Origin: Thioclava sediminum
Lineage (GTDB): Bacteria; Pseudomonadota; Alphaproteobacteria; Rhodobacterales; Rhodobacteraceae
NCBI RefSeq assembly: GCF_002020355.1
Contig: NZ_MPZV01000001.1
Location: forward strand, 1,302,001-1,366,000
DNA length: 64,000 nucleotides
Reading direction: 5' to 3'
Positions 1 to 64,000 of the stretch are shown here, in pieces; the first letter of the stretch is position 1, and each line of letters starts with the position of its first letter. The notes below the pieces were generated by a model. It worked only from the letters and a program-made list of their open reading frames with translations, was not told the origin of the DNA and searched no databases. The position numbers and the translations under genes were made by a program.

Positions 1-517
1 GTTCTCGGGTGGTCAGGCGCAGCGCATCGGCATCGCGCGGGCGCTGGCGGCGCAGGCGCGCATCCTGATCCTCGATGAACCCGTCTCGGCGCTCGACGTG
101 TCGGTGCAGGCGCAGGTGCTGAACCTGCTGGCCGATCTGAAACGCGAATTCGGCCTGACGTACCTTTTCATCAGTCACGATCTCGCGGTGGTCGAGGCGG
201 TCAGCGACCGCATCGCGGTGCTGTATTTCGGCTCGGTGGTCGAGGAAGGGCGGGCCGAGGAAATCTTCGCCCATCCGCGCCACCCCTACACGAAGCTACT
301 GGCCGAAAGCGCGCCGGTCGTGGGGCGTGCGCTGTCCGACCCCGAAGACGGGCACGCGGAATTGCCGAACCCGCTCGACCCGCCACCCGGGTGCGCATTC
401 GCGATGCGGTGCCCCTACGCGACCGACAAATGCCGGGACGCGGCTCCCGAGCTCGAACAGATCGGTGACGATCAACGGGTCGCCTGCTTCCACCCCTTGC
501 CTGCCGGGCCCCTCTGA
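1..517 (+). CDS. Oligopeptide/dipeptide ABC transporter ATP-binding protein, C-terminal part
   Basis: Partial gene: its 5' end lies before the window and the frame is open from base 2. The visible part starts at the ABC signature ([14 protein letters not shown]), followed by Walker B (ILILDEP), a D-loop (SALD) and the switch histidine (FISHDL). The C-terminal tail carries the oligopeptide-family HPYT motif and the cysteine pattern [12 protein letters not shown]...C near residues 125-140 of the fragment. This tail is typical of the OppD/OppF/DppD/DppF subunits that power peptide (or nickel) import at the inner membrane. The partner permeases must lie upstream of the window, so the substrate cannot be told. 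Confidence 0.93.
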
Positions 518-592
518 CAATTGCCCGGAGCTTGGTGCGGCTACGGCGAAAGCCCGACTCCCGGCTCGAAGCCTCAAACTGTTCGAACGGCT

Positions 593-629
593 GCGGGTAG
601 GCGGAGGGCGGAGCAATCCGCCTACCCGC
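593..629 (+). terminator. Strong inverted repeat after the ABC ATPase gene
   Basis: A perfect 13-bp stem (593-605 with 617-629) around an 11-nt loop, about 75 bases past the stop codon of the peptide-transporter ATPase and 70 bases before tex. The following bases are pyrimidine-rich with a short T-run at 641-644 rather than a clean U-tract, so it could be a terminator or an mRNA-stabilising 3' hairpin. Confidence 0.5.
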
Positions 630-698
630 GACCTTGCCCCTTTTCCCCGCCCGAGCAGGCGGCTATTGCTGGCAACCCGACCGCATCAGGAGACAGCC

Positions 699-3053
699 TT
701 GGCCCAAACCGATTCCGCCCCCGTTCAAGCCCGCATCGCGCAGACCATCGCCACGGATATTGCGGCGACGCCCACACAGGTGACCGCGGCGATCGGACTT
801 CTCGATGGCGGGGCGACCGTGCCCTTCGTGGCGCGCTACCGCAAAGAGGTCACGGGTGGGCTCGACGATACGCAGTTGCGGCAGCTCTCGGATCGGCTGG
901 GCTATCTGCGTGAGATGGAGGCGCGGCGCGAGACGATCCTCAATTCGATCCGCGAGCAGGGCAAGCTGACCGACGATCTGGCACGGTCCATCGCGCGGGC
1001 CGAAAGCAAGGCCACGCTCGAAGACATCTACCTCCCCTTCAAACCCAAGCGCCGCACCAAGGCGATGATCGCGCGCGAGAACGGGCTGGAGCCGCTCTTG
1101 CGCGCCATTCAGGAGGACCGGAACGCCACGCCCGAGGCGCTGGCCGAGGGTTACGTGACCGAGGCCGTGCCCACGGCGAAGGACGCTCTGAACGGTGCGC
1201 GCGACATCCTGACCGAGGAACTGTCGGAAAACGCCGACCTGCTTGGCACCCTGCGCGAATTCATGCGCGCCGAGGCCGTCATCGCCGCGCGTGTCGTGCC
1301 CGGCAAGGAAGAGGCGGGCGCGAAGTTCTCCGACTATTTCGACCATCGCGAGAAATGGGCCGACATTCCCGGCCACCGGGCGCTCGCCATTCTGCGCGCC
1401 GCGAAGGAAGAGATCGTGACGATGGAGATCGCGCCCGATCCCGAGACCGGCGAGGACCGCGCGATCGGCCAGATCGCAGCGACCCTCGACACGCAGGCCG
1501 GGCGTCCCGGCGACCTGTGGCTGCGCGATGTGGCGCGGTGGGCCTGGCGCGTGAAATTCTCGGTCTCGCTTTATGTCGATTTGCTGGGTGAGCTGCGTCA
1601 GCGTGCCCATGACGAAGCGATCAAGGTCTTCGCGCGCAACCTGCATGACCTGCTGCTGGCAGCCCCCGCCGGTCCGCGCGCCACGCTGGGCCTCGATCCC
1701 GGCATCCGCACCGGGGTGAAGGCCGCCGTGGTGGACGCGACTGGCAAGGTCTTGGAGACCGCGACCCTCTACCCCTTCCAGCCGAAGATGGACCTGCGCG
1801 GAGCCGAGACGAAGATCATCGACATGGTCAAGCGCCACGGCGTCGAGCTGATCGCCATCGGCAACGGCACCGCCAGCCGCGAGACCGAACGCATGGTCGC
1901 CGACACGCTGAAGCTACTGCCGCCGGGGGTGCGCGCGCCGACGAAAGTGGTCGTCTCCGAAGCGGGCGCCTCGGTCTATTCGGCCTCGGAACTGGCCGCG
2001 CGCGAATTCCCCGATCTGGACGTATCCTTGCGCGGGGCGGTCTCGATCGCGCGGCGCCTGCAGGATCCGCTGGCGGAACTGGTGAAGATCGAGCCGCAGA
2101 GCATCGGCGTCGGCCAATACCAACACGACGTGGATCAGCGCCGCCTGTCGCAGGCGCTGGAGGCGGTCGTCGAGGATGCGGTGAACGCGGTGGGCGTCGA
2201 TCTGAACATGGCCTCCGCACCGCTTCTGGCGCAGGTGGCGGGGCTTGGTCCCGCGCTGGCGCAGGCCATCGTCGCGCACCGAGATGCGCATGGCGCCTTC
2301 CCCTCGCGCCGCGCGTTGATGGAGGTGGCAGGGCTCGGCCCGAAGGCCTTCGAGCAATGCGCGGGCTTCCTGCGTATTCGTGATGGCGAAGAACCGCTCG
2401 ATGCCTCTTCCGTCCACCCCGAAGCCTACGCGGTCGCGCGCAAGATCGTGCAAAGCTGCGGCCGCGACATCCGCGAGATCATGGGTCAGCCGACCGCGCT
2501 GAAAGACCTGCGCGCGGAGCAATTCGTGACCGGCGATTTCGGTCTTCCCACCATTCGCGACATCTTCGCGGAACTGGAAAAACCCGGCCGCGACCCGCGC
2601 CCCACCTTCAAGACCGCGCAGTTCACCGATGGCGTGGAGGATATCAAGGACCTCAAGCCGGGGATGAGCCTCGAGGGCACCGTGACCAACGTCGCAGCCT
2701 TCGGCGCTTTCGTGGATATCGGCGTGCATCAGGATGGTCTGGTGCATGTCAGCCAGCTCGCCGATCGCTTCGTAAAGGATCCGCATGAGGTTGTGAAAGC
2801 GGGCGATGTGGTGCGCGTGCGCGTGACCGAGGTCGACATCCCGCGCAAACGGATCGGCCTGTCGATGCGCAAGCAATCCGAGGGCGGCACTCCTGCGCGG
2901 GGCAAAGGCCCGGCAGGACAGGACCGGGGCAAACCCGGCCCGCAAGGTCCCCGTGGCAAAGGGCCCGGCAAGGGCCAAGGCAAAGCGCCGGCGAAGGACA
3001 GCAGCAATGGCGCGTTCGGCGCAGCGCTTCGCGATGCGATGAACCGGCGCTGA
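699..3053 (+). CDS. tex: Tex family RNA-binding transcription accessory protein
   Basis: 784 aa, the usual length for Tex (about 770-790). Tex is a cytoplasmic nucleic-acid-binding factor linked to transcription and translation quality control. Domains in order: N-terminal helical Tex region (GLLDGGATVPFVARYRKEVTGGLDD), YqgF/RNase H-like fold (TLGLDPGIRTGVKAAVVD), helix-hairpin-helix repeats (LAQVAGLGPALAQAI; LMEVAGLGPKAFEQCAGFLRI), and an S1 domain (GMSLEGTVTNVAAFGAFVDIGVHQDGLVH). A Gly/Lys/Pro-rich tail of about 55 residues follows. The frame is open far upstream, but similarity begins just after a TTG at 699 with AGGAGA 5 bases ahead of it, so I take this TTG as the start. No obvious operon partner. 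Confidence 0.95.
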   Translation: MAQTDSAPVQARIAQTIATDIAATPTQVTAAIGLLDGGATVPFVARYRKEVTGGLDDTQLRQLSDRLGYLREMEARRETILNSIREQGKLTDDLARSIARAESKATLEDIYLPFKPKRRTKAMIARENGLEPLLRAIQEDRNATPEALAEGYVTEAVPTAKDALNGARDILTEELSENADLLGTLREFMRAEAVIAARVVPGKEEAGAKFSDYFDHREKWADIPGHRALAILRAAKEEIVTMEIAPDPETGEDRAIGQIAATLDTQAGRPGDLWLRDVARWAWRVKFSVSLYVDLLGELRQRAHDEAIKVFARNLHDLLLAAPAGPRATLGLDPGIRTGVKAAVVDATGKVLETATLYPFQPKMDLRGAETKIIDMVKRHGVELIAIGNGTASRETERMVADTLKLLPPGVRAPTKVVVSEAGASVYSASELAAREFPDLDVSLRGAVSIARRLQDPLAELVKIEPQSIGVGQYQHDVDQRRLSQALEAVVEDAVNAVGVDLNMASAPLLAQVAGLGPALAQAIVAHRDAHGAFPSRRALMEVAGLGPKAFEQCAGFLRIRDGEEPLDASSVHPEAYAVARKIVQSCGRDIREIMGQPTALKDLRAEQFVTGDFGLPTIRDIFAELEKPGRDPRPTFKTAQFTDGVEDIKDLKPGMSLEGTVTNVAAFGAFVDIGVHQDGLVHVSQLADRFVKDPHEVVKAGDVVRVRVTEVDIPRKRIGLSMRKQSEGGTPARGKGPAGQDRGKPGPQGPRGKGPGKGQGKAPAKDSSNGAFGAALRDAMNRR

Positions 3054-3186
3054 AGCCAGCCAAGCGGGTTGAACGATCGGGGATCTACCAGAGGTGAGCT
3101 GCGACACAGGAACAGCGCCACAACTTGCCTTCCCCGGCCCCCGCCGATAGCGTCACGCGAAACCACATAGGCGGGGGAGGCGGACC

Positions 3187-3891
3187 ATGGCGCTTTGCAG
3201 CGATGCGGCGATGGTGCTGTTCTATGACATCGACGGTGACACCGCCGACCACGACCACTGGCACAGCCATGAGCACCTGCATGAGCGCCTCTCGGTTCCC
3301 GGCTTTCTACGGGCGACGCGCTGGATCGCGACCGAGAGCGGGCCACGCTACATGGTCACTTATGAAGTCTGCGGGACCGACGTGGCGACGTCGCAGGGCT
3401 ACCTCGACCGCCTGAACGACCCCACATCCTGGACCGGTGCGGTCATGCCGCGGTTTCGCGGCATGATGCGCGGTTTCTGCACGATTTCGGCGAGCGAGGG
3501 CTATGGCTTGGGCGGTTTCGCCACCGCCTTCCGCTTTCAACCCGGCACCGGACACGAAGACGCTGCGGCGTCCTGGATCGCGCAGGAGGTGCTGCAGGAG
3601 ATCGCCTATCGCCCGGGTGTCGCCAGCGTTCAGCTGCTCCGCCCGACTGCACCGCCGCCGATGACGCGCGAGCAAGCACTGCGCGGCGCCGACACGCCAC
3701 TTCCTTGGCTACTCATCGCCACCGGCTATGACGCTGCACTGCTGGGTCAGGCAGTGGAGCGCGATTTCGATCCGGCTTCGGAAGCTGCTGTCGGGCTGAT
3801 CGGCGACGTCGTCGCGACGCATTACGTGCTGAATCACACCGCGACTGCTGACGAGGTCGCGCGCACGCCCAAGCCGCAGTTTCCGCGCTAG
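3187..3891 (+). CDS. Conserved-looking protein of unknown function, tandem ferredoxin-like (dimeric alpha/beta barrel?) halves
   Basis: 234 aa, cytosolic, no signal or membrane segment. I do not recognise a named family. The N-terminal half has a His-rich stretch (DHDHWHSHEHLHERL, about residues 22-36) followed by PGFLRATRW and YMVTYEV. That pattern resembles EthD/NIPSNAP-like dimeric alpha/beta-barrel proteins, where a His lies before a 'v PG f' strand. The second half (IAQEVLQEIAYRPGVASVQLLRP) looks like a repeat of the same fold, so this may be a fused intrachain dimer. The start follows GGGGGAGG at a good distance. It stands alone between tex and tRNA-Phe. Function is not assignable; a small-molecule-modifying or binding role is inference. 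Confidence 0.7.
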   Translation: MALCSDAAMVLFYDIDGDTADHDHWHSHEHLHERLSVPGFLRATRWIATESGPRYMVTYEVCGTDVATSQGYLDRLNDPTSWTGAVMPRFRGMMRGFCTISASEGYGLGGFATAFRFQPGTGHEDAAASWIAQEVLQEIAYRPGVASVQLLRPTAPPPMTREQALRGADTPLPWLLIATGYDAALLGQAVERDFDPASEAAVGLIGDVVATHYVLNHTATADEVARTPKPQFPR

Positions 3892-4003
3892 GTTATTCCT
3901 TCGGGGGCGGAGGACGGGCGCTCGCCGACGCGGAACCGTTCAAAGCCACGCTAAAGACAGAGCGAAGCCGGGCCAAAACATATTGTCTTTTCGAGGATTT
4001 TAG

Positions 4004-4079
4004 TGGTGCCCGGAGGCGGACTCGAACCACCGACACGCGAATTTTCAATCCGCTGCTCTACCAACTGAGCTATCCGGGC
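4004..4079 (-). tRNA. tRNA-Phe (anticodon GAA)
   Basis: 76 nt including an encoded CCA. Acceptor stem GCCCGGA/TCCGGGC, D-loop AGCTCAGTTGGTAGAGC, anticodon loop TTGAAAA giving GAA, T-loop GGTTCGAGTCC. It lies next to yacG on the same strand, the usual alphaproteobacterial arrangement. Confidence 0.98.
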
Positions 4080-4177
4080 ACTGCGACCTTTCGGTCTTGG
4101 TGGAGCGGTTACTAGACGAGGGCGCGGGGGGTGTCCAGAGGGATTTCGCAGAAATTTACGCGAACTTGCGAAACGTC

Positions 4178-4369
4178 TCAGTGCGGCTTGCCGGGGGGCG
4201 TATCATCGCCTGCGGGACCGGTCGGCGCACGCTCTTCTTCCTCGGCGATATCGCCGGGAATGACGTAGGATCCGTTCAACCAGCGCGCCAGATCGACGTC
4301 GGCGCAACGCTTGGAACAGAAGGGGCGATATTTCGGGTCGGCATCCTTGCCGCAGATCGGACAGCTCAT
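4178..4369 (-). CDS. yacG: DNA gyrase inhibitor / zinc-binding protein YacG
   Basis: 63 aa, typical YacG size. Four zinc-ligand cysteines are at residues 3, 6, 18 and 22 (CPIC...FCSKRC), followed by DLARWLNGSYVIPG, the family core. The Asp/Glu/Pro-rich tail is variable in the family. E. coli YacG binds GyrB and inhibits gyrase; the role here is by homology. Its ATG overlaps the TGA of rng (ATGA), so it is the last gene of infA-maf-rng-yacG. Confidence 0.95.
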   Translation of the reverse strand: MSCPICGKDADPKYRPFCSKRCADVDLARWLNGSYVIPGDIAEEEERAPTGPAGDDTPPGKPH

Positions 4370-5418
4370 TTCGCCTCCCTGTTTTGGCCCCGCAGCAGGC
4401 GCACGAGCGGGACGCGGTCGCGCTTGCGTTGCATCTCGAAATTACCCAGCGGTGTCCAGCCGGCGAGCGACGTCTCGGGCTCGCCTTTGACGGCGCGGCG
4501 CAGCTGCTGCTCGAGGGCCTGACGGTCGCGCTTGGGCATCGGGGCGAAGTCGATCACGACCTGCCCTCCGAGGCCGCGCAGGCGCAGCTGACGAGGCAAT
4601 TCGCGGGCCGCGGCGATATTCGCCTTCAGCGCCGCAGCAGGCGTCGTGTCGTTGCCGGTATTGACGTCGACCGCGATCAGGGCGCGGGTCGGCTCGATCA
4701 TCAGATGAGCCCCGCCCGGCAGGTCGACCCGCGGGTGCAGAAGCGCTTCGATCGCGTCGGTGACGCCGTGATCATCGAACCCGCCTTCGATCACCTCGTC
4801 GGGCAGGGGTTCGGCCCAGTCGCGCCAGGCTTCTTCATGCGGATCGGGCGCGTCGACGAGCAGTTCCGGCCCGCCCTCAACGTCGCTAGTCACGGCCTCG
4901 GCCAGCTCGCGCATTGCGGCGACATCCTCAGCCACTTCTTCGAGCGGCACATGGGCCGCGGCAGAGCGCAGGATCACGCCCATATCCGAGCCTTCCATCA
5001 CCGACTCGGCTGCTGCCTGCAGATCGGCGCGCAGATCCTCTTCATGGATCCGGCGCGAAACGTTGATGCCCGGCGCGCCGGGGGTGACGATGGCGTAGCG
5101 CGACTTGAACAGCACGCGCAGCGTCACAGGCAGCGCCTTGCCGGGCTCGGTGCCGCCCGAGACCATGCAGATCACGGTCTGGCCGGGGGCGAGCCCCTTC
5201 ACCTCTTTCAGAAAGCCACGCGTGCCTTCGGGCAGATCGACGAAGACGCCGCCCTGCCCTTTCATCTGGCGGCCGATGGTGCCGCGCAGGATCGCGCCGG
5301 GGGCGAAGCTGATCTCTTCGGAGGTGTCGATAATCAGGTCTTCAATTTGGCCGTCGACCATCAGCGCCGCCGCTTCGCGACCGGCGATCTCGTCCAGCAG
5401 AACCAACCGCCCCTGCAT
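4366..5418 (-). CDS. rng: Ribonuclease E/G family protein (short form)
   Basis: 350 aa, shorter than E. coli RNase G (489 aa) and much shorter than RNase E. It contains the catalytic-core signatures RGFLKEVKGL (S1-like part), PGINVSRRI, and the DNase I-like catalytic motifs IAVDVNTG and QVVIDFAPM. The C-terminal zinc-link and small domain of classical RNase E/G is essentially absent, as in other short alphaproteobacterial homologues. Likely an RNA-processing endoribonuclease, or a remnant regulatory form. An upstream in-frame extension exists, but the ATG at 5418 overlaps the maf stop as TAATG and gives the family N-terminus ([10 protein letters not shown]). Confidence 0.88.
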   Translation of the reverse strand: MQGRLVLLDEIAGREAAALMVDGQIEDLIIDTSEEISFAPGAILRGTIGRQMKGQGGVFVDLPEGTRGFLKEVKGLAPGQTVICMVSGGTEPGKALPVTLRVLFKSRYAIVTPGAPGINVSRRIHEEDLRADLQAAAESVMEGSDMGVILRSAAAHVPLEEVAEDVAAMRELAEAVTSDVEGGPELLVDAPDPHEEAWRDWAEPLPDEVIEGGFDDHGVTDAIEALLHPRVDLPGGAHLMIEPTRALIAVDVNTGNDTTPAAALKANIAAARELPRQLRLRGLGGQVVIDFAPMPKRDRQALEQQLRRAVKGEPETSLAGWTPLGNFEMQRKRDRVPLVRLLRGQNREAK

Positions 5419-5987
5419 TATACGTCTCCTCGAATGCCCGCGCTTGCGAGCAGCGTTGCGGTTTCGGCGAGCGGCAATCCCACGACTGCGGTGAAGGACC
5501 CTTGAATCCACGGGACGAAAGCGCCGCCACGTCCCTGGATCGCGTAGCCGCCCGCCTTGCCGTGCCATTCACCCGAGGCGAGATAGCCGTTCACGTCCTC
5601 GTCGCTGAGCGGCTTGAACTTCACCACCGTATCGACGAGCCGTTCGCGCAGGCCCTGCGCCGTGCGCACAGCCACAGCGGTAAACACATGGTGCCTACGC
5701 CCGGAGAGCAGCCAGAGAAACTCCGCCGCTTCCTTCTCGTCTTCGGGCTTACCCAAGATACGGCGCCCGCAGGTCACCGTGGTATCGGCGCTCAGCAGCA
5801 CCTCGTCATCGGCCACATCGAGCGCCATCGCTTTCTCGCGGGCCATACGGGCGACATAGTCGCGCGCGGCCTCGCCCTTCAGCGGCGTCTCGTCGATATC
5901 GGCGGGGCGCACGTCAAAAGGCTCCAGCCCGAGCTGGGCCAGAAGCTCTCGCCGTCGCGGGCTCGCCGAGCCGAGGATCAGCTTCAC
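5418..5987 (-). CDS. maf: Maf family nucleotide pyrophosphatase
   Basis: 189 aa. The N-terminal [10 protein letters not shown] motif, the catalytic-base region SADTTV and the later [22 protein letters not shown] are characteristic of Maf/YhdE/YceF proteins, which hydrolyse non-canonical or dNTPs and are tied to septum arrest. The start is GTG at 5987, sharing GTGA with the infA stop, so translation is probably coupled to infA. The subfamily (dTTP/UTP- or m7GTP-type) cannot be fixed by eye. Confidence 0.95.
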
Positions 5988-6202
5988 TTGAAGCGGTAGT
6001 TGATACGACCCTTCGTGAGGTCGTAGGTGTTCATTTCCACCTGAACCTTGTCGCCTGCCAGAACACGGATGCGGTTCTTACGCATCTTGCCTGCCATATG
6101 CGCGATGATCTCATGGCCGTTTTCCAGCTCGACCCGAAACGTCGCGTTAGGCAGGAGTTCCTTCACGACACCGGGAAATTCGAGCATTTCTTCCTTGGCC
6201 AT
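5984..6202 (-). CDS. infA: Translation initiation factor IF-1
   Basis: 72 aa, exactly the IF-1 length. Single S1/OB-fold protein ([50 protein letters not shown]) that binds the ribosomal A site with IF-2 and IF-3. An in-frame codon 30 bases upstream exists, but MAKEEMLEF is the conserved N-terminus. It is first in the infA-maf-rng-yacG unit; a TTGACA hexamer about 80 bases upstream may be part of its promoter. Confidence 0.98.
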
Positions 6203-6257
6203 GGTCACTCCATAAATGGTTACCCGCGTCATCTGCGGGCGAGCGTTTAAATGCGCC

Positions 6258-6288
6258 CCTAGGCCGCGAAATTCAAGTGGAATGTCAA
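6258..6288 (-). promoter_or_regulatory. Possible infA promoter
   Basis: On the minus strand a perfect TTGACA (6283-6288) lies 19 bases from CCTAGG (6258-6263), a poor -10 match. The -35 overlaps the last codons of the nitrilase-like gene. Weak support; it is mainly the position ahead of infA and the exact -35 that suggest it. Confidence 0.3.
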
Positions 6289-7190
6289 GGCTGGGCGGGG
6301 TTTTCCGAGGCGATCCGGATTATTTGGGCCGCTTCGGACTGCTCGGACCAATGTTTGTAGGGCAAAACGGTTCCTGCGGTGCGGCTTTGCGCGACGCGAT
6401 CCAAGTCCACCGTCGCGAAGGTCCAGCCGGGTGAGTCGGCCGCCCCTTCGGCCACGATCCCGCTTTCCGGCCAGAGCCCGTCGGCTGGGGCGAAAATCGC
6501 AGCCGTGCCGCGGTTCTCATCGACTGCCGGACACCAGAGCGCGTCGCCAACGGTCGGCGCCTGCACGGTCACGCATTGGTTTTCGAGCGCGCGCGCCATC
6601 GCACCGATCCGCACCCGGTTATAGCCCGCGACGGTGTCGGTGCAGGAGGGCACGAGGATGATCTCCGCCCCCGCCTCGGCCAGCGCGCGGGCCAGCAGGG
6701 GGAATTCGCTGTCGTAGCAGATCGTGACGCCGATCTTGCCGAGCGCGGTGTCGAAGAGCACCAGCCCCTCGCCCGCATCGACATGCCAGATCTCGCGCTC
6801 GAACCGCGTCATGATTGCCTTGTCCTGATGCCCGATCAGCCCGCCGGGACCGAACAGGCTCGCCCGGTTCACGCGTTTGGTGCCGTCGATGACGGGTCCG
6901 GAGGGGGCGAGAATATGCACGTCATGCTCCGCCGCGAGACCTGCGAACAGCCGCTCCATATCCGCCCTCAAGCCCGCTACATGGATCAGCGCGGCTTCCA
7001 GATCGCCCGCGACCTCTGCGCCGCCGAGGCTCGCCAGTTCCATCGCCCCGTATTCAGGAAAGACCAGAAGCTGCGCACCCTGCCCTGCGGCCTCAGCCAC
7101 CCAAGCGGATACCTTCGCCGCGTAGCCCGCCCAGTCCTCGAACCAGTCGAGCGGATAGGCGGCTGCCGCGATTACGACCTCGCGGCTCAC
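6285..7190 (-). CDS. Carbon-nitrogen hydrolase (nitrilase superfamily amidase)
   Basis: 301 aa. The Glu-Lys-Cys triad is visible: Glu46 in FPEYG, Lys124 in [11 protein letters not shown] and Cys158 in TICYDSEFP. These enzymes hydrolyse amides or nitriles in the cytoplasm. The exact substrate is unknown; the sequence resembles the aliphatic or omega-amidase-like branch more than true nitrilases. The start is GTG at 7190 overlapping the GNAT stop (GTGA). Last gene of the NTF2-GNAT-hydrolase run, which sits inside an otherwise conserved housekeeping block. Confidence 0.9.
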
Positions 7191-7768
7191 AGCTTGCGCC
7201 CCCAGAATTGCAGCGCCTTCTCGGTCTGCTCATCCTCACCCAGATCGGTCCATTTGAACCGCGCGATTACGCCCTCCATCGGGGCATAGCCCCGTTTGCG
7301 CCAGAACCCGTCGAGCAGGCGATACTCGGCGGGCCTCAAGGGATGATCGTCGGGCCGGATCACAGAGCAGAAGACCGAATGGCTGCGCCCCAGCTCGCGC
7401 GCATGGGCCTCACGATGATCGAAGAAGGCGTGACCCAGTCCCTGCCCGCGATAGTCGGGCAGAAGGACCGACTCGGCACAGTAGAACACGTCCTGAAGCT
7501 TCAGCCCGGTGCCTGCGAAAGGCGCCGCGAAATCACCGGCGTGATCTTCCAACGGCGTGCCGGTCGCAGCGCCGACCAGCGTCGCCCCGTCGAACGCGCC
7601 GACAACCACCGCAGCATCGCTCTCCCGGTAGCTTTGGATGTAGCGCCGCTCATACTCAAGCGACCCGTCATAGATATACGGCCAGTCCCGGAACACCGCG
7701 ATCCGCAGCCGGGCCACGTCGTCGAGCGCTGCATCCAGCGCCTCTCCGGTCAGCCGCCGCACCTCCAT
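7187..7768 (-). CDS. GNAT family N-acetyltransferase
   Basis: 193 aa. The acetyl-CoA-binding motif A is seen as VLLPDYRGQGLGHAFFDHREAHARELG (the (R/Q)xxGxG/A loop is RGQGLG), preceded by VVGAFDGATLVGAATG (strands 2-3). The acceptor is unknown. Translation is probably coupled at both ends: TAATG with the upstream NTF2-like gene and GTGA with the hydrolase. Confidence 0.9.
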   Translation of the reverse strand: MEVRRLTGEALDAALDDVARLRIAVFRDWPYIYDGSLEYERRYIQSYRESDAAVVVGAFDGATLVGAATGTPLEDHAGDFAAPFAGTGLKLQDVFYCAESVLLPDYRGQGLGHAFFDHREAHARELGRSHSVFCSVIRPDDHPLRPAEYRLLDGFWRKRGYAPMEGVIARFKWTDLGEDEQTEKALQFWGRKL

Positions 7769-8175
7769 TACGAAACCTGCGCGATCCAGTCGGCGAGGTT
7801 GTAATAGGTAACGACGCGCGTGATCTTGCCCTCGTCGAGGGTGAAGAACGCCCCCGCAGGCAGCACATAGCTCTGCCCATGCGCCTCCGGCAGCCCGTCA
7901 TCGGTCTCCAGATAGACGCCATTGACGATGAACTCCGCCGCCGCCCGCGTGCCTGAGTCATTGGCCATGATGACCATGTCGGTCAGTTGCTCGCGATAGC
8001 AGCGGCTCATATGCTTGTTGAATTCGCGGAACGCCTCGATCCCGTGGCGGATCTTCCCTTCGTTCACGTGATGCGCGAAGGGCTCGCCCAGCTGGGCCTC
8101 CATCCCTGCCGTATCGCCTGCGTTGAAGGCATCGTAATAGCGGCTGATCGTGTCGAGAGTGCGGGCGCGCGGCAT
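7768..8175 (-). CDS. NTF2-like / SnoaL-type protein
   Basis: 135 aa single-domain protein with the usual cone-shaped-fold pattern: RYYDAFNAGDTAGMEAQLGEPFAHHVNEG at the N-terminus, then AFREFNKHMSRCYREQL and a C-terminal GKITRVVTYYNLADWIAQV. The size and motif fit the nuclear transport factor 2 superfamily, which includes isomerases, hydrolases and ligand-binding proteins; the activity is unknown. I chose the ATG at 8175 because GGAG lies 7 bases upstream; an ATG at 8181 would overlap that ribosome-binding site. First gene of a three-gene overlapping unit. Confidence 0.85.
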   Translation of the reverse strand: MPRARTLDTISRYYDAFNAGDTAGMEAQLGEPFAHHVNEGKIRHGIEAFREFNKHMSRCYREQLTDMVIMANDSGTRAAAEFIVNGVYLETDDGLPEAHGQSYVLPAGAFFTLDEGKITRVVTYYNLADWIAQVS

Positions 8176-8257
8176 GGCCATTCTCCGTAATGCTGTCTGG
8201 CCTTGAGTGCCACGCGCCACACGCCGCGTCAAACGCGGTCACAGGCGCCGTCGCGGG

Positions 8258-9088
8258 TCACCCCAATGCGGCGCGCACGATCTCGGTCAGCGGCGTGGTC
8301 GGGTGGCCGATCAGCCGCGACAGATCGTGGCTGTCGTCGAACAGCGCGCCACTGGCGGCCTGCGCATCCGAATCCGCGATGATCGCGGCGAAGGGGGCGG
8401 GCAGGCCCATCGTCTCGAGCAACGCGCGATACTCGGCCTCGGCGAGGTGCGAGACCTCGACCGCGCGACCGGCCTGTGCGGCGATCTCGGCGGCCAGCTC
8501 GTCGAGGGTGAAACCCGCATCGCCTGCCAGCTCATAGGTTTTGCCCTGCAAGCCGGGATCGAGCGCCACGGCGGCCAGCGCCTCGGCATAATCCGCGCGC
8601 GCGGCTGCCGCGATCCGGCCTGCGCCCGACGCCCCGGCGATTGTACCCGATTGCGCAGCATAGGCGATCGCGCTGTCGTAATTCTCGCCATACCAGCCAT
8701 TGCGCAGAAGCGTATGGCTCAGTCCCGATGCGGCCAGCGCCGACTCGGTCGCCACGTGCTCTTCGGCCAGTTGCATCTTCGAACGGTCGGCATGCAGCAG
8801 CGACGTGTAAAGGATATGGCCGACCCCATGCGCCTTGGCGGCCTCGATCACGTTGCGATGCTGAGGCGCGCGCTGGCCGACCTCGCTCGACGAGATCAGG
8901 ATCAGCGTGTCGACACCTGCCAGCGCGTCGAAGCTGCTCGGGTCGGAATAGTCGAAACGCCGCGCGGCGCCCGTCAGTTTCTCAGGGCTGCGTGCCAGCC
9001 CGATCACGTCGGTCGCGCCGCGCGCGGCCAGTGCGGCAAGGGTGAGTTGGCCAAGATGGCCGGTGGCTCCGGTAACGGCGATGGTCAT
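8258..9088 (-). CDS. QorB-like NAD(P)H-dependent quinone reductase (NmrA/atypical SDR)
   Basis: 276 aa. N-terminal Rossmann motif TGATGHLGQLT (GxxGxxG type), then VDTLILISSSEVGQR and ILYTSLLHAD. The active-site tyrosine of classical SDRs is absent, as in E. coli QorB (YtfG), which it resembles in length and pattern. Probably reduces quinones using NADPH. AAGGAGGT lies just ahead of the ATG. It is divergent from an HxlR regulator, the same pairing as ytfG-ytfH in enterobacteria, which suggests redox- or quinone-responsive control. Confidence 0.88.
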   Translation of the reverse strand: MTIAVTGATGHLGQLTLAALAARGATDVIGLARSPEKLTGAARRFDYSDPSSFDALAGVDTLILISSSEVGQRAPQHRNVIEAAKAHGVGHILYTSLLHADRSKMQLAEEHVATESALAASGLSHTLLRNGWYGENYDSAIAYAAQSGTIAGASGAGRIAAAARADYAEALAAVALDPGLQGKTYELAGDAGFTLDELAAEIAAQAGRAVEVSHLAEAEYRALLETMGLPAPFAAIIADSDAQAASGALFDDSHDLSRLIGHPTTPLTEIVRAALG

Positions 9089-9145
9089 GGCGACCTCCTT
9101 TTGTCTTTCGCTGACGGGAAGCTGCGCTCTTTACTGCGCAAAAGG

Positions 9146-9167
9146 AAGTACCTACATTTTGGTAAGT
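9146..9167. promoter_or_regulatory. Probable HxlR-type operator
   Basis: In the 111-base divergent gap, AAGTACC (9146-9152) and GGTAAGT (9161-9167) form an imperfect inverted repeat with an 8-base spacer. This resembles the TACC...GGTA half-sites bound by HxlR/YtfH/YodB-type regulators. It lies about 35 bases before the regulator start and 58 bases before the reductase start, so it could control both. Confidence 0.55.
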
Positions 9168-9199
9168 GTTCAGCAGCCCCGCACAGGAGCCTCCGCATT

Positions 9200-9574
9200 A
9201 TGCAACAGACCGATCCCCCGCTGCCCGTCGCCGATGTGTTCAACGCCGACTGCCCCTCGCGCATGATCCTGTCGCATGTCAGTTCGCGCTGGGGCGGGCT
9301 GGTTCTGGTCGCGCTGCGCGACGGGCGGCTGCGCTTTTCCGAGTTGCGTCGCAGGATCGGCGGCATTTCCGAGCGGATGCTGGCCCAGACCTTGCAGGTG
9401 CTCGAAGCGGATGGGCTGATCTCGCGGCGCGATCATGGCGAGGTGCCGCCGCGCGTGGACTATTGCCTGACCGAGGCAGGAGAGGCGATCGCGATCCGCT
9501 ATTTCGAGCTTGCGCATTGGATCGAGGCGAACCTGGGCCGACTTGGCACGCAGCCTGCACAGTCTGGCGGCTGA
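9200..9574 (+). CDS. HxlR family winged-helix transcriptional regulator
   Basis: 124 aa. Core signature CPSRMILSHVSSRWGGLVLVALRDGRLRFSELRRRIGGISERMLAQTLQVLEADGLISR is the HxlR winged helix, with an N-terminal Cys (Cys19 of DCPSR) at the position of the redox/electrophile-sensing Cys of related proteins. The frame is open far upstream, but the ATG at 9200 has AGGAG upstream and gives the family length. Likely represses the divergent quinone reductase gene and itself. Its TGA directly abuts, tail to tail, the stop of the phosphatase gene. Confidence 0.93.
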   Translation: MQQTDPPLPVADVFNADCPSRMILSHVSSRWGGLVLVALRDGRLRFSELRRRIGGISERMLAQTLQVLEADGLISRRDHGEVPPRVDYCLTEAGEAIAIRYFELAHWIEANLGRLGTQPAQSGG

Positions 9575-10027
9575 TCAGACGGTCGGCTCTCCGAAACGTT
9601 CGATGAGATGGCGGCGGATCTGGTCGCGGGTGTCGCGATAGGCGGCAAGCTTGGCCTCGCGCGTCTCGCCGATCCCGGTCGGATCGAGGATCGGCCAATA
9701 TTCCACGTCGAGATGAAAGAACCGCGTCAGCTCCAGCGCCTGACGCTGCGAGGCTGGCGACAGCGCGATCACCAAATCGAAGGCCGACAGATCGTCGCCC
9801 CATTCCTGCAATTCGGTGAAAGACCGCGCGCGGTGACGCTCCAGATTGACACCGATCTCGGCCATCACCGCGATAGTGAAGCCGTCGATCTCCAGATCGG
9901 CCTTCACGCCCACCGACTGCACGTAGCATTCGGTGCCGTAGAATTTCTTCATCATCCCCTCGGCCATCGGGGAGCGCGTGGAATTATGATCGCACGCAAA
10001 AAGAACGGAGTTGGGGATCTCGCCCAT
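9575..10027 (-). CDS. Low-molecular-weight phosphatase family protein (LMW-PTP/ArsC-like)
   Basis: 150 aa. P-loop Cys12-x5-Arg18 in LFACDHNSTRSPMAEGMM, and the general-acid aspartate in ILDPTG near residue 116. The fold is shared by protein tyrosine phosphatases and thioredoxin-type arsenate reductases. No ars genes are near, and its link to hisD-UPF0262 (and usually infA) is conserved in alphaproteobacteria, so a housekeeping phosphatase role is more likely than arsenic resistance. Start at the ATG 4 bases after the UPF0262 stop. Confidence 0.88.
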   Translation of the reverse strand: MGEIPNSVLFACDHNSTRSPMAEGMMKKFYGTECYVQSVGVKADLEIDGFTIAVMAEIGVNLERHRARSFTELQEWGDDLSAFDLVIALSPASQRQALELTRFFHLDVEYWPILDPTGIGETREAKLAAYRDTRDQIRRHLIERFGEPTV

Positions 10028-10031
10028 CCGT

Positions 10032-10508
10032 TTACCTCGGGGCGAGAACGGCAACGAGGGTGAAGAGGCGCCGCGCCGTGTCGATGTCGATCTCGGCCTT
10101 GCCTTCAAGGCGTTCCTGCAGAATGCGCGCGCCTTCGTTATGGATACCGCGCCGGGCCATGTCGATCGCCTCGATCTGGCTGGGCGGCAGTTTCTTGACC
10201 GCCTCGAAATAGCTCTCGCAGATCTGGAAATAATCCTTCACCGCCTGCCGGAACGGGCCGAAGGACAGATGGAACTCCGCCACTTTCGCTCCGCTCTCGG
10301 TTTCGGTGTCGAAAACCAGCCGCCGGTCGCGCACGCCAAGCGTCAGCGCGAACGGCCCTTCGGGTGCAGGTTGCCCGTCGCGGCCCGGAATATTGAAGCT
10401 GTTATCCTCGAGCAGATCGTAGATCGCGACCTTGCGTTCCTGCTCGATTTCAGGCGACGGCGCGGGCAGCCCGCCCGTGTCCAGCTGGATATGCGAAATC
10501 CGGGCCAT
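10032..10508 (-). CDS. UPF0262 family protein
   Basis: 158 aa, cytosolic. Matches the UPF0262 pattern: RISHIQLD at the N-terminus, ERKVAIYDLLEDNSF, GPFALTLGVRDRRLVFD and a central LSFGPFRQAVKDYFQICESYFEAVKKLPPSQIEAIDMARRGIHNEGARIL. Function is unknown. The ATG at 10508 overlaps the hisD stop (TGATG); a GTG one codon earlier is an alternative. Its fixed position between hisD and the LMW phosphatase is typical of alphaproteobacteria. Confidence 0.92.
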   Translation of the reverse strand: MARISHIQLDTGGLPAPSPEIEQERKVAIYDLLEDNSFNIPGRDGQPAPEGPFALTLGVRDRRLVFDTETESGAKVAEFHLSFGPFRQAVKDYFQICESYFEAVKKLPPSQIEAIDMARRGIHNEGARILQERLEGKAEIDIDTARRLFTLVAVLAPR

Positions 10509-11821
10509 CACCCCTCCCCTTCGTCATTGAGCGCATCGAGCCGCGCACGCACCGACAGCCCATGCGCCTCTAGGCTTTCCGATTTCGCCAGAACCTCGGC
10601 CGAAGGGCCGATCGCCTTCAGCGCGCCGGGCGTCATCTTCGCCAGCGTCGTGCGCTTGATGAAATCCATCACCGAGAGGCCCGAGGAGAACCGTGCCGAG
10701 CGCGCCGTAGGCAGAACGTGGTTCGGCCCGCCAATATAGTCGCCGATCGCTTCGGGCGTGTAGGCGCCAAGGAAGATCGCGCCCGCATGGGTGATCGCCT
10801 CCGCCAACCAGTCGGGATCGGCGACGCAAAGCTCCAGATGCTCGGGGGCGACCCTGTTCGACAGCTCGGCCGCCTCCATCAGATCGCGCGCGACGATCAC
10901 CGCCCCGAAGTCGCGCCAGCTCGCACCTGCAATCGCACGGCGCTCCAGCGTCTCGAGGCGCTTCTCGACTGCTGCTACCACCGCCTTGCCGAAAGCCTCG
11001 TCGGTGGTGATCAGGATCGCCTGCGCGCTCTCGTCATGCTCGGCCTGGCTCATCAAGTCGAGCGCGATCCAGTCCGGGTCGCCCGTGCCATCCGCAATCA
11101 CGAGGATTTCCGACGGGCCCGCAATCATGTCGATGCCGACGCGCCCGAAGACCCGCCGCTTGGCCGCCGCCACGAAAGCGTTGCCCGGCCCGGTGATCTT
11201 GTCGACCGCCGTGATCGTCTCGGTCCCGTAGGCCATCGCGGCAATCGCCTGCGCGCCCCCCATCCGATAGACCGTATCGACGCCCGCCAATTGCGCGGCC
11301 AGCAACACCAGCGGGTTCACCGCCCCGCCCGGCGTCGGACAGGCCACGACCAGACGCTCCACACCCGCGACCTTCGCCGGGATCGCATTCATCAGCACCG
11401 AAGAGGGATAGCTCGCCAGCCCGCCCGGAACATAGAGCCCTGCGGCGGAAACCGGCCCCCAGCGCCAGCCAAGTTCCGCCCCGCTCGCGTCGATCCAACG
11501 CGCGTCATGCGGCATCTGGCGCTCGTGATAGGCGCGGATGCGCTCGGCCGCCAGTTCCAGCGCCGCGCGCTCCTCGGCGGGCACTTTCGCGACCTCGGCC
11601 TCGATTTCCTCGGGCGAGAAGGCCAGCGTCTCGGGCGTCAGTTCCAGTCGGTCGAATTTGGCGGTCAGCTCGATCAGCGCCGCATCGCCCCGCTTGCGGA
11701 TATCCGCGATGATCCCGGCCACGACAGCATCCACATCGGGGCTGTCCTCGCGCTTCATCCCCAGAAGTTCGACAAACCGGGCCTCAAAGCCCTCTTCGCG
11801 CGTGTCCAGAAAGTGCGGCAT
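10508..11821 (-). CDS. hisD: Histidinol dehydrogenase
   Basis: 437 aa, normal length. Catalyses the last two steps of histidine synthesis (L-histidinol to L-histidine, NAD- and Zn-dependent). Motifs: AAGLYVPGG, KITGPGNAFVAAAKR, GIDMIAGPSEILVIAD, zinc/substrate residues in DLMSQAEHDESAQ, the catalytic Glu-His in NRVAPEHLEL, and YIGGPNHVLPT. It heads hisD-UPF0262-phosphatase; other his genes are not in the window. Confidence 0.97.
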   Translation of the reverse strand: MPHFLDTREEGFEARFVELLGMKREDSPDVDAVVAGIIADIRKRGDAALIELTAKFDRLELTPETLAFSPEEIEAEVAKVPAEERAALELAAERIRAYHERQMPHDARWIDASGAELGWRWGPVSAAGLYVPGGLASYPSSVLMNAIPAKVAGVERLVVACPTPGGAVNPLVLLAAQLAGVDTVYRMGGAQAIAAMAYGTETITAVDKITGPGNAFVAAAKRRVFGRVGIDMIAGPSEILVIADGTGDPDWIALDLMSQAEHDESAQAILITTDEAFGKAVVAAVEKRLETLERRAIAGASWRDFGAVIVARDLMEAAELSNRVAPEHLELCVADPDWLAEAITHAGAIFLGAYTPEAIGDYIGGPNHVLPTARSARFSSGLSVMDFIKRTTLAKMTPGALKAIGPSAEVLAKSESLEAHGLSVRARLDALNDEGEG

Positions 11822-11910
11822 CGACAGTCTCCTATTCCGCTCTTCGGATTAGAGACTCCCGCCCTGCCCCGCAAGCACGACACTGCCCCCAAGGGCAATT
11901 CCACTTCGAC

Positions 11911-11940
11911 TTGGCGTAAATATCCCCGCCGGAGGCATCC
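11911..11940. repeat. Intergenic AAATATCCC element, copy A
   Basis: Core AAATATCCC at 11918-11926 followed by a short GC-rich stretch (CCGCCGGAGG), in the gap between the DUF2948 3' end and hisD. A small hairpin (11884-11888 with 11993-style GGGCA at 11893-11897) lies close by. Two further copies of the core occur at about 27043 and 42090, both intergenic. Confidence 0.45.
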
Positions 11941-11958
11941 CCCGCAGCAAAACGCGGC

Positions 11959-12438
11959 TTACTCGGGATGATGCGGCACCTTGCCGGAGGGCGCACGATA
12001 GGGACGTTCGACGTCGCGCAGATCGACATCGAGACATTCGACATCGGCTGCCAGCGCGCCGTCGCCCGCCAGCGTCAGGGTCACGCGACCCGCGCCGTCT
12101 TCGGTCTCTTCAAAGGTGATATCGAGGATCGAGAGCACCACGTCGCGATCCGAACGATCGATCCCCATGCTCGCCACATGGGTGACATCCGAGATCACCA
12201 GCAGCGACCGCACGCGCTCATAGGGGCGCTTCTCGGCCTCGGCCTGCGCCTTGTCTTCCCAGCGGAAGCGGTTGATCAGCAGCGCGAGACGACGGGATTT
12301 CGCCTCCCAGGCAATCTCGGTGATCGGGAGCACGGCGTCCTGCACCAGCGCCGCGATCACGGGAAGATCGTCGCGGGTCTCGGCGCGCAGCGCGATCGCG
12401 CCTTCGCCACCATCTTCGAATTTCGCATCACGGGTCAT
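11959..12438 (-). CDS. DUF2948 family protein
   Basis: 159 aa, cytosolic. Family-like motifs are ALVQDAVLPITEIAWEAKSRRLALLINRFRWED near the N-terminus and LSILDITFEETEDGAGRVTLTLAGDGALAADVECLDVDLRDVERPYRAPSGKVPHHP at the C-terminus. No catalytic motif is evident and the function is unknown. Found between murA and hisD in many alphaproteobacteria, as here. Confidence 0.9.
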   Translation of the reverse strand: MTRDAKFEDGGEGAIALRAETRDDLPVIAALVQDAVLPITEIAWEAKSRRLALLINRFRWEDKAQAEAEKRPYERVRSLLVISDVTHVASMGIDRSDRDVVLSILDITFEETEDGAGRVTLTLAGDGALAADVECLDVDLRDVERPYRAPSGKVPHHPE

Positions 12439-12489
12439 TGGGTCACCTCTGCATTCGATATGGGGAAGACGGCGGGAATTGCCAGCCGA

Positions 12490-13758
12490 TCAACTCGCTT
12501 TCACGCGCTCGATATGCGCACCGACGCCCGCCAGTTTCTCCTCGACGCGCTCGTAGCCACGATCGAGGTGATAGACACGGCTGACGACGGTCTCACCCTC
12601 AGCGGCCAGCCCTGCAAGGATCAGCGACACGGAGGCCCGCAGATCGGTCGCCATCACGGGCGCCCCTTTGAGCTTCTCGACGCCGTGGACCGTCGCATGA
12701 CCGCCATGGACGTCTATATTCGCGCCCATCCGCACCAGTTCGGGCGCGTGCATGAAGCGATTCTCGAAAATCTTCTCTTCCAGAACGCTGGTGCCCTCGG
12801 CGGTGCAAAGAAGCGCCATCATCTGCGCCTGAAGATCGGTCGGGAAGCCGGGGAACGGCTCGGTCGTCACGTCGACCGCGCGGATGCGGCCATTCTTGCG
12901 CGCCACCTTGAGGCCGGCATGGGTCTGCTCGACCGAGATGCCCGCCGCGTCGAGCTTCTCGCAGAAGCTCTCCAGCAGATCGATTCGACCGCCCAGGCAC
13001 TCCACCTCGCCGCCGCAGATCGCGGGTGCGAGCATATAGGTGCCGAGCTCGATCCGGTCGGCGACCACCGGGTGAGTCGCGCCGTGCAGACGGTCCTTGC
13101 CCTCGATCACGATCTCGGAGGTGCCGTCGCCCTCGATCTGCGCGCCCATCGCACGCAGGCATTTCGCCAGATCGACGATTTCCGGCTCGCGGGCTGCGTT
13201 CTTCAGCACCGAGGTGCCCTTCGCCAGCGAAGCCGCCATCAGGAAGTTCTCGGTCGCGCCAACGGAAGCGAAGCGCATTTCGTGGGTGGCGCCTTTCAGC
13301 CCGCCCTTCGCTTCGGCATGCAGATAGCCATCCTTCAGTTCGATCTCTGCCCCGAGAGCCGCGAGCGCATCGACATGGATATCCATCGGGCGCGCGCCGA
13401 TCGCACAGCCGCCCGGCAGCGACACGACCGCATGGCCCAAGCGCGCCAGCAGCGGCCCGAGCACCAGATTCGAGGCGCGCATCTTGCGCACGATTTCATA
13501 ATCCGCGACCGGGTTGATCTCGCCGTGACACGAGGTCGCCAGAACCTTGCCCTCCTGCAGCGCGGTCACTTCCGCGCCGAGGCTCGCCAGCAATTCGGTC
13601 ATCGTCCGGATGTCCGACAGGCGCGGCGCGTTGGTCAGGGTCAGCGGCTCATCGCTGAGAAGCGTGGCCGGCATCAGCGCGAGACAGGCGTTTTTCGCCC
13701 CCGCGATCGGGATTTGGCCGGAAAGTGGCCCGTTGCCGCGTACGACGATGCTGTCCAT
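12490..13758 (-). CDS. murA: UDP-N-acetylglucosamine 1-carboxyvinyltransferase
   Basis: 422 aa. First committed step of peptidoglycan synthesis: transfers enolpyruvate from PEP to UDP-GlcNAc in the cytoplasm. Lys22 (GAKNA) and the active-site Cys118 in [11 protein letters not shown] are present; Cys at this position predicts fosfomycin-sensitive chemistry. Normal length. Its ATG lies one base after the TGA of a 56-aa gene, so the two are probably cotranscribed. Confidence 0.98.
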
Positions 13759-13759
13759 T

Positions 13760-13930
13760 TCAACTGCCCTCAGATTCGTTGTTATTCGGCGGCTTGGATT
13801 CGGATTTGCGGGCGCGCGCCTGCGCCTTGCGCCGCTGCAGATTCGCGCGCAGCGCCTGCGCCCGACGCTCTTCGCGGCTCAATTCCGCATCGCGGGACGT
13901 GCCCGATCCATCTTTCTTTCCGCCTGTCAT
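13760..13930 (-). CDS. 56-aa basic/acidic hypothetical protein upstream of murA
   Basis: Short gene (ATG at 13930, TGA at 13762-13760). The product begins [14 protein letters not shown] and continues with a highly charged helix ([29 protein letters not shown]) and a polar tail ending NNNESEGS. No membrane segment or cysteine. Likely cytosolic and possibly nucleic-acid- or ribosome-binding, which is inference. The stop sits one base before the murA ATG, a strong sign that it is translated. Similar short charged proteins precede murA in related genomes, as far as I recall. Confidence 0.75.
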
Positions 13931-13985
13931 GGCGCCTCGTTTAACCCGCCTGTGAAATCCTGTCGAGAGAGAGCAAGATTTACCC

Positions 13986-14014
13986 TTGCACCCCTTCGCG
14001 ATTGCGTCTAAATC
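13986..14014 (+). promoter_or_regulatory. Candidate tRNA-Thr promoter
   Basis: TTGCAC (13986-13991), a 17-base spacer and TAAATC (14009-14014), 34 bases ahead of the mature tRNA 5' end. Spacing and position fit a sigma-70 promoter. Confidence 0.4.
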
Positions 14015-14048
14015 CCCGCCACGGTCGAAGCGACGGACCGAAACCGGC

Positions 14049-14123
<75 letters not shown>

Positions 14124-14425
14124 CTTCCCCTTTTCAATCTCGATAGTCTGGCGTCGACCACGGGTCGCCGACGAATGTGTTGGCCCACCTTCCGTCGATT
14201 GATCAGAGGGACTGTTTCAGAGTCTCTTTCGGTGGGTGACCGTAAAGCCACAGACCCTCGATCGTTCACAAACACCTCTCGAGAGCGCGAGCGCTATTTT
14301 CCCAAGCAACCTTGGCAGCAACACAGTCAATCTAAGGTTTACCATAGGTTGTAGGAAATTCCTCAATTTCGCCACTTACCGACTGCGCGCCAACTTCGGC
14401 TCGCATGGGAAATTAGGGAAAATTA
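14124..14425. other. Non-coding, AT-richer stretch between tRNA-Thr and the Slam locus
   Basis: About 300 bases with no supportable gene; base composition is visibly less GC-rich than flanking core genes. It holds a perfect palindrome (14276-14285, CTCTCGAGAG) running into a small hairpin (14084-like AGCGC/GCGCT at 14284-14295) followed by ATTTT. The last 100 bases presumably contain the promoter of the lipoprotein gene, but I see no convincing -35/-10 pair. I found no duplicate of the tRNA 3' end that would mark an attachment site. Confidence 0.5.
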
Positions 14426-15007
14426 ATGTCTTATAAACTTTCGATTACCGCGACCGCCGTGTGTTTTGCACTTGCAGGCTGCATGGGCAGCGGGGACGGC
14501 AGCAATTCCTACAGCGCAGCTGAGGTGTCGCAGAACCAAGCCACCTACGACAGCCTTGCAACCCGCGTCACCGACGGCGACCTTTTGGTCGCTCAAGATC
14601 CGACCGGTACCGCGAGCCTTACAGGGCAGCTTAAACTTGACCCGGCCAGTGCATCTGACAACCCGGTCGCGGGCCGCTTGGCGATGGACGTTGACTTCGA
14701 CAATAGCAAAGTCACTGGCACCGTGAGCCAATTCGCTGCCTACACGCCGGACTTGAGCGAAAAAATGATGGACCTGAAAGGCTCGCTTTCCGTTAACGGG
14801 ACGATTGATAGCAAGAGCGCAATCGTGGCGAATGCCAACGGGACCGTGAGCGACGATGAAGGCAGCATAACTGCCGATCTTCAGCTGGCCGGCTCTGTCT
14901 ATGACGATAACGGAAAATATGTCGCGCTGGGCGATGTAACCGGCACCGGCGTCAGCCCCGATGGCTCCGAACAACTTACCGGCACATTCTACGCGCAGCA
15001 GCAGTAA
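14426..15007 (+). CDS. Small surface lipoprotein, predicted Slam substrate (TbpB-like beta-barrel domain)
   Basis: 193 aa. Lipoprotein signal peptide with lipobox LAGC (Cys19), then a Ser/Gly linker. The remainder is a single beta-rich domain with alternating patterns such as GRLAMDVDFDNSKVTGTVSQF and LKGSLSVNGTI, and the terminal LTGTFYAQQQ. That resembles the eight-stranded barrel of transferrin-binding-protein-B-like and factor-H-binding-like lipoproteins ('V-D-F-x-N...GT', 'G-x-F-Y'). The next gene is a Slam-type outer-membrane protein, so this is probably its cargo, flipped to the cell surface. Ligand unknown. Much shorter than two-lobed TbpB. Identification of the fold is by motif only. 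Confidence 0.75.
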   Translation: MSYKLSITATAVCFALAGCMGSGDGSNSYSAAEVSQNQATYDSLATRVTDGDLLVAQDPTGTASLTGQLKLDPASASDNPVAGRLAMDVDFDNSKVTGTVSQFAAYTPDLSEKMMDLKGSLSVNGTIDSKSAIVANANGTVSDDEGSITADLQLAGSVYDDNGKYVALGDVTGTGVSPDGSEQLTGTFYAQQQ

Positions 15008-15021
15008 ACTTCGGACATAGG

Positions 15022-15057
15022 CGCTGGGGGCCCAATGGCCTCCAGCGTTTCGATTTT
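15022..15057 (+). terminator. Terminator/attenuator between lipoprotein and Slam genes
   Basis: Eleven-pair stem (15022-15032 with 15037-15047, one G-U pair) with a CAAT loop, followed by TTTCGATTTT. It sits 14 bases after the lipoprotein stop and 17 bases before the Slam ATG. Partial read-through would give more lipoprotein than transporter mRNA. Confidence 0.7.
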
Positions 15058-15074
15058 CCAACGATGAGTTTTTC

Positions 15075-16289
15075 ATGAGCTTTTCTAAAAAGCTGCTGAC
15101 CGCGACGGTGGCTTTTCTTGCGTGTGCCACCCCTCTCTCCGCCGCACCCCAAGAGCACAGCCTCGCGGATTGGACGCAGATCGGCACGCGCCTCAGCGCC
15201 GAGGGCGACACGCTCACCGCGATCACCATTCTCGGGACGATCGCAGCGAAGGCGCCCAGCTACTCGCCGGCGCAAATCGCGCTCGAGCAAAGCCTCGACC
15301 AGATTGGCTCCCCGAAACGCGCGGATCGGGTGTTGCGCTATGTGTCGGATCGCGCGCCAGACCGCGAGCTGGCTTTCAACGCGGCTTTGCGGCGGCTCGA
15401 CCAGTCGCACCCCTGGCGGATCTCGGGGCAGGTCTCGCTTCTGCCGACGAGCAATCTAGGTCACGTCTCCTCGCAGACGGTGTTCGTCACCAAGGCGGGG
15501 CGCTTCCAGATCACGGATGGCGGCCGTGAGAGTTCGGGGTTGGGGCTCGGTGCCAGCGCGAGTGTCGACTATTACATCCACCCCGCGCTCGATTGGCGGC
15601 TTCGGCTGCGCGGCGCGGTCTCGGGTAACTGGTATTCGCCGAAGGAACTGCGCTTCGTGAAGCCGAGCCTTTCGGTGCGCTACGAACGTCTCATCGCAGG
15701 GGCGCCCTGGGGCGCGATCATCGAGGTCGGGCGCAGCTTCTATGCCGCGGCACCGGGGCAGACGCGATCTGATGCGACCGATACGAGCCTCAGTCTCGAC
15801 CGCCACTGGCGACTCGCACATGACGCCAACCTCACGGTCATCGGCTCCGCCACGCAAAGCCGTTTCGAAGAAAAGCGCTACCTTAACGGGCCGCGCTACG
15901 CACTCAATCTGGGCTACGACCGGGCCATTTGGCGAAGGTCGCGCATCGACCTCGGGTTACGGCTCGAGCGCGCGGATGTGCGCAGCGACTATCAAAGCTA
16001 CACGCGCGCGGCCCTGACCGTCGGAGCCAGCCGTCGCCTCACGAAAACGCTGAGCGCGAAGCTCTCCGCGACCGTGGGCGTGCGCGATTTCGATGGCGAC
16101 TTTCCGTTGTTCGGGAAGCCGCGCATGGATCGCGATATCTCCCTCACCGCCTCGGTCGGTCTGGACCGCTTCAAGGTGATGGGCACGACTCCGCAATTAA
16201 GTTGCACCGCGCGCCGCAACCGGTCGAACGTCTCGCTTTACAGCTATCGCTCGCTCGATTGCGGCGTGCATTTCATAAGTCGGTTCTGA
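15075..16289 (+). CDS. Surface lipoprotein assembly modifier (Slam/DUF560-like outer-membrane protein)
   Basis: 404 aa. Signal peptide about residues 1-23 (ends LSAAPQ); a periplasmic alpha-helical TPR-like region about 25-105 (WTQIGTRLSAEGDTLTAITILGTIAAKAP...); then from HPWRISGQVSLLPTSNLG a C-terminal beta-barrel with many aromatic-edged strands, ending in Phe (DCGVHFISRF), the outer-membrane insertion signature. TPR plus 14-strand barrel is the Slam architecture; Slams move specific lipoproteins to the cell surface (type XI secretion). Somewhat shorter than neisserial Slam1 (about 480 aa). Paired with the upstream lipoprotein gene. The 3' end overlaps the convergent LuxR-type gene by 17 bases. 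Confidence 0.82.
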   Translation: MSFSKKLLTATVAFLACATPLSAAPQEHSLADWTQIGTRLSAEGDTLTAITILGTIAAKAPSYSPAQIALEQSLDQIGSPKRADRVLRYVSDRAPDRELAFNAALRRLDQSHPWRISGQVSLLPTSNLGHVSSQTVFVTKAGRFQITDGGRESSGLGLGASASVDYYIHPALDWRLRLRGAVSGNWYSPKELRFVKPSLSVRYERLIAGAPWGAIIEVGRSFYAAAPGQTRSDATDTSLSLDRHWRLAHDANLTVIGSATQSRFEEKRYLNGPRYALNLGYDRAIWRRSRIDLGLRLERADVRSDYQSYTRAALTVGASRRLTKTLSAKLSATVGVRDFDGDFPLFGKPRMDRDISLTASVGLDRFKVMGTTPQLSCTARRNRSNVSLYSYRSLDCGVHFISRF

Positions 16290-16854
16290 GAGGGTATTCT
16301 TCGCAGAGACCCAACTCCACGACCCGTGCGACGACGGCATTGGTCGTGCGAAGGCCGAACTTCTCGCGCAGGTTCCGCAGATGCATATCCACCGTCGAGA
16401 CCGAAAGACCCAATGCGAAGGCGACTTGTTCCCGGCGCTCGCCACGCACGGCGCGGGCGAGAATCTGGCGTTCGCGGCATGTTATGTGTGGCGTATCTTC
16501 TTCCCAAACGGTCTCTGGCGCGTTCAAAAACAAGATACAGCGCGCGCGTCCGGGAGCGAGCGGCAGCAGATTGATCTGTCGCAGGCTCGGCAGGCGCTTG
16601 AGTCGAGGCCGCAGCACGGCGGCTTGCGCCTCCCAACGCGCGGTCGCCGAGAGGACCGGCGCCCTAAGAAGGCGTCCGCCCGGCACCATTGACAGGCTGA
16701 GCGGCTCGCGCGCGGTGATCCCGAGGTCTCGTTTTATGAAGCGCTGCATCGGGATATTGGGGCCGGCGACGACCCCGGATGAAAAAATATCGCAGGCGGC
16801 CTCCAGCGCAGCGCACTGGCTAACCCCTGCGCCGTTTTGAAACGGATAGGTCAT
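16273..16854 (-). CDS. LuxR-type HTH transcriptional regulator
   Basis: 193 aa from the ATG at 16854 (a TTG at 16875 would add 7 residues). The C-terminal domain is a clear LuxR/GerE helix-turn-helix: ITCRERQILARAVRGERREQVAFALGLSVSTVDMHLRNLREKFGLRTTNAVVARVVELGL. The N-terminal ~125 residues show no receiver aspartate or autoinducer-binding pattern that I recognise. It converges on the Slam gene with a 17-base overlap and has an inverted repeat just upstream. A role in controlling the Slam locus is suggested only by position. Confidence 0.85.
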   Translation of the reverse strand: MTYPFQNGAGVSQCAALEAACDIFSSGVVAGPNIPMQRFIKRDLGITAREPLSLSMVPGGRLLRAPVLSATARWEAQAAVLRPRLKRLPSLRQINLLPLAPGRARCILFLNAPETVWEEDTPHITCRERQILARAVRGERREQVAFALGLSVSTVDMHLRNLREKFGLRTTNAVVARVVELGLCEEYPLRTDL

Positions 16855-16863
16855 GAAATCTCT

Positions 16864-16896
16864 GAATGAATACAAGTATCTATATATGATTCATTC
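16864..16896. promoter_or_regulatory. Inverted repeat upstream of the LuxR-type gene
   Basis: Perfect 8-base arms GAATGAAT (16864-16871) and ATTCATTC (16889-16896) with a 17-base AT-rich spacer, starting 10 bases upstream of the ATG. Placement over the expected promoter or leader suggests an operator, perhaps autoregulatory. Confidence 0.45.
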
Positions 16897-16938
16897 GTAG
16901 CCGATTTCTGACTCCGATCACAATCGAATTCACTAATA

Positions 16939-16962
16939 CTCACAAAAAAATATTGTTGTGAG
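16939..16962 (-). terminator. Hairpin downstream of the TRAP/DUF1850 operon
   Basis: CTCACAA (16939-16945) pairs with TTGTGAG (16956-16962) around a 10-base A/T loop, 23 bases past the DUF1850 stop codon. No U-tract follows in the minus-strand reading, so termination is uncertain; it may be a 3' stabiliser or an operator. Confidence 0.35.
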
Positions 16963-16984
16963 GGAAGAAAAACTCAATCTAAAT

Positions 16985-17365
16985 CTAATCGCCCTTCGCC
17001 CCGTCGCAGGGTGCGATGTGGATCGGGGCTTCGCGGTCGGCGCCGATGGTTTCGCAGCCTTTCGAGCAGAGCGTCCAGCCCGAGATCGTGGCGCCGGAAG
17101 CCGCGAGGTTCAGCGCGGGGACGTCCGGCCCGTCTGCCGTCCAGACCCACCAGCCATCCTCGAAATGACCGCCCGGGCCCGGCTCCATCCCCGCGCCCGA
17201 GCCTTTGACCGCCGCACCCACGAGGCGCAGCGTGTCATGGTCGGTCACCTGCCAATGTTCGCGCCAGCCTTCGTGCTCGACCGAATGCATCCATTGCAGC
17301 GAGAACTGACCGTTGCTCGCCAGCGCCATCATCGTAGCGCCGACCATCAGGCAGGACGCGCTCAT
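16985..17365 (-). CDS. DUF1850 domain-containing protein (TRAP-associated)
   Basis: 126 aa. Short hydrophobic N-terminus, then the DUF1850 core: FSLQWMHSVEHEGWREHWQV (an 'HSVE' motif) and GAAVKGSGAGMEPGPGGHFEDGWW. Such proteins are almost always encoded with fused-permease TAXI-type TRAP transporters and are probably membrane-linked or periplasmic; the role is not known. The ATG overlaps the permease stop (ATGA). Confidence 0.88.
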   Translation of the reverse strand: MSASCLMVGATMMALASNGQFSLQWMHSVEHEGWREHWQVTDHDTLRLVGAAVKGSGAGMEPGPGGHFEDGWWVWTADGPDVPALNLAASGATISGWTLCSKGCETIGADREAPIHIAPCDGAKGD

Positions 17366-19443
17366 GCCGTGGCTCGCTTGCGGCCCAGCCAGAGCGCCGC
17401 GCCGAAGGCTGCGACGAGCGCGAAGCCGATCTCGTCGGTCAGCGGCAGCGCCGCGATCAGGGTGAAGCCCGCGACCATGGCCAATGCCCGCTCCCAAAGC
17501 GCCAGCGGACGGCCCAGCCAGCCGATCACCGCGACACCCCAGAGCGACAGTGCCAGCAGCGCCTTGATCACGATATAGGCTACGGCTGGCCAGTAGCCGA
17601 TCGCGGCCGCCAGCGGCCCGCCATCCTGCAGCATCAGCGCGGGCGTGTAGACCGCCATGAAGGGCACGACGAAACCCGCGGCGGCGACCTTGATCGCCTC
17701 GAAACTGATCTTCAGCCCGCTTTCCTTCGCGATGGGCGCGGCGGCGAAACAGGCCAGAGCCACAGGCGGCGTCAGGTCCGCAAGGATTCCGAAATAGAAG
17801 ACGAACATGTGGCTGACGATCAGCGGCACGCCGAGGTCCAGAAGCGCCGGGCCCGCAATCGAGGAGGTGATGATGTAGTTCGGGATCGTCGGGATCCCCA
17901 TCCCCAGCACGATGCAGGTAATCATGGTCAGGATCAGCGAGAGGAACAGGCTCGACTTGCCGACACCGACGATGAACTGGCCGAAGGTGGTCGCGGCCCC
18001 GGTCAGGGTCATCACGCCAATGATCACGCCGACCAGCGCGCAGGCGATCCCCACGGGAAGCGCGGTGCGTGCGCCATCGGCGAGGCTGTCCCGGCACAGC
18101 GCGAGCGTCTCGCGCCCGCCCTTCGAGAAGACGTTGATCGCGATCAGCACCGCGATGGCAAGCAGCACGGCCCAGATGCCGAACTCGAAAAACGCCGCCG
18201 CGACCAGAGCCAGAACGACCCAGAAGATCACGCGCAGCACCTGATTGGGCAGCCCCAGCGCGACCGACCCACCGAGGATCAACAGCCCCGTCAGCGACAG
18301 GCCCACGGTGCCAGCGAAAAGCGGCGTGTAGCCGGTGAACAGCAGGTAGACGAGCACGGCGAGCGGAAGCAGCAGATACCAGCCCTCTTTCAGCGCCTTG
18401 CGTGGGGAGGGCAGCTCGGACTTGGCAAGGCCGCGCAGGTCGCGTTTGCCCGCCTCCAGATGCACCATCCAGAAGGCGCCCGCGAAATAGAGGATCGCCG
18501 GGATCAGCGCGGCTTTCACCACCTCGACGTAATCGACGCCCAGCGTCTCTGCCATGATGAAGGCCACGGCCCCCATGACCGGCGGCATGATCTGCCCGCC
18601 CATCGACGAGGTCGCTTCGACGCCGCCCGCGAAGGCGGAGCGATAGCCGAAGCTCTTCATCAGAGGGATCGTGAATTGCCCGGTGGTCACGACATTGGCC
18701 ACACCCGAGCCCGAGATCGTGCCCATCAGACCCGAAGACAGAACCGAGACCTTCGCGGCCCCGCCCATCTTGTGCCCGACCATCCCGAGCGAGACATCCG
18801 TGAACAGTTTGATCATCCCGGCCTTCTCGAGGAAGGCGCCGAAGAGGATGAACAGGAAGATATAGGTGGCCGACACATAGGTCGGGATGCCGTAGATGCC
18901 CTCGGTGCCAAAGCTCATCTGTTCGATCACCTGCTCGAAAGCGTAGCCGCGGTGGTTCAGCGGTGACGGCAGATGCTCACCGAACATGGCATAAAGGAAG
19001 AAAGTGCCCGCGATGATCGGCAGCGCCGGGCCCATCAGCATCCAGGCGGCCACGAAGACCGTGACCAGCAGCACGCAGCCCACCACCAAATCGAGCGTGT
19101 TCGGATCGCCCGCGCGCAGCAGAAGCGGCGTGTATTCGATCCATTGATAGGCGGCGACAGCGACTCCGGCTGCGGCCAGCAGATAGGCGAGCGCGCGCCC
19201 GAGCGGGCCGTAACCTTTGGCGATGGCAAGCAGCGGAAAGCCGAGCGCGAGCAGGAAGCCCACATGGACTGCCCGCGCAATCTGGCTCGAGGGGTTGATG
19301 ACATGGGCGGCGAAAGCGATTTGCCAGACCGAGAAAGCGACCGCGAGCCAGAACAACGCGCGCCCTTCGCGCGACTTCGGAAAGCCCCCCGCCAGCGGAT
19401 CGTGCACTGCCGCGTCGACCGCAGCTTCTTCCTTGGTGTCCAT
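17362..19443 (-). CDS. TRAP transporter fused permease (4TM + 12TM)
   Basis: 693 aa, very hydrophobic, about 16-17 membrane segments. The N-terminal ~200 residues correspond to the small DctQ-like part. The DctM-like part then carries AGMIKLFTDVSLGMVGHKMGGAAKVSVLSSGLMGTISGSGVANVVTTGQFTIPLMK and, later, CIVLGMGIPTIPNYII and FGILADLTPPVALACF, hallmarks of the TRAP large subunit. Inner-membrane, ion-driven uptake working with the TAXI binding protein encoded upstream. Substrate unknown; TAXI systems often carry dicarboxylates or amino acids. Confidence 0.95.
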   Translation of the reverse strand: MDTKEEAAVDAAVHDPLAGGFPKSREGRALFWLAVAFSVWQIAFAAHVINPSSQIARAVHVGFLLALGFPLLAIAKGYGPLGRALAYLLAAAGVAVAAYQWIEYTPLLLRAGDPNTLDLVVGCVLLVTVFVAAWMLMGPALPIIAGTFFLYAMFGEHLPSPLNHRGYAFEQVIEQMSFGTEGIYGIPTYVSATYIFLFILFGAFLEKAGMIKLFTDVSLGMVGHKMGGAAKVSVLSSGLMGTISGSGVANVVTTGQFTIPLMKSFGYRSAFAGGVEATSSMGGQIMPPVMGAVAFIMAETLGVDYVEVVKAALIPAILYFAGAFWMVHLEAGKRDLRGLAKSELPSPRKALKEGWYLLLPLAVLVYLLFTGYTPLFAGTVGLSLTGLLILGGSVALGLPNQVLRVIFWVVLALVAAAFFEFGIWAVLLAIAVLIAINVFSKGGRETLALCRDSLADGARTALPVGIACALVGVIIGVMTLTGAATTFGQFIVGVGKSSLFLSLILTMITCIVLGMGIPTIPNYIITSSIAGPALLDLGVPLIVSHMFVFYFGILADLTPPVALACFAAAPIAKESGLKISFEAIKVAAAGFVVPFMAVYTPALMLQDGGPLAAAIGYWPAVAYIVIKALLALSLWGVAVIGWLGRPLALWERALAMVAGFTLIAALPLTDEIGFALVAAFGAALWLGRKRATA

Positions 19444-19485
19444 GCCTGTCTCCTCCCCCCGGTATGGGCGCGTTGGCCCGATTGA

Positions 19486-19518
19486 TCAGGGGCGACCCGA
19501 ATTGCGCGCCGCCCCTGA
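19486..19518 (-). terminator. Hairpin between the TAXI binding-protein and permease genes
   Basis: Nine-base perfect stem (TCAGGGGCG at 19486-19494 with CGCCCCTGA at 19510-19518) starting 16 bases after the binding-protein stop. No U-tract. Probably protects the binding-protein mRNA or attenuates downstream expression. Confidence 0.45.
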
Positions 19519-19534
19519 CCTGAACTCTAGCGGC

Positions 19535-20485
19535 TTATTTCAGCACGCCCTGTTCCTTGTAGTACTTCTCCGCACCCGGATGCAGCGGGATCGGCAGCCC
19601 CTGCACCGCCGCCTCGAGCGAAATACCGTTCGCGGCCGAATGCGCGGCCTTGAGCGTGTCGAGATGCTCGAAGAGCTGCTTGGTCATCTCGTAGGCTTCC
19701 TCATCCGAGACACCTTCGCGCGTGACGAGGATGTTCGTGATCGCGACCGTCGGCACATCCGCGTCCTGACCCGGATAGGTGCCCGCCGGGATCACGCCCG
19801 CCTTGTAGGGCGCGCCAAGCTTTTCGGCGATGTCGGCGGGGATCTGAACGAAAGTCACGTCCTGCGTGGTCGAGAGATCCTTCAGTGCCGCGTTCCCCAG
19901 CCCCGAGGACTGGAAGGTCGCGTCGAGCTGACGGTTCTTCATCAGTTCGACCGATTCCGAGAAGGGCAGATACTCGACCTTGCCGAGATCGTCATAGCTC
20001 ATGCCCGCCGCGTCGAAGATCTTGCGCGCGTTCAGCTCGGTCCCCGACTTGGCCGCACCGACCGACAGGCTCTTGCCCTTCAGATCGGTGATCGTCGTCG
20101 CACCGGCATCCTTGAGCGCGGCGAGCTGGATATAGTTCGGGTAGATCGCGGCAATCGCGCGCAGCTTGCCGAGCTTGGCCTTGAAGCCCGCATCCGCATT
20201 GCCTTCCCACGCATCCTTCACCGAGTCGCCCAGTGCGAAGGCCAGCTCCCCCCGGCCCTGCTGCAGCAGGTTCAGGTTCTCGACCGACGCCTTCGTCGAC
20301 TGAACCTGAACGCGCACGTCATTCATGTTCTCGCCATAGACTTCGGACAGCGCAACGCCGAGCGGATAATACACGCCCGAGGTGCCCCCGGTCAGGATGT
20401 TAATGAAGGTTTCGGCCTTGGCGACGGGTGCGCTCAATGCAATCGCCCCGGCGACGAGCGCGCCGAGCTTGATGTGTTGGAACAT
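19535..20485 (-). CDS. TAXI family TRAP transporter solute-binding protein
   Basis: 316 aa periplasmic protein. Signal peptide MFQHIKLGALVAGAIALSAPVAKA, then the TAXI signature INILTGGTSGVYYPLGVALSEVY, VQSTKASVENLNLLQQGRGELAFALGDSV, and TDLKGKSLSVGAAKSGTELNARKI. The start at 20485 is set by the signal peptide and GGGAGG 7 bases upstream. It is the first gene of the TAXI-permease-DUF1850 operon. Ligand not predictable by eye. Confidence 0.95.
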   Translation of the reverse strand: MFQHIKLGALVAGAIALSAPVAKAETFINILTGGTSGVYYPLGVALSEVYGENMNDVRVQVQSTKASVENLNLLQQGRGELAFALGDSVKDAWEGNADAGFKAKLGKLRAIAAIYPNYIQLAALKDAGATTITDLKGKSLSVGAAKSGTELNARKIFDAAGMSYDDLGKVEYLPFSESVELMKNRQLDATFQSSGLGNAALKDLSTTQDVTFVQIPADIAEKLGAPYKAGVIPAGTYPGQDADVPTVAITNILVTREGVSDEEAYEMTKQLFEHLDTLKAAHSAANGISLEAAVQGLPIPLHPGAEKYYKEQGVLK

Positions 20486-20735
20486 CGTAATCCTCCCATA
20501 TGTCATTGCCCGCAAAGAGATGCGGGACCGCCTCCAACCTGACGCGTTTTGCGCAAGGATCAATTCAATTCACGTCGATGAAACCAGAAAGCGAAGAATT
20601 CTCCGTTTGACGTGAAGGCGGGCGCTCCTGCCCGAAATTTGCTTTACTGCGCGGAAGTTGCGGATTTTGCTATGTGCTTGACGTTACGAGCCCTATCTGC
20701 TCGGAAGCACCTGATTTCCGTCTTCAAAGCCCCCT

Positions 20736-21821
20736 ATGCGCTCATTGCCTCCCTTCCGATATGCCCCCGACCGCTGGCCCCCTGCATTGCGCTGGGCGGT
20801 CCTGCTCGCGGGCTCTGCGCTTCTGGCCTTTGCACTGAGCCTCGCGCATCTCTCGGCGGCGCTTCTGCTGGGGCCGATGGCGGTCGCGATCGCGCTTGCC
20901 GCGAGCGGCGGGGCGGTGCGGTTGCCCCCTCTGGGCTTCATCGCGGCGCAGGGTGTGGTGGGGGTGATGATCGCCTCAAAGCTTCCCGCCTCGATCCTGC
21001 CCGAGATCGCCCGCGACTGGCCGATCTTCCTTGCCGGGACGCTCTCGACGGTGCTGGGGGCGAGCGCGCTCGGCTGGGTGATGGCACGGGCAGGCGGCTT
21101 GCCCGGCACGACGGCGATCTGGGGCTCCTCCCCCGGCGCGGCGACCGCGATGACGCTGATGTCGGACGATTACGGCGCCGACATGCGCCTTGTCGCCGTC
21201 ATGCAATATACCCGCGTCGCCTGCTGTGCGATCGCCGCAACTGCCGTCGTGCAGATCTTCGGCGTGGCGCAGGCTAGGGATGTCGGCGCGGCACTCGCCG
21301 AGCAAGGCCCGACGGATCTCGTCGCCGCGGGCGCGACGCTTGCGCTCGGGATCGGGGCGGCCTTTCTGGGCGTGCGGCTGCGCATTCCGGGCGGCGGGCT
21401 GCTGCTGCCGATGGCCTTCGGACTGATCGCGAGCGCCTCCGGCTTGCTGACGATCACCCTGCCCCAGACCGTGCTCGCGATCAGCTATGCGGTGGTTGGC
21501 TGGGGGATCGGGATGCGCTTCACACGCGCCGTGTTGCGCCATGCCGCAAGGCTGCTGCCGCGCATCCTCGGCTCGATCATCGCATTGATCGCGCTCTGCG
21601 CGGCCTTCGCGATGGGATTGGTCTATTTCGCCGGGATCGAGCCTGTGACCGCCTATCTCGCCACCAGCCCCGGCGGTGCGGATTCGGTGGCGATCATCGC
21701 GGCGGGCACGCAGGTCGATGTGCCCTTCGTCATGGCGATGCAGATCGCCCGCTTCCTGCTGGTGCTGGTCGCGGGCCCCGCACTCGCCCGCGCATTGTCA
21801 CGCAGGCGAGGCGATGTCTGA
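20736..21821 (+). CDS. AbrB family (PF05145) integral membrane protein
   Basis: 361 aa with about 10 membrane segments arranged as two related halves (GPMAVAIALA...GVVGVMIASKLPASIL and PMAFGLIASASGLLTITLPQTVLAISYAVVGWGIGMRF). GTTAIWGSSPGAATAMTLMSDDYGADMRLVAVMQYTRV and TSPGGADSVAIIAAGTQVDVPFVMAMQIARF are the paired 'SPGGA' motifs of the family, sometimes annotated as putative ammonia monooxygenase. Probably a transporter; substrate unknown. Divergent from the TAXI gene, so a functional link to that operon is possible but unproven. Confidence 0.88.
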   Translation: MRSLPPFRYAPDRWPPALRWAVLLAGSALLAFALSLAHLSAALLLGPMAVAIALAASGGAVRLPPLGFIAAQGVVGVMIASKLPASILPEIARDWPIFLAGTLSTVLGASALGWVMARAGGLPGTTAIWGSSPGAATAMTLMSDDYGADMRLVAVMQYTRVACCAIAATAVVQIFGVAQARDVGAALAEQGPTDLVAAGATLALGIGAAFLGVRLRIPGGGLLLPMAFGLIASASGLLTITLPQTVLAISYAVVGWGIGMRFTRAVLRHAARLLPRILGSIIALIALCAAFAMGLVYFAGIEPVTAYLATSPGGADSVAIIAAGTQVDVPFVMAMQIARFLLVLVAGPALARALSRRRGDV

Positions 21822-21829
21822 AGGCCCGT

Positions 21830-22465
21830 TCACTCTCTGAACTGGGTGTCCCCGTGATTATAGGGCTGCTGCTGGATCATCAGCACGCCGGAATTGTCGT
21901 CGGGATCGTTGTCGTAGTGATCCTTTTCCGTCACGCCCGGCAACTGCCCGAACGCCTTCGACAACTTCAGCGGCGAGAAGGTGAAGGGCACCTTGTCGTG
22001 CAGCCACGGCATGTCACGCAGCGCGCTCGACACCGAATCCGCGCACATCATCTTGTTGACCGAGCCGTTGCGCTCCACGCGGGCCATCAGCTGATCGGCC
22101 TGCGCCATCGTGATCGGAAGCTTCTGGGCCCGCACATACCAGCTCTCGCGGGCATGGTAGTCGATGTAGAATTTCCGCATCTTCTCGGTAATGCCGAAAT
22201 GCACATCGTGGCGCTCGGGCGCCCAGGGATGGTTCCAGGTGCCTGCCGGATCGAAGATGATCCGCTCACGCCCGTTGATCAGCAACGACGAGTGACCGCC
22301 CGACCCGGTATTGGTCGAGATCACGGTATAGAGCGTAACCGAGGGCGGTTCGTCGGAAACATAGCGATATTTGGCGACCTCGGCATCCGAGGCATAGATG
22401 TTATCCGCCCCGCAGCCAGCCAGCAAAAGCGGCAGCATCAGGCAGACAAGAAGCACGCGCATCAT
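21830..22465 (-). CDS. Lipoprotein, possible permuted papain-like (NlpC/YiiX-type) hydrolase
   Basis: 211 aa. Signal peptide with lipobox LLAGC (Cys18 from the second-Met count ~17). Mature part: VTLYTVISTNTGSGGHSSLLINGRERIIFDPAGTW, later QADQLMARVERNGSVNKMMCADSVSSALRDMP. A His in 'GGHSSLLI' before a 'CADSVS' Cys is the order seen in circularly permuted NlpC/P60-like amidases. This is an inference from two motifs; catalytic identity is untested. Anchored to the inner or outer membrane facing the periplasm. Converges on the AbrB-family gene with an 8-base gap. Confidence 0.7.
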   Translation of the reverse strand: MMRVLLVCLMLPLLLAGCGADNIYASDAEVAKYRYVSDEPPSVTLYTVISTNTGSGGHSSLLINGRERIIFDPAGTWNHPWAPERHDVHFGITEKMRKFYIDYHARESWYVRAQKLPITMAQADQLMARVERNGSVNKMMCADSVSSALRDMPWLHDKVPFTFSPLKLSKAFGQLPGVTEKDHYDNDPDDNSGVLMIQQQPYNHGDTQFRE

Positions 22466-22517
22466 CTGCCCGATCTCCCGTTCCCAAGCGTGTCTTTTTC
22501 AGCCGCCGCCGGTCGCG

Positions 22518-22652
22518 TCAGCCGCCTACGAGAGCGAGAAACACCAGAAAGCAGATGATCACAATCACCGAAACCGTAACGAAGCGAACAAATCCGTTGA
22601 ATGTTCTCTCCTGGTCACGAATGTCCATGTTGCCCGGTTTATACTCGGCCAT
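22518..22652 (-). CDS. aa3-type cytochrome c oxidase subunit IV microprotein
   Basis: 44 aa (ATG at 22652, TGA at 22520-22518): starts MAEYKPGNMDIRDQERTFNGF, then one membrane helix (VRFVTVSVIVIICFLVFLALV) and GG. The 'MDI..QE.TF.GF' segment before the helix is the signature of bacterial aa3 oxidase subunit IV (PF07835). GGGAGAA precedes the start. It stands alone, away from subunit I-III genes, as is usual in this group. Confidence 0.9.
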   Translation of the reverse strand: MAEYKPGNMDIRDQERTFNGFVRFVTVSVIVIICFLVFLALVGG

Positions 22653-22713
22653 TGCGCGTTCTCCCTTTTGCGCTGTCTCCCAGAGGGGAAACTAGCCGAG
22701 CCGCGACAAGCTG

Positions 22714-23208
22714 TCACGCCTCGTCTTGAGGGTTCGCGTCGTCAGACGCATTTTCTTCCTCCAGCGCGCGGGCGAGCCGGAAGCCGATCCGGCGCGGCGC
22801 TTCGTCCGCGACCGGTTTCGGCTGGGCGATCAGCATCACGTTGAGCTGATTCACATGCTGAATGAGCTGCGTGCGCGCGCCGTATTCGTCGGTGCCGTAG
22901 AAAGTGAGGATGTCGGGGTCGAAAAAGCCGATCCCCTCGATCTGCAGCACGCCCGCCTCGCCGCCGGTGAGACCAAGCACGACCTCCTCGTCTTCCTGCA
23001 ACTGCTCTTCGAAGTTCTGGATATAGAGCAGAACCCGCTCATAGGCCCATTGCGCCGGGCTCTTATCCTCGGGCCGTCCGCGGGCCAGCTCGGGCGGAAG
23101 CGGTTTGACCTCGGCGGTCTTCGGCGCGTTCTCCGAGGTATGCACCACCTTCGCATTCGGAAGGGCGGCTTCCTCATGGGCTTCGGCGGTGGTGCGTATC
23201 TCGGTCAT
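22714..23208 (-). CDS. DUF6173-like protein of unknown function
   Basis: 164 aa. Polar N-terminal ~50 residues, then a conserved-looking core: SPAQWAYERVLLYIQNFEEQLQEDEEVVLGLTGGEAGVLQIEGIGFFDPDILTFYGTDEYGARTQLIQHVNQLNVMLIAQPK. It ends with an acidic tail. It resembles the Rhodobacterales family called DUF6173 as I remember it; no enzymatic motif is seen. The ATG overlaps the stop of the MBL gene, so it is the last gene of acyl-CoA dehydrogenase-MBL-DUF6173. Confidence 0.75.
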   Translation of the reverse strand: MTEIRTTAEAHEEAALPNAKVVHTSENAPKTAEVKPLPPELARGRPEDKSPAQWAYERVLLYIQNFEEQLQEDEEVVLGLTGGEAGVLQIEGIGFFDPDILTFYGTDEYGARTQLIQHVNQLNVMLIAQPKPVADEAPRRIGFRLARALEEENASDDANPQDEA

Positions 23209-24230
23209 TTCAGGCTCCAGAGCCAGGCGCCGTCCTCTCGCAAGGTGCGGCTCACCTCCCCTTTGTGCCAAAGATGGTTGAGATGCGCCATCGCTTCGAC
23301 CATCGCGAGCCCGTGGGTGCTCTCGTCGATCTGGCGTTTGAACAGCGGCGGGAAGCACTCGCAGGCGGTGCGCGGGGTGTCGAGGTGCTTGCGCAGACGT
23401 TTCAGCGCGCCCTCGTGGTTCTCGATCATCTGGCGCAGCCGCAGCGGCAGCCCGGTGAACGGCAGCTTGTGGCCGGGCAGCACGAGGTGGCGATCCTCCG
23501 CGATCTCGGCAAACCGCGCGCAGGAGGCCAGCCAATCGGCCAGCGGATCGGCCTCGGGTTCGGTCGCATAAACGCCGAGATTGGCCGAGATCGACGGCAG
23601 CAGCTGATCGCCGCCCAGCACCAGATCGTCGTCCAAGCTCCACAGCGTCGCATGTTCGGGCGCGTGCCCGTCGCCCATCTTCACCGCCCAGCGCCGCCCG
23701 CCGAGGGCGATCTCGTCGCCCTCCACGATCCGGGTGAAGCCAAGCGGCAGCGCATGGACACAATCGGCGAAATTGAAGGGGCGTTCGTTGGCGCGTTTCT
23801 CAAGAAGCGCCGGGTCCATCCCGGCGCGCCGGTAGTAATCAAGCGTCTCGGCCACGGGCCGATCCTGCGGATCGAGCTGCAGCATCCGCGCGAACAGCCA
23901 CGAGGTGCGCGTCGTGATCAGCTCCGCGCCCTGCTCCTGCAGCCAGCCCGCCAGCCCGATGTGATCCGGGTGGTAATGCGTTACCAAGACCTTCGTGACC
24001 GGCTTGCCACCCAGCGGCCCATCGAGCGCCGCCTGCAGCGCCGCCCGGCATTTGCGGGTGTCGATCCCGGGATCGACCAGTGTCCAGCCATCGCCCTCAT
24101 CGAGCGCGAAGCAATTGACGTGATCGAGCGCCATCGGCAGTGGCAGGCGCACCCACATCACGCCGGGCGCGACCTCGATCGCCCCGCCCGGCTCGGGCGG
24201 TTCCCCCCAAGGATAGCGGATGCCATTCAT
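23205..24230 (-). CDS. MBL-fold metallo-hydrolase
   Basis: About 341 aa. Metallo-beta-lactamase fold with THYHPDHIGLAGWL (HxHxDH) near residue 85, the later metal ligands in GDGHAPEH, GGDQLLPS and LPGHKLPF. Related to the RoxA-like/glyoxalase II-like hydrolases found beside acyl-CoA dehydrogenases, possibly acting on thioesters; substrate not known. I use the ATG at 24230 (MNGIRYPWGEPPEPG), which gives the compact N-terminus; an ATG at 24257 that overlaps the preceding stop (ATGA) would add nine residues and is a real alternative. Confidence 0.88.
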   Translation of the reverse strand: MNGIRYPWGEPPEPGGAIEVAPGVMWVRLPLPMALDHVNCFALDEGDGWTLVDPGIDTRKCRAALQAALDGPLGGKPVTKVLVTHYHPDHIGLAGWLQEQGAELITTRTSWLFARMLQLDPQDRPVAETLDYYRRAGMDPALLEKRANERPFNFADCVHALPLGFTRIVEGDEIALGGRRWAVKMGDGHAPEHATLWSLDDDLVLGGDQLLPSISANLGVYATEPEADPLADWLASCARFAEIAEDRHLVLPGHKLPFTGLPLRLRQMIENHEGALKRLRKHLDTPRTACECFPPLFKRQIDESTHGLAMVEAMAHLNHLWHKGEVSRTLREDGAWLWSLK

Positions 24231-24253
24231 CGACACGCGGGCGTCCTCGCCCC

Positions 24254-25945
24254 TCATGCCTCGAGGTCTTCGACGCTCAGCGCGTAAAGCCCTTCCGCCC
24301 CTTCCTTCGCCTCGGCCAACGAGGCCGCATAGGCGGGCATCAGGCGGCGGATATAGACGGCGGCCAGATGCCCGCGCGCGGAATCGCGCCCCTCGGCCAT
24401 CGCGGCGCGCAGGTGGTAATAGCCGCCCAGAACCCGTGCGAAGGCGTCGAGATAGGGCACAGCCCCCGCAAAGCGGTCCTGCATGCCTTGGCTGACCATC
24501 CACTCGGTATGCTCGCGCAGCTCCTCGGCGGCCTGCCAGACGTCTTCGGCCAGCACCGGGAAGTCGCCGCGCGCGCCCTGCGCCTCGTCCTCGATCTCCT
24601 GCAGCAGACGGAAAGCGGCCTTGCCCTCGTCCATCATCTTGCGGCCCACAAGGTCCATCGCCTGAATGCCGTTGGTGCCCTCGTAGATCGTGGTGATCCG
24701 CACATCGCGCAGATATTGCGCTGCACCGGTTTCCTCGATGAAGCCCATGCCGCCATGCACCTGCACGCCGGTCGACGCCACGCGGATGCCCATATCGGTG
24801 CCGTAGGCCTTCGCGATCGGCGTCAGCAGCGCCGCGCGGGCCTGCCAGTTCGCATCATTCGTCGCGCGCCCCATGTCGATCGCGACGCCACAGGCCAGCG
24901 CGATCGAGCGTGCCGCGAAAATCTCGGCCTTCATGCCGGCCAGCATCCGGCGCACATCGGCATGCTCGACGATCGGCGCAAACTGCACCCGGTCCTTCGC
25001 ATAGGCCAGCGCCTGCTGATAGGCCGCCTCGGCCACGCCGATGCCCTGCGCACCCACGTTCAGACGCGCGTTGTTCATCATCGTGAACATCGCGGCCATG
25101 CCCTTGTTCTCTTCGCCGACGAGCCAGCCGGTCGCGCCCTCGTAGCTCATCACGCAGGTAGGCGAGCCATGGATGCCGAGCTTGTGCTCCAGCGAGACCA
25201 CTTTCAGCGAGTTCGCCACGCCCGGTTTACCGTCGGCATCCGGGATCAGCTTCGGCACCATGAAGAGGCTGATGCCCTTCGTGCCGGGGGCCGCATCGGG
25301 AAGACGTGCCAGCACGAGGTGGCAGGTATTCTCGACGCAATCATTATCGCCCCAAGTGATGAAAATCTTCTGCCCCGAGATCGCATAGGTGCCGTCATCG
25401 TTCGGCACCGCCTTCGTCTTCAGCGCACCCACATCCGAGCCCGCCCCCGGTTCGGTCAGGTTCATCGTGCCCGACCACTCGCCGGAGATCAGCTTGGGCA
25501 GATACAGCGCCTTGATCTCGTCGGAGGCATGATGCTCCAACGCCTCGATCTGGCCCTGCGTCAGCAGCGGGTTGAGCTGCAGCGACAGATTCGCGCCCGA
25601 GAGCATATCGTTGAAACCGACGTTCAGCGCCTGCGGCAGGCCCATCCCGCCATGCTCCGGGTCCGCCGCGATGCCGATCCAGCCGCCCTCGGCCAGCGCC
25701 GCGAAGGCCTCCTTGAAACCGGCGGGCGAGCGCACAACGCCGTTCTCCAGTTTCGCGGGCGTCAGATCGCCGTCGCGATTGGTCGGCGCGATCACCTCGT
25801 CGCAGAGCTTGCCGCCTTCGGTGAGGATCGCTTCGACCATATCGGGGGTCGCCTCGGCAAACATCTCGGTAGCCGCGACCGGTGCGAGCGGCACGACGTG
25901 GTCGAGAATGAAGCGAATATCGGTGACGGGGGAACGGTAAGTCAT
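24254..25945 (-). CDS. Acyl-CoA dehydrogenase (long form, DmdC/FadE-like)
   Basis: 563 aa, longer than classical ~380-aa enzymes because of a C-terminal extra domain. Signatures: NLTEPGAGSDVGALKT, FITWGDND, the flavin/substrate region GIHGSPTCVMSYEGATGWLVG, QVHGGMGFIEETGAAQYLRDVRI and the catalytic-Glu motif TTIYEGTNGIQAMDL. Uses FAD to oxidise acyl-CoA at C2-C3. The closest architecture is shared with 3-methylmercaptopropionyl-CoA dehydrogenases and medium-chain enzymes of the marine Rhodobacterales; chain specificity cannot be told. First gene of a three-gene operon. Confidence 0.93.
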   Translation of the reverse strand: MTYRSPVTDIRFILDHVVPLAPVAATEMFAEATPDMVEAILTEGGKLCDEVIAPTNRDGDLTPAKLENGVVRSPAGFKEAFAALAEGGWIGIAADPEHGGMGLPQALNVGFNDMLSGANLSLQLNPLLTQGQIEALEHHASDEIKALYLPKLISGEWSGTMNLTEPGAGSDVGALKTKAVPNDDGTYAISGQKIFITWGDNDCVENTCHLVLARLPDAAPGTKGISLFMVPKLIPDADGKPGVANSLKVVSLEHKLGIHGSPTCVMSYEGATGWLVGEENKGMAAMFTMMNNARLNVGAQGIGVAEAAYQQALAYAKDRVQFAPIVEHADVRRMLAGMKAEIFAARSIALACGVAIDMGRATNDANWQARAALLTPIAKAYGTDMGIRVASTGVQVHGGMGFIEETGAAQYLRDVRITTIYEGTNGIQAMDLVGRKMMDEGKAAFRLLQEIEDEAQGARGDFPVLAEDVWQAAEELREHTEWMVSQGMQDRFAGAVPYLDAFARVLGGYYHLRAAMAEGRDSARGHLAAVYIRRLMPAYAASLAEAKEGAEGLYALSVEDLEA

Positions 25946-26059
25946 GGGTCTCCTCCGGGCAGCTTGGCAATTGCCGCGCGCGCGTCTATGTCCTGTCGGG
26001 TTGCCGATACCCTACCGCAAGGGCAGCCCCCTTCAACTCCAACGCTGCGTCACGACTGC

Positions 26060-27022
26060 ATGAGCCAAGACACGAAACTCCTTTCCGCCGATGCCGAGGG
26101 CTATGCGCAGGCAGCCGCCCTGCTGCGCGCGGGCGAACTGGTCGCAATGCCGACCGAGACGGTCTACGGGCTTGCAGGTGATGCGCGCAACGACCGCGCG
26201 GTGGCGGCGATCTTCGCGGCGAAGGGGCGTCCGAAGTTCAATCCGCTGATCGTGCATCTGCCGTCGATCGAGGCCGCGGAAGAGATCGCCGTGGTCTCCG
26301 ACGCCGCCCGCCAGATCGCCGCGCGCTACTGGCCGGGACCGCTGACGCTGGTCCTGCCTCTGCGCCCCGAGGCCGGGCTCTCCGATCTGGTAACGGCCGG
26401 GCATGACACGGTCGCGATCCGCCTGCCCGCGCATCCGGTCGCCCGCGCGCTGCTGACCGAATTCGGCGGCCCGCTCGCCGCGCCTTCCGCGAACCCATCA
26501 GGCAAGATCAGCCCGACCACGGCGCAGCATGTGATGGACGGGCTTGGCGGCAAGATTGCGGCGGTGATCGATGGCGGCCCCTGCGAGGTCGGGGTGGAAT
26601 CCACCATTCTTGCGCTCGACCCGCCCGCATTGCTGCGCCCCGGCGGGGTCGCCGCCGAAGAGATCGAGGCGCTGATCGGCCAGCCGCTGCCCACCGGCGG
26701 CGACGCGGCCAAGCCCAACGCGCCGGGGCAGCTCAAATCGCATTATGCGCCGGGCGCCGCCGTGCTGCTGGACGTGACCGCGCCGCCTCCGGATGCGGTC
26801 TGGCTCGGCTTTGGTGGCGATTGCCCGACCGCCGATCTGAACCTCTCGCCCTCAGGCGATCTGACAGAGGCGGCGGCGAACCTCTTCGCGATGCTGCGCA
26901 AGGGCGATGCGCTCGCCCAGACGCGCGGCTTGGACACGCTCGCCTTCGCCCCGATCCCGGAGACCGGCCTCGGCCGTGCGATCAACGACCGCCTGCGCCG
27001 CGCGGCAGCTCCGCGCGACTGA
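26060..27022 (+). CDS. L-threonylcarbamoyladenylate synthase (Sua5/YrdC/YwlC family)
   Basis: 320 aa. YrdC domain: GELVAMPTETVYGLAGDA, AAKGRPKFNPLIVHL (K-G-R-P), GPLTLVLPL, GGPLAAPSANPSG and GGPCEVGVESTILAL. A C-terminal Sua5 domain of about 110 residues follows the linker APGQLKSHYAPGA. Makes threonylcarbamoyl-AMP for the t6A37 modification of ANN-decoding tRNAs. The frame is open far upstream; the ATG at 26060 gives the family N-terminus although no strong ribosome-binding site precedes it. Confidence 0.93.
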   Translation: MSQDTKLLSADAEGYAQAAALLRAGELVAMPTETVYGLAGDARNDRAVAAIFAAKGRPKFNPLIVHLPSIEAAEEIAVVSDAARQIAARYWPGPLTLVLPLRPEAGLSDLVTAGHDTVAIRLPAHPVARALLTEFGGPLAAPSANPSGKISPTTAQHVMDGLGGKIAAVIDGGPCEVGVESTILALDPPALLRPGGVAAEEIEALIGQPLPTGGDAAKPNAPGQLKSHYAPGAAVLLDVTAPPPDAVWLGFGGDCPTADLNLSPSGDLTEAAANLFAMLRKGDALAQTRGLDTLAFAPIPETGLGRAINDRLRRAAAPRD

Positions 27023-27040
27023 TCGCGTCTTCGTTTTGGA

Positions 27041-27060
27041 TTAAATATCCCGGGGGTGAG
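27041..27060. repeat. Intergenic AAATATCCC element, copy B
   Basis: AAATATCCC at 27043-27051 followed by GGGGGTGAGG, in the convergent gap between the Sua5 and YqgE genes. Immediately followed by a GC-rich hairpin (27074-27092). Same core as the copies near 11918 and 42090. Confidence 0.5.
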
Positions 27061-27073
27061 GCGCAAACGCGCC

Positions 27074-27092
27074 GAGGGGGCAGAGCCCCCTC
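27074..27092. terminator. Bidirectional hairpin between convergent Sua5 and YqgE genes
   Basis: GAGGGGGC (27074-27081) pairs with GCCCCCTC (27085-27092) around AGA. Lies in an 83-base gap where both flanking genes end, so it can serve as a shared terminator, although U-tracts are missing. Confidence 0.5.
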
Positions 27093-27105
27093 CTCCATTC
27101 ACCCC

Positions 27106-27666
27106 TTACGCATGCCCCGCCGCAGCCGAAAGCGTCCGGGGGTCGATCCCCATGCCTTCGAGTGCGCGCACCCATTTGGTTTCATGCTCGGCATCGAGCG
27201 CGAGGTCGGCGTCGCTCTCGGCGGTGAGCCAGCCATTGTCGAGGATTTCCTCCTCCAGCTGACCCGGCCCCCAGCCCGCATAGCCCAGCGCCATCAGCGC
27301 CTGGTTCGGGCCGCGCCCCATCGCGATATCTTCGAGAATGTCGCGCGTGCCGGTCATCCGCAGCCGGTCGGTGACCTCCATCTGCCCCTCGCCGGTCGTC
27401 CAGTCGGGCGAATGCAGCACGAAGCCGCGCCCGGTCTCGACCGGACCGCCAAAGAGGATCGGCTGATCGAAGCGGATATCCGCGCCGGGCCGTTCGATAT
27501 CGAGGCTTTCGAGAAGGTCCGAGAAGGCAGGCGTCGGCAAGGGTTTGTTGATGATCAAGCCCATCGCACCCTCGTCGGAATGGGCGCAGACGGCGATCAC
27601 CGAATGCTCGAATCGCGGATCGCCCATACCGGGCATCGCGATCAGAAACTTGCCTGTCAGGTCCAT
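27106..27666 (-). CDS. YqgE/AlgH family protein
   Basis: 186 aa. UPF0301/DUF179 motifs: GKFLIAMPGMGDPRFEHSVIAVCAHSDEGAMGLIINKPL, PILFGGPVETGRGFVLHS, and LGYAGWGPGQLEEEILDNGWL. Single-domain cytoplasmic protein of uncertain function, linked to transcriptional regulation (AlgH) in pseudomonads. Normal length; divergent from the DsbD-N gene. Confidence 0.95.
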   Translation of the reverse strand: MDLTGKFLIAMPGMGDPRFEHSVIAVCAHSDEGAMGLIINKPLPTPAFSDLLESLDIERPGADIRFDQPILFGGPVETGRGFVLHSPDWTTGEGQMEVTDRLRMTGTRDILEDIAMGRGPNQALMALGYAGWGPGQLEEEILDNGWLTAESDADLALDAEHETKWVRALEGMGIDPRTLSAAAGHA

Positions 27667-27839
27667 CTCGCTCCCCTTCGCGGTTGCATCCCATCTCTTT
27701 TCAAGGTGGCGCGAGCGGCGCGTCTATTCAAGCCAGACGCAGGAATCGTTTCGTATTGCGGCTCGCCGGGACAAAATGTTGCACGCTTCTGTCGCGTTTG
27801 TGACTTCTGAACGTGCAGGGAAGCGACTAGGTAAAACAT

Positions 27840-28697
27840 ATGACACGTTTGTTACCAGTCATGGGGATCCTGCTCGGCTGCTGCCCGCTCGGCGTGGCGG
27901 CCCAGGAAGCTGTCGCGCAGATCGCCGCGCAAGAGCAGGTCACGCCGCAAGACGCGTCGATGCCCGCACTGCCGACGCCCCCGGGGTTGGAGCAGGCGCA
28001 GCTGCGCGCAGGCGGCAAAGGCGCGAACGGCACCCGCATGGCGGCGCTGGAGATCGCGCTCGCGCCCGGCTGGAAAACCTATTGGCGCTCGCCTGGCGAT
28101 GCGGGCATCCCGCCGCAGATTCAGTTCACCGGGTCGAGCAATCTCGCCTCGGCCGTGGTCCACTGGCCCGCGCCGGAAGTCTTCCTGTCTTCCGGCATGC
28201 GCACCGTCGGCTATCACGACGGCGTCGTGCTGCCGATTTCGGTGACGCCGAAAGATCCGGGCAAGCCGGTGCAGTTGAAAGCCGATGTGATGATCGGGAT
28301 CTGCGACAATATCTGTGTTCCGGTCAGCCTGCATCTGCAGACCGAGGTCACCGGAGACGGCACGCCTGACCCGAAAATTCAGGCCGCGCTCGCGCGTGAG
28401 CCACGCAAGATCGACCCGCAGACGCGCTGCGAGACGGAGCCTATGAAGGATGGGGTTCGGTTGACGGCGCGGGTCGATTTGCCGCCCGCGATCGGCACGG
28501 AAAACGCGCTTCTGGAACTCGCCTCGCGCCCGGTCTGGGTGTCCGAGGCCGACAGCCACCGTGAGGGCGACACGCTCGTGACCAGCGCCGACTTCGTGCC
28601 GCCGGACGCGAAGCCCTTCGACCTCGACCCCAGCGATCTGCGCATCACCGTGCTCTCGGATCGCGGCGCGGTCGAGATCATGGGCTGCACCGAGTAA
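27840..28697 (+). CDS. Stand-alone DsbD N-terminal-domain protein (periplasmic)
   Basis: 285 aa. Signal peptide about residues 1-21, then the DsbD N-terminal (nDsbD/ThiD-like) immunoglobulin-type domain: GWKTYWRSPGDAGIPPQIQFTGSSNLASAVVHWPAP and the cysteine pair in MIGICDNICVPVSL. The transmembrane DsbD core and C-terminal thioredoxin domain are absent, so this resembles the secreted 'protein-disulfide reductase DsbD domain' proteins of alphaproteobacteria (ScsB N-terminus-like). Likely a periplasmic thiol relay; its membrane electron donor is not encoded nearby. Two further Cys occur near Cys-Glu-Thr and the C-terminal GCTE. Confidence 0.85.
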   Translation: MTRLLPVMGILLGCCPLGVAAQEAVAQIAAQEQVTPQDASMPALPTPPGLEQAQLRAGGKGANGTRMAALEIALAPGWKTYWRSPGDAGIPPQIQFTGSSNLASAVVHWPAPEVFLSSGMRTVGYHDGVVLPISVTPKDPGKPVQLKADVMIGICDNICVPVSLHLQTEVTGDGTPDPKIQAALAREPRKIDPQTRCETEPMKDGVRLTARVDLPPAIGTENALLELASRPVWVSEADSHREGDTLVTSADFVPPDAKPFDLDPSDLRITVLSDRGAVEIMGCTE

Positions 28698-28722
28698 TCA
28701 GCTCTCTCGAAGTTCGTGGGCG

Positions 28723-31700
28723 TCAGACTTCCGGCGGCGGTCGGTGGCGGATATGGCCGCGCAACAGCCGTGGCGCGATCAGCCCTGCCCCCATCGCCAC
28801 CATTCCCGCGATCAGCGCGAAGCCTCCGAAGGCGGGCATCAGCGCCTGACCCTCCCACATCGCACGGCCCAGCGTGAGCGCGAAGCCCACGGCCATCAGC
28901 GCCGCGACGCCAGCCAGCACAGCGCGCAGCCGCACGACCCGCACGCCGTGACGCACCGCCTGCACCTGCCGCCCGAAATCGAGCTGCACCGCGAGCACCG
29001 CAGGCACGACCAGCAGCACGATGATCATCCCGAAGCCCAGACCGTAGACCAGCGTGATGACGGTGGATTTCAGGAATAGGGCCGAGCTGGACTGTTCATA
29101 TAGAAGCGGCGCGAGGCCCAGAACCGTCGTCAGCGTCGTCAACAGCACGGGGCGCAGGCGATCCGAGACTGCATCGACGATGGCGGGCACGATCCCCCGC
29201 TTCTCGGCATATTCATCCACCGTCGAGATCAGAACGATCGCATCGTTGATGATGATCCCGATCATCCCGATCCCGCCGACTACGGCAAACATCGACATCG
29301 GCAGGTTCCAGACATAGTGGCCCCAGATCGCGCCGACCGCGCCGAAGGGGATCACCGACATCACCACGATCGGCCTTGTCCAGCTCGCGAAGATCCACGC
29401 GAGCACGATGTAGATTCCGATCAGACACATGATCAGGCCGATCATCGCGTCGTTCATGAAGTCGCGTTCCTGCTCGGCCTGCCCGGTGAGCGTATAGGCC
29501 ACGCCGCGTTCTTCGGAGATCCGCGGCAGGATTTCGTCGGAGATGCGCGCCAGAATTTCGTTGGCTCGCGCGGGATCGTCTTCGGAGACATCGCCCGTGA
29601 CCGAGACCTGCCGCACGCCATCCTCGCGCCGGATCGTCGAGAAGCCGGTCTGGCTGCGCACCGAGACGATATCGGCCAGCGGCACCCATTCGCCACCGGG
29701 CGCGCGCAGCTGCATCCGGTCGATGAAATCGGCGGCCAGCTCTTCGTCGGGCAGTTCCACACGGATCGTGGCCGAGCGCACCCCATCGGGGAAGCTCGCA
29801 GCCTCGGTGCCGTTCAGACGCGCGCGCAATTCACGACCCAGCGTCGCAATGTCGAAGCCCAGCGCCTCGCCCTGCGGGGTGAGATCGAGGATCAGCTCCT
29901 GCTTGTCATAGGCAAGGTTGTCCTCCACCGCCGAGACTTCGGGGAATTGCGCAAGCTGCGTCTTCAGGTCTTCGGCGGCGTCTTTCAGTATGCGCGTCTC
30001 GTTGCCCGAGAACTGCACCGCGATCCCGTCCCCAGCGCCGCCGGAGCGGAAGCGGCGGAAGCTGATCTCTTCGACCAGCGGCAGGCGCGGGGTTTCGGCC
30101 TGCAGCCGCGAGACGAAATCGAAGCTGGAATAAGGCCGGTAATCGGGATCGATCACCTCGATCGAAAGCGAGCCGAGAAGATCGGCATCCTTGGTATCGG
30201 CAGAGGCCAGCCCCCGGCCCGATGCGCCGCCAATCTGCCCGATCGCGTATTCGACGGGGTTCACGCCGTATTCGTCCTCGAATTCCTTGGCGACCTTGGT
30301 CACGGTCGCCTGCATCGTGCGCATCATCTCTTCGGTGTCGGCCCGGGTCGCGCCCTCGACCATCGAGAAGGCGCCGTTCACCGTCGATTGCTCGGGCGGG
30401 TTGAAGAAGCGCCATTGCACCTTGCCCGACATCACGAAGCTGACCTGCCACAGCAGAAGCGCGATCGCCGCCGCGATCACCGGGTAGCGCCCGATGACGA
30501 TCAGCCGGGTGAGCGGCTTCATCACCACGCGGCGGAACCAGTCGAGCCCGCAGTTCACCTGCCGCGAGGGCCAGTCGTACCATTTGCCCTCGGAGGTGTG
30601 GCGCAGCGCGTGGCTCATGTGATTGGGCAGGATCACGAAACACTCGATCAGCGAGGCGGCGAGCACCGCGATCACCGTATAGGGGATATCGACGATCATA
30701 TTGCCCATGCGCCCGCCGATCACGGTCAGCCCTGCGAAGGCGATTACGGTCGTCAGGGTCGAGGCGAAAACCGGCGCCGCCATGCGCCGCGCGCCGTTCT
30801 CGGCGGCAAGCGTGGGATGCTCTCCCAGATGGCGCGCACGGAAATCGGCATGCTCGCCCACCACGATCGCATCGTCGACCACGATCCCCAGCGTCAGGAT
30901 GAGCGCGAAGATCGAGATCATGTTCAGCGTCATGCCGGTGAAATACATCACCGCCAGCGCCGCAGCCATCGAGGTCGGGATCCCCATCGCCACCCAGAAG
31001 GCCGTGCGCGCATTGAGGAACAAAAACAGCAGCACCAGCACGAGGCTCAGCCCCAGCACCCCGTTGCCCACCAGCAGGTCGAGGCGCTGTGTGATTGCGT
31101 CGGACCGCGTGCGCACCAGATCCATCGTGGTGCCCGCAGGCAGGGTCGGCTGCATCTGGTCGATCACGCCTTCGACCTTGTGCTGGATCGCGATCGCATC
31201 GCCCGCCGCCGAGCGCGCGACATTGATCACCACCGCCGAGTTGTCGCCCACGAAATAGGCCCGGTTCCGGTCGCCGCCTTCGACGCGGATATTGGCGACA
31301 TCGCCCACGGTCAGCTGCGAGCCGTCCGGTTCGGTGCGGATCACGAGGTTCTCGATCTCGGGAGCGGAGCGGCGTTCTTCGCCAGTGCGCACCCGCGTGG
31401 CCCCGCCCGCCACTTCGCCCGCCGGATCGGTATTCGCCTCGGCGGAGATCACGTCGATGATCTGGGTCAGCGTTACGTCATGCGCCATCATCGAAACTGT
31501 CGGCACTTCGACCACCGTTTCGGGGGCCGCGATCCCGGCAAGCGAGGTGCGCGTGACGCCCTGCTGATAGAGCCGCACCACCGCCTCATCGCCCAACCGG
31601 CCCAGCTGCTCGGGCGAAAGCGGCCCGGTGATTACCAGATCGGTCACCGTGTCGCGCCAGACGCCGCGCGCCACTTCGGGCTCCTCCGCGCCCTCGGGCA

Positions 31701-32091
31701 GATCGCCTGCCGAGGCCAGCGCGTTCTCGACATCATTGACCGCGCGGGACATGTCCCAGTCGGGTTCGAAATCGAGACTGATCCGCGCCGAGCCTTCTGA
31801 GGCGCGGCTGTCCGAGGCTTCCACCCCCTCGACCGAAATCAGCGAGGGTTCCAGCACCTGAACAATCGCCCGGTCGACCTCCTCCGCGCCTGCGCCGTCC
31901 CATTTCACCGAGACGGTGATCGATTCCTCGACCGAATCCGGGAAGAACTGCGCGCGCATCCGCGGCAGGGCGACGAGCCCCGCGCAGATCATCACCACCA
32001 GCACGATATTCGCCAGGGTCGCGTGGCGGGTGAAGAGGCCGATCAGTCCGCGACCGGGCGGCAGCTCTCTGGGGTCGAGGCCAGACGCCAT
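28723..32091 (-). CDS. Efflux RND transporter permease subunit (HAE1/AcrB-like)
   Basis: 1122 aa, about 12 membrane helices with two large periplasmic loops. Starts with a cytoplasmic segment and helix 1 (GLIGLFTRHATLANIVLVVMICAGLVALP). The proton-relay motif of helix 4 is intact: LGIVVDDAIVVGEHADFRARH. FNPPEQSTVNGAFSMVEGATRADT belongs to the second periplasmic loop. Slightly longer than AcrB due to a C-terminal extra helix pair. It forms a tripartite pump with the adaptor encoded one base upstream; no outer-membrane TolC gene is here. Substrates are unknown. Confidence 0.94.
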   Translation of the reverse strand: MASGLDPRELPPGRGLIGLFTRHATLANIVLVVMICAGLVALPRMRAQFFPDSVEESITVSVKWDGAGAEEVDRAIVQVLEPSLISVEGVEASDSRASEGSARISLDFEPDWDMSRAVNDVENALASAGDLPEGAEEPEVARGVWRDTVTDLVITGPLSPEQLGRLGDEAVVRLYQQGVTRTSLAGIAAPETVVEVPTVSMMAHDVTLTQIIDVISAEANTDPAGEVAGGATRVRTGEERRSAPEIENLVIRTEPDGSQLTVGDVANIRVEGGDRNRAYFVGDNSAVVINVARSAAGDAIAIQHKVEGVIDQMQPTLPAGTTMDLVRTRSDAITQRLDLLVGNGVLGLSLVLVLLFLFLNARTAFWVAMGIPTSMAAALAVMYFTGMTLNMISIFALILTLGIVVDDAIVVGEHADFRARHLGEHPTLAAENGARRMAAPVFASTLTTVIAFAGLTVIGGRMGNMIVDIPYTVIAVLAASLIECFVILPNHMSHALRHTSEGKWYDWPSRQVNCGLDWFRRVVMKPLTRLIVIGRYPVIAAAIALLLWQVSFVMSGKVQWRFFNPPEQSTVNGAFSMVEGATRADTEEMMRTMQATVTKVAKEFEDEYGVNPVEYAIGQIGGASGRGLASADTKDADLLGSLSIEVIDPDYRPYSSFDFVSRLQAETPRLPLVEEISFRRFRSGGAGDGIAVQFSGNETRILKDAAEDLKTQLAQFPEVSAVEDNLAYDKQELILDLTPQGEALGFDIATLGRELRARLNGTEAASFPDGVRSATIRVELPDEELAADFIDRMQLRAPGGEWVPLADIVSVRSQTGFSTIRREDGVRQVSVTGDVSEDDPARANEILARISDEILPRISEERGVAYTLTGQAEQERDFMNDAMIGLIMCLIGIYIVLAWIFASWTRPIVVMSVIPFGAVGAIWGHYVWNLPMSMFAVVGGIGMIGIIINDAIVLISTVDEYAEKRGIVPAIVDAVSDRLRPVLLTTLTTVLGLAPLLYEQSSSALFLKSTVITLVYGLGFGMIIVLLVVPAVLAVQLDFGRQVQAVRHGVRVVRLRAVLAGVAALMAVGFALTLGRAMWEGQALMPAFGGFALIAGMVAMGAGLIAPRLLRGHIRHRPPPEV

Positions 32092-32092
32092 C

Positions 32093-33553
32093 TCAGCCTC
32101 CGATCCGGGATTCGAGCTTCTCGACGGTAGCGACGGGCACCTCCTCCTGCTTCAGCTCGGCAAGAAAGCGTTGCTTGGCGTTGTCCGGCATCGCGGTATT
32201 CGTCTCGACGAAGCTGACCAGCTTGGCGCGGCGCTCGGGATCGAGATTGATCGTCTCGGGCTCGGTGGCCGCCTGCGGCTGGCCGGGGCGCATCGGGCGC
32301 AGCTTGATCCCGCGGCCTAGAAGCGGCGTGCGCTCGGCCACGATCTCGGTGCCGGGCGCGAATGTGGCGCGGATGATGACAGCGTCGCCCTGACGGCGCA
32401 GCACGGTGACATCGGCGCTTTCCAGACGGTCTTCCGGACCGAGCACCAGAACCGTGCTATCCGCATCGACGGCTGCGGCGGGGATCTCCGCGACATTCTC
32501 GAGCGCGGGCTCTTTCAGCCGGACGGTCACGAAATCGCCCGGACGCAGATTGCCCAAACCTTCGGTGATGCGCGCAAACAGCAGGCGCCCCGTCACCCCA
32601 TCATCGACCGCCGCCGAGACGCGCGACAGCTCGGCCTTGGCGGTCAGCGTCTCCTCTCCCGCGACCAGCTCCACGCCCACGGGCAGATCGCGCAGCGCGC
32701 CGCGATCGTCGGTCAGGCGCGCGAATTGCGCGGTGGAGACACGGAAGGCGATTTCCAGCGCGTTGGGGTCGATCAGCTTGCCCAGCATCTCGTTGTTCGA
32801 CACCAGCCCGCCCGCGACCGCGTTCACCTCGGCCAGACGTCCCGGGAATTCGGCGCGAATTTCAGTATCGGCCAGTTTGCGGTCGGCTTCGGTGAGGCTG
32901 ATCTTGGCGCGGGTCAGCGAGGTGCGCGCGGTATCGAGTTGCGCCTGCGCGGTCGACAATGCCGAGCGGCGGTTCAGCACCGCCTGATCGGCCGCCGAGG
33001 CCGCCAGTTCCGAGGTCTCCAGATTGGCCGCCGAGCCGACGCCCCGCTCCGAGAGCGAGCGCTGCCGGTCGAGCGCCTTGAGCCGCAGGTCCGCCTGCCG
33101 CTGTGCCGCTGTAACATCGTCCTTCGATATGGCCAAAGCGCGTTCCGCCTGCGCAAGCGCGGCCTCTGCCTCGGCCACGGTCGCCGCGGCGCTGTCGCGC
33201 GCCGCCTGCGCTTCTGCCGGGTCCAGCTTGACCAGAAGCTCGCCCTTCTCGACCTCCGCGCCATCCTCGAAATCGGGGGCAAGTTCGACAATCGTACCCG
33301 CCGCCGAAGCGCGTAGCTCCAGCTCGCGGGTCGAGCGCACCTCGCCATAGGCGGTCAGCACCGGCGACATCGTCTTGAAGGTGACCGGGATCACATTGGC
33401 CGCGAAAACCCGTTCGCGCGCGGTGGGCGCGCGCCCGCTCTCGGCATTGCGGGCCTGCATCGCCTGAAAGATCGAGAAGCCGCCCATCGCCAGCAGGCCG
33501 ACGGTCAGCGCCAGAAGAAACAGCCCCATCAGGGAGCGGGTGAGAAAGCGCAT
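32093..33553 (-). CDS. Efflux RND transporter periplasmic adaptor (MFP/HlyD-like)
   Basis: 486 aa. One N-terminal membrane helix (LMGLFLLALTVGLLAMGGFSIF), then the barrel-sandwich/lipoyl half-motifs (GEVRSTRELELRASAAGTIVELAPDFEDGAEVEKGELLVKLDP), a long coiled-coil hairpin (about residues 110-215), and beta-barrel and membrane-proximal domains. The tail of ~40 charged residues is longer than usual. It is the first gene of the pump operon; the stop is one base from the RND start (TGAGATG). Confidence 0.94.
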   Translation of the reverse strand: MRFLTRSLMGLFLLALTVGLLAMGGFSIFQAMQARNAESGRAPTARERVFAANVIPVTFKTMSPVLTAYGEVRSTRELELRASAAGTIVELAPDFEDGAEVEKGELLVKLDPAEAQAARDSAAATVAEAEAALAQAERALAISKDDVTAAQRQADLRLKALDRQRSLSERGVGSAANLETSELAASAADQAVLNRRSALSTAQAQLDTARTSLTRAKISLTEADRKLADTEIRAEFPGRLAEVNAVAGGLVSNNEMLGKLIDPNALEIAFRVSTAQFARLTDDRGALRDLPVGVELVAGEETLTAKAELSRVSAAVDDGVTGRLLFARITEGLGNLRPGDFVTVRLKEPALENVAEIPAAAVDADSTVLVLGPEDRLESADVTVLRRQGDAVIIRATFAPGTEIVAERTPLLGRGIKLRPMRPGQPQAATEPETINLDPERRAKLVSFVETNTAMPDNAKQRFLAELKQEEVPVATVEKLESRIGG

Positions 33554-33715
33554 GGCGTCTCCGATCTGTCGTCAGTGCTGCGGGCGCTCGCAATTGTCCA
33601 CGGTCGCGCGATTTCCATGTTACCTTGCCGAAATAGGTGCAGGGAATGGTTATCTCTACGCGTCACGGCGCCACGTCCGTCACTTTTTCACGAAAGCGCG
33701 ACCGTTTGGCGCGGT

Positions 33716-34540
33716 TTACGCTTGGTCGCGACGGGCCCGAATTTGCAGAAGATCGGCCCAGGCTTCGCGCTTGGCGGCCGGGTTGCGCAGTAGATAGGCC
33801 GGGTGCGTCATCGGCAACGTGGGCCGCCCGAAGGCCTCGGCCCAGGTGCCCCGCAACCGCAGGATGCCGCGCTTGCCGAGCGCCGCCGCACAGGCGGCAT
33901 TGCCCATCAGAACGATCAGGTCGGGATCGGCCAGATCGACATGGCGGGCGAGGAAGGGCAGCATCTGCGCGATCTCGGCAGGCGAGGGATCGCGATTGCC
34001 CGGCGGACGCCAAGGCAGGACATTGGTGATATAGAGTGCCGCCTCGGCATCGGGCGATTGCCGCGAGAGGCCGATCGCGCCAAACATCTTGTCGAGAAGC
34101 TGACCGGCGCGGCCGACGAATGGCAGGCCCTTCTGGTCCTCCTCGCGCCCCGGCGCCTCGCCGATGATCATCACCCGCGCGGCAGGCTTGCCATCGGCAA
34201 AGACTGTGTTGCGCGCGCCGAGCTTCAGATCGCACATATCGTAGGAGTCGATGGCGGCGCGCAGCGCTTCGAGCGTGTCGGCCTTGCCCGCCGCATCGCC
34301 TGCGACGACGACCGGATCGGGACCCTCGATTTTCGCCATCTGCGCGACTGGCGGCAACTCCCGGTCCGCCACAGGCGCGGCCTCGGGCGCCTTCGCCTTG
34401 GCCTGCGCGGATTTGTCGGGCAGCTCGTAGCAATCGACAGGCGTATCGCCGATGACCGTATCGACGCCCATTTCCAGCTGCCATTCGAGGGCGGCCAGAG
34501 CGGCGTGATAGTCGAGTTCCGGTGTCGGCTGAGTCTCCAT
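33716..34540 (-). CDS. Uracil-DNA glycosylase, family 4-like, with altered Fe-S ligands
   Basis: 274 aa. An N-terminal low-complexity extension (about 85 residues) precedes the glycosylase fold: [29 protein letters not shown] (motif 1, about 126-153), [19 protein letters not shown], and [11 protein letters not shown] (motif 2 His246). Removes uracil from DNA in base excision repair. Family-4 enzymes hold a [4Fe-4S] cluster with four Cys, whereas here the expected positions read Tyr100, Cys103, Trp177 and Met193. The cluster is therefore probably absent, as in some alphaproteobacterial homologues; activity then needs proof. Confidence 0.85.
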
Positions 34541-34638
34541 TGCGCGACCCTACCTCATGGGTGCTGCGACGGTAAAGCGGCTGGACGCCCGCCCCCCCGT
34601 TTGCCATAAGCATCGAAGTCTAACCGGAGCATCGCGCA

Positions 34639-35604
34639 ATGGCTTTTCGCCCAAGGCACCTGCTGGGGATCGAACATCTGAGCCCCGAGGATATCCTCAC
34701 CGTTCTCGACCTCGCCGAAAAATATGTGGATCTGAACCGTCGCACGGTGAAAAAGACCGACGCGTTGGCCGGGATGACCGCGATCAACATGTTCTTCGAG
34801 AATTCGACGCGGACCCAATCCAGTTTCGAGCTTGCGGGCAAGCGGCTCGGGGCGGACGTCATGAACATGTCGATGCAGACCTCGTCGGTGAAGAAGGGCG
34901 AGACCCTGATCGACACCGCACTGACGCTGAACGCGATGCATCCCGATCTGCTGGTGGTGCGGCATGGCTCGTCCGGCGCGGTCGATCTGCTGGCGCAGAA
35001 AGTCGAATGCGCGGTGATCAATGCGGGCGACGGCAAGCACGAACATCCCACGCAGGCGCTTCTGGATGCGCTGACGATCCGGCGCGAGAAAGGCCGGATC
35101 AAACGCCTCACCGTCGCGATCTGCGGCGATGTCGCCCATAGCCGCGTCGCGCGCTCGAACCTGATCCTGCTGGGCAAGATGGAAAACCGCGTGCGCCTGA
35201 TCGCGCCGCCGACCCTCATGCCCTCGGGCGTGTCCGAATTCGGCTGCGAGGTCTATCACGACATGCGCGAAGGCCTGCGCGACGCCGATGTCGTCATGAT
35301 GCTCCGGCTTCAGAAAGAGCGGATGGATGGCGGCTTCATCCCCTCCGAGCGCGAATATTTCCACCGTTACGGGCTGGATGCCGAGAAGCTCGCCTTCGCC
35401 AAGGAAGACGCGATCGTCATGCATCCCGGCCCGATGAACCGTGGCGTCGAAATCGACGGCACCATCGCCGACGACATCAACCGCTCGGTCATTCAGGAAC
35501 AGGTCGAGATGGGCGTGGCGGTGCGGATGGCGGTGATGGATCTTCTGGCGCGCAACCTGCGGGCCGAGCGCGGGCGCGCTCTCACGGAGGGCACCTATGT
35601 CTAA
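34639..35604 (+). CDS. pyrB: Aspartate carbamoyltransferase catalytic subunit
   Basis: 321 aa. Second step of pyrimidine synthesis (carbamoyl phosphate + aspartate). Carbamoyl-phosphate site [20 protein letters not shown] (ENSTRTR-type), [15 protein letters not shown] (HPTQ), [11 protein letters not shown] and [12 protein letters not shown] are all present. Divergent from the glycosylase gene. No pyrI regulatory chain is encoded; instead a dihydroorotase-like pyrC' follows two genes later, the arrangement of the class A/PyrC'-type holoenzymes. Confidence 0.97.
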
Positions 35605-36082
35605 GATCGAGCGCGACGAAGTTCTCAACTACCGCCCCGGCCCCGAAAGCGAATTGCCGCTGGACGAGGGCGAAAAGGTTCTGGCCGTCTTCACGGCGGA
35701 CAAGAAACGCTATTGGACCGATCACGCGGTTCTGGCCGTGATCGGCGCGGTGCTGATCTCGACGGTGCTGTTCTGGCTCGGCAAGCCTAATCAGGTGGTG
35801 ATCGCGAGCTTCGCCGTCGTGGTCGGTATGGCAGCGCGCGGGCTCTATTTCCGCTCGGAGGCCTTCGCGCGGCGCTGGCAGCTGACGGACAAGCGGCTGA
35901 TCGGGCCGCAGGGCAAACAGGTGATGCTGCTGCAAATCTCCGGCGTGCGCTCGCTGATGGGCGATGTGCAGGTCGTGACGACGGCGGGCGACAAGCACCT
36001 GATCCGCCACCTCGCCGATGCGGGGCCCGTGGTGCGTGAGATCGAGAGCGCGCAGGCCGCGCGCAAACTGGTGGCGAAGTGA
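35597..36082 (+). CDS. Membrane protein with PH-like domain, in the pyr operon
   Basis: 161 aa. Two adjacent membrane segments (about residues 38-75: [41 protein letters not shown]). Then a short bacterial PH-like (bPH2) stretch: [55 protein letters not shown]. Function unknown. Start overlaps the pyrB stop by 8 bases. Its position between pyrB and pyrC' is probably only cotranscription. Confidence 0.8.
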
Positions 36083-36092
36083 GGCACGACGC

Positions 36093-37373
36093 ATGACCCT
36101 TTTCCTCGAAAACGCCAAGCTGATCGACCCCGAGGCGCTGACCGAAACCACCGGAAACGTGGTGATCGACGGAGGCCTAATCGCGGCGATCGGCGACATG
36201 TCCGCCCCCGCCGATGCCGAGGTGATCGATTGCGGCGGTAAATACCTCGCGCCGGGGATCGTAGATCTGGGCGTGAAGATCGGCGAGCCGGGCGAGCGCC
36301 ACATGGAAAGCTTCCGCACGGCGGCGCTGGCCGCCGCAGCCGGGGGCGTGACCACCATCATCGCCCGCCCCGACACGCAGCCCGCCATCGACACCCCCGA
36401 GACGCTGGAATTCGTCACCCGCCGCGCGGCGGACGCGCCGGTCCGCATCCTGCATATGGCGGCGCTGACCAAGGGCCGCGACGGGCAGGAAATGACCGAG
36501 ATCGGCTTTCTGAAAGATGCGGGCGCGGTGGCATTCACCGACGTCACGCGCGTCTCGGATCAGACCAAGGTGCTGCAACGCGCCTTTACCTATGCAGCCC
36601 ATTTGGGCGCTCTAGTGATCGGCCATCCGCAAGAGCCGGTCCTGTCGAAAGGCGCGGCCGTCACTTCGGGCAAATTCGCCTCGCTGCGGGGCTTGCCGGG
36701 CGTATCGCCGATGGCCGAGCGGATGGGGCTCGACCGCGATCTGGCGCTGGTGGAGATGACGGGCCTCGCCTATCACGCCGACCAGATCACCACCGCGAAG
36801 GCCCTGCCCGCGCTGGCGCGCGCGAAAGAAGCCGGGCTCGATGTGACCGCCGGGGTCTCGATCCACCACCTGACGCTGAACGCGCTCGACGTGGGCGATT
36901 ACCGGACCTTCTTCAAACTGACGCCGCCGCTGCGCGACGAGGAAGACCGGCTCGCGGTGATCGAGGCGGTGGCCGACGGCACGATCGACGTGATCTGCTC
37001 GCTGCATACGCCCGCGGATGAGGAATCCAAGCGCCTGCCCTTCGAGGAAGCGGCCTCCGGCGCGGTCGGGCTCGAGACGATCCTGCCCGCCGCGATGCGC
37101 CTTTACCATGCCGGTCAGCTGACCCTGCCACAGCTCTTCCGGGCGATGTCGCTGAACCCGGCGAAGCGTCTGGGATTGCCGCAGGGACGGCTTTGCGAGG
37201 GCGCTCCGGCAGACCTCGTGCTCTTCGATCCGGACGCGCCGTTCGTGCTCGACAGGTTTAAATTGCGCTCAAAATCAAAGAATACCCCCTTCGATACTGC
37301 TCGAATGGAAGGCAAAACGCTTGCCACATTCGTCGCAGGGGTGCAGGTTTATAACAACAATAACGACTCATAA
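36093..37373 (+). CDS. Dihydroorotase-like protein (PyrC'), predicted catalytically inactive
   Basis: 426 aa, amidohydrolase fold of class I dihydroorotases ([80 protein letters not shown]). The metal-binding DxHxH of true enzymes reads Asp58-Leu-Gly-Val-Lys62, and the DHAPH site reads [11 protein letters not shown], so key His ligands are gone. Such PyrC' proteins are known as structural partners that form a dodecamer with PyrB. A genuine PyrC is expected elsewhere. Begins 10 bases after the previous gene. Confidence 0.85.
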
Positions 37374-37392
37374 ACGAGGCGAGGGCAGGCAT

Positions 37393-38001
37393 ATGCCGGG
37401 AATTGAGAACGGGTCAGCATGGCTCGGGCTGGTGGCTGCACTGGGCTACCTGCTCGGATCTGTGCCGTTTGGGCTCGTTATCACCAAGCTTTTCAAACTG
37501 GGCGACCTGCGCAAAATCGGCTCCGGCAATATCGGCGCGACGAACGTTCTGCGCACCGGCAGCAAGAGCGCGGCGCTTGCCACCCTTATCCTCGATAGCG
37601 GCAAAGGCGCGATTGCGGTTCTCATCGCACGCTACACGCTGGGCGAAACCGCCGCACAAGTGGCGGGCGCGGCCGCCTTCATCGGTCACATCTACCCGGT
37701 CTGGCTGCGCTTTCAGGGCGGCAAAGGGGTGGCGACCTTCCTCGGCACGATGATCGCGCTGGCCTGGCCCGTGGGCCTTGCGACCTGCGCCGTCTGGCTG
37801 GTCACGGCGCTGCTGACGCGGATTTCCTCGCTCGCGGCGCTGGTTTCGGCGGCGGCAACGGTGCCGCTGGCTTATTTCCTCGGCTATCGCGAATTGATGA
37901 TGCTGGCGGCGGGCCTTTCGGTGCTGATCTTCTGGCGGCACCGCACCAATATCGCGCGCCTCGCGATGGGCACGGAGCCGAAAATCGGCAAGAAGACCTG
38001 A
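37393..38001 (+). CDS. plsY: Glycerol-3-phosphate acyltransferase (acyl-phosphate dependent)
   Basis: 202 aa, five to six membrane segments. Active-site motifs: [23 protein letters not shown] and [11 protein letters not shown], in the spacing of PlsY. Uses acyl-phosphate to acylate glycerol-3-phosphate at the inner membrane, the first step of phospholipid synthesis. Last gene of pyrB-PH-pyrC'-plsY, a pairing often seen in alphaproteobacteria. The ATG at 37393 is preceded by GAGG. Confidence 0.95.
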
Positions 38002-38019
38002 GCCGTCCCGGACGCGACC

Positions 38020-38751
38020 TCAGACGTGCTGGCCCGCGTTCACCTCGATCTCGGTGCCGGTGACGTAGCTCGACGCATCCGAGCACAGGAACCAGATCAC
38101 ATCCGCCACTTCCGAGGGTTGCCCAAGGCGGCGCAGCGGCAGTTTCTCGACGATCTTCTCGGTGCCGGGGCTGAGGATCGAGGTTTCGATCTCACCCGGC
38201 GCGATGGCGTTCACGCGCACCCCGAGCGGCCCGAAATCATGCGCCATTTCGCGCGTCAGCGCCTTGAGCGCGGCTTTCGAGGTGGAATAGGCGGCCCCTG
38301 CGAAAGGATGCACCCGCAGACCTGCGATAGAGGTCACGTTGACCACGGCCCCCTGCGCGGTCGACAGCTCCTCGACCAGACCGCGCGCAAGCACGATGGA
38401 GGCGAAGAAGTTCACATGGAAGACCTGCCCCCAGGTGCGCAGATCGGTGTCGAGCGTATTGAGCCGCTCACCCTCCGGCCCTTTCGGCGAGATGCCTGCA
38501 TTGTTGACCAGCGCATGCAGCCGCCCGTCGATCCTGCTGCGAATGTCGGCAATCGCGTCGATCACCTCGTCGGGCTTGGCGAGATCGACCTGGATGTGAT
38601 CCTCGCGCCCGCCACCCCACGGGCATTGCTCGGGGAAAGGCTGGCGCGAGCAGGTGATGACGCGCCACCCTTCGGCTGCGAAGCGTTTCACCGTGGCGTG
38701 GCCGATGCCCCGGCTCGCCCCCGTCAGCAGCATTACTTTGCGATCATCCAT
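38020..38751 (-). CDS. Short-chain dehydrogenase/reductase
   Basis: 243 aa classical SDR. Cofactor motif [11 protein letters not shown] (TGxxxGxG), NNAG, catalytic Ser in NVTSIAG, YSTSK (YxxxK) and a C-terminal [14 protein letters not shown]. Asp or Arg choice in the cofactor loop (CSRQP) suggests NADP(H). The substrate is unknown; resembles FabG-like and 3-oxoacyl reductases. Converges on plsY with an 18-base gap and stands alone. Confidence 0.93.
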
Positions 38752-38885
38752 TACTCGAACTCCCCGTCAGCGCGCTCCCGACCCTAGTCGGTTTTGTTCC
38801 GAGCGCAACGGCCCCGATTGCGCCCTTCCAAACCCGGCGCGAACGGTCTAGCAAGATGGGACCACCCTGCCCGAGGACCAGCCAG

Positions 38886-39779
38886 ATGAGAAAGCAGACC
38901 ATGGATCGTGACTGGATCGCCACCGCCCGCACCCTCTCGGAAGCCTTGCCCTACCTGCAACGCTATTCCGGCGCCGTGGTCGTGGTGAAATTCGGCGGCA
39001 ACGCGATGGGCGACGAAGAGGCGATGGCCGATTTCGCCCGCGATATCGTGCTGATGCGTCAGGTCGGCATCTTCCCGGTCGTGGTGCATGGCGGCGGACC
39101 GATGATCAATGAGATGCTGGGCAAGCTCGGCATCGAAAGCCAATGGGTCCGCGGCAAGCGCGTGACCGACAAAGCCACCGTCGAAGTGGTCGAGATGATC
39201 CTCTCGGGCCTCGTCAACAAGCGCATCGTGCAGGCGATCAACGACCAAGGCGGCCGCGCGGTCGGGATCTCGGGCAAGGATGACGACCTGATGGTCTGCG
39301 AGGCGGACGATCCCGAACTGGGCTTCGTCGGTCGTCCGGTCGAGATGAACGTGCAGGTGATCCGCGACCTCTATAACGCGGGCATGATCCCGGTGATCGC
39401 CCCGGTCGCGACCGGCATGGCCGATAACGAGACCTTCAACGTCAATGGCGACACCGCAGCCGGCGCCATCGCGGGCGCGCTGCGCGCCGATCGCCTGCTT
39501 CTGCTGACCGACGTGGCGGGCGTGAAGAACAAGGCGGGCGAGGTGATCACGCAGCTCACCCCCGAGGACGTGACCGCCCTGATCGAAGACGGCACCATCG
39601 CGGGCGGCATGATCCCGAAGGTCGAGACCGCGCTGAAAGCGGTCGACGAGGGCGTGCGCGCGGTGGTCATCGTCGACGGGCGCGTCGCCAATGCCTGCCT
39701 GTTGGAGCTGTTCACCGAACATGGGGCGGGCTCGATGATCCGCTCGACAGAGCCGCGCGTGAAACCGCGCAGTGAGTGA
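38886..39779 (+). CDS. argB: Acetylglutamate kinase
   Basis: 297 aa. Second step of arginine synthesis: N-acetylglutamate to its 5-phosphate. Motifs: [26 protein letters not shown], the N-terminal helix of the Arg-inhibited hexameric type ([18 protein letters not shown]), and [24 protein letters not shown] and [11 protein letters not shown]. Start at 38886 ([10 protein letters not shown]) has GAGGA at good spacing; other upstream in-frame codons lack it. A member of the feedback-regulated type by its N-terminal helix. Confidence 0.96.
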
Positions 39780-40410
39780 GACACCGCCGGTGATCTCTGC
39801 CCTCGCCGCGGCGCTGACCCCGCACCGGCTCTTCGTGTCGGGGCTGCTGCATGAGGATGGCGAGACAATCGCGCTGATCTCGCCCGACGAGCCGGGTTTC
39901 TGGGATCACGTCACCGCTCAGCCGGAATTCGCCGAGATCGCATCCGATCCGCTGGACCGCTGGTCTGCGCGGGTGATCGGCGCCCTCGCACGGCAATTTG
40001 AAGCCCGCGCACTTTTCCCCTTCACCGGCCCGCCCTGGCAGCCTTTCGTAAGCTGGGCCGTGAAAAGCGGACAGAGCTTCGCCTCGCCGGTCCATCTGAT
40101 GTGCCACGCGCATATGGGCCTCTGGGCCTCGGTGCGGGGCGCGCTGGCCCTGCCTGGCTTGCTTCCCCTGCCCGCACCCGCCGCCAATCCCTGCGTCGGT
40201 TGCCCTGCGCCCTGCGCCACCGCCTGCCCGGTCGATGCGCTCAAACCCGACGGTTACGACACGCAAAGCTGTCACGCGCATCTCGACCGCCCCGAAGGCG
40301 CGGCCTGTCGCGATCACGGCTGTCTTGCAAGACGCGCTTGCCCGGCAGGTGAAAGCTATGGCAGGCTGCCTCAGCAATCCGCATGGCATATGAGGCAGTT
40401 CCACCCATGA
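39772..40410 (+). CDS. Fe-S (4Fe-4S ferredoxin-like) protein of unknown function
   Basis: 212 aa, GTG start overlapping the argB stop by 8 bases. N-terminal ~130 residues are uncharacterised ([26 protein letters not shown]...). The C-terminal part holds [21 protein letters not shown] (CxxCxxxCxxxCP), a 4Fe-4S ferredoxin motif, with further Cys in [28 protein letters not shown]. The second set could ligate another cluster. Resembles uncharacterised QueG-like ferredoxins of Rhodobacterales. Overlaps sixA by ATGA. The redox partner is unknown. Confidence 0.82.
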
Positions 40411-40925
40411 CACCGCTCGGCTATCGCCGCCTGATCCTGACCCGCCATGCCAAATCCAGCTGGGACGACCCGGCGATGGAAGATCGTGATCGCCCGCTCA
40501 ATGCGCGCGGACGCGCGGCTGCGCTCGAACTGGGCGATTTCCTCGCCTCGCGCGGGCTGGAGCCGGAAGAGGTGCTCTGCTCCTCGGCGACTCGCACCCG
40601 CGAGACATGGGACCGAGTGGAGCGCGCGGTGATCGAGACACGGCCGGAGGTGAGCTATGTCGAGGATCTCTACCACGCAGCCCCCGAGATGATGCTGCAG
40701 GTTCTGCGCACCGCCTCCGCGCCGACCGTGATGATGCTGGGCCACAACCCGGGCATCGCGGAATTCGCCCATCGCCTGCCTGCACGCGCCTTGCACGACC
40801 CCGATTTCCGCCGCTTCCCGACCTGCGCCACGCTGATCGTCGATTTCCAGATCGACAGCTGGGACGAAGTGCAGCCGGGTCAGGGATCGGTGCTCGATTT
40901 CTTCACGCCGACCCGGCGGGGCTGA
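40407..40925 (+). CDS. SixA-like histidine phosphatase
   Basis: 172 aa. Histidine phosphatase superfamily: LTRHAKSSWDDP (RH catalytic motif), CSSATRTRETW, and GHNPGIAEF (second His). Most like SixA, which dephosphorylates phosphohistidine on HPt domains or PTS-type proteins. I take the ATG at 40407, which overlaps the preceding stop as ATGA; an ATG at 40383 would extend it by eight residues. Confidence 0.9.
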   Translation: MTPLGYRRLILTRHAKSSWDDPAMEDRDRPLNARGRAAALELGDFLASRGLEPEEVLCSSATRTRETWDRVERAVIETRPEVSYVEDLYHAAPEMMLQVLRTASAPTVMMLGHNPGIAEFAHRLPARALHDPDFRRFPTCATLIVDFQIDSWDEVQPGQGSVLDFFTPTRRG

Positions 40926-41031
40926 ACACGGCTTTTCCCTCCCGTGATCGTGACGTTAGGGCACGGTTTTCTATGGCCAGCCGCGCGCCTGTGCCCTATC
41001 TCTCTGGCGTAATCATCACAGGAGGGTTTCC

Positions 41032-42015
41032 ATGTCCGCTCAAACGCCGAAACGCATCGCCGTCACCGGGGCTGCCGGTCAGATCTGCTACGCGCTGCTG
41101 TTCCGCATCGCCAAGGGGGATGTCTACGGTCCCGATCAGCCGGTGATCTTGCAGCTTCTGGACCTGCCGCAGGCGCTCGACGCGGTGCGTGGCGTGGTGA
41201 TGGAGCTGGAAGACTGCGCCTTCCCGCTGCTCGCTGGCACCGTTGTGACCGATGATCCGGTGACCGCCTTCACCGATATCGATGCCGCTTTCTTCGTGGG
41301 CTCGCGTCCGCGCACCAAAGGCATGGAGCGCCGCGATCTGCTGTCGGCCAATGCCGAGATCTTCCGCGTGCAGGGCGAAGCCCTCGACAAGGCTGCCAAG
41401 CGCGACGCGAAATGTGTGGTCGTCGGCAACCCGGCCAACACCAACGCGATGATCCTCGCGGCCAACGCGCCGAACTTCCCGACCGAGAACATCACCGCGA
41501 TGATCCGGCTCGACCACAACCGCGCGCTGACGCAATTCGCGTCGAAGGCCGATCTGCATGTCGACGACATCGAGCGTTTCGTGGTCTGGGGCAACCACTC
41601 GCCTACCATGTTCGCCGACTGGACCGAAGCCGAAGCGAAGGGCCGCAAGCTCTCCGAGATCATCGGCGACGAGACCTGGTATCGCGAGACGTTGATCCCG
41701 CAGGTTGCCACCCGTGGCGCTGCGATCATCGAAGCGCGTGGCGCGTCCTCGGCCGCCTCCGCCGCCAATGCCGCGATCGATCACATGCATGACTGGATCC
41801 ACGGCACCGATGGCAAATGGGTGTCGATGGCCGTGCCGTCGACCGGCCTCTACGACATCCCCGAGGGGCTGATGGTCGGCCTGCCGGTGATCTGCAAGGA
41901 CGGTCATTACGAGCGCGTCGAAGGTCTGGAATTCAACGATTTCCAGAAAGAGATGATGGCCCGCACCGTCGGCGAACTGGAAGAAGAGCGCGAAGCGGTT
42001 TCCGACCTTCTTTAA
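41032..42015 (+). CDS. mdh: Malate dehydrogenase, type 2 (cytosolic-MDH-like)
   Basis: 327 aa. Nucleotide-binding [21 protein letters not shown]; active-site Arg in [14 protein letters not shown] and [10 protein letters not shown]; and the catalytic His in [14 protein letters not shown]. This is the cytosolic/Thermus-type MDH group, not the LDH-like type usually found in the sdh-suc cluster of Rhodobacterales. It interconverts malate and oxaloacetate with NAD. GGAGGG precedes the ATG. The gene is monocistronic, with its own terminator. Confidence 0.93.
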
Positions 42016-42032
42016 ATCAGACGCGAATATAG

Positions 42033-42070
42033 AAAAGGGGCGGCACGAGTATTCGCGCCGCCCCTTTTTT
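42033..42070 (+). terminator. Rho-independent terminator of the malate dehydrogenase gene
   Basis: AAAAGGGGCGGC (42033-42044) pairs with GCCGCCCCTTTT (42057-42068), followed by further T residues. A separate 8-base inverted repeat (CGCGAATA 42022-42029 with TATTCGCG 42050-42057) overlaps its loop and right arm, so the two structures exclude each other. Confidence 0.9.
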
Positions 42071-42087
42071 AATTCTACGCCTTGGCG

Positions 42088-42126
42088 GAAATATCCCACG
42101 GGGGTCTGGGGGTGTGAAACCCCCAG
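42088..42126. repeat. Intergenic AAATATCCC element, copy C, with hairpin
   Basis: AAATATCCC at 42089-42097 followed by ACGGGGGTCTGGGGG; CTGGGGGT (42106-42113) then pairs with ACCCCCAG (42119-42126). In the convergent gap between mdh and aapP, as for copy B. The hairpin may terminate the aap operon from the minus strand. Confidence 0.5.
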
Positions 42127-42146
42127 CCTTTGCCCCCGGCCCTGCC

Positions 42147-42938
42147 TCAGTGTCCGAGGATCTGGCTCAGGAACTGCTGGGTCCGCTCGGATTTCGGGTT
42201 GTTGAAGAAGTCGTGCGGGTTGTTCTGCTCGACGATCTGACCGTCGGCCATGAAGATCACCCGGTTCGCCACCGCCTGTGCGAAGCCCATCTCGTGGGTC
42301 ACGCAGAGCATGGTCATCCCCTCTTCCGCCAGCTCGATCATCGTGTCGAGCACTTCCTTGATCATCTCCGGATCGAGCGCCGATGTCGGTTCGTCGAAGA
42401 GCATGATCCGCGGCTTCATGCACAGCGAGCGCGCGATCGCCACACGCTGCTGCTGACCGCCCGAAAGCTGGCCGGGATACTTGTCGGCCTGCTCGGGGAT
42501 TTTCACCTTCTCGAGGTAATGCATCGCCGTCGCTTCGGCTTCCTTCTTGGGCGTCTTGCGCACCCAGATCGGGGCCAGCGTCAGGTTCTCGAGAATGGTC
42601 AGATGCGGGAACAGGTTGAAGTGCTGGAACACCATGCCGACTTCGCGGCGGACCTTGTCGATGTTCTTCAGGTCGTTCGTCAGCTCGATCCCGTCGACGA
42701 CGATCTTGCCCGCCTGGTGTTCCTCCAGACGGTTGATGCAGCGGATCAGCGTCGATTTCCCCGAGCCCGAGGGCCCGGCGATGACGATACGCTCACCACG
42801 CTGCACGGTCAGATCGATGTCGCGCAGGACGTGGAACTGGCCATACCACTTGTTCATGTTCTCGATCTGGATCGCGACCTCGTCGGAGACCTGCATATGG
42901 CTGCGGTCGACCTGACGTTCGAATTGCGGTTCGGTCAT
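42147..42938 (-). CDS. aapP: General L-amino acid ABC transporter ATP-binding protein
   Basis: 263 aa. Walker [15 protein letters not shown]-loop [13 protein letters not shown], signature [15 protein letters not shown], Walker [15 protein letters not shown], His switch CVTHEMG. Polar amino-acid type ATPase; in Rhizobium AapJQMP and Rhodobacter BztABCD it imports Glu/Gln/Asp/Asn and other amino acids. It is last of the four-gene unit. I start at 42938 (MTEPQFERQ), 16 bases after the permease stop; an upstream codon in the same frame overlaps that permease. Confidence 0.95.
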
Positions 42939-42954
42939 TGTGTCTAGTCCCCGA

Positions 42955-44274
42955 TTAATGGTTATCACGCTGCAGTCGACGCTCGAGAGACATCGAGTAG
43001 CGCGACATGGCGAAGTTCAGGATAAAGAAGATGGCGCCGACGAAGATGAAGGGCTCCCAGTAGATGCCTTTCCAGTTGAAGTCGGCGCGGATGAAGTCCG
43101 GGATGCCCTTGAGCGGGTCGAAGAGACCCACGAACACGACCAGCGTCGTATCCTTGAACATGCCGATGAAGGTGGAGACGATGCCCGGGATCGAAATCTT
43201 CAGCGCCTGCGGCAGGATGATCAGCCGCTGCGCCTTCCAGTAATCGAGCCCCAGCGCATCAGCCGCCTCGTATTGGCCCCGCGGGAGTGCTGCGAGACCG
43301 CCGCGGATCACCTCGGCGATATAAGCGGCTGCGAAGAAGGTCACGAGGATCATCACCCGCAGGATGATGTCGAAATTCGTGCCCGGCGGCAGGAAGTAGT
43401 TCAGCAGCAGCGAGGCCACGAACAGGAGCGTGATCAGCGGCACGCCGCGGATGAACTCGATGAAGACCACCGAGAAGCCTTTGACCAGCGGCATGTCCGA
43501 TTGCCGCCCGAGCGCGAGCACGATCCCCAGCGGCAGCGACATCATGATGCCGCCCACGCCCAGCGTGATCGCCAGCAGGAAGCCCCCGAATTTGGCGGAG
43601 TCCACTGATTCCAGCCCCCAAGGCAGGATCGCCTGCAACCCGCCGATGAGCGGGCCCACCACGAAGAGGAAGTAGAGGATCGCGACGAAAGCGCCGATCG
43701 AGAAGGCCATGATTGAGCCAAGCCGCGGTGACAGCAGCAACAGGATCGCCGCGCCCAGCACGAAGCCCGCGAAGATCATGACCGGCGTCCAGCCGGAGCC
43801 GCCCCAGAGCAGCCACACGGCGAGGAACGGGTAGACCGGCGTGAACCAGGCCAGCACGCGCGGCACCCAAGTGAAAAGAAGCGGACCGACCGCCACGAAG
43901 AGCAGCAGGAAGGTCAGGATCGGGCGCCAGTACAGTTCCGGCGGGTAGAAGCCGAAGATGAACTGGTGCCAACGCTCGCGGATCACCGCCCAGCAGGCGC
44001 CGGTCGCGCCTTCGCCGTAACGGTCGGTGATGATCGTGCGGCATTCCTTGATCGAGTTGGCGTCCCAGACGCCATGCAGGAACCAAGGCAGGAAATGCAT
44101 GACCAGCGTGTAGATCAAGGCCACGCCCAGAAGGGTCAGCAACGTGTTCAACCAGCCCGAGAACAGGTTCTCGCGCAGCCATTGGACCGCACCGGACTGC
44201 CCTGCGGGGGCAGGCTGCTGCGGCAGCATCGTGTCGCGGACATAGGCGACGGAATGGGCTTGTGTATCGCTCAT
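42955..44274 (-). CDS. aapM: General L-amino acid ABC transporter permease AapM/BztC
   Basis: 439 aa, longer than common amino-acid permeases because of the extended N-terminal half (several helices and a soluble loop with [24 protein letters not shown]) typical of AapM/BztC. The EAA-like loop and coupling region are near [38 protein letters not shown]. Forms the channel with AapQ. The ATG starts one base after the aapQ stop (TGAGATG). Confidence 0.95.
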
Positions 44275-44275
44275 C

Positions 44276-45538
44276 TCACCGCTCCTTCAGCTTCACGCGA
44301 TTGTTGTAGACGTTCATCACGCCCGAGATCGACAGCGAGATCGCGAGGTAGATCAGCATCATCAGCGTGATCGCCTCAAGCTCGCGCCCGGTCTGGTTCA
44401 GGGTGATACCGCCCAACGTGCCGCGCAGTTCCAGATAGCCCACGGCGATCGCGAGCGAGGAGTTCTTCGTCAGGTTCAGATATTGCGAGATCAGCGGCGG
44501 GATGATGACCCGCAGCGCCTGCGGCAGGATCACGAGGCTCATCGTGCGATTGGCTCGCAGACCCAGCGCGAAGGCGGCCTCGGTCTGGCCTTTCGAGATG
44601 GCGAGGATACCGGCGCGGACGATCTCGGCGATGAAGGCCGCCGTATAGAGCGACAGGCCGAGCCAGAGCGCCACGAAGGAGTTCGACACGTTCGTGCCGC
44701 CGGTGAAGTTGAAGCCCTTGATCTGGGGCTCTTCGGGATTGATCCCGAGCGCAATGGCGAGGATCACGACGGGCGCGATCAGCACGAGCGCGCTCTTCCA
44801 CCACATTGTAGGTCGGACCCCGGTCGCCTCCTGCACCTTGGCGGCGTGGGTCAGCATCCGCTTGTTCACCCAGATCGAAGCAATCAGCACGATCACGAGC
44901 GCGAGGAAGTTCAGCGAGATCGGCGCCAGCGCCGTGTCGAGCGACCCGAGCGAGCGATCGAAATGCACCGAGGGGATCGCGGTGTAGCGATTGGTGAAAG
45001 CGACCGAGTCGAGCAGCATCGAAGCCTGTGCCTCGCCCGTCTGCTGGTTCACCTTATAGGCGTTGGGCGACGGGGCCACATCGGTCAGCAGCGCGATCGC
45101 CACGAGGATCCACAGCAGCACCGGAATGTTGCGGAAGACCTCGACATAGACGGTCATCAGCCGCGCCACGAGCCAGTTCTTCGACAGGCGCAGCACGCCC
45201 ACGAAGATCCCGATGATCGTCGCGGCGACGCAGCCCAGGAAGGACACCCAGAGCGTGTTGATGAGGCCGACAAGCAGCGCACGTCCGTGGCTCATGTCGT
45301 TGTTATACGGGATGATCGCATTGCCGATATCGTAACCGGCCCTCTGCCCGAGGAAGGAGAAATTGAAATCCTTCCCGAGGTCGTTGAGGTTCTGGATCAC
45401 ATTGTCCACCAGCCATGCCGCGCCGCCCATCACGAGGATGAAGACGATCGCCTGAATCGTCAGGGAGCGATAACGCGTGTCATAGATAAGCTGGCTGAGC
45501 CGGAAGCCCTGCTCCGGCGCGTCGGGCGCGCTTGTCAT
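44276..45538 (-). CDS. aapQ: General L-amino acid ABC transporter permease AapQ/BztB
   Basis: 420 aa. HisM-type permease with an extended N-terminal region (SLTIQAIVFILVMGGAAWLVDNVIQNLNDLGKDFNFSFLGQRAGYDIGN), a large insertion (about residues 150-210) and the coupling loop EIVRAGILAISKGQTEAAFALGLRANRTMSLVILPQAL. Lies between aapJ and aapM with a hairpin separating it from aapJ. Confidence 0.95.
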   Translation of the reverse strand: MTSAPDAPEQGFRLSQLIYDTRYRSLTIQAIVFILVMGGAAWLVDNVIQNLNDLGKDFNFSFLGQRAGYDIGNAIIPYNNDMSHGRALLVGLINTLWVSFLGCVAATIIGIFVGVLRLSKNWLVARLMTVYVEVFRNIPVLLWILVAIALLTDVAPSPNAYKVNQQTGEAQASMLLDSVAFTNRYTAIPSVHFDRSLGSLDTALAPISLNFLALVIVLIASIWVNKRMLTHAAKVQEATGVRPTMWWKSALVLIAPVVILAIALGINPEEPQIKGFNFTGGTNVSNSFVALWLGLSLYTAAFIAEIVRAGILAISKGQTEAAFALGLRANRTMSLVILPQALRVIIPPLISQYLNLTKNSSLAIAVGYLELRGTLGGITLNQTGRELEAITLMMLIYLAISLSISGVMNVYNNRVKLKER

Positions 45539-45636
45539 TCTTATTTCCCCTGTTGCCGCGTCGTTATTTTTGTCTGGCCATTCTTGCGGGCCTTAGTGGG
45601 GATGTCTCCCCTACGCACGGTCTCTTGAAAACGGAA

Positions 45637-45664
45637 CAGGGGCGCGGATTGAACCGCGCCCCTG
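45637..45664 (-). terminator. Hairpin between aapJ and aapQ
   Basis: Perfect 11-bp stem (45637-45647 with 45654-45664) around a six-base loop, 11 bases after the aapJ stop. In minus-strand reading it is followed by TTCCGTTTTC. Acts as a partial terminator or 3' protector, giving more binding protein than permease. Confidence 0.75.
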
Positions 45665-45675
45665 CCGGGCCCTTC

Positions 45676-46692
45676 TTAGCGGAAGGGAGGAGCGTACATC
45701 AGACCGCCTTGGGTCCACTGAGCGTTCAGGCCACGGGCCAGACCGATCGGGGTCTGCTCGCCGATGGTCGCGGCGAAGATTTCGCCGTAGTTGCCGTTGG
45801 CCTTGATGGCTTTGACGGCCCAGTCCTTGTCGAGGCCGATCATCGCGCCGAGGTCACCCTCGGTGCCGAGCAGGCGGTTGACTTCCGGGTTGTCGGTGCC
45901 TTTGGCCAGCTCGTCGATATTCGCCGAGGTCACGCCGTATTCTTCAGCGCCGATCAGCGCGAAGACGGTCCAGCGGACGATGTCGGTCCACTGATCGTCG
46001 CCCTGACGGACGGCCGGAGCCAGCGGCTCTTTCGAGATGATTTCCGGCAGGATCACGTAGTCGGAAGGGTTCGCGAAAGCGGCGCGGGTGGCTGCGAGGC
46101 CCGACGCGTCGGTGGTGTAGGCGTCACAAGCGCCGGCGAGGAACTGCTGTTCGCCCTCGGCGTTCGAATCAACCGTGATCGGCTGATAGGACATGTTGTT
46201 GGCCTTGAAGTAGTCGGCGAGGTTCAGCTCGGTCGTGGTGCCGGTCTGGATACAGATCGACGCACCGTCGAGTTCCTTGGCCGAGGTCACGCCCGAATCC
46301 TTGCGGACCATGAAGCCCTGACCGTCGTAGTAGTTGGTCGCGGTGAACTGGAGCTTCAGGTCGGTGTCGCGCGAGAAGGTCCAGGTGGTGTTGCGTGCGA
46401 GCAGGTCCACTTCGCCCGAACCGAGCGCGGTGAAGCGCGTCTGGCCCGAGGTGGGGACGTATTTAACCTTCGAGGGGTCGCCCAGCACAGCGGCGGCGAC
46501 GGCCTGGCAGACCGCGACGTCGAAGCCGGACCAGTTACCGTTGGCATCCGGCGCGGCGAAGCCCACGAGACCGGTGTTCACGCCGCAGATCAGCTCTCCG
46601 CGCGATTTCACGTCATCGAGCGTGGCCGCGCCAGCCAGACCGGCAGTCAGCGTCGCAGCCGTCAGCGCGCCGAAAAAGACGGATTTCTTCAT
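45676..46692 (-). CDS. aapJ: General L-amino acid ABC transporter periplasmic binding protein AapJ/BztA
   Basis: 338 aa. Signal peptide (MKKSVFFGALTAATLTAGLAGAA), then SBP family-3 motifs: LDDVKSRGELICGVNTGLVGFAAPDANGNWSGFDVAVCQAVAAAVLGDPSKVKYVP, VDLLARNTTWTFSRDTDLKLQFTATNYYDGQGFMV, ASICIQTGTTTELNLADYF. The start at 46692 is set by the signal peptide and AGGAAGAGG; longer in-frame starts lack both. First gene of aapJQMP; the leader has three hairpins. Confidence 0.96.
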   Translation of the reverse strand: MKKSVFFGALTAATLTAGLAGAATLDDVKSRGELICGVNTGLVGFAAPDANGNWSGFDVAVCQAVAAAVLGDPSKVKYVPTSGQTRFTALGSGEVDLLARNTTWTFSRDTDLKLQFTATNYYDGQGFMVRKDSGVTSAKELDGASICIQTGTTTELNLADYFKANNMSYQPITVDSNAEGEQQFLAGACDAYTTDASGLAATRAAFANPSDYVILPEIISKEPLAPAVRQGDDQWTDIVRWTVFALIGAEEYGVTSANIDELAKGTDNPEVNRLLGTEGDLGAMIGLDKDWAVKAIKANGNYGEIFAATIGEQTPIGLARGLNAQWTQGGLMYAPPFR

Positions 46693-46713
46693 TTTTACCT
46701 CTTCCTGTTGTCG

Positions 46714-46775
46714 CCGCTCTGACAGAGCGGTTCTTGGTCCCTCACGGACCTGGTCGATCGTGTCTCCATGACACG
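46714..46775 (-). promoter_or_regulatory. Structured leader of aapJ: three consecutive hairpins
   Basis: Within 85 bases upstream of aapJ are three perfect stem-loops: CCGCTCT/AGAGCGG (46714-46730, loop GAC), GGTCC/GGACC (46736-46750, loop CTCAC) and CGTGTC/GACACG (46759-46775, loop TCCAT). No ORF or U-tract is seen. They may be a stabilising 5' leader or a regulatory RNA structure. Confidence 0.5.
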
Positions 46776-46911
46776 GAGTAACGAAAGTTTGGTCCATCCG
46801 ATCAAAGAAGGTCAAGGCTAGTTTCCGGAATTCGTGAGGGCCCCTGCGTAAATCGTCAGCAAGTGATGATGCTTTTGGCAGGTCAATAAGCGGCGTGAGA
46901 ATCCGCGGCGG

Positions 46912-47622
46912 TCACCTTTCGGTGAGCGTCCAGATTCGAGCCGCGTCACACAACGCCTCGCGCTTGTGTGCGGCGATCTCCGCCGCCTCTTCGTCATCGC
47001 CCCATTGAGCGATTTGCCAGTCCTCGTCGAGCCGCGAAATTTCCCATGCTTCCTCGGCCGAGAGCCTGCCGCGGGTGACGGCCAGCCCCAGCACGAGGGA
47101 GCCCGTGATGCCCACGAGATCATGCAGCGCCGCCAGCGCGAAGGGGTCGAGGTTTGCCACCTCCGTCTCCAGGCGCGCCAGATGGTCGGCAGGCTGATCG
47201 ACCGGAAGAATTCCCGTCGTGACCTTCAGCTCCGCGCCATAGGTTTGCGCCGCCCATTCCAGCAGCGGGTCCCATTTCGCGGCCTGAAGCTCGACCAGTT
47301 CCGTCGGAGCCTCGGCACGGTAGCACAGAAGATCGGTGCCGCCGAATTCGCAGACATGGGTGACGACCTCGGGATGCTGATGCGCCACCTTGTCGATCGC
47401 CGCATTGGCAGAGCGGGTGACCGGCATCGTATGGGGCTGGATCGCGCCGTCCTGCGCGTCCCATTCCGCCGCGATAGCCTCGGCATAGGCGCGCGTCGGC
47501 ACGGTCAGCGCGGCTTTTGCCGGCGTCTTCACCGCACGCCCGTCCAGCGCCACGCCGAACCCCTCGGGGTGCTCGGTGACGGTGGTTTCCGTCCAGAACC
47601 GCTTGGCCGCCCATTCGCTCAT
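46912..47622 (-). CDS. ATP12 family chaperone (F1-ATPase assembly)
   Basis: 236 aa. N-terminal RFWTETTVTEHPEGFGVALDGRAVKTPAKAALTVP and the ATP12 region AIAAEWDAQDGAIQPHTMPVTRSANAAIDKV, then DLLCYRAEAPTELVELQAAKWDPLLEWAAQTYG. The product binds the F1 alpha subunit during assembly. Last gene of the rarA-crcB-rluC-HAD-ATP12 unit; ATG overlaps the HAD stop (ATGA). Pairing with HAD and rluC is common in alphaproteobacteria. Confidence 0.93.
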   Translation of the reverse strand: MSEWAAKRFWTETTVTEHPEGFGVALDGRAVKTPAKAALTVPTRAYAEAIAAEWDAQDGAIQPHTMPVTRSANAAIDKVAHQHPEVVTHVCEFGGTDLLCYRAEAPTELVELQAAKWDPLLEWAAQTYGAELKVTTGILPVDQPADHLARLETEVANLDPFALAALHDLVGITGSLVLGLAVTRGRLSAEEAWEISRLDEDWQIAQWGDDEEAAEIAAHKREALCDAARIWTLTER

Positions 47623-48284
47623 GCACTCATCTCCCACAGATCCAGAAGTGTCGTTTCCAGCCCGTCGAAATCATCGACCATCTGATGCGCGCCCGCGGCC
47701 TCCAGAGCAGCGGGGGCGTGGTAGCCCCAGCGCACGCCGATGGTCGCGACGCCCGCGCTGCGGCCCATCTCGATATCGAAACTGGTATCGCCGATCATCA
47801 CCGCGTCGCGCGCGTCCACGCCCGCCTCGCTCAACGCCGCGCCGATCATCGACGGGTGCGGCTTCGAGGGGTGATCGTCGGCGGTCTGTTGGCTGACGAA
47901 GAGCCCGTCCAGACCGTGATACTCGATCAGTGCCCGCAGTCCGCGGCGGGATTTACCCGTAGCGACCGCCAGAAGCATGTCATCGCGCGCGGCGAGCTTT
48001 CGCAGCAGCGCCTCTGCCCCGGGATAGAGCGGCGCGGGCGAGGCCGCGCGGGCGGTCTTGTAGCTTTGCTTGTAGCCCTCGACGATGCGCGCCTGCGTCT
48101 CGGCATCGTGCTCCGGCGCAAGCCGCGCCACCGCGAGCGGCAGCGACAGGCCGACGATCTGCAACACGGCGGAGGCCGACGGGGCTGGCAGACCCGCCGC
48201 CTCGAACCCGATCGTCATCGCATGGGTGATGTGGTTCTGGCTATCCGAGATCGTGCCATCGACGTCGAAGATCGCGAGCTTCAT
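47619..48284 (-). CDS. HAD-IA family hydrolase (phosphoglycolate-phosphatase-like)
   Basis: 221 aa. Motif I IFDVDGTISDSQ (DxDGT), motif II region VATGKSRRGLRALIEYHGL, motif III Lys in PHPSMIG and motif IV MIGDTSFDIEMGRSAG. The cap is inserted after motif I (HAD-IA type), as in Gph/YbiV/YfnB. The substrate is not set; sugar or nucleotide phosphates are common. Overlaps the rluC stop (ATGA). Confidence 0.9.
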   Translation of the reverse strand: MKLAIFDVDGTISDSQNHITHAMTIGFEAAGLPAPSASAVLQIVGLSLPLAVARLAPEHDAETQARIVEGYKQSYKTARAASPAPLYPGAEALLRKLAARDDMLLAVATGKSRRGLRALIEYHGLDGLFVSQQTADDHPSKPHPSMIGAALSEAGVDARDAVMIGDTSFDIEMGRSAGVATIGVRWGYHAPAALEAAGAHQMVDDFDGLETTLLDLWEMSA

Positions 48285-49321
48285 TTCAGATCCTCGAACG
48301 GGTCGGCCGGCACGTCTTTCTCGTGCCAATCCAGCAGGTCCCAGGTCCGCTTCATGTGCTCGGGCAGCGGCGCGGTCAGCGTGATACGCTTGCCACTGAT
48401 CGGATGGTCGAAGCTGATCTGACGGGCATGCAGGTGAAGCTTGCGGGAAATCTCGCCGCCCAGTTGCGCGCCCCAGCCGTCGCCCATGTTTTCTTGGCTC
48501 GAGCCGCCATATTTGCCGTCGCCGATGATCGGGCTGCCGATCTCGGCCATATGCGCGCGCAGCTGGTGGGTGCGCCCGGTGATCGGCACCAGCGCGACCC
48601 AGCTGACCCGCTGACCGAGGATGTGCAGCGTGAAGTAATCGGTCGTGGCGCGCTTGGCGCCCTCGGTCTTGTCGACCTTGGCGGGATGGATGCAGATCAT
48701 CTTCTCGCCTTCGCCGCCGCGCCCGTGACCCGGCGCTTTCACGAGACCGAAGCGGATCGTGCCGGTCTTCGGTTCGGGCGCGCCTGCGACGGCCGCCCAA
48801 TAGATCTTGCGCGTGGTCTTGCCGCGGAACGCCTCGGACAGGCGGCGCGCGACGCGGTCGGTGCGCGCGAGCAGCAGAACGCCGGAGGTGTCCTTGTCGA
48901 GGCGATGGACCAGCTTCGGCTTGTCCTTGTAGCCGAATGTCAGCGCCTCGCTCAGCCCGTCGACATGGCGATTGCCCTGCCCCGAGCCGCCCTGCGAGGG
49001 CAGCCCCGGCGGCTTGTTGAGCGCGATGATATGCTCGTCCTTCCAGAGCACGCAGCTCTGGATGAATTTCGCATCCTCCTCCGAGATACCCTCGGTCCTC
49101 GGCGCGGGCGCGGAATCCGGGATCGGCGGCACCCGGATTTCCTGCCCCGGCGCGACGCGCGAATTGGCCTTCACCCGACCCTTGTCCACGCGCAGATCGC
49201 CTTTGCGGCAGAACTTTTCGATCATGCCCTGAGACAGATGCGGGAAACGCTTTTTCAGGAACCGGTCGAGGCGCTGTTCGCCCTCGTCCTCGGTGACGGT
49301 GATATGCTGGACGCCGCTCAT
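48281..49321 (-). CDS. RluA family 23S rRNA pseudouridine synthase (RluC/RluD-like)
   Basis: 346 aa. N-terminal S4 RNA-binding domain (RLDRFLKKRFPHLSQGMIEKFCRKGDLRVDKGRVKANSRVAPGQEIRVP), then the catalytic motif KLVHRLDKDTSGVLLLARTD (catalytic Asp), VPITGRTHQLRAHMAEIG and the C-terminal HLHARQISFDHPI. RluC or RluD type, which modify 23S rRNA; which uridines is not clear. The ATG overlaps the crcB stop (ATGA). Confidence 0.93.
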   Translation of the reverse strand: MSGVQHITVTEDEGEQRLDRFLKKRFPHLSQGMIEKFCRKGDLRVDKGRVKANSRVAPGQEIRVPPIPDSAPAPRTEGISEEDAKFIQSCVLWKDEHIIALNKPPGLPSQGGSGQGNRHVDGLSEALTFGYKDKPKLVHRLDKDTSGVLLLARTDRVARRLSEAFRGKTTRKIYWAAVAGAPEPKTGTIRFGLVKAPGHGRGGEGEKMICIHPAKVDKTEGAKRATTDYFTLHILGQRVSWVALVPITGRTHQLRAHMAEIGSPIIGDGKYGGSSQENMGDGWGAQLGGEISRKLHLHARQISFDHPISGKRITLTAPLPEHMKRTWDLLDWHEKDVPADPFEDLK

Positions 49322-49695
49322 AGCATGGCCCTCATCAATAGAATGCCAGCGACGAGTCCCAGAAGCCCCGCGCCGACCGACAGTCCGATATAGCTGACTG
49401 CCAATGTGACATCGCCTTTCTCGATCAAGCGATATGCTTCGAGCGAGAAAGAGGAGAATGTGGTGAAGCCCCCGAGAAAGCCCGTCGCGAGAAAGGCGTT
49501 CCAATGGGTCAGCTGCTTGTCACCGAGGAACACCACGAGCGCGCCCATCAGGAACGAGCCGAGGATGTTCACCGTGATGACGCCCAGCGGGAACGGCTGC
49601 GCGCCGAAGCTGCGCATCATCCCGACGCCGACGAGGTAACGCCCCGATGCGCCCATCGCGCCGCCAAGCGCGACCTGCAAAATCGTAGAAAGCAT
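49318..49695 (-). CDS. crcB: Fluoride efflux transporter CrcB
   Basis: 125 aa, four membrane helices. Signatures: GGAMGASGRYLVG, TVNILGSFLMGAL and TGFLGGFTTFSSFSLEAYRLIEKG, which line the fluoride pores of Fluc. Dimeric F- exporter of the inner membrane. AAGGAGA precedes the ATG. I see no crcB riboswitch in the 44-base gap upstream, so expression probably follows rarA. Confidence 0.95.
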   Translation of the reverse strand: MLSTILQVALGGAMGASGRYLVGVGMMRSFGAQPFPLGVITVNILGSFLMGALVVFLGDKQLTHWNAFLATGFLGGFTTFSSFSLEAYRLIEKGDVTLAVSYIGLSVGAGLLGLVAGILLMRAML

Positions 49696-49739
49696 CGCTG
49701 TCTCCTTTGGCGCCCTAAGAGCGTTCACAGGCCTGAATG

Positions 49740-51056
49740 TCAAGATTTGCGCTGTTCACGCAGCTTGGCAAACCAGTCGACCCGCTTTTTCAACTCGCGC
49801 TCGAAGCCACGCTCGACCGGCTGATAGAGGACCGGGCGCTTCATCGTGTCGGGGAAGTAGTTCTGCCCCGAGAAGCCGTCCTCTGCGTCGTGGTCATAGG
49901 CATAGCCCGCGCCATAACCCTGTTCGGACATCAGTTTGGTCGGGGCGTTGAGGATATGTTTGGGCGGCGGCTCCGATCCGGTCTTCTGCGCCTGCGCCCG
50001 CGCGCCCTTATAGGCGACGTAACCTGCGTTGGATTTCGGCGCGAGCGCGAGGTAGATCACCGTCTGCGCCAAAGCCAGTTCCCCCTCGGGCGAGCCGATC
50101 CGCTCGTAGATTTCCCAAGCGTGCAGCGCATGGGTCTGGGCCTGCGGGTCGGCCAGCCCGATATCCTCGACCGCCATGCGCACGAAGCGCCGCGCGAGAT
50201 AGCGCGGGTCCTCGCCGCCCTCCAGCATCCGCGCGAACCAATAGAGCGCGGCATCCGGGTCCGAACCGCGCACGGATTTATGGAGCGCCGAAATCAGGTT
50301 GTAATGCTCATCGCCGGATTTGTCGTATTTCGCTGCGCGGCGCATCAGCCGGGTCGATAGCGCGTCGGTGTCGAGCGTGCCGGTGACTTTCCACGCCGCC
50401 ACCTGCTCTATCAGGTTGAGAAGCGCACGCCCGTCCCCGTCGGCCATTTCCAGCAGCGCCTCGCGCGCCTTGCCGGTCAGCGGCAGTGGACGATCGAGCG
50501 CCTTCTCGGCGCGTTGCGCAAGGCGTTCGAGATCGGCGAGGTCGAGCCGCTCGAGCACCATGACCTGCGCCCGGCTGAGCACAGCGGCGTTCAGCTCGAA
50601 GCTCGGGTTCTCGGTGGTGGCGCCCACCAGCATGATCGTGCCGTCTTCCATATGCGGCAGGAAGCTGTCCTGCTGCGCCTTGTTGAAGCGGTGGATCTCG
50701 TCGACGAAGAGGAGCGTTCCCCTGCCCTGCCCGCGCCGCAGCTTGGCGGCCTCAAAGACTTTGCGCAGTTCCGGCACGCCGGTGAAGATCGCGGAAATCT
50801 GGACGAAGGCGCGATCGGAGGCATCGGCCAGCAGTCGTGCGATGGTGGTCTTGCCGACACCCGGCGGCCCCCAGAGGATCAGAGATCCGAGCGAGCCTGC
50901 AGCCAGCATTGCCCCCAAGGGCCCATCGGGACCGAGTACCTGTTCCTGACCGATCACCTCACCCAGAGTTTTCGGGCGGATGCGATCAGCGAGCGGGCGC
51001 GGCGCTTCGGGCGCAGGCGCATTGGGGTCGGGGGGCGTGTCGAATAGGTCGGCCAT
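49740..51056 (-). CDS. rarA: Replication-associated recombination protein A (RarA/MgsA)
   Basis: 438 aa. AAA+ ATPase with Walker A GPPGVGKTTIARLLA, Walker B LLFVDEIHRFNKAQQD, sensor-1 VGATTENPSF and arginine-finger region; the C-terminal MgsA domain (RGSDPDAALYWFARMLEGGEDPRYLARRFVRMAVEDIGLADP; YKGARAQAQKTGSEPPPKHILNAPT) is complete. Acts at stalled forks. First gene of a long unit; its stop is 44 bases before crcB. Confidence 0.96.
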   Translation of the reverse strand: MADLFDTPPDPNAPAPEAPRPLADRIRPKTLGEVIGQEQVLGPDGPLGAMLAAGSLGSLILWGPPGVGKTTIARLLADASDRAFVQISAIFTGVPELRKVFEAAKLRRGQGRGTLLFVDEIHRFNKAQQDSFLPHMEDGTIMLVGATTENPSFELNAAVLSRAQVMVLERLDLADLERLAQRAEKALDRPLPLTGKAREALLEMADGDGRALLNLIEQVAAWKVTGTLDTDALSTRLMRRAAKYDKSGDEHYNLISALHKSVRGSDPDAALYWFARMLEGGEDPRYLARRFVRMAVEDIGLADPQAQTHALHAWEIYERIGSPEGELALAQTVIYLALAPKSNAGYVAYKGARAQAQKTGSEPPPKHILNAPTKLMSEQGYGAGYAYDHDAEDGFSGQNYFPDTMKRPVLYQPVERGFERELKKRVDWFAKLREQRKS

Positions 51057-51093
51057 GATGGCGTGAACCTAGTGTCTCGGTCCGCCAACGAAA

Positions 51094-51124
51094 AGCCCCC
51101 GCGCGTGTGGGGCGCACGGGGGCT
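51094..51124 (-). terminator. Rho-independent terminator downstream of luxI
   Basis: AGCCCCCG (51094-51101) pairs with CGGGGGCT (51117-51124), with further inner pairs. On the minus strand the stem is followed by TTTTCG, after the autoinducer-synthase gene and before rarA. Confidence 0.8.
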
Positions 51125-51142
51125 CTAATCTTTCCCATCCCT

Positions 51143-51733
51143 TTAATGAAGGTTTTGGGAAAAGTTCATCGATACGACCTGGTTCTTGATCCCGTCGATC
51201 TCCAGCACCGGTCCCATCGCAGTCATATCCACGCCAACCCGACCCGCCCAACGCGGCCAATTCGCGTTCAGAAGGGTAAGGGCGGAACTTGCGCCAAGCT
51301 CACGCGCCGAATTGCCGATTTCCTGCACGAGACGCGCATGAACCTTGCGGCGCATCGCCATCGGGACGTCATGGGACACGAAGAGGCGCGAGCTTTCCCA
51401 GACGGTCTCGCTGACCGGAGCTTCGTCATAGAGAAGATTGGACGGGATCGTCGCGAGCAGCCCCCGCTGCGCATCGCGGATCATGTAGCTATAGATCCCG
51501 CAGGTCGTCGTCGTGGGCGTCAGACGGTTGCCTGCCAGCACCTTGCCCAGCTCGTCATGGACGACCACCCAGCGGCTCGCCGGGGTGTCATACTGGTCAT
51601 ATTCCATGCCCATCGCTTCTGGGAGATCCCATTTATTCTGGACAATGAAGAGCTCGCGCCTGGCGCGCAGCATGTTTGCGAAAAGCTCACCGTGATTATG
51701 AAAATTGGTGAACGAAAGCGTAGTGGTCTGCAT
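51143..51733 (-). CDS. LuxI family acyl-homoserine-lactone synthase
   Basis: 196 aa. Conserved residues of LuxI synthases are present: Arg25-26 and Phe29 (RARRELFIVQNKWDLPEAM), Trp35, Asp46 and Asp49 (EYDQYD), Arg70 (LAGNRLTP), Glu113 and Arg116 (WESSRLFV). Makes N-acyl-homoserine lactone from SAM and acyl-ACP; chain length not predictable. The ATG at 51733 has AGGAGG 6 bases upstream. Downstream of a luxR homologue with a 52-base gap; cotranscription is likely. Confidence 0.93.
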   Translation of the reverse strand: MQTTTLSFTNFHNHGELFANMLRARRELFIVQNKWDLPEAMGMEYDQYDTPASRWVVVHDELGKVLAGNRLTPTTTTCGIYSYMIRDAQRGLLATIPSNLLYDEAPVSETVWESSRLFVSHDVPMAMRRKVHARLVQEIGNSARELGASSALTLLNANWPRWAGRVGVDMTAMGPVLEIDGIKNQVVSMNFSQNLH

Positions 51734-51785
51734 GTCTTCCTCCTGCAGGTTAGTCACAGTACAGCCGTGCGGAGGGTCAACAACA

Positions 51786-52397
51786 CTATAACAGGCGGAA
51801 ATCCTTTGCGCGCTGAATAGCTTCGGCGGTCGTCCGAGCCATCAGTCTTGCGCGCGCAGAATTCAGCCGCGCCTTGAGCGCGCTTTCCGAAATTCCAAGT
51901 TTCGCGGCCGCCGCCGCGTGTCGGTCACCCCCAGCAACACAGCGCAGGGCTTCGATCTGAGCTCTCGTGAGTTCCTCAGGCGGTTGAGTCATGTCGTGCA
52001 ATTCGCGCACGATAAGCTCAAAGGTCTCGATCTCGGGTAGGTCGAATTCCCGATCATCGCGCGCCATGCTTGCGATAGTACGGGACCGGATCGGGCCGCA
52101 TGAGACTGTCGCCCCGTAGATCAGACCATAGTGTTTGGCCTCATCGAAGAGACGGAAAGGATCGGGTAACCGCGGGTCGCTCCACCGGATTGAGCCGGTC
52201 TCGCTAAACCCCCAAGCAGTCATAGGGTCACGGAGCACATAGCCGTTTGCGGTATAATGATCGAGCCAGGCTTTGTCGTAAGTCTGGAACGTCATCAAAG
52301 GCGCCGTAAAACGAATATGCAGTCCAACAAAATAACCGCTTGGAGCTAAACGATCCAAGTCACGAAGTTTCAAATCGATTCTGCTCTGTATCGACAT
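51786..52397 (-). CDS. LuxR-type quorum-sensing regulator
   Basis: 203 aa, shorter than the 230-250 aa usual for TraR/LuxR. The N-terminal autoinducer-binding domain shows Trp44, Tyr48, Asp57-Pro58 and Trp72 at the TraR-like positions (WLDHY...RDPM...GSIRW). The C-terminal HTH is atypical (ELTRAQIEALRCVAGGDRHAAAAAKLGISESALKARLNSARARL), lacking the usual His of 'TVxxH'. Sits directly upstream of luxI, same strand. Probably senses the lactone made by its neighbour; I could not identify a lux box. Confidence 0.87.
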   Translation of the reverse strand: MSIQSRIDLKLRDLDRLAPSGYFVGLHIRFTAPLMTFQTYDKAWLDHYTANGYVLRDPMTAWGFSETGSIRWSDPRLPDPFRLFDEAKHYGLIYGATVSCGPIRSRTIASMARDDREFDLPEIETFELIVRELHDMTQPPEELTRAQIEALRCVAGGDRHAAAAAKLGISESALKARLNSARARLMARTTAEAIQRAKDFRLL

Positions 52398-52575
52398 ATC
52401 TTTTTAGACAGTTTGGAATTAACCCGGTCAACTTAAAAGTGTTCGCGCCGTGCGGAGTTCGCTCCGACAGTGACATTACGTCCCTACCCGCCCACGCGCT
52501 TACACTCGCGAATGCGCATCATCTGCGCAATAACCTTTTGCGTGAGAAATGCGGGAAAATGCAGGCGGAAATAAG

Positions 52576-52600
52576 AAAATCCCGCCTAATAGGCGGGATT
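52576..52600 (-). terminator. Rho-independent terminator of the rplO-rplQ operon
   Basis: AAATCCCGCCT (52576-52586) pairs with AGGCGGGATTT (52590-52600); loop AAT, arms ending in a T-run on the minus strand (TTTTCTTATTT). Lies 42 bases after the rplQ stop. Confidence 0.88.
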
Positions 52601-52642
52601 TCGCAATTCTCATTGATTTCGCAGGGAAATCGGTCGCGAGGA

Positions 52643-53062
52643 TCAATCCTCGGCAGCCTCTTCGGCTTCGACGCGTGCCTTATCTGCCGCACCTTTTGCG
52701 TCCAGATCGCGCTCGACGAATTCGATGATCGCCATCGGAGCCATGTCGCCGTAACGGAAACCGGCTTTCATAATGCGAACGTAGCCGCCCTGACGGTCCT
52801 TGTAGCGCGGGCCGAGGATGTCGAAGAGTTTCGCGACATACTGGTCCTGCTTGAGCTGCGAGGCCGCCTGACGGCGTGCGTGCAGATCGCCGCGCTTGGC
52901 GAGCGTGATCAGCTTCTCGATGACCGGGCGCAGTTCTTTCGCCTTCGGCAAGGTCGTCTTGATCTGCTCGTGCTCGATCAGCGAGCCAGCCATGTTGGCG
53001 AAGAGCGCCTTGCGGTGCTCATGGGTACGGTTGAGGCGGCGGTAGCCACGTGCGTGACGCAT
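52643..53062 (-). CDS. rplQ: 50S ribosomal protein L17
   Basis: 139 aa. [68 protein letters not shown] is the L17 signature; the acidic tail ([13 protein letters not shown]) is common in alphaproteobacteria. Binds 23S rRNA at the exit-tunnel side. Last gene of the r-protein/rpoA cluster. Confidence 0.98.
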
Positions 53063-53167
53063 TGTCTATCTCCAATCTTGCGTTTTGCTTTGTCAGGCCA
53101 GCGATGCGTGTCACCGGCTCACCTTGGGGTCTTGTGACCCAGATCGTCCCCGGCAGCCCGGGCATTG

Positions 53168-53192
53168 GAGGGGCGTTTAGCCAACGCCCCTC
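53168..53192 (-). terminator. Hairpin between rpoA and rplQ
   Basis: GAGGGGCGTT (53168-53177) pairs with AACGCCCCTC (53183-53192), 10 perfect pairs, loop TAGCC, 10 bases past the rpoA stop. No U-tract. Probably a processing or attenuation signal within the operon. Confidence 0.45.
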
Positions 53193-53202
53193 AATTCGTC
53201 AA

Positions 53203-54219
53203 TCAGAACTGGTCTTCGAAACGCTTGGCCAGATCTTCGATGTTCTCCGGCGGCCAATCTTCGACTTCCATCCCGAGATGCAGGCCCATGCCCGAGAGCA
53301 CTTCCTTGATCTCGTTCAGCGACTTGCGGCCGAAGTTCGGGGTGCGGAGCATCTCGGCTTCGGTCTTCTGGATCAAGTCGCCGATATAGACGATGTTGTC
53401 GTTTTTCAGGCAGTTCGCCGAACGCACGGACAGTTCCAGCTCGTCCACTTTCTTCAGCAGAAGCGGGTTGAACTCGAGACCGTCGTCCTGGTCCTGCTTG
53501 CCAGCCGATTCCGGCTCTTCGAAGTTCACGAAGATCGACAGCTGGTCCTGCAGGATGCGAGCAGCGAAAGCCACCGCGTCCTCGGCCGAGAGCGAACCGT
53601 CGGTCTCAACCTTCATGGTCAGCTTGTCATAGTCCAGAACCTGACCTTCACGGGTCGGCTGCACTTCGTAGGCAACTTTCTTCACCGGCGAATAGATCGC
53701 GTCGACCGGGATCAGGCCGATCGGCGCATCCTCGGGACGGTTCTTGTCGGCAGCGACGTAGCCCTTGCCGGTATTCACGGTCAATTCCATAAACAGGTCG
53801 GCACCATCGTCGAGGTGGCAGATCACGTGATCCTTGTTCAGGACCTCGATGCCCGCGGTCTCGGTGATGTCGCCAGCGGTCACGACGCCCGGGCCCTTGG
53901 CCGAGATCGAGAGGCGCTTCGGACCTTCAACGTCCATACGCAGAGCCACGCCCTTGAGGTTCAGGACGATGTCGGTGACGTCTTCACGAACGCCTGCGAC
54001 CGAGGAGAACTCGTGCAGCACGTTGTCGATCTGTACGCTGGTGATCGCGGCGCCCTGAAGCGACGAGAGCAGCACGCGGCGCAGTGCGTTGCCGAGCGTC
54101 AGGCCAAAGCCACGCTCGAGCGGTTCAGCGACGATCGTCGCCTGACGCAGCGGGTCGTTGCCGGGCTTGATTTCAAGCTGCGTCGGCTTGATGAGTTCAG
54201 CCCAATTCTTGTGGATCAT
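53203..54219 (-). CDS. rpoA: DNA-directed RNA polymerase subunit alpha
   Basis: 338 aa. N-terminal assembly domain ([57 protein letters not shown]), linker, and C-terminal domain ([56 protein letters not shown]) that contacts UP elements and activators. Normal length. Confidence 0.99.
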
Positions 54220-54294
54220 GCGTTTGCCTCCATACCTGTCCCAGACCCATGCCCAAAGTCGGGGACGCCCGAGGATAAAACCGAAAAATGCGGG

Positions 54295-54323
54295 CGGGCC
54301 GCACGGGAAATCCGCACGGCCCG
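54295..54323 (-). terminator. Hairpin between rpsK and rpoA
   Basis: CGGGCCG (54295-54301) pairs with CGGCCCG (54317-54323) with a partly paired interior; 17 bases past the rpsK stop. No U-tract, so an internal processing/attenuation structure is more likely than a strong terminator. Confidence 0.35.
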
Positions 54324-54339
54324 ACCGTCGTAATCTTGA

Positions 54340-54729
54340 TTAGACGCGGCGACGCTTCGGCGGGCGGCAGCCGTTATGGGCGATCGGGGTCACGTCACGG
54401 ATCGAGGTGACGGTCAGACCGACCGCAGCCAGCGCGCGCAGCGCCGATTCACGACCCGAACCGGGGCCTTGAACTTCGACGTCCACGGTGCGCAGACCGT
54501 GATCCTGAGCCTTCTTGGCCGCATCTTCTGCAGCCATCTGAGCGGCGTAGGGGGTCGACTTACGCGAACCCTTGAAGCCCATCGTGCCAGCCGACGACCA
54601 CGAGATCGCGTTGCCCTGCACGTCAGAGATCAGGATTTTGGTGTTGTTGAACGAGGAGTTCACATGAACGACGCCAGCGGCGATGTTCTTGCGTTCCTTG
54701 CGCTTAGCGCGAACCTTATCACGAGCCAT
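54340..54729 (-). CDS. rpsK: 30S ribosomal protein S11
   Basis: 129 aa. Signature [58 protein letters not shown] and the C-terminal [17 protein letters not shown]-type end ([18 protein letters not shown]). Head/platform of the 30S subunit. Follows rpsM by 15 bases. Confidence 0.99.
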
Positions 54730-54744
54730 TTGTCCTGCCTCCCC

Positions 54745-55113
54745 TTACTTCTTCTTGCCAGCGATGGGTTTCGCCGGACCTTTGCGCGTACGCGCATTCG
54801 TATGGGTGCGCTGACCGCGCACGGGCAGGTTGCGACGGTGACGCAGGCCACGGTAGCAGCCGAGATCCATCAGGCGCTTGACGTTCATCTGAACTTCACG
54901 GCGCAGGTCGCCCTCGACGGTGTAATTGGCGTCGATATGTTCGCGGATGGCGAGCACTTCGGAATCCGAAAGCTCGTTGACGCGGCGGGTCACGTCGACA
55001 CCGGTTGCTTCGCAGATCTGCTTAGCCGAGTGAGGACCGATCCCGGTGATGTAGGTAAGTGCGATCGGGACGCGTTTCCCGGTCGGAATGTTGACGCCAG
55101 CAATACGTGCCAA
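54745..55113 (-). CDS. rpsM: 30S ribosomal protein S13
   Basis: 122 aa. [39 protein letters not shown] is the S13 N-terminus, with the C-terminal [25 protein letters not shown]. The start codon is TTG (55113-55111), giving Met-Ala-Arg-Ile-Ala; AAGGA is 8 bases upstream. TTG for a ribosomal protein is unusual and could limit expression. Confidence 0.97.
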
Positions 55114-55255
55114 AGCGTGTATCCTTTCGTTGCGAGCCCGTAACCCCAGGCCCTTTTTTCACAACACGAGGCCCGAAACTGGCGCTTCGGACCCCACGAT
55201 TAACTCCCTCGAGAATCTTCCCTTCTCGGAAACGATTCCCGTCGGAGACGCCGTG

Positions 55256-55283
55256 ACCTAGAGGTAAACGCCCTCCGGGTCAA
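55256..55283 (-). promoter_or_regulatory. Possible promoter upstream of rpsM
   Basis: On the minus strand TTGACC (55278-55283), a 16-base spacer and CTAGGT (55256-55261), in the 184-base gap between adk and rpsM. CTAGGT is like the alphaproteobacterial -10 variants, but support is weak. Confidence 0.3.
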
Positions 55284-55297
55284 GGCTTCATTTACGA

Positions 55298-55948
55298 TTA
55301 CTCTTGCTGATCGAGAATTCGAGCGATCGACGTCGCCACGGTCTCGATTTCGGCCAGCCCGTCGATCGTGAAAAGATCGCCCGCGTGGTAGTAGTAGCCG
55401 ATCAGCGGAGAGGTCTTCTTGTAATACTCCATCAACCGGGTGCGCAGGCTGTCTTCGTTGTCGTCCGCGCGGCGCTTCACGTCGGTGCTGCCGCACTTTT
55501 CGCATTTGCCGTCTGCGGGCCAAGGCTTGGTCTGGTCGTGATAGACCTCGCCGCAGCCGCCGCAGGTCGAGCGACCGGTGATGCGGGCGACGAGCGCTTC
55601 GTCATCCACCTGCATCTCGATCACCGCGTCGAGCTTGGTGCCCATCTTGGCGAGCAGCTTGCCCAGAGCGTCGGCCTGCCCCAGCGTGCGCGGGAAGCCG
55701 TCGAAGATGAAGCCCTCGCCACCGGCGGCGAGCTTTTCCTCGATCAGACCGATGACGATCTCGTCGGTCACGAGCTGGCCCTTGGCCATGACATCGGCGA
55801 CGAGATTGCCCATCTCGGTGCCCGAGTCCTTCGCTTCACGCAGCATGTCGCCGGTGGAGAGTTGGACCATGCCGCGCTCTTCGACGAGACGGCGGGCCTG
55901 GGTGCCCTTGCCCGCGCCGGGCGGGCCGAGAAGAATGATATTTGCCAT
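55298..55948 (-). CDS. adk: Adenylate kinase
   Basis: 216 aa. P-loop [31 protein letters not shown]. The LID has a zinc site: CGGC (about residues 129-132) and CEKC (149-152), the Cys4 type rather than the Cys-free form of E. coli. Converts ATP + AMP to 2 ADP. Between secY and rpsM as expected. Confidence 0.98.
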
Positions 55949-55978
55949 GTCGGCTCCCCCTGAAAACGCTTGGCGGAT

Positions 55979-57349
55979 TTAGCGGCGCGCGGGCGGCTTG
56001 CGCGGCCCCTTCTTCTTCTTGCCCGAACGGCCGCGAAGCTGCGAGCGCTCGATCAGACCCTCGTATTGGTGGGCCAGAAGATGCGACTGAATTTGGTTGA
56101 TGGTGTCCATCGACACGGTGACCACGATTAGAACCGAGGTGCCGCCGAAGTAGAACGGGATGGACAGCTGCGAACGCAGGATCTCGGGCAGAAGGCAGAC
56201 CGCGGCGAGATAGGCGGAACCGATCACGAGAACGCGGCTGACGACGTAGTCGAGATATTCCTCGGTCTTCTTGCCGGGACGGATGCCGGGCACGAAGCCG
56301 CCTTGGCTCTTCAGGTTATCCGCGACCTCGTCCGATTTGAACGACACGTTCGCGGTGTAGAAGTAGGCGAAGAACACGATCATCGCGACGTAGAACAACA
56401 GATACAGCGGCTGACCCGGGCCGAAATAGGCGAGGATCGTCGACATCACCGGACCGGTATTCTGGCCCGAGAAGGTCGCAATGGTGGTCGGCAGCAGCAG
56501 CAGCGACGAGGCGAAGATCGCAGGGATGACGCCCGCCGGGTTCACCTTGATCGGCAGGTGGCTGGAGCCGCCGTCATAGACCTTCATCCCCACCTGGCGG
56601 CGCGGATACTGGATATGGATCTTGCGCAGGGCGCGCTCCATGAAGACGACGAAGGTAATCACGATCGCGATCATCAGGATCACCCCGAGGATCACCGGGG
56701 TGGAGATCGCACCGGCGCGGCCCTGCTCGAGGAAGCGGGCGAGAGCCGCCGGGATTTCCGCGACGATACCGACGAAGATGATGAGCGAGATGCCGTTGCC
56801 GATGCCGCGTGCGGTGATCTGCTCACCCAGCCACATCAGGAACATGGTGCCGCCGACGAGCGTGATGACCACGGCAGCGACGAAGAACAGGCCCGGATCA
56901 TGCGCCAGATCGCCCTTCTCGAGCGATACGGCCAGACCCCATGCCTGGAAGGTCGCCAGAGCCACGGTCGCATAGCGCGTGATCTGGTTGATCTTCTTGC
57001 GGCCCTGCTCGCCTTCCTTCTTCATCTGCTCGAGTGCGGGCACCAGAGCGGTCAGAAGCTGGATGATGATCGAGGCCGAGATGTAGGGCATGATGCCGAG
57101 CGCGAAGACGCCCATCCGGCCGAGCGCACCGCCCGTGAACATCGACAACACGCCGCCGAGGCCAGAGCCCGCGCTTTGCATGAATTCGCGCAGTGCCTGC
57201 GCGTCGATGCCCGGAACCGGAATATAGGTCCCGAGGCGGTAGATGATCAGCAAACCAATGGTGAAGAAGATGCGCTGGCGCAGCTCGGTGGCTTTGCCCA
57301 GGGCGTCCCAGCTGAGGTTCGCCGCCATTTGCTCTGCAGCAGATGCCAT
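55979..57349 (-). CDS. secY: Preprotein translocase subunit SecY
   Basis: 456 aa, 10 membrane helices. N-terminal LRQRIFFTIGLLIIYRLGTYIPVPGIDAQAL, plug helix region SGLGGVLSMFTGGALGRMGVFALGIMPYISASIIIQLL, and cytosolic loop RRQVGMKVYDGGSSHLPIKVNPAGVIPAIFASSLLLLP. The ATG at 57349 (MASAAEQMAANLSW) is the family start; longer in-frame starts are less likely. Confidence 0.97.
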   Translation of the reverse strand: MASAAEQMAANLSWDALGKATELRQRIFFTIGLLIIYRLGTYIPVPGIDAQALREFMQSAGSGLGGVLSMFTGGALGRMGVFALGIMPYISASIIIQLLTALVPALEQMKKEGEQGRKKINQITRYATVALATFQAWGLAVSLEKGDLAHDPGLFFVAAVVITLVGGTMFLMWLGEQITARGIGNGISLIIFVGIVAEIPAALARFLEQGRAGAISTPVILGVILMIAIVITFVVFMERALRKIHIQYPRRQVGMKVYDGGSSHLPIKVNPAGVIPAIFASSLLLLPTTIATFSGQNTGPVMSTILAYFGPGQPLYLLFYVAMIVFFAYFYTANVSFKSDEVADNLKSQGGFVPGIRPGKKTEEYLDYVVSRVLVIGSAYLAAVCLLPEILRSQLSIPFYFGGTSVLIVVTVSMDTINQIQSHLLAHQYEGLIERSQLRGRSGKKKKGPRKPPARR

Positions 57350-57371
57350 ATGCTCGTCTCTTTCATGTAAA

Positions 57372-57403
57372 GCGCCGCCCAACCGGTTCCCGGTCGGCGG
57401 CGC
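57372..57403 (-). terminator. Hairpin between rplO and secY
   Basis: GCGCCGCC (57372-57379) pairs with GGCGGCGC (57396-57403), and inner ACCGG/CCGGT pairs continue the stem. About 50 bases after the rplO stop; no U-tract on the minus strand. Likely an attenuator or RNase-processing stem. Confidence 0.45.
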
Positions 57404-57452
57404 CTAGAAAACCTTCGCCTATGTAATCGGGCCGGAGCCCGCTCACAACAGC

Positions 57453-57920
57453 TTATTCAGCGGCCTGCGCCACCGTGACCGAGCCGCCAGCCTTCTCGAC
57501 AGCCTCAACGGCCGATTTCGAAGCGCCGGTGACCTTCAGAGCCACTTTCGACTTGATGTCGCCCTTGGCGAGAACACGCACGCCATCGAGCTTGCGGCGC
57601 ACAACACCGGCCGCGACCAGCGCGTCTTCGGTGATGTCCGACTTCGCGTCGAGCTTGCCGGCTTCGATGAATTTCTCGATCTGGCCGAGGTTCACGACGT
57701 TGAACTTCTTCGCGTTCGGCTTGGTGAAGCCACGCTTCGGCAGACGACGATAGAGCGGCATCTGGCCGCCTTCGTAACCGTTCAGGGCCACACCCGAACG
57801 CGACTTCTGACCTTTGATACCACGGCCAGCCATCTTGCCTTTGCCCGAGCCGGGACCGCGGGCGACGCGTTTTTTCTTCTGGGCCGCGCCTTCGTTGTCG
57901 CGCAGTTCATTGAGTTTCAT
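57453..57920 (-). CDS. rplO: 50S ribosomal protein L15
   Basis: 155 aa. [44 protein letters not shown] is the L15 N-terminus, then [16 protein letters not shown] and a C-terminal L18e/L15P domain. ATG preceded by GGAGAAG. In this window rplO opens the transcript: no rpmD or rpsE precedes it, and a convincing promoter does. Confidence 0.98.
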
Positions 57921-58015
57921 ATCGCTTCTCCTTGCCGGAACACCTTCCCGAAGCGAGTGCGGAAGGGACACGGCTTTTCGTGTTGATTCTGATGCGGCCG
58001 TCGGGCCACCGGGGG

Positions 58016-58044
58016 CGTATAGTGCGTTTGCCCCTCGCACGCAA
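58016..58044 (-). promoter_or_regulatory. Candidate rplO promoter
   Basis: Minus strand: TTGCGT (58039-58044), exactly 17 bases, TATACG (58016-58021); about 96 bases ahead of the rplO ATG. Good match and spacing for a housekeeping promoter. Confidence 0.5.
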
Positions 58045-58285
58045 CTCCCGCGTTTTCGCGCAATCGGGGCGGTGTCGCGGCCAGCGCGCGCCCTGCCCCA
58101 CCGGGCCGGTCGCCCGAAGGTCACGCACCTCGGGCGTGGTATGGCGCCTCCGATCTCTCGCCGCCCCATCACGATGCCGCGATGAGCCAGCCGCAGGTCT
58201 ATATAGACGCCAAAGCGCCGGCCAGCGAGCCCGAGCAGACGAAGCTGTCCGCACGGCCGGGGCCTTCTCTTATCCCGTGCGGCGC

Positions 58286-58315
58286 TTGACCTTCCCGCCC
58301 CCCGCTCGCTACTGC
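58286..58315 (+). promoter_or_regulatory. Candidate promoter of the epimerase gene
   Basis: TTGACC (58286-58291), 18-base spacer, TACTGC (58310-58315), 26 bases ahead of the ATG at 58342. The -10 is a weak match. Confidence 0.35.
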
Positions 58316-58341
58316 ACAGACAGCATTGGCGAGGGACTTTC

Positions 58342-59355
58342 ATGACGCGCATCCTGATCACCGGCACCGCAGGTTTCATCGGCTACCATCTGGCGAAGCT
58401 GCTGCTCGACGAGGGCTATCGGGTGCATGGCTATGACGGGATGACCGACTATTATGATGTCGCCCTGAAACAGCGCCGCCACGCGATGCTGCTGCAGAAC
58501 CCGAATTTCTCCGCGACCGAGGGGATGCTCGAAGATCTCGAGACGTTCGACGCGATGGCGGATGAGTTCGAACCGGAGATCATCGTCCATCTCGCAGCGC
58601 AGGCGGGCGTGCGCTACAGCCTCGAGCAGCCCCGCGCTTATATCGACGCCAACATCGTCGGCACCTTCAACGTGATGGAGGCCGCGCGCCGCCACGAGGT
58701 ACAGCACCTGCTGATGGCTTCGACCTCCTCGGTCTATGGCGCGAACGAGGACATGCCCTATGCCGAGACCGACAAGGCCGACACGCAGCTGACTATCTAC
58801 GCGGCGACGAAGAAGGCGACCGAGTCGATGGGCCATTCCTATGCTCATCTGTGGAACCTACCGACGACGATGTTCCGCTTCTTCACGGTCTACGGGCCGT
58901 GGGGCCGTCCCGACATGGCGCTGTTCAAGTTCACCGATGCGATCCTGAACGACCGTCCGATCGACATCTACAATCACGGCGAGATGTATCGCGACTTCAC
59001 CTATGTCGAAGATCTCGTGCGCGGCATCCGCCTGCTGATCGACGCAGCCCCCGAGCGCCCGGCGTCGCGTGACGAGATCGCCGAGGGCGACAGCCTCTCG
59101 CCCGTGGCCCCCTATCGGATCGTCAATATCGGCAATTCCGACAAGGTGAAGCTGCTGGATTTCGTCGATGCGCTGGAGGCCGAGCTGGGTCGCCCCGCAA
59201 AGCGCAATTACATGGAGATGCAGAAAGGCGACGTGCCCGCGACCTGGGCCGATGCCTCGCTTCTGCAGTCCCTCACCGGCTATCGCCCGCAGACCGATGT
59301 GCGCGAGGGGATCGCGAAATTTGTGGCGTGGTTCCGCGACTATTACGGGAAATAA
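58342..59355 (+). CDS. NAD-dependent epimerase (UDP-glucuronate 4-epimerase-like)
   Basis: 337 aa extended [30 protein letters not shown] (GxxGxxG), [33 protein letters not shown], catalytic YAATKKATE (YxxxK) and [47 protein letters not shown]. This long set matches UDP-glucuronate 4-epimerases (LpsL/GlaE), which make UDP-galacturonate for surface polysaccharides. Divergent from rplO; GAGGG precedes the ATG. Confidence 0.93.
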
Positions 59356-59439
59356 CCTCTCCTCCCCTTGCCGCAGCGCAGCAATCGCCTAAGTCACGGG
59401 GCTGATACCCGGCGCTACACCTATTTTCGGAGACTACCC

Positions 59440-60618
59440 ATGACGCTCGAACCCCGCCACGCGCGGGCCGTGATCCTGTCGCTGGCCCTTGGCACTTTCG
59501 GTATCGGCGTGATCGAATTTGCGTCCATGGGGCTGCTGCCCTATTACGCGGCCGATTTCGGTATCTCCGAGGCGCGGGCGGGTCATGCGATTTCGGCCTA
59601 TGCGCTTGGCGTTGTGATCGGCGCGCCGCTTCTGGCGGTGATCGGCGCGAAAATCCCGCGCAAGCAGTTCCTGATCGGGTTGATGGGCTTCTATGCGGTG
59701 GCGAACCTGCTGGCCGGGTTCGCGCCGAACATGGATAGCTTCATGGCAGCGCGTTTCGCCTCCGGCCTGCCGCATGGCGCCTATTTCGGGATGGCGATGC
59801 TGTTCGCCGCCGATCTGATGCCCGTGGGCAAACGCGCGCAGGGCATTGCGATGGTGATCACTGGGCTGACCATCGCGAACATCGTGGGCGTGCCGCTCGC
59901 AGGTGCGATCGGGCAGAATTTCGGCTGGCGCTGGGGCTTTGCCATCGTCGCGGTGATCTGCGCGGCCTCCGCATTGATGATCGCGCGCGTCGCCCCCGCG
60001 ACGCCGCGCGACCCGAATGCCAGCCCGATGCGCGAACTGGGCGCGCTGGCCAATCGTTCGGTCTGGCTGACGCTGCTGGTCGGCTCCATCGGCTTCGGCG
60101 GTATCTTCGCGGTTTATTCCTACCTGTCGGCGGCGATGATCGACACGCAGGCGGGCCCCGCCTGGACGATCCCCGTGGCGCTTTCCGCCTTTGGCGTGGG
60201 CGGCACTCTGGGCAACTGGATTTCGGGCAAGCTGTCGGATTGGTCGCGCTTCGGCGCAGGCGTGATCCTGCTTTGCGGGATGATCGTGATGTCGATCCTC
60301 TACACCTTCACGATCGGCAACTGGGTCGCGATGTCGGTGGCGATGATCGCACTCGGGTCGACCGCCGGGATGGTGATCCCGATGCAGATGCGTCTGATGG
60401 AGGTCGCGGGCGAGGCCCAGACACTCGCCGCCGCCCTCAACCACGCGGCTTTCAACCTCGCCAATGCGATCGGGCCGTTCCTTGCCGGGATCGCGCTTGC
60501 GAACGGCTATGGCTGGACGGCTACCGGCTATGTCGGCGCGGGGTTGGCGGCGGCGGGGCTCGTCTTCCTCGCCATCGCATGGCTCGATAGCCGCCGCCCC
60601 GCCGCCGTTCCCGCTTAG
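59440..60618 (+). CDS. MFS transporter (arabinose efflux/AraJ-like)
   Basis: 392 aa, 12 membrane segments. LGTFGIGVIEFASMGLLPYYAADFGISEARAGHAISAYALGVVIGAPLLAVIGAKIPRKQFLIGLMGFYAVANLLAGFAPNMDSFMAARFASGLPHGAYFG is the DHA1 N-terminal half (motif A G-x-x-x-x-x-P-R-K and motif C region). Likely exports sugars or drugs; substrate unknown. GGAG precedes the ATG. Its stop converges on the YdeP gene with a 4-base overlap. Confidence 0.92.
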   Translation: MTLEPRHARAVILSLALGTFGIGVIEFASMGLLPYYAADFGISEARAGHAISAYALGVVIGAPLLAVIGAKIPRKQFLIGLMGFYAVANLLAGFAPNMDSFMAARFASGLPHGAYFGMAMLFAADLMPVGKRAQGIAMVITGLTIANIVGVPLAGAIGQNFGWRWGFAIVAVICAASALMIARVAPATPRDPNASPMRELGALANRSVWLTLLVGSIGFGGIFAVYSYLSAAMIDTQAGPAWTIPVALSAFGVGGTLGNWISGKLSDWSRFGAGVILLCGMIVMSILYTFTIGNWVAMSVAMIALGSTAGMVIPMQMRLMEVAGEAQTLAAALNHAAFNLANAIGPFLAGIALANGYGWTATGYVGAGLAAAGLVFLAIAWLDSRRPAAVPA

Positions 60619-62897
60619 GCCTTCTCGATGCGGACCGGGACGCCCTTCGAGCCGGGCGTCTTCGACAGCTCGTCATTGAGCCCCACCGGCACCAGCACGT
60701 TGCATTCCGGGTAATAGCCCCCGACCGTGCCGCGCGGCAGCTCGAAGGTGATGACGCTCAGCCCGGTCTTGCGGCGCGCGATCCCGTCATCCATGTCGCC
60801 ATGGACCACGACCGGATCGCCGTGCTCGAGCCCGAGATCGGCCATGTCGATCTTGTTCATCAACAGCACGTCGCGCGTCCCTTCGATGCCGCGGAACCGG
60901 TCCGAATAGCCGTAGATCGTGGTGTTGAACTGGTCGTTCGAGCGCATGGTGATCATCCGGAAACGGCCCGGCTTGTCCTCGAACCCAAGCGCGTTGAGCT
61001 TAGACGGCGTGGTGAATTCCAGCTTGCCGCTTTCTGTCTTCCAGATGCGATCATGCGCCGGGTTGCCGCGCCAGAAGCCGCCGGGCTCGTTCATCCGCTC
61101 GTTGAAGCCGCGGAAGTCGTCCGGGTAGGTCGCCTCGATCAGATCGCGGACGACGGAATAATCCTTCACCCATTCGTCCCATTGCAGCTTCGGGTTCGGC
61201 GCGCAGGCCGCTTTCGCAATGCCGCAGGTGATCGCCAATTCGGATTTCAGCTTGTCCGAGGCGGGCGTGCTTTTGCCAAGCGAGCCGTGGATTTTCGAGA
61301 AACTGTCCTCGACCGAGACATATTGATTGCCGCTCTCCTGCTCGTCCCTCTCGGACCGGCTCAGGCAGGGCAGAATATAGGCCACCTTGCCCGGATAGAG
61401 ATGCGAGCGGTTGAGCTTGGTCGAGATCATCACCGTCAGCTTCTGCTTCGGCCAAGCCTCTTCGATCCGCTCGCTATCGGGCAGCGCGCGCACGAGGTTA
61501 CCGCCAAGCGAGAACATGGCCGAAACCTTGCCCTCCATCATCGCCTGCGCCGCATCGACGATGTGGAAGCCGTCTTCCTGCGGCGGCTCGAAGCCGTAAA
61601 GCTCGCGGAGCTTGTCCATCGGGATCAGCTTTGCCTTCTCGGCAATGCCAACGGTTCGCTGGCCCTGCACGTTGGAGTGTCCGCGCACCGGGCAACAGCC
61701 CGCGCCCTTGCGACCGATATTGCCGCGCAGCGCGAGGAAGTTCACCAGCATCCCGATATTGGTCGCGCCATGGGCGTGCTGGGTCAGCCCCATCCCATAG
61801 ACGCCGATGACCTTCTCGGCGTGGATATAGACATCGGCCGCCTGACGCAGTTCGGCCTCGGAAAGCCCGCATTCCTCGGTGATCTTGTCCCACGGTGTCG
61901 TGCGGCAGAAGGTCAGGAACCCGTCATAATTGACCGCGTGTTCCTTCAGGAAGTCCCAGTCGATGATCGCCGAGCGGCCCTGTGCCTGCGCTTTTTCGTC
62001 CTCTTCGATGACCGCCTTGCATAGGCCGGTCAGCGCCGCGATGTCCGAGCCAGCTTTGAGTTGGTGATACTGGTCGGAAATCTTGGTCTCGCGGCCCGTC
62101 GCCATATCGTAGAGGTTCTGCGGATCGACGAAGCTGACGAGCCCCTGCTCTTTCACCGGGTTGAAGGTGACGATCTTCGCGCCCCGATCCTTCGCCGCCT
62201 TCAGTGGATGCAGGAAGCGTGGCGAGTTGGTGCCGGGGTTCTGTCCGAAGAAGAAGTAGCAATCGGTCTCTTCGAGGTCTTCCCAAAGCACCGTGCCCAC
62301 CGACGAGCCGATCACCTTCTTCAGGCCGACCGACGTCGTCTCGTGACACATATTCGAACTTTGCGGCAGGTTGTTGTTGCCATAGGCGCGGGCCATCAGC
62401 GCCCAGAGATAGCTGGCCTCCAGACCCGCATGGCCCGATGAGTAGAACACGACTTCCTTCTTCGGCAGACCTTTCAGGATCGACCCGATCTCGGAAAAGG
62501 CCTCGTCCCAGCTCACCTCGACATAGCGATCGGTGGCGCGATCAAAGCGCATCGGCGCAGTCAGACGGCCGGTCTTTTCCAGCTCATGATCGGACCAGTC
62601 CATCAGGTCCGAGACCGTGTGATCGTCCCAGAACTCGGGCGTGTGGCGCGACTTGGTCATCTCCCACAGCGTCGCCTTCGCCCCGTTCTCGCAGAATTCG
62701 AACGGGTGGTAATTGGCGGGTTTCGGGAAAGCACAGGACGAGCACATGAGACCGCCCGGTTTGTTCTGACGCTCCAGCTCGCGCAGCACATCCGGCGAGG
62801 GCCAGGAGTCGCCAAAGACCCGGGCAATGCCCCGCATCGAGCCCCAACCACCGGAGGGGCCGCTTTCTTCGGGTAGTTTATCAAGCTTGTCAGACAT
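60615..62897 (-). CDS. FdhF/YdeP family molybdopterin oxidoreductase
   Basis: 760 aa, a DMSO-reductase-superfamily enzyme of the YdeP type. N-terminal Cys motif CSSCAFPKP...FCENGAK, then ATLWEMTKSRHTPEFWDDHTVSDL, molybdopterin domains (GLTQHAHGATNIGMLVNFLALRGNIGRKGAGCCPVRGHSNVQGQRTVGI; MFSLGGNLVRALPD; RSNDQFNTTIYGYSDRFRGI) and the C-terminal cofactor-binding beta-barrel. Not a selenoprotein (no in-frame TGA). YdeP proteins aid acid or formate metabolism in E. coli; substrate uncertain. Upstream lie cydB (same strand) and a hairpin. Confidence 0.9.
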   Translation of the reverse strand: MSDKLDKLPEESGPSGGWGSMRGIARVFGDSWPSPDVLRELERQNKPGGLMCSSCAFPKPANYHPFEFCENGAKATLWEMTKSRHTPEFWDDHTVSDLMDWSDHELEKTGRLTAPMRFDRATDRYVEVSWDEAFSEIGSILKGLPKKEVVFYSSGHAGLEASYLWALMARAYGNNNLPQSSNMCHETTSVGLKKVIGSSVGTVLWEDLEETDCYFFFGQNPGTNSPRFLHPLKAAKDRGAKIVTFNPVKEQGLVSFVDPQNLYDMATGRETKISDQYHQLKAGSDIAALTGLCKAVIEEDEKAQAQGRSAIIDWDFLKEHAVNYDGFLTFCRTTPWDKITEECGLSEAELRQAADVYIHAEKVIGVYGMGLTQHAHGATNIGMLVNFLALRGNIGRKGAGCCPVRGHSNVQGQRTVGIAEKAKLIPMDKLRELYGFEPPQEDGFHIVDAAQAMMEGKVSAMFSLGGNLVRALPDSERIEEAWPKQKLTVMISTKLNRSHLYPGKVAYILPCLSRSERDEQESGNQYVSVEDSFSKIHGSLGKSTPASDKLKSELAITCGIAKAACAPNPKLQWDEWVKDYSVVRDLIEATYPDDFRGFNERMNEPGGFWRGNPAHDRIWKTESGKLEFTTPSKLNALGFEDKPGRFRMITMRSNDQFNTTIYGYSDRFRGIEGTRDVLLMNKIDMADLGLEHGDPVVVHGDMDDGIARRKTGLSVITFELPRGTVGGYYPECNVLVPVGLNDELSKTPGSKGVPVRIEKA

Positions 62898-62938
62898 GGC
62901 GCGTCGCTCCTCCGGGGTCGATCCGCGCATATGAAATT

Positions 62939-62962
62939 GCGCGCGCCCCGAGGGGCGCGCGC
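62939..62962 (-). terminator. GC-rich hairpin between cydB and the YdeP gene
   Basis: GCGCGCGCCCC (62939-62949) and GGGGCGCGCGC (62952-62962) are perfectly complementary; a tight hairpin 121 bases past the cydB stop and 42 bases before the YdeP start. On the minus strand it is followed by AATTTCATAT. Probably the cyd terminator. Confidence 0.55.
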
Positions 62963-63083
62963 AGGCCAGCCGACCGGCTGAAGACCGCAGAGGGAAAGGC
63001 TCTGCTTATGATGCGCGGGATGTTGGTCACATCGTTCCAACCCTGCCTGCGCCCGGTCGGTTCCAGCCGTCCCGTAGTCTCAC

Positions 63084-64000
63084 TCAGTAGTGATGCTCAT
63101 GCTCCGATGTCTTGCCGCGGAACACCCAATAGGCATAGGCCGTATAGGCGAAAATGATCGGCAGGAAGATCGCCGCACCGACCAGAATGAAGCCCTGCGA
63201 CATTGCCGTGGTCGACGCCTCGCGGATCGTGATCGAGGCGGGCACGATATAGGGGAAGATCGAAAGGCCGAGCCCCGCGAAACACAGGACGAAGATCGCG
63301 ATACCGGACAGGTAGGCGACCACGCCTCGATCCGAGCGGATCGCGGTCCAGTAGCCGAAGCCCGCCACCATCAGCAAAAGCGGCACCACGGCGCTCCAGA
63401 TGACGCCCGGCCACTGGAACCAGCGGTGATAATATTCGGGATGCAGGAATGGCGTCGCGAGCGAGGCGAGAGCGATAAACCCGAGTGTCACGATCAGCGA
63501 CACCTGCCCGACGCGCCGCGCGAGATCATAGAGCCCGTGCGAGGTCTTGATGACGAGCCAGGCCGAGCCCAGCATCACATAGCCCGCGACCAGCGCCAGC
63601 GCCGTGCCGAGCGAGAACCAGCTGACCCAGTCGAACGGGCCGCCGGTGAAGGTACGGTCGGTCACTTCGGGGCCGCGCAGCAGCCCGCCGAGGATCGCGC
63701 CCTGCGCCAGCGTCGCGATCAGCGAGCCGCCGAAGAACGCCTTGTCCCAGAGCTTCTGCCAGCGCCGGGTCTTGCCGCGAAACTCGAAGGCCACGCCACG
63801 AAAGGCGAGCGAGAGCAGCATGATGATGATCGGAACGTAAAGCGCGTTCAGGATGATCCCGTAAGCCAGCGGGAAGACGGCGAGCAGACCGCCGCCCCCC
63901 ATCACCAACCATGTCTCGTTACCGTCCCAGACCGGCGCGACCGAATTCATCGCGCGGGTGCGGTTCTCCTCAGAGCCGAGGAAGGGAAAGAGGATGCCGA
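63084..64000 (-). CDS. cydB: Cytochrome bd (CIO-type) ubiquinol oxidase subunit II, partial
   Basis: Partial: the 5' end lies past the window edge; the frame is open to base 64000. The visible 305 residues begin GILFPFLGSEENRTRAMNSVAPVWDGNETWLVMGGGGLLAVFPLAYGIILNALY, the CydB signature, with about seven remaining helices and GSAWLVIKTSHGLYDLARRVG. The terminal SEHEHHY is short. Subunit II supports the heme subunit CydA (expected upstream) in a quinol oxidase of high oxygen affinity or cyanide-insensitive type. Confidence 0.95.
   Translation of the reverse strand, partial: GILFPFLGSEENRTRAMNSVAPVWDGNETWLVMGGGGLLAVFPLAYGIILNALYVPIIIMLLSLAFRGVAFEFRGKTRRWQKLWDKAFFGGSLIATLAQGAILGGLLRGPEVTDRTFTGGPFDWVSWFSLGTALALVAGYVMLGSAWLVIKTSHGLYDLARRVGQVSLIVTLGFIALASLATPFLHPEYYHRWFQWPGVIWSAVVPLLLMVAGFGYWTAIRSDRGVVAYLSGIAIFVLCFAGLGLSIFPYIVPASITIREASTTAMSQGFILVGAAIFLPIIFAYTAYAYWVFRGKTSEHEHHY

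Follow-up and report, generated by a model that had tools for sequence, protein, structure and literature searches.

The unit described here lies in a 64,000-nucleotide stretch of DNA (the window) from a Thioclava species (Rhodobacteraceae), which supports the alphaproteobacterial host named by an initial annotation of the sequence. It comprises the following features, with a tRNA gene flanking it:

14049–14123, + strand: tRNA-Thr, outside the unit itself, an insertion site in related genomes
14328–14351, no strand: 24-bp lux-box-like palindrome, an exact match to the consensus and the presumed operator of the cargo promoter
14426–15007, + strand: small lipoprotein cargo, 193 aa (lipobox; AlphaFold model; sub-threshold TbpB_B_D and slam_lipo matches)
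15022–15047, + strand: GC-rich hairpin between the cargo and Slam genes, from the folding energy of the gap
15075–16289, + strand: Slam-family outer-membrane protein, 404 aa (SlipAM, 72.2 bits; TPR helices and a 14-strand barrel)
16273–16854, - strand: LuxR-type (GerE) HTH regulator, 193 aa from its ATG (GerE, 37.4 bits; linkage)

The unit is positioned between tRNA-Thr and a DUF1850-TRAP-TAXI group. The neighbours tested were hisD, DUF2948, murA, tRNA-Thr, DUF1850, the TRAP/TAXI transporter, and an AbrB family gene. No TonB-dependent receptor is among them, in agreement with the initial annotation. The LuxR gene is convergent (tail-to-tail) with the Slam gene and overlaps its end by 17 bp; a TTG at 16875 is a possible alternative to the ATG start. 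The window genome has three SlipAM loci, this unit and two more, and the Slam protein recurs at 98% in Thioclava sp. JE_KL1.

The central observation of the initial annotation, a Slam-type protein directly after a single-barrel lipoprotein, is borne out by the two open reading frames, the barrel model of the lipoprotein, and the match of the second protein to PF04575 SlipAM (72.2 bits, E 6.8e-20, cut-off 22). The lipoprotein has a LAGC lipobox with the acceptor at Cys19, read from the sequence by eye, and this Cys is invariant across 14 cargo relatives. The mature protein has 175 aa, a mass of 17.8 kDa, and a pI of 4.05, and cargo length across units is about 182–218 aa. At 193 aa the cargo is below the 282–375 aa of the cargo predicted in PMC12282271 for a locus conserved in Rhodobacteraceae/Roseobacteraceae, in keeping with its earlier description as small and single-domain.

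The AlphaFold model of the cargo (14-row alignment, pLDDT 89, pTM 0.81) consists of a disordered N-terminus (residues 1–23, pLDDT < 50), a helix at 31–50, and eight barrel strands at 62–192. A handle or pedestal before the barrel is absent from this model, in which only the helix precedes the barrel. Because the model has no N-terminal domain, ligand binding, if any, would be predicted to use the barrel loops or the helix. A TbpB-like barrel had been proposed for this protein, and the predicted eight-stranded fold agrees, but the sequence matches are sub-threshold, so that the likeness to TbpB rests on the predicted fold. TbpB_B_D (Pfam) scores 18.3 bits against a cut-off of 26, slam_lipo (NCBIfam) scores 19.8 bits against 80, and the FHBP_C and HphA_C matches are also below cut-off; neither TbpB_B_D nor slam_lipo gives a curated family match above cut-off for the cargo. 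Among the 14 cargo relatives, TbpB_B_D touches seven (E up to 0.1) and slam_lipo five (E up to 0.01). Single and profile searches of the cargo sequence against solved structures gave no meaningful match, and Foldseek of the model against the PDB gave none at E 0.001 or better. The NHBA C-terminal barrel fills the first two places (E 1.5e-3, probability 1.00, TM 0.36–0.51; PDB 6cuj is the best match, with identity of 22% or less over the aligned part), and the top 50 include avidins and the haemophores 6om5 and 8glo. These PDB matches are weak but coherent.

The Slam model (pLDDT 90) has helices at 30–111 followed by 14 long barrel strands ending in Phe, and its best fold match in Foldseek is the porin OmpG. 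Pfam TPR scores 15.7 bits on the single sequence, below its cut-off of 25; a profile from 22 Slam relatives searched against solved structures matches TPR proteins at 32–103. Structure prediction of both proteins had been proposed as a check, and the resulting models give a barrel for the cargo and the TPR-plus-barrel architecture for the Slam protein. From the lipobox and general knowledge, the cargo would be exported by Sec, lipidated at Cys19, and transported by Lol to the outer membrane. If Slam work in other bacteria is a guide, the TPR domain would then take up the cargo and the barrel would pass it outward, where it would fold into a bare barrel of eight strands, tethered through a short linker and a single helix. 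By this analogy, the cargo is probably displayed on the surface by the adjacent Slam.

A search for the gene pair elsewhere, also suggested at the outset, found it in Thioclava genomes and in other genera, and because of this recurrence the pairing is more than chance. The initial annotation had regarded the pair as a self-contained two-gene unit. The cargo-Slam pair stands, but a LuxR gene and the palindrome recur with it. The window LuxR has a GerE HTH domain (37.4 bits, cut-off 23.5). No Pfam match to an autoinducer-binding domain was found up to E 5, and its TIGR03541 match is confined to the HTH end. Relatives occur in short (about 160–245 aa) and long (363–364 aa) forms.

A single-sequence LuxR search of 16 whole Thioclava genomes (E up to 1e-6) gave 18 matches, 15 of which are within 4 kb of a SlipAM gene. 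The LuxR-linked loci make up 15 of the 23 SlipAM loci; 14 have a small cargo and one, in G305 (L045), is a decayed remnant without cargo. The other eight SlipAM loci had no such LuxR nearby in the same search, with the wider neighbourhood inspected for six of the eight. None of the remaining three matches is beside a SlipAM gene; two are weak (6e-7 and 9e-7) and the third is a 95-residue fragment in G302 that shares the chromosomal site of the window unit. Small-cargo Slam is absent from all five genomes without a LuxR match; a single SlipAM locus, of a different type, is present in G303, and none in G296, G304, G306, or G308. In the fetched loci, a LuxR of at least 55 bits is present in all 18 distinct loci of the window's Slam type (16 intact units, the remnant L045, and L064, which is cut by a contig end) and in 0 of 19 other fetched Slam loci, where the highest score is 46 bits. 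The profile used for the fetched loci was built from 11 of the same LuxRs and therefore favours them, a fault that the single-sequence search does not share. A LuxR of this kind is also found at close relatives of the unit in three other genera (L064, L065, L066). In one of these, L065 (7986–12492; G260), three LuxR genes or fragments adjoin a single unit, along with an integrase-like gene and another palindrome, at 11071 with 2 mismatches.

The palindrome has the consensus CAAYCTA-N10-TAGRTTG with a core of ACCTAT-N8-ATAGGT. Length and arm spacing of this core equal those of the lux box ACCTGTAGGATCGTACAGGT as given in the available part of PMC4444344. Within the window no other site matches with 2 or fewer mismatches (shuffled mean 0.09), and within the window genome no other matches with 1 or fewer. 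Of 16 distinct intact units, 15 have the palindrome with no more than 2 mismatches, ending 73–89 bp before the cargo start; the exception, L054, is without the standard spacing and has similar arms farther apart. Across the 16 Thioclava genomes, up to 1 mismatch gives eight places, seven of them upstream of a cargo gene, against two places for the reversed control. The eighth (G297:C14:84154) falls inside a predicted coding gene and was set down to chance. Allowing 2 mismatches raises the total in these genomes to 97, against 160 for the reversed control; as this is no enrichment, position is all that speaks for the weaker sites. In the family as a whole, the pattern occurs with at most 1 mismatch in 83 of 394 genomes; many genomes also contain the reversed control (counts not summed), so chance may explain most of these matches. 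Symmetric palindromes like that of the window adjoin other LuxR-type or response-regulator genes in other genera (L148, L150, L152, L153, L154), and these are perhaps lux boxes of their own. In G156 an exact palindrome ends 81 bp before a contig end, and the Slam gene of this genome is truncated on its 5′ side at another contig end. A cargo gene lost in the assembly gap would give this arrangement, though this is not proved.

The cargo, Slam, and LuxR proteins also diverge together. Over 16 units, cargo distances correlate at 0.98 with Slam and 0.92 with LuxR distances, and Slam with LuxR distances at 0.89 (0/5000 permutations each); in 11 non-redundant units the three values are 0.91, 0.78, and 0.63. 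Against murA, in 14 Thioclava units, cargo, Slam, and LuxR give 0.33, 0.34, and 0.30, with 194–227 of 5000 permutations as high, and some agreement with species therefore remains. Because the distances of the three genes agree with one another but poorly with murA, the genes seem, on sequence comparison, to move between genomes as one block. Flanking genes differ from one unit type to another.

Gene content, predicted folds, recurrent linkage, the conserved palindrome, and co-divergence are established here. They are best explained by a Slam (type XI secretion) cassette that is mobile and has a LuxR-type regulator of its own, a reading given a probability of about 0.6. In such a cassette, the LuxR protein would sense a signal, bind the palindrome at 14328–14351, and control the cargo promoter, a route of control that we infer from the sequence data, and cargo, Slam, and LuxR would transfer between genomes as a matched set. 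The broader proposal is a family of cassettes, each with a handle-less, barrel-only cargo, a private Slam, and a private LuxR switch, that co-diverge and enter different chromosomal sites together; its prospects are evenly balanced.

The alternative that survives best is an ordinary Slam-cargo pair in which the LuxR is a passenger with other targets and the palindrome is the site of a different LuxR-type regulator in the cell. LuxR placement does vary among units, being downstream on the same strand, convergent, upstream and divergent, or about 3 kb off (L055), and palindrome near-matches have a LuxR-type or response-regulator HTH gene beside them at five of nine family loci picked by eye. However, a passenger would not readily account for linkage that recurs across loci with differing flanks, for the co-divergence of all three genes, or for a site that, at up to 1 mismatch, lies almost exclusively at cargo promoters across the 16 Thioclava genomes, and this alternative is considered unlikely.

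Less probable again is that the TPR-plus-barrel protein exports another substrate, such as a polysaccharide, with the lipoprotein as a periplasmic accessory. EpsL, PelB, and BcsC would be the precedents; PelB and BcsC are among the Foldseek matches of the Slam model, and EpsL matches weakly at 21.6 bits against a cut-off of 275. Set against this are a SlipAM score well above cut-off, tested neighbours that are not polysaccharide genes, and a lipoprotein that is predicted to be of the Slam-cargo barrel type and co-diverges with Slam, making such a role a poor prospect.

The adjacent tRNA-Thr is a variable insertion site in Thioclava (L080, L081, L082, L085). In G302 and G298, inserts at this site are bordered by a duplicated tRNA 3′ end, the duplications beside the inserted genes being 35 and 53 bp at 100% (L080, L081). 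Other genes occupy the site in G297 and other genomes, and two other genes fill the slot in G296; some of the genes at the site read by eye as integrase or phage genes. No convincing target-site repeat was found around the unit (13950–17400), and a plasmid collection searched with the Slam protein gave no match at E 1e-10. In G305 the window's chromosomal site holds the remnant L045, from which the cargo and the Slam N-terminus are lost while the 3′ part of the LuxR gene remains, with transposon-like genes nearby. Another reading, in which the island genes are decaying or silent and no longer function, would suit the degraded copies that two relatives (L045, L080) hold at this site and the low GC of the region upstream of the cargo (51.7%) and of the cargo (57.6%) against the window mean of 64.3%, but it is very improbable given that the cargo, Slam, and LuxR open reading frames of the window are all intact and that the nearest relative, G307, retains all three genes at 97–98% with an exact palindrome.

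Compared with known systems, the window unit resembles Slam or T11SS loci with TbpB, fHbp, HpuA, or PmSLP-1 cargo in its SlipAM match, TPR helices, 14-strand barrel, and adjoining eight-stranded-barrel lipoprotein. It differs in its linked LuxR and in having no TonB-dependent receptor among the neighbours tested. PmSLP-1, HpuA, and fHbp carry an N-terminal handle of 5–6 strands in the accounts available, whereas the window cargo has one helix only. With LuxR-type quorum-sensing regulators the LuxR shares the GerE HTH, but it is without a match to the autoinducer-binding domain (up to E 5).

Slam proteins in the Rhodobacteraceae/Roseobacteraceae have already been published (PMC12282271), and this was the only paper returned for DUF560 with Rhodobacteraceae. 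As far as its available text goes, the marine cluster 3 T11SS it describes is from the same bacterial family and has a lipoprotein cargo with a C-terminal barrel. The locus there includes ThyX, glyoxalase, and DUF1194 genes, whereas the tested neighbours of the window unit are of other families. The cargo there, of 282–375 aa, has a pedestal and an N-terminal domain, in contrast to the window type of about 182–218 aa with its LuxR and palindrome. The words 'LuxR' and 'regulator' are absent from the main text of PMC12282271. DUF560 and LuxR were not found together in the papers searched, nor was T11SS combined with an operator, a regulator, and a lipoprotein. The one paper combining Slam, its full name, and LuxR appears to concern siderophore production in Lysobacter. 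In the literature searched, including the available parts of PMC12282271, PMC8406197, and PMC5449769, no linked LuxR, operator, or handle-less cargo was found.

Such a cargo bears on how Slam recognises its substrates. PMC12080921, in the part available, postulates that the cargo barrel is the motif recognised and that function comes from the N-terminal domain and the loops, and published Slam cargo, as far as the sources at hand describe them, carry a handle, a pedestal, or another N-terminal part. A naturally bare barrel of 175 mature residues, paired with its own Slam, offers a ready-made minimal substrate on which to ask whether the barrel suffices. The LuxR gene and palindrome are likewise a concrete, testable candidate for how environmental bacteria might switch a type XI system. 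If the cassette reading is true, a bare barrel would be enough for Slam export, Slam display could fall under LuxR-type control, and marine bacteria would gain exchangeable, signal-controlled surface coats.

The hairpin between the cargo and Slam genes is less distinctive. The gap folds at -27.5 kcal/mol (z -3.49), and in each of the 15 units tested the gap holds a hairpin of -18 kcal/mol or stronger. However, 55% of 77 control gaps of 50–130 bp also form one at -15 kcal/mol or stronger, and a terminator scan of 14100–17000 found none where shuffles average 3.2; together these weaken the hairpin as a distinctive conserved terminator. That it may hold Slam transcripts below cargo transcripts is speculative, and the controls make the idea weak. 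A search of 14100–17000 for sigma-70-like promoters was also negative.

Across the Rhodobacteraceae, PF04575 Slam genes are common, being present in 145 of 394 genomes, and 50 genomes have a cargo-profile match, 24 of them without a PF04575 match. A profile of window-type Slams gives a barrel-covering match (E 1e-5 or better) in 20 of these 24, and PF04575 may therefore miss divergent Slams, judging by these profile matches. The idea of cargo without Slam was dropped after this result; the opposite stays unproved, as the comparison covers cargo-containing genomes only. Small lipoproteins matching the cargo profile also occur away from Slam, singly or in tandem, in other Rhodobacteraceae genera (L124–L131, L133, L135–L142), in genomes that include the 24 lacking a PF04575 match, and several of these adjoin a prfC-like gene. 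Another Slam type in Thioclava is represented by L057 (2911–7645 on contig 3 of the window genome) and the similar L058, L060, and L063, where the SlipAM protein is beside an RTX-repeat protein of about 805 aa and a small lipoprotein, and adjoining genes resemble, by eye, those of a type I secretion pair. The small lipoprotein of L057 matches the cargo profile at E 2e-15.
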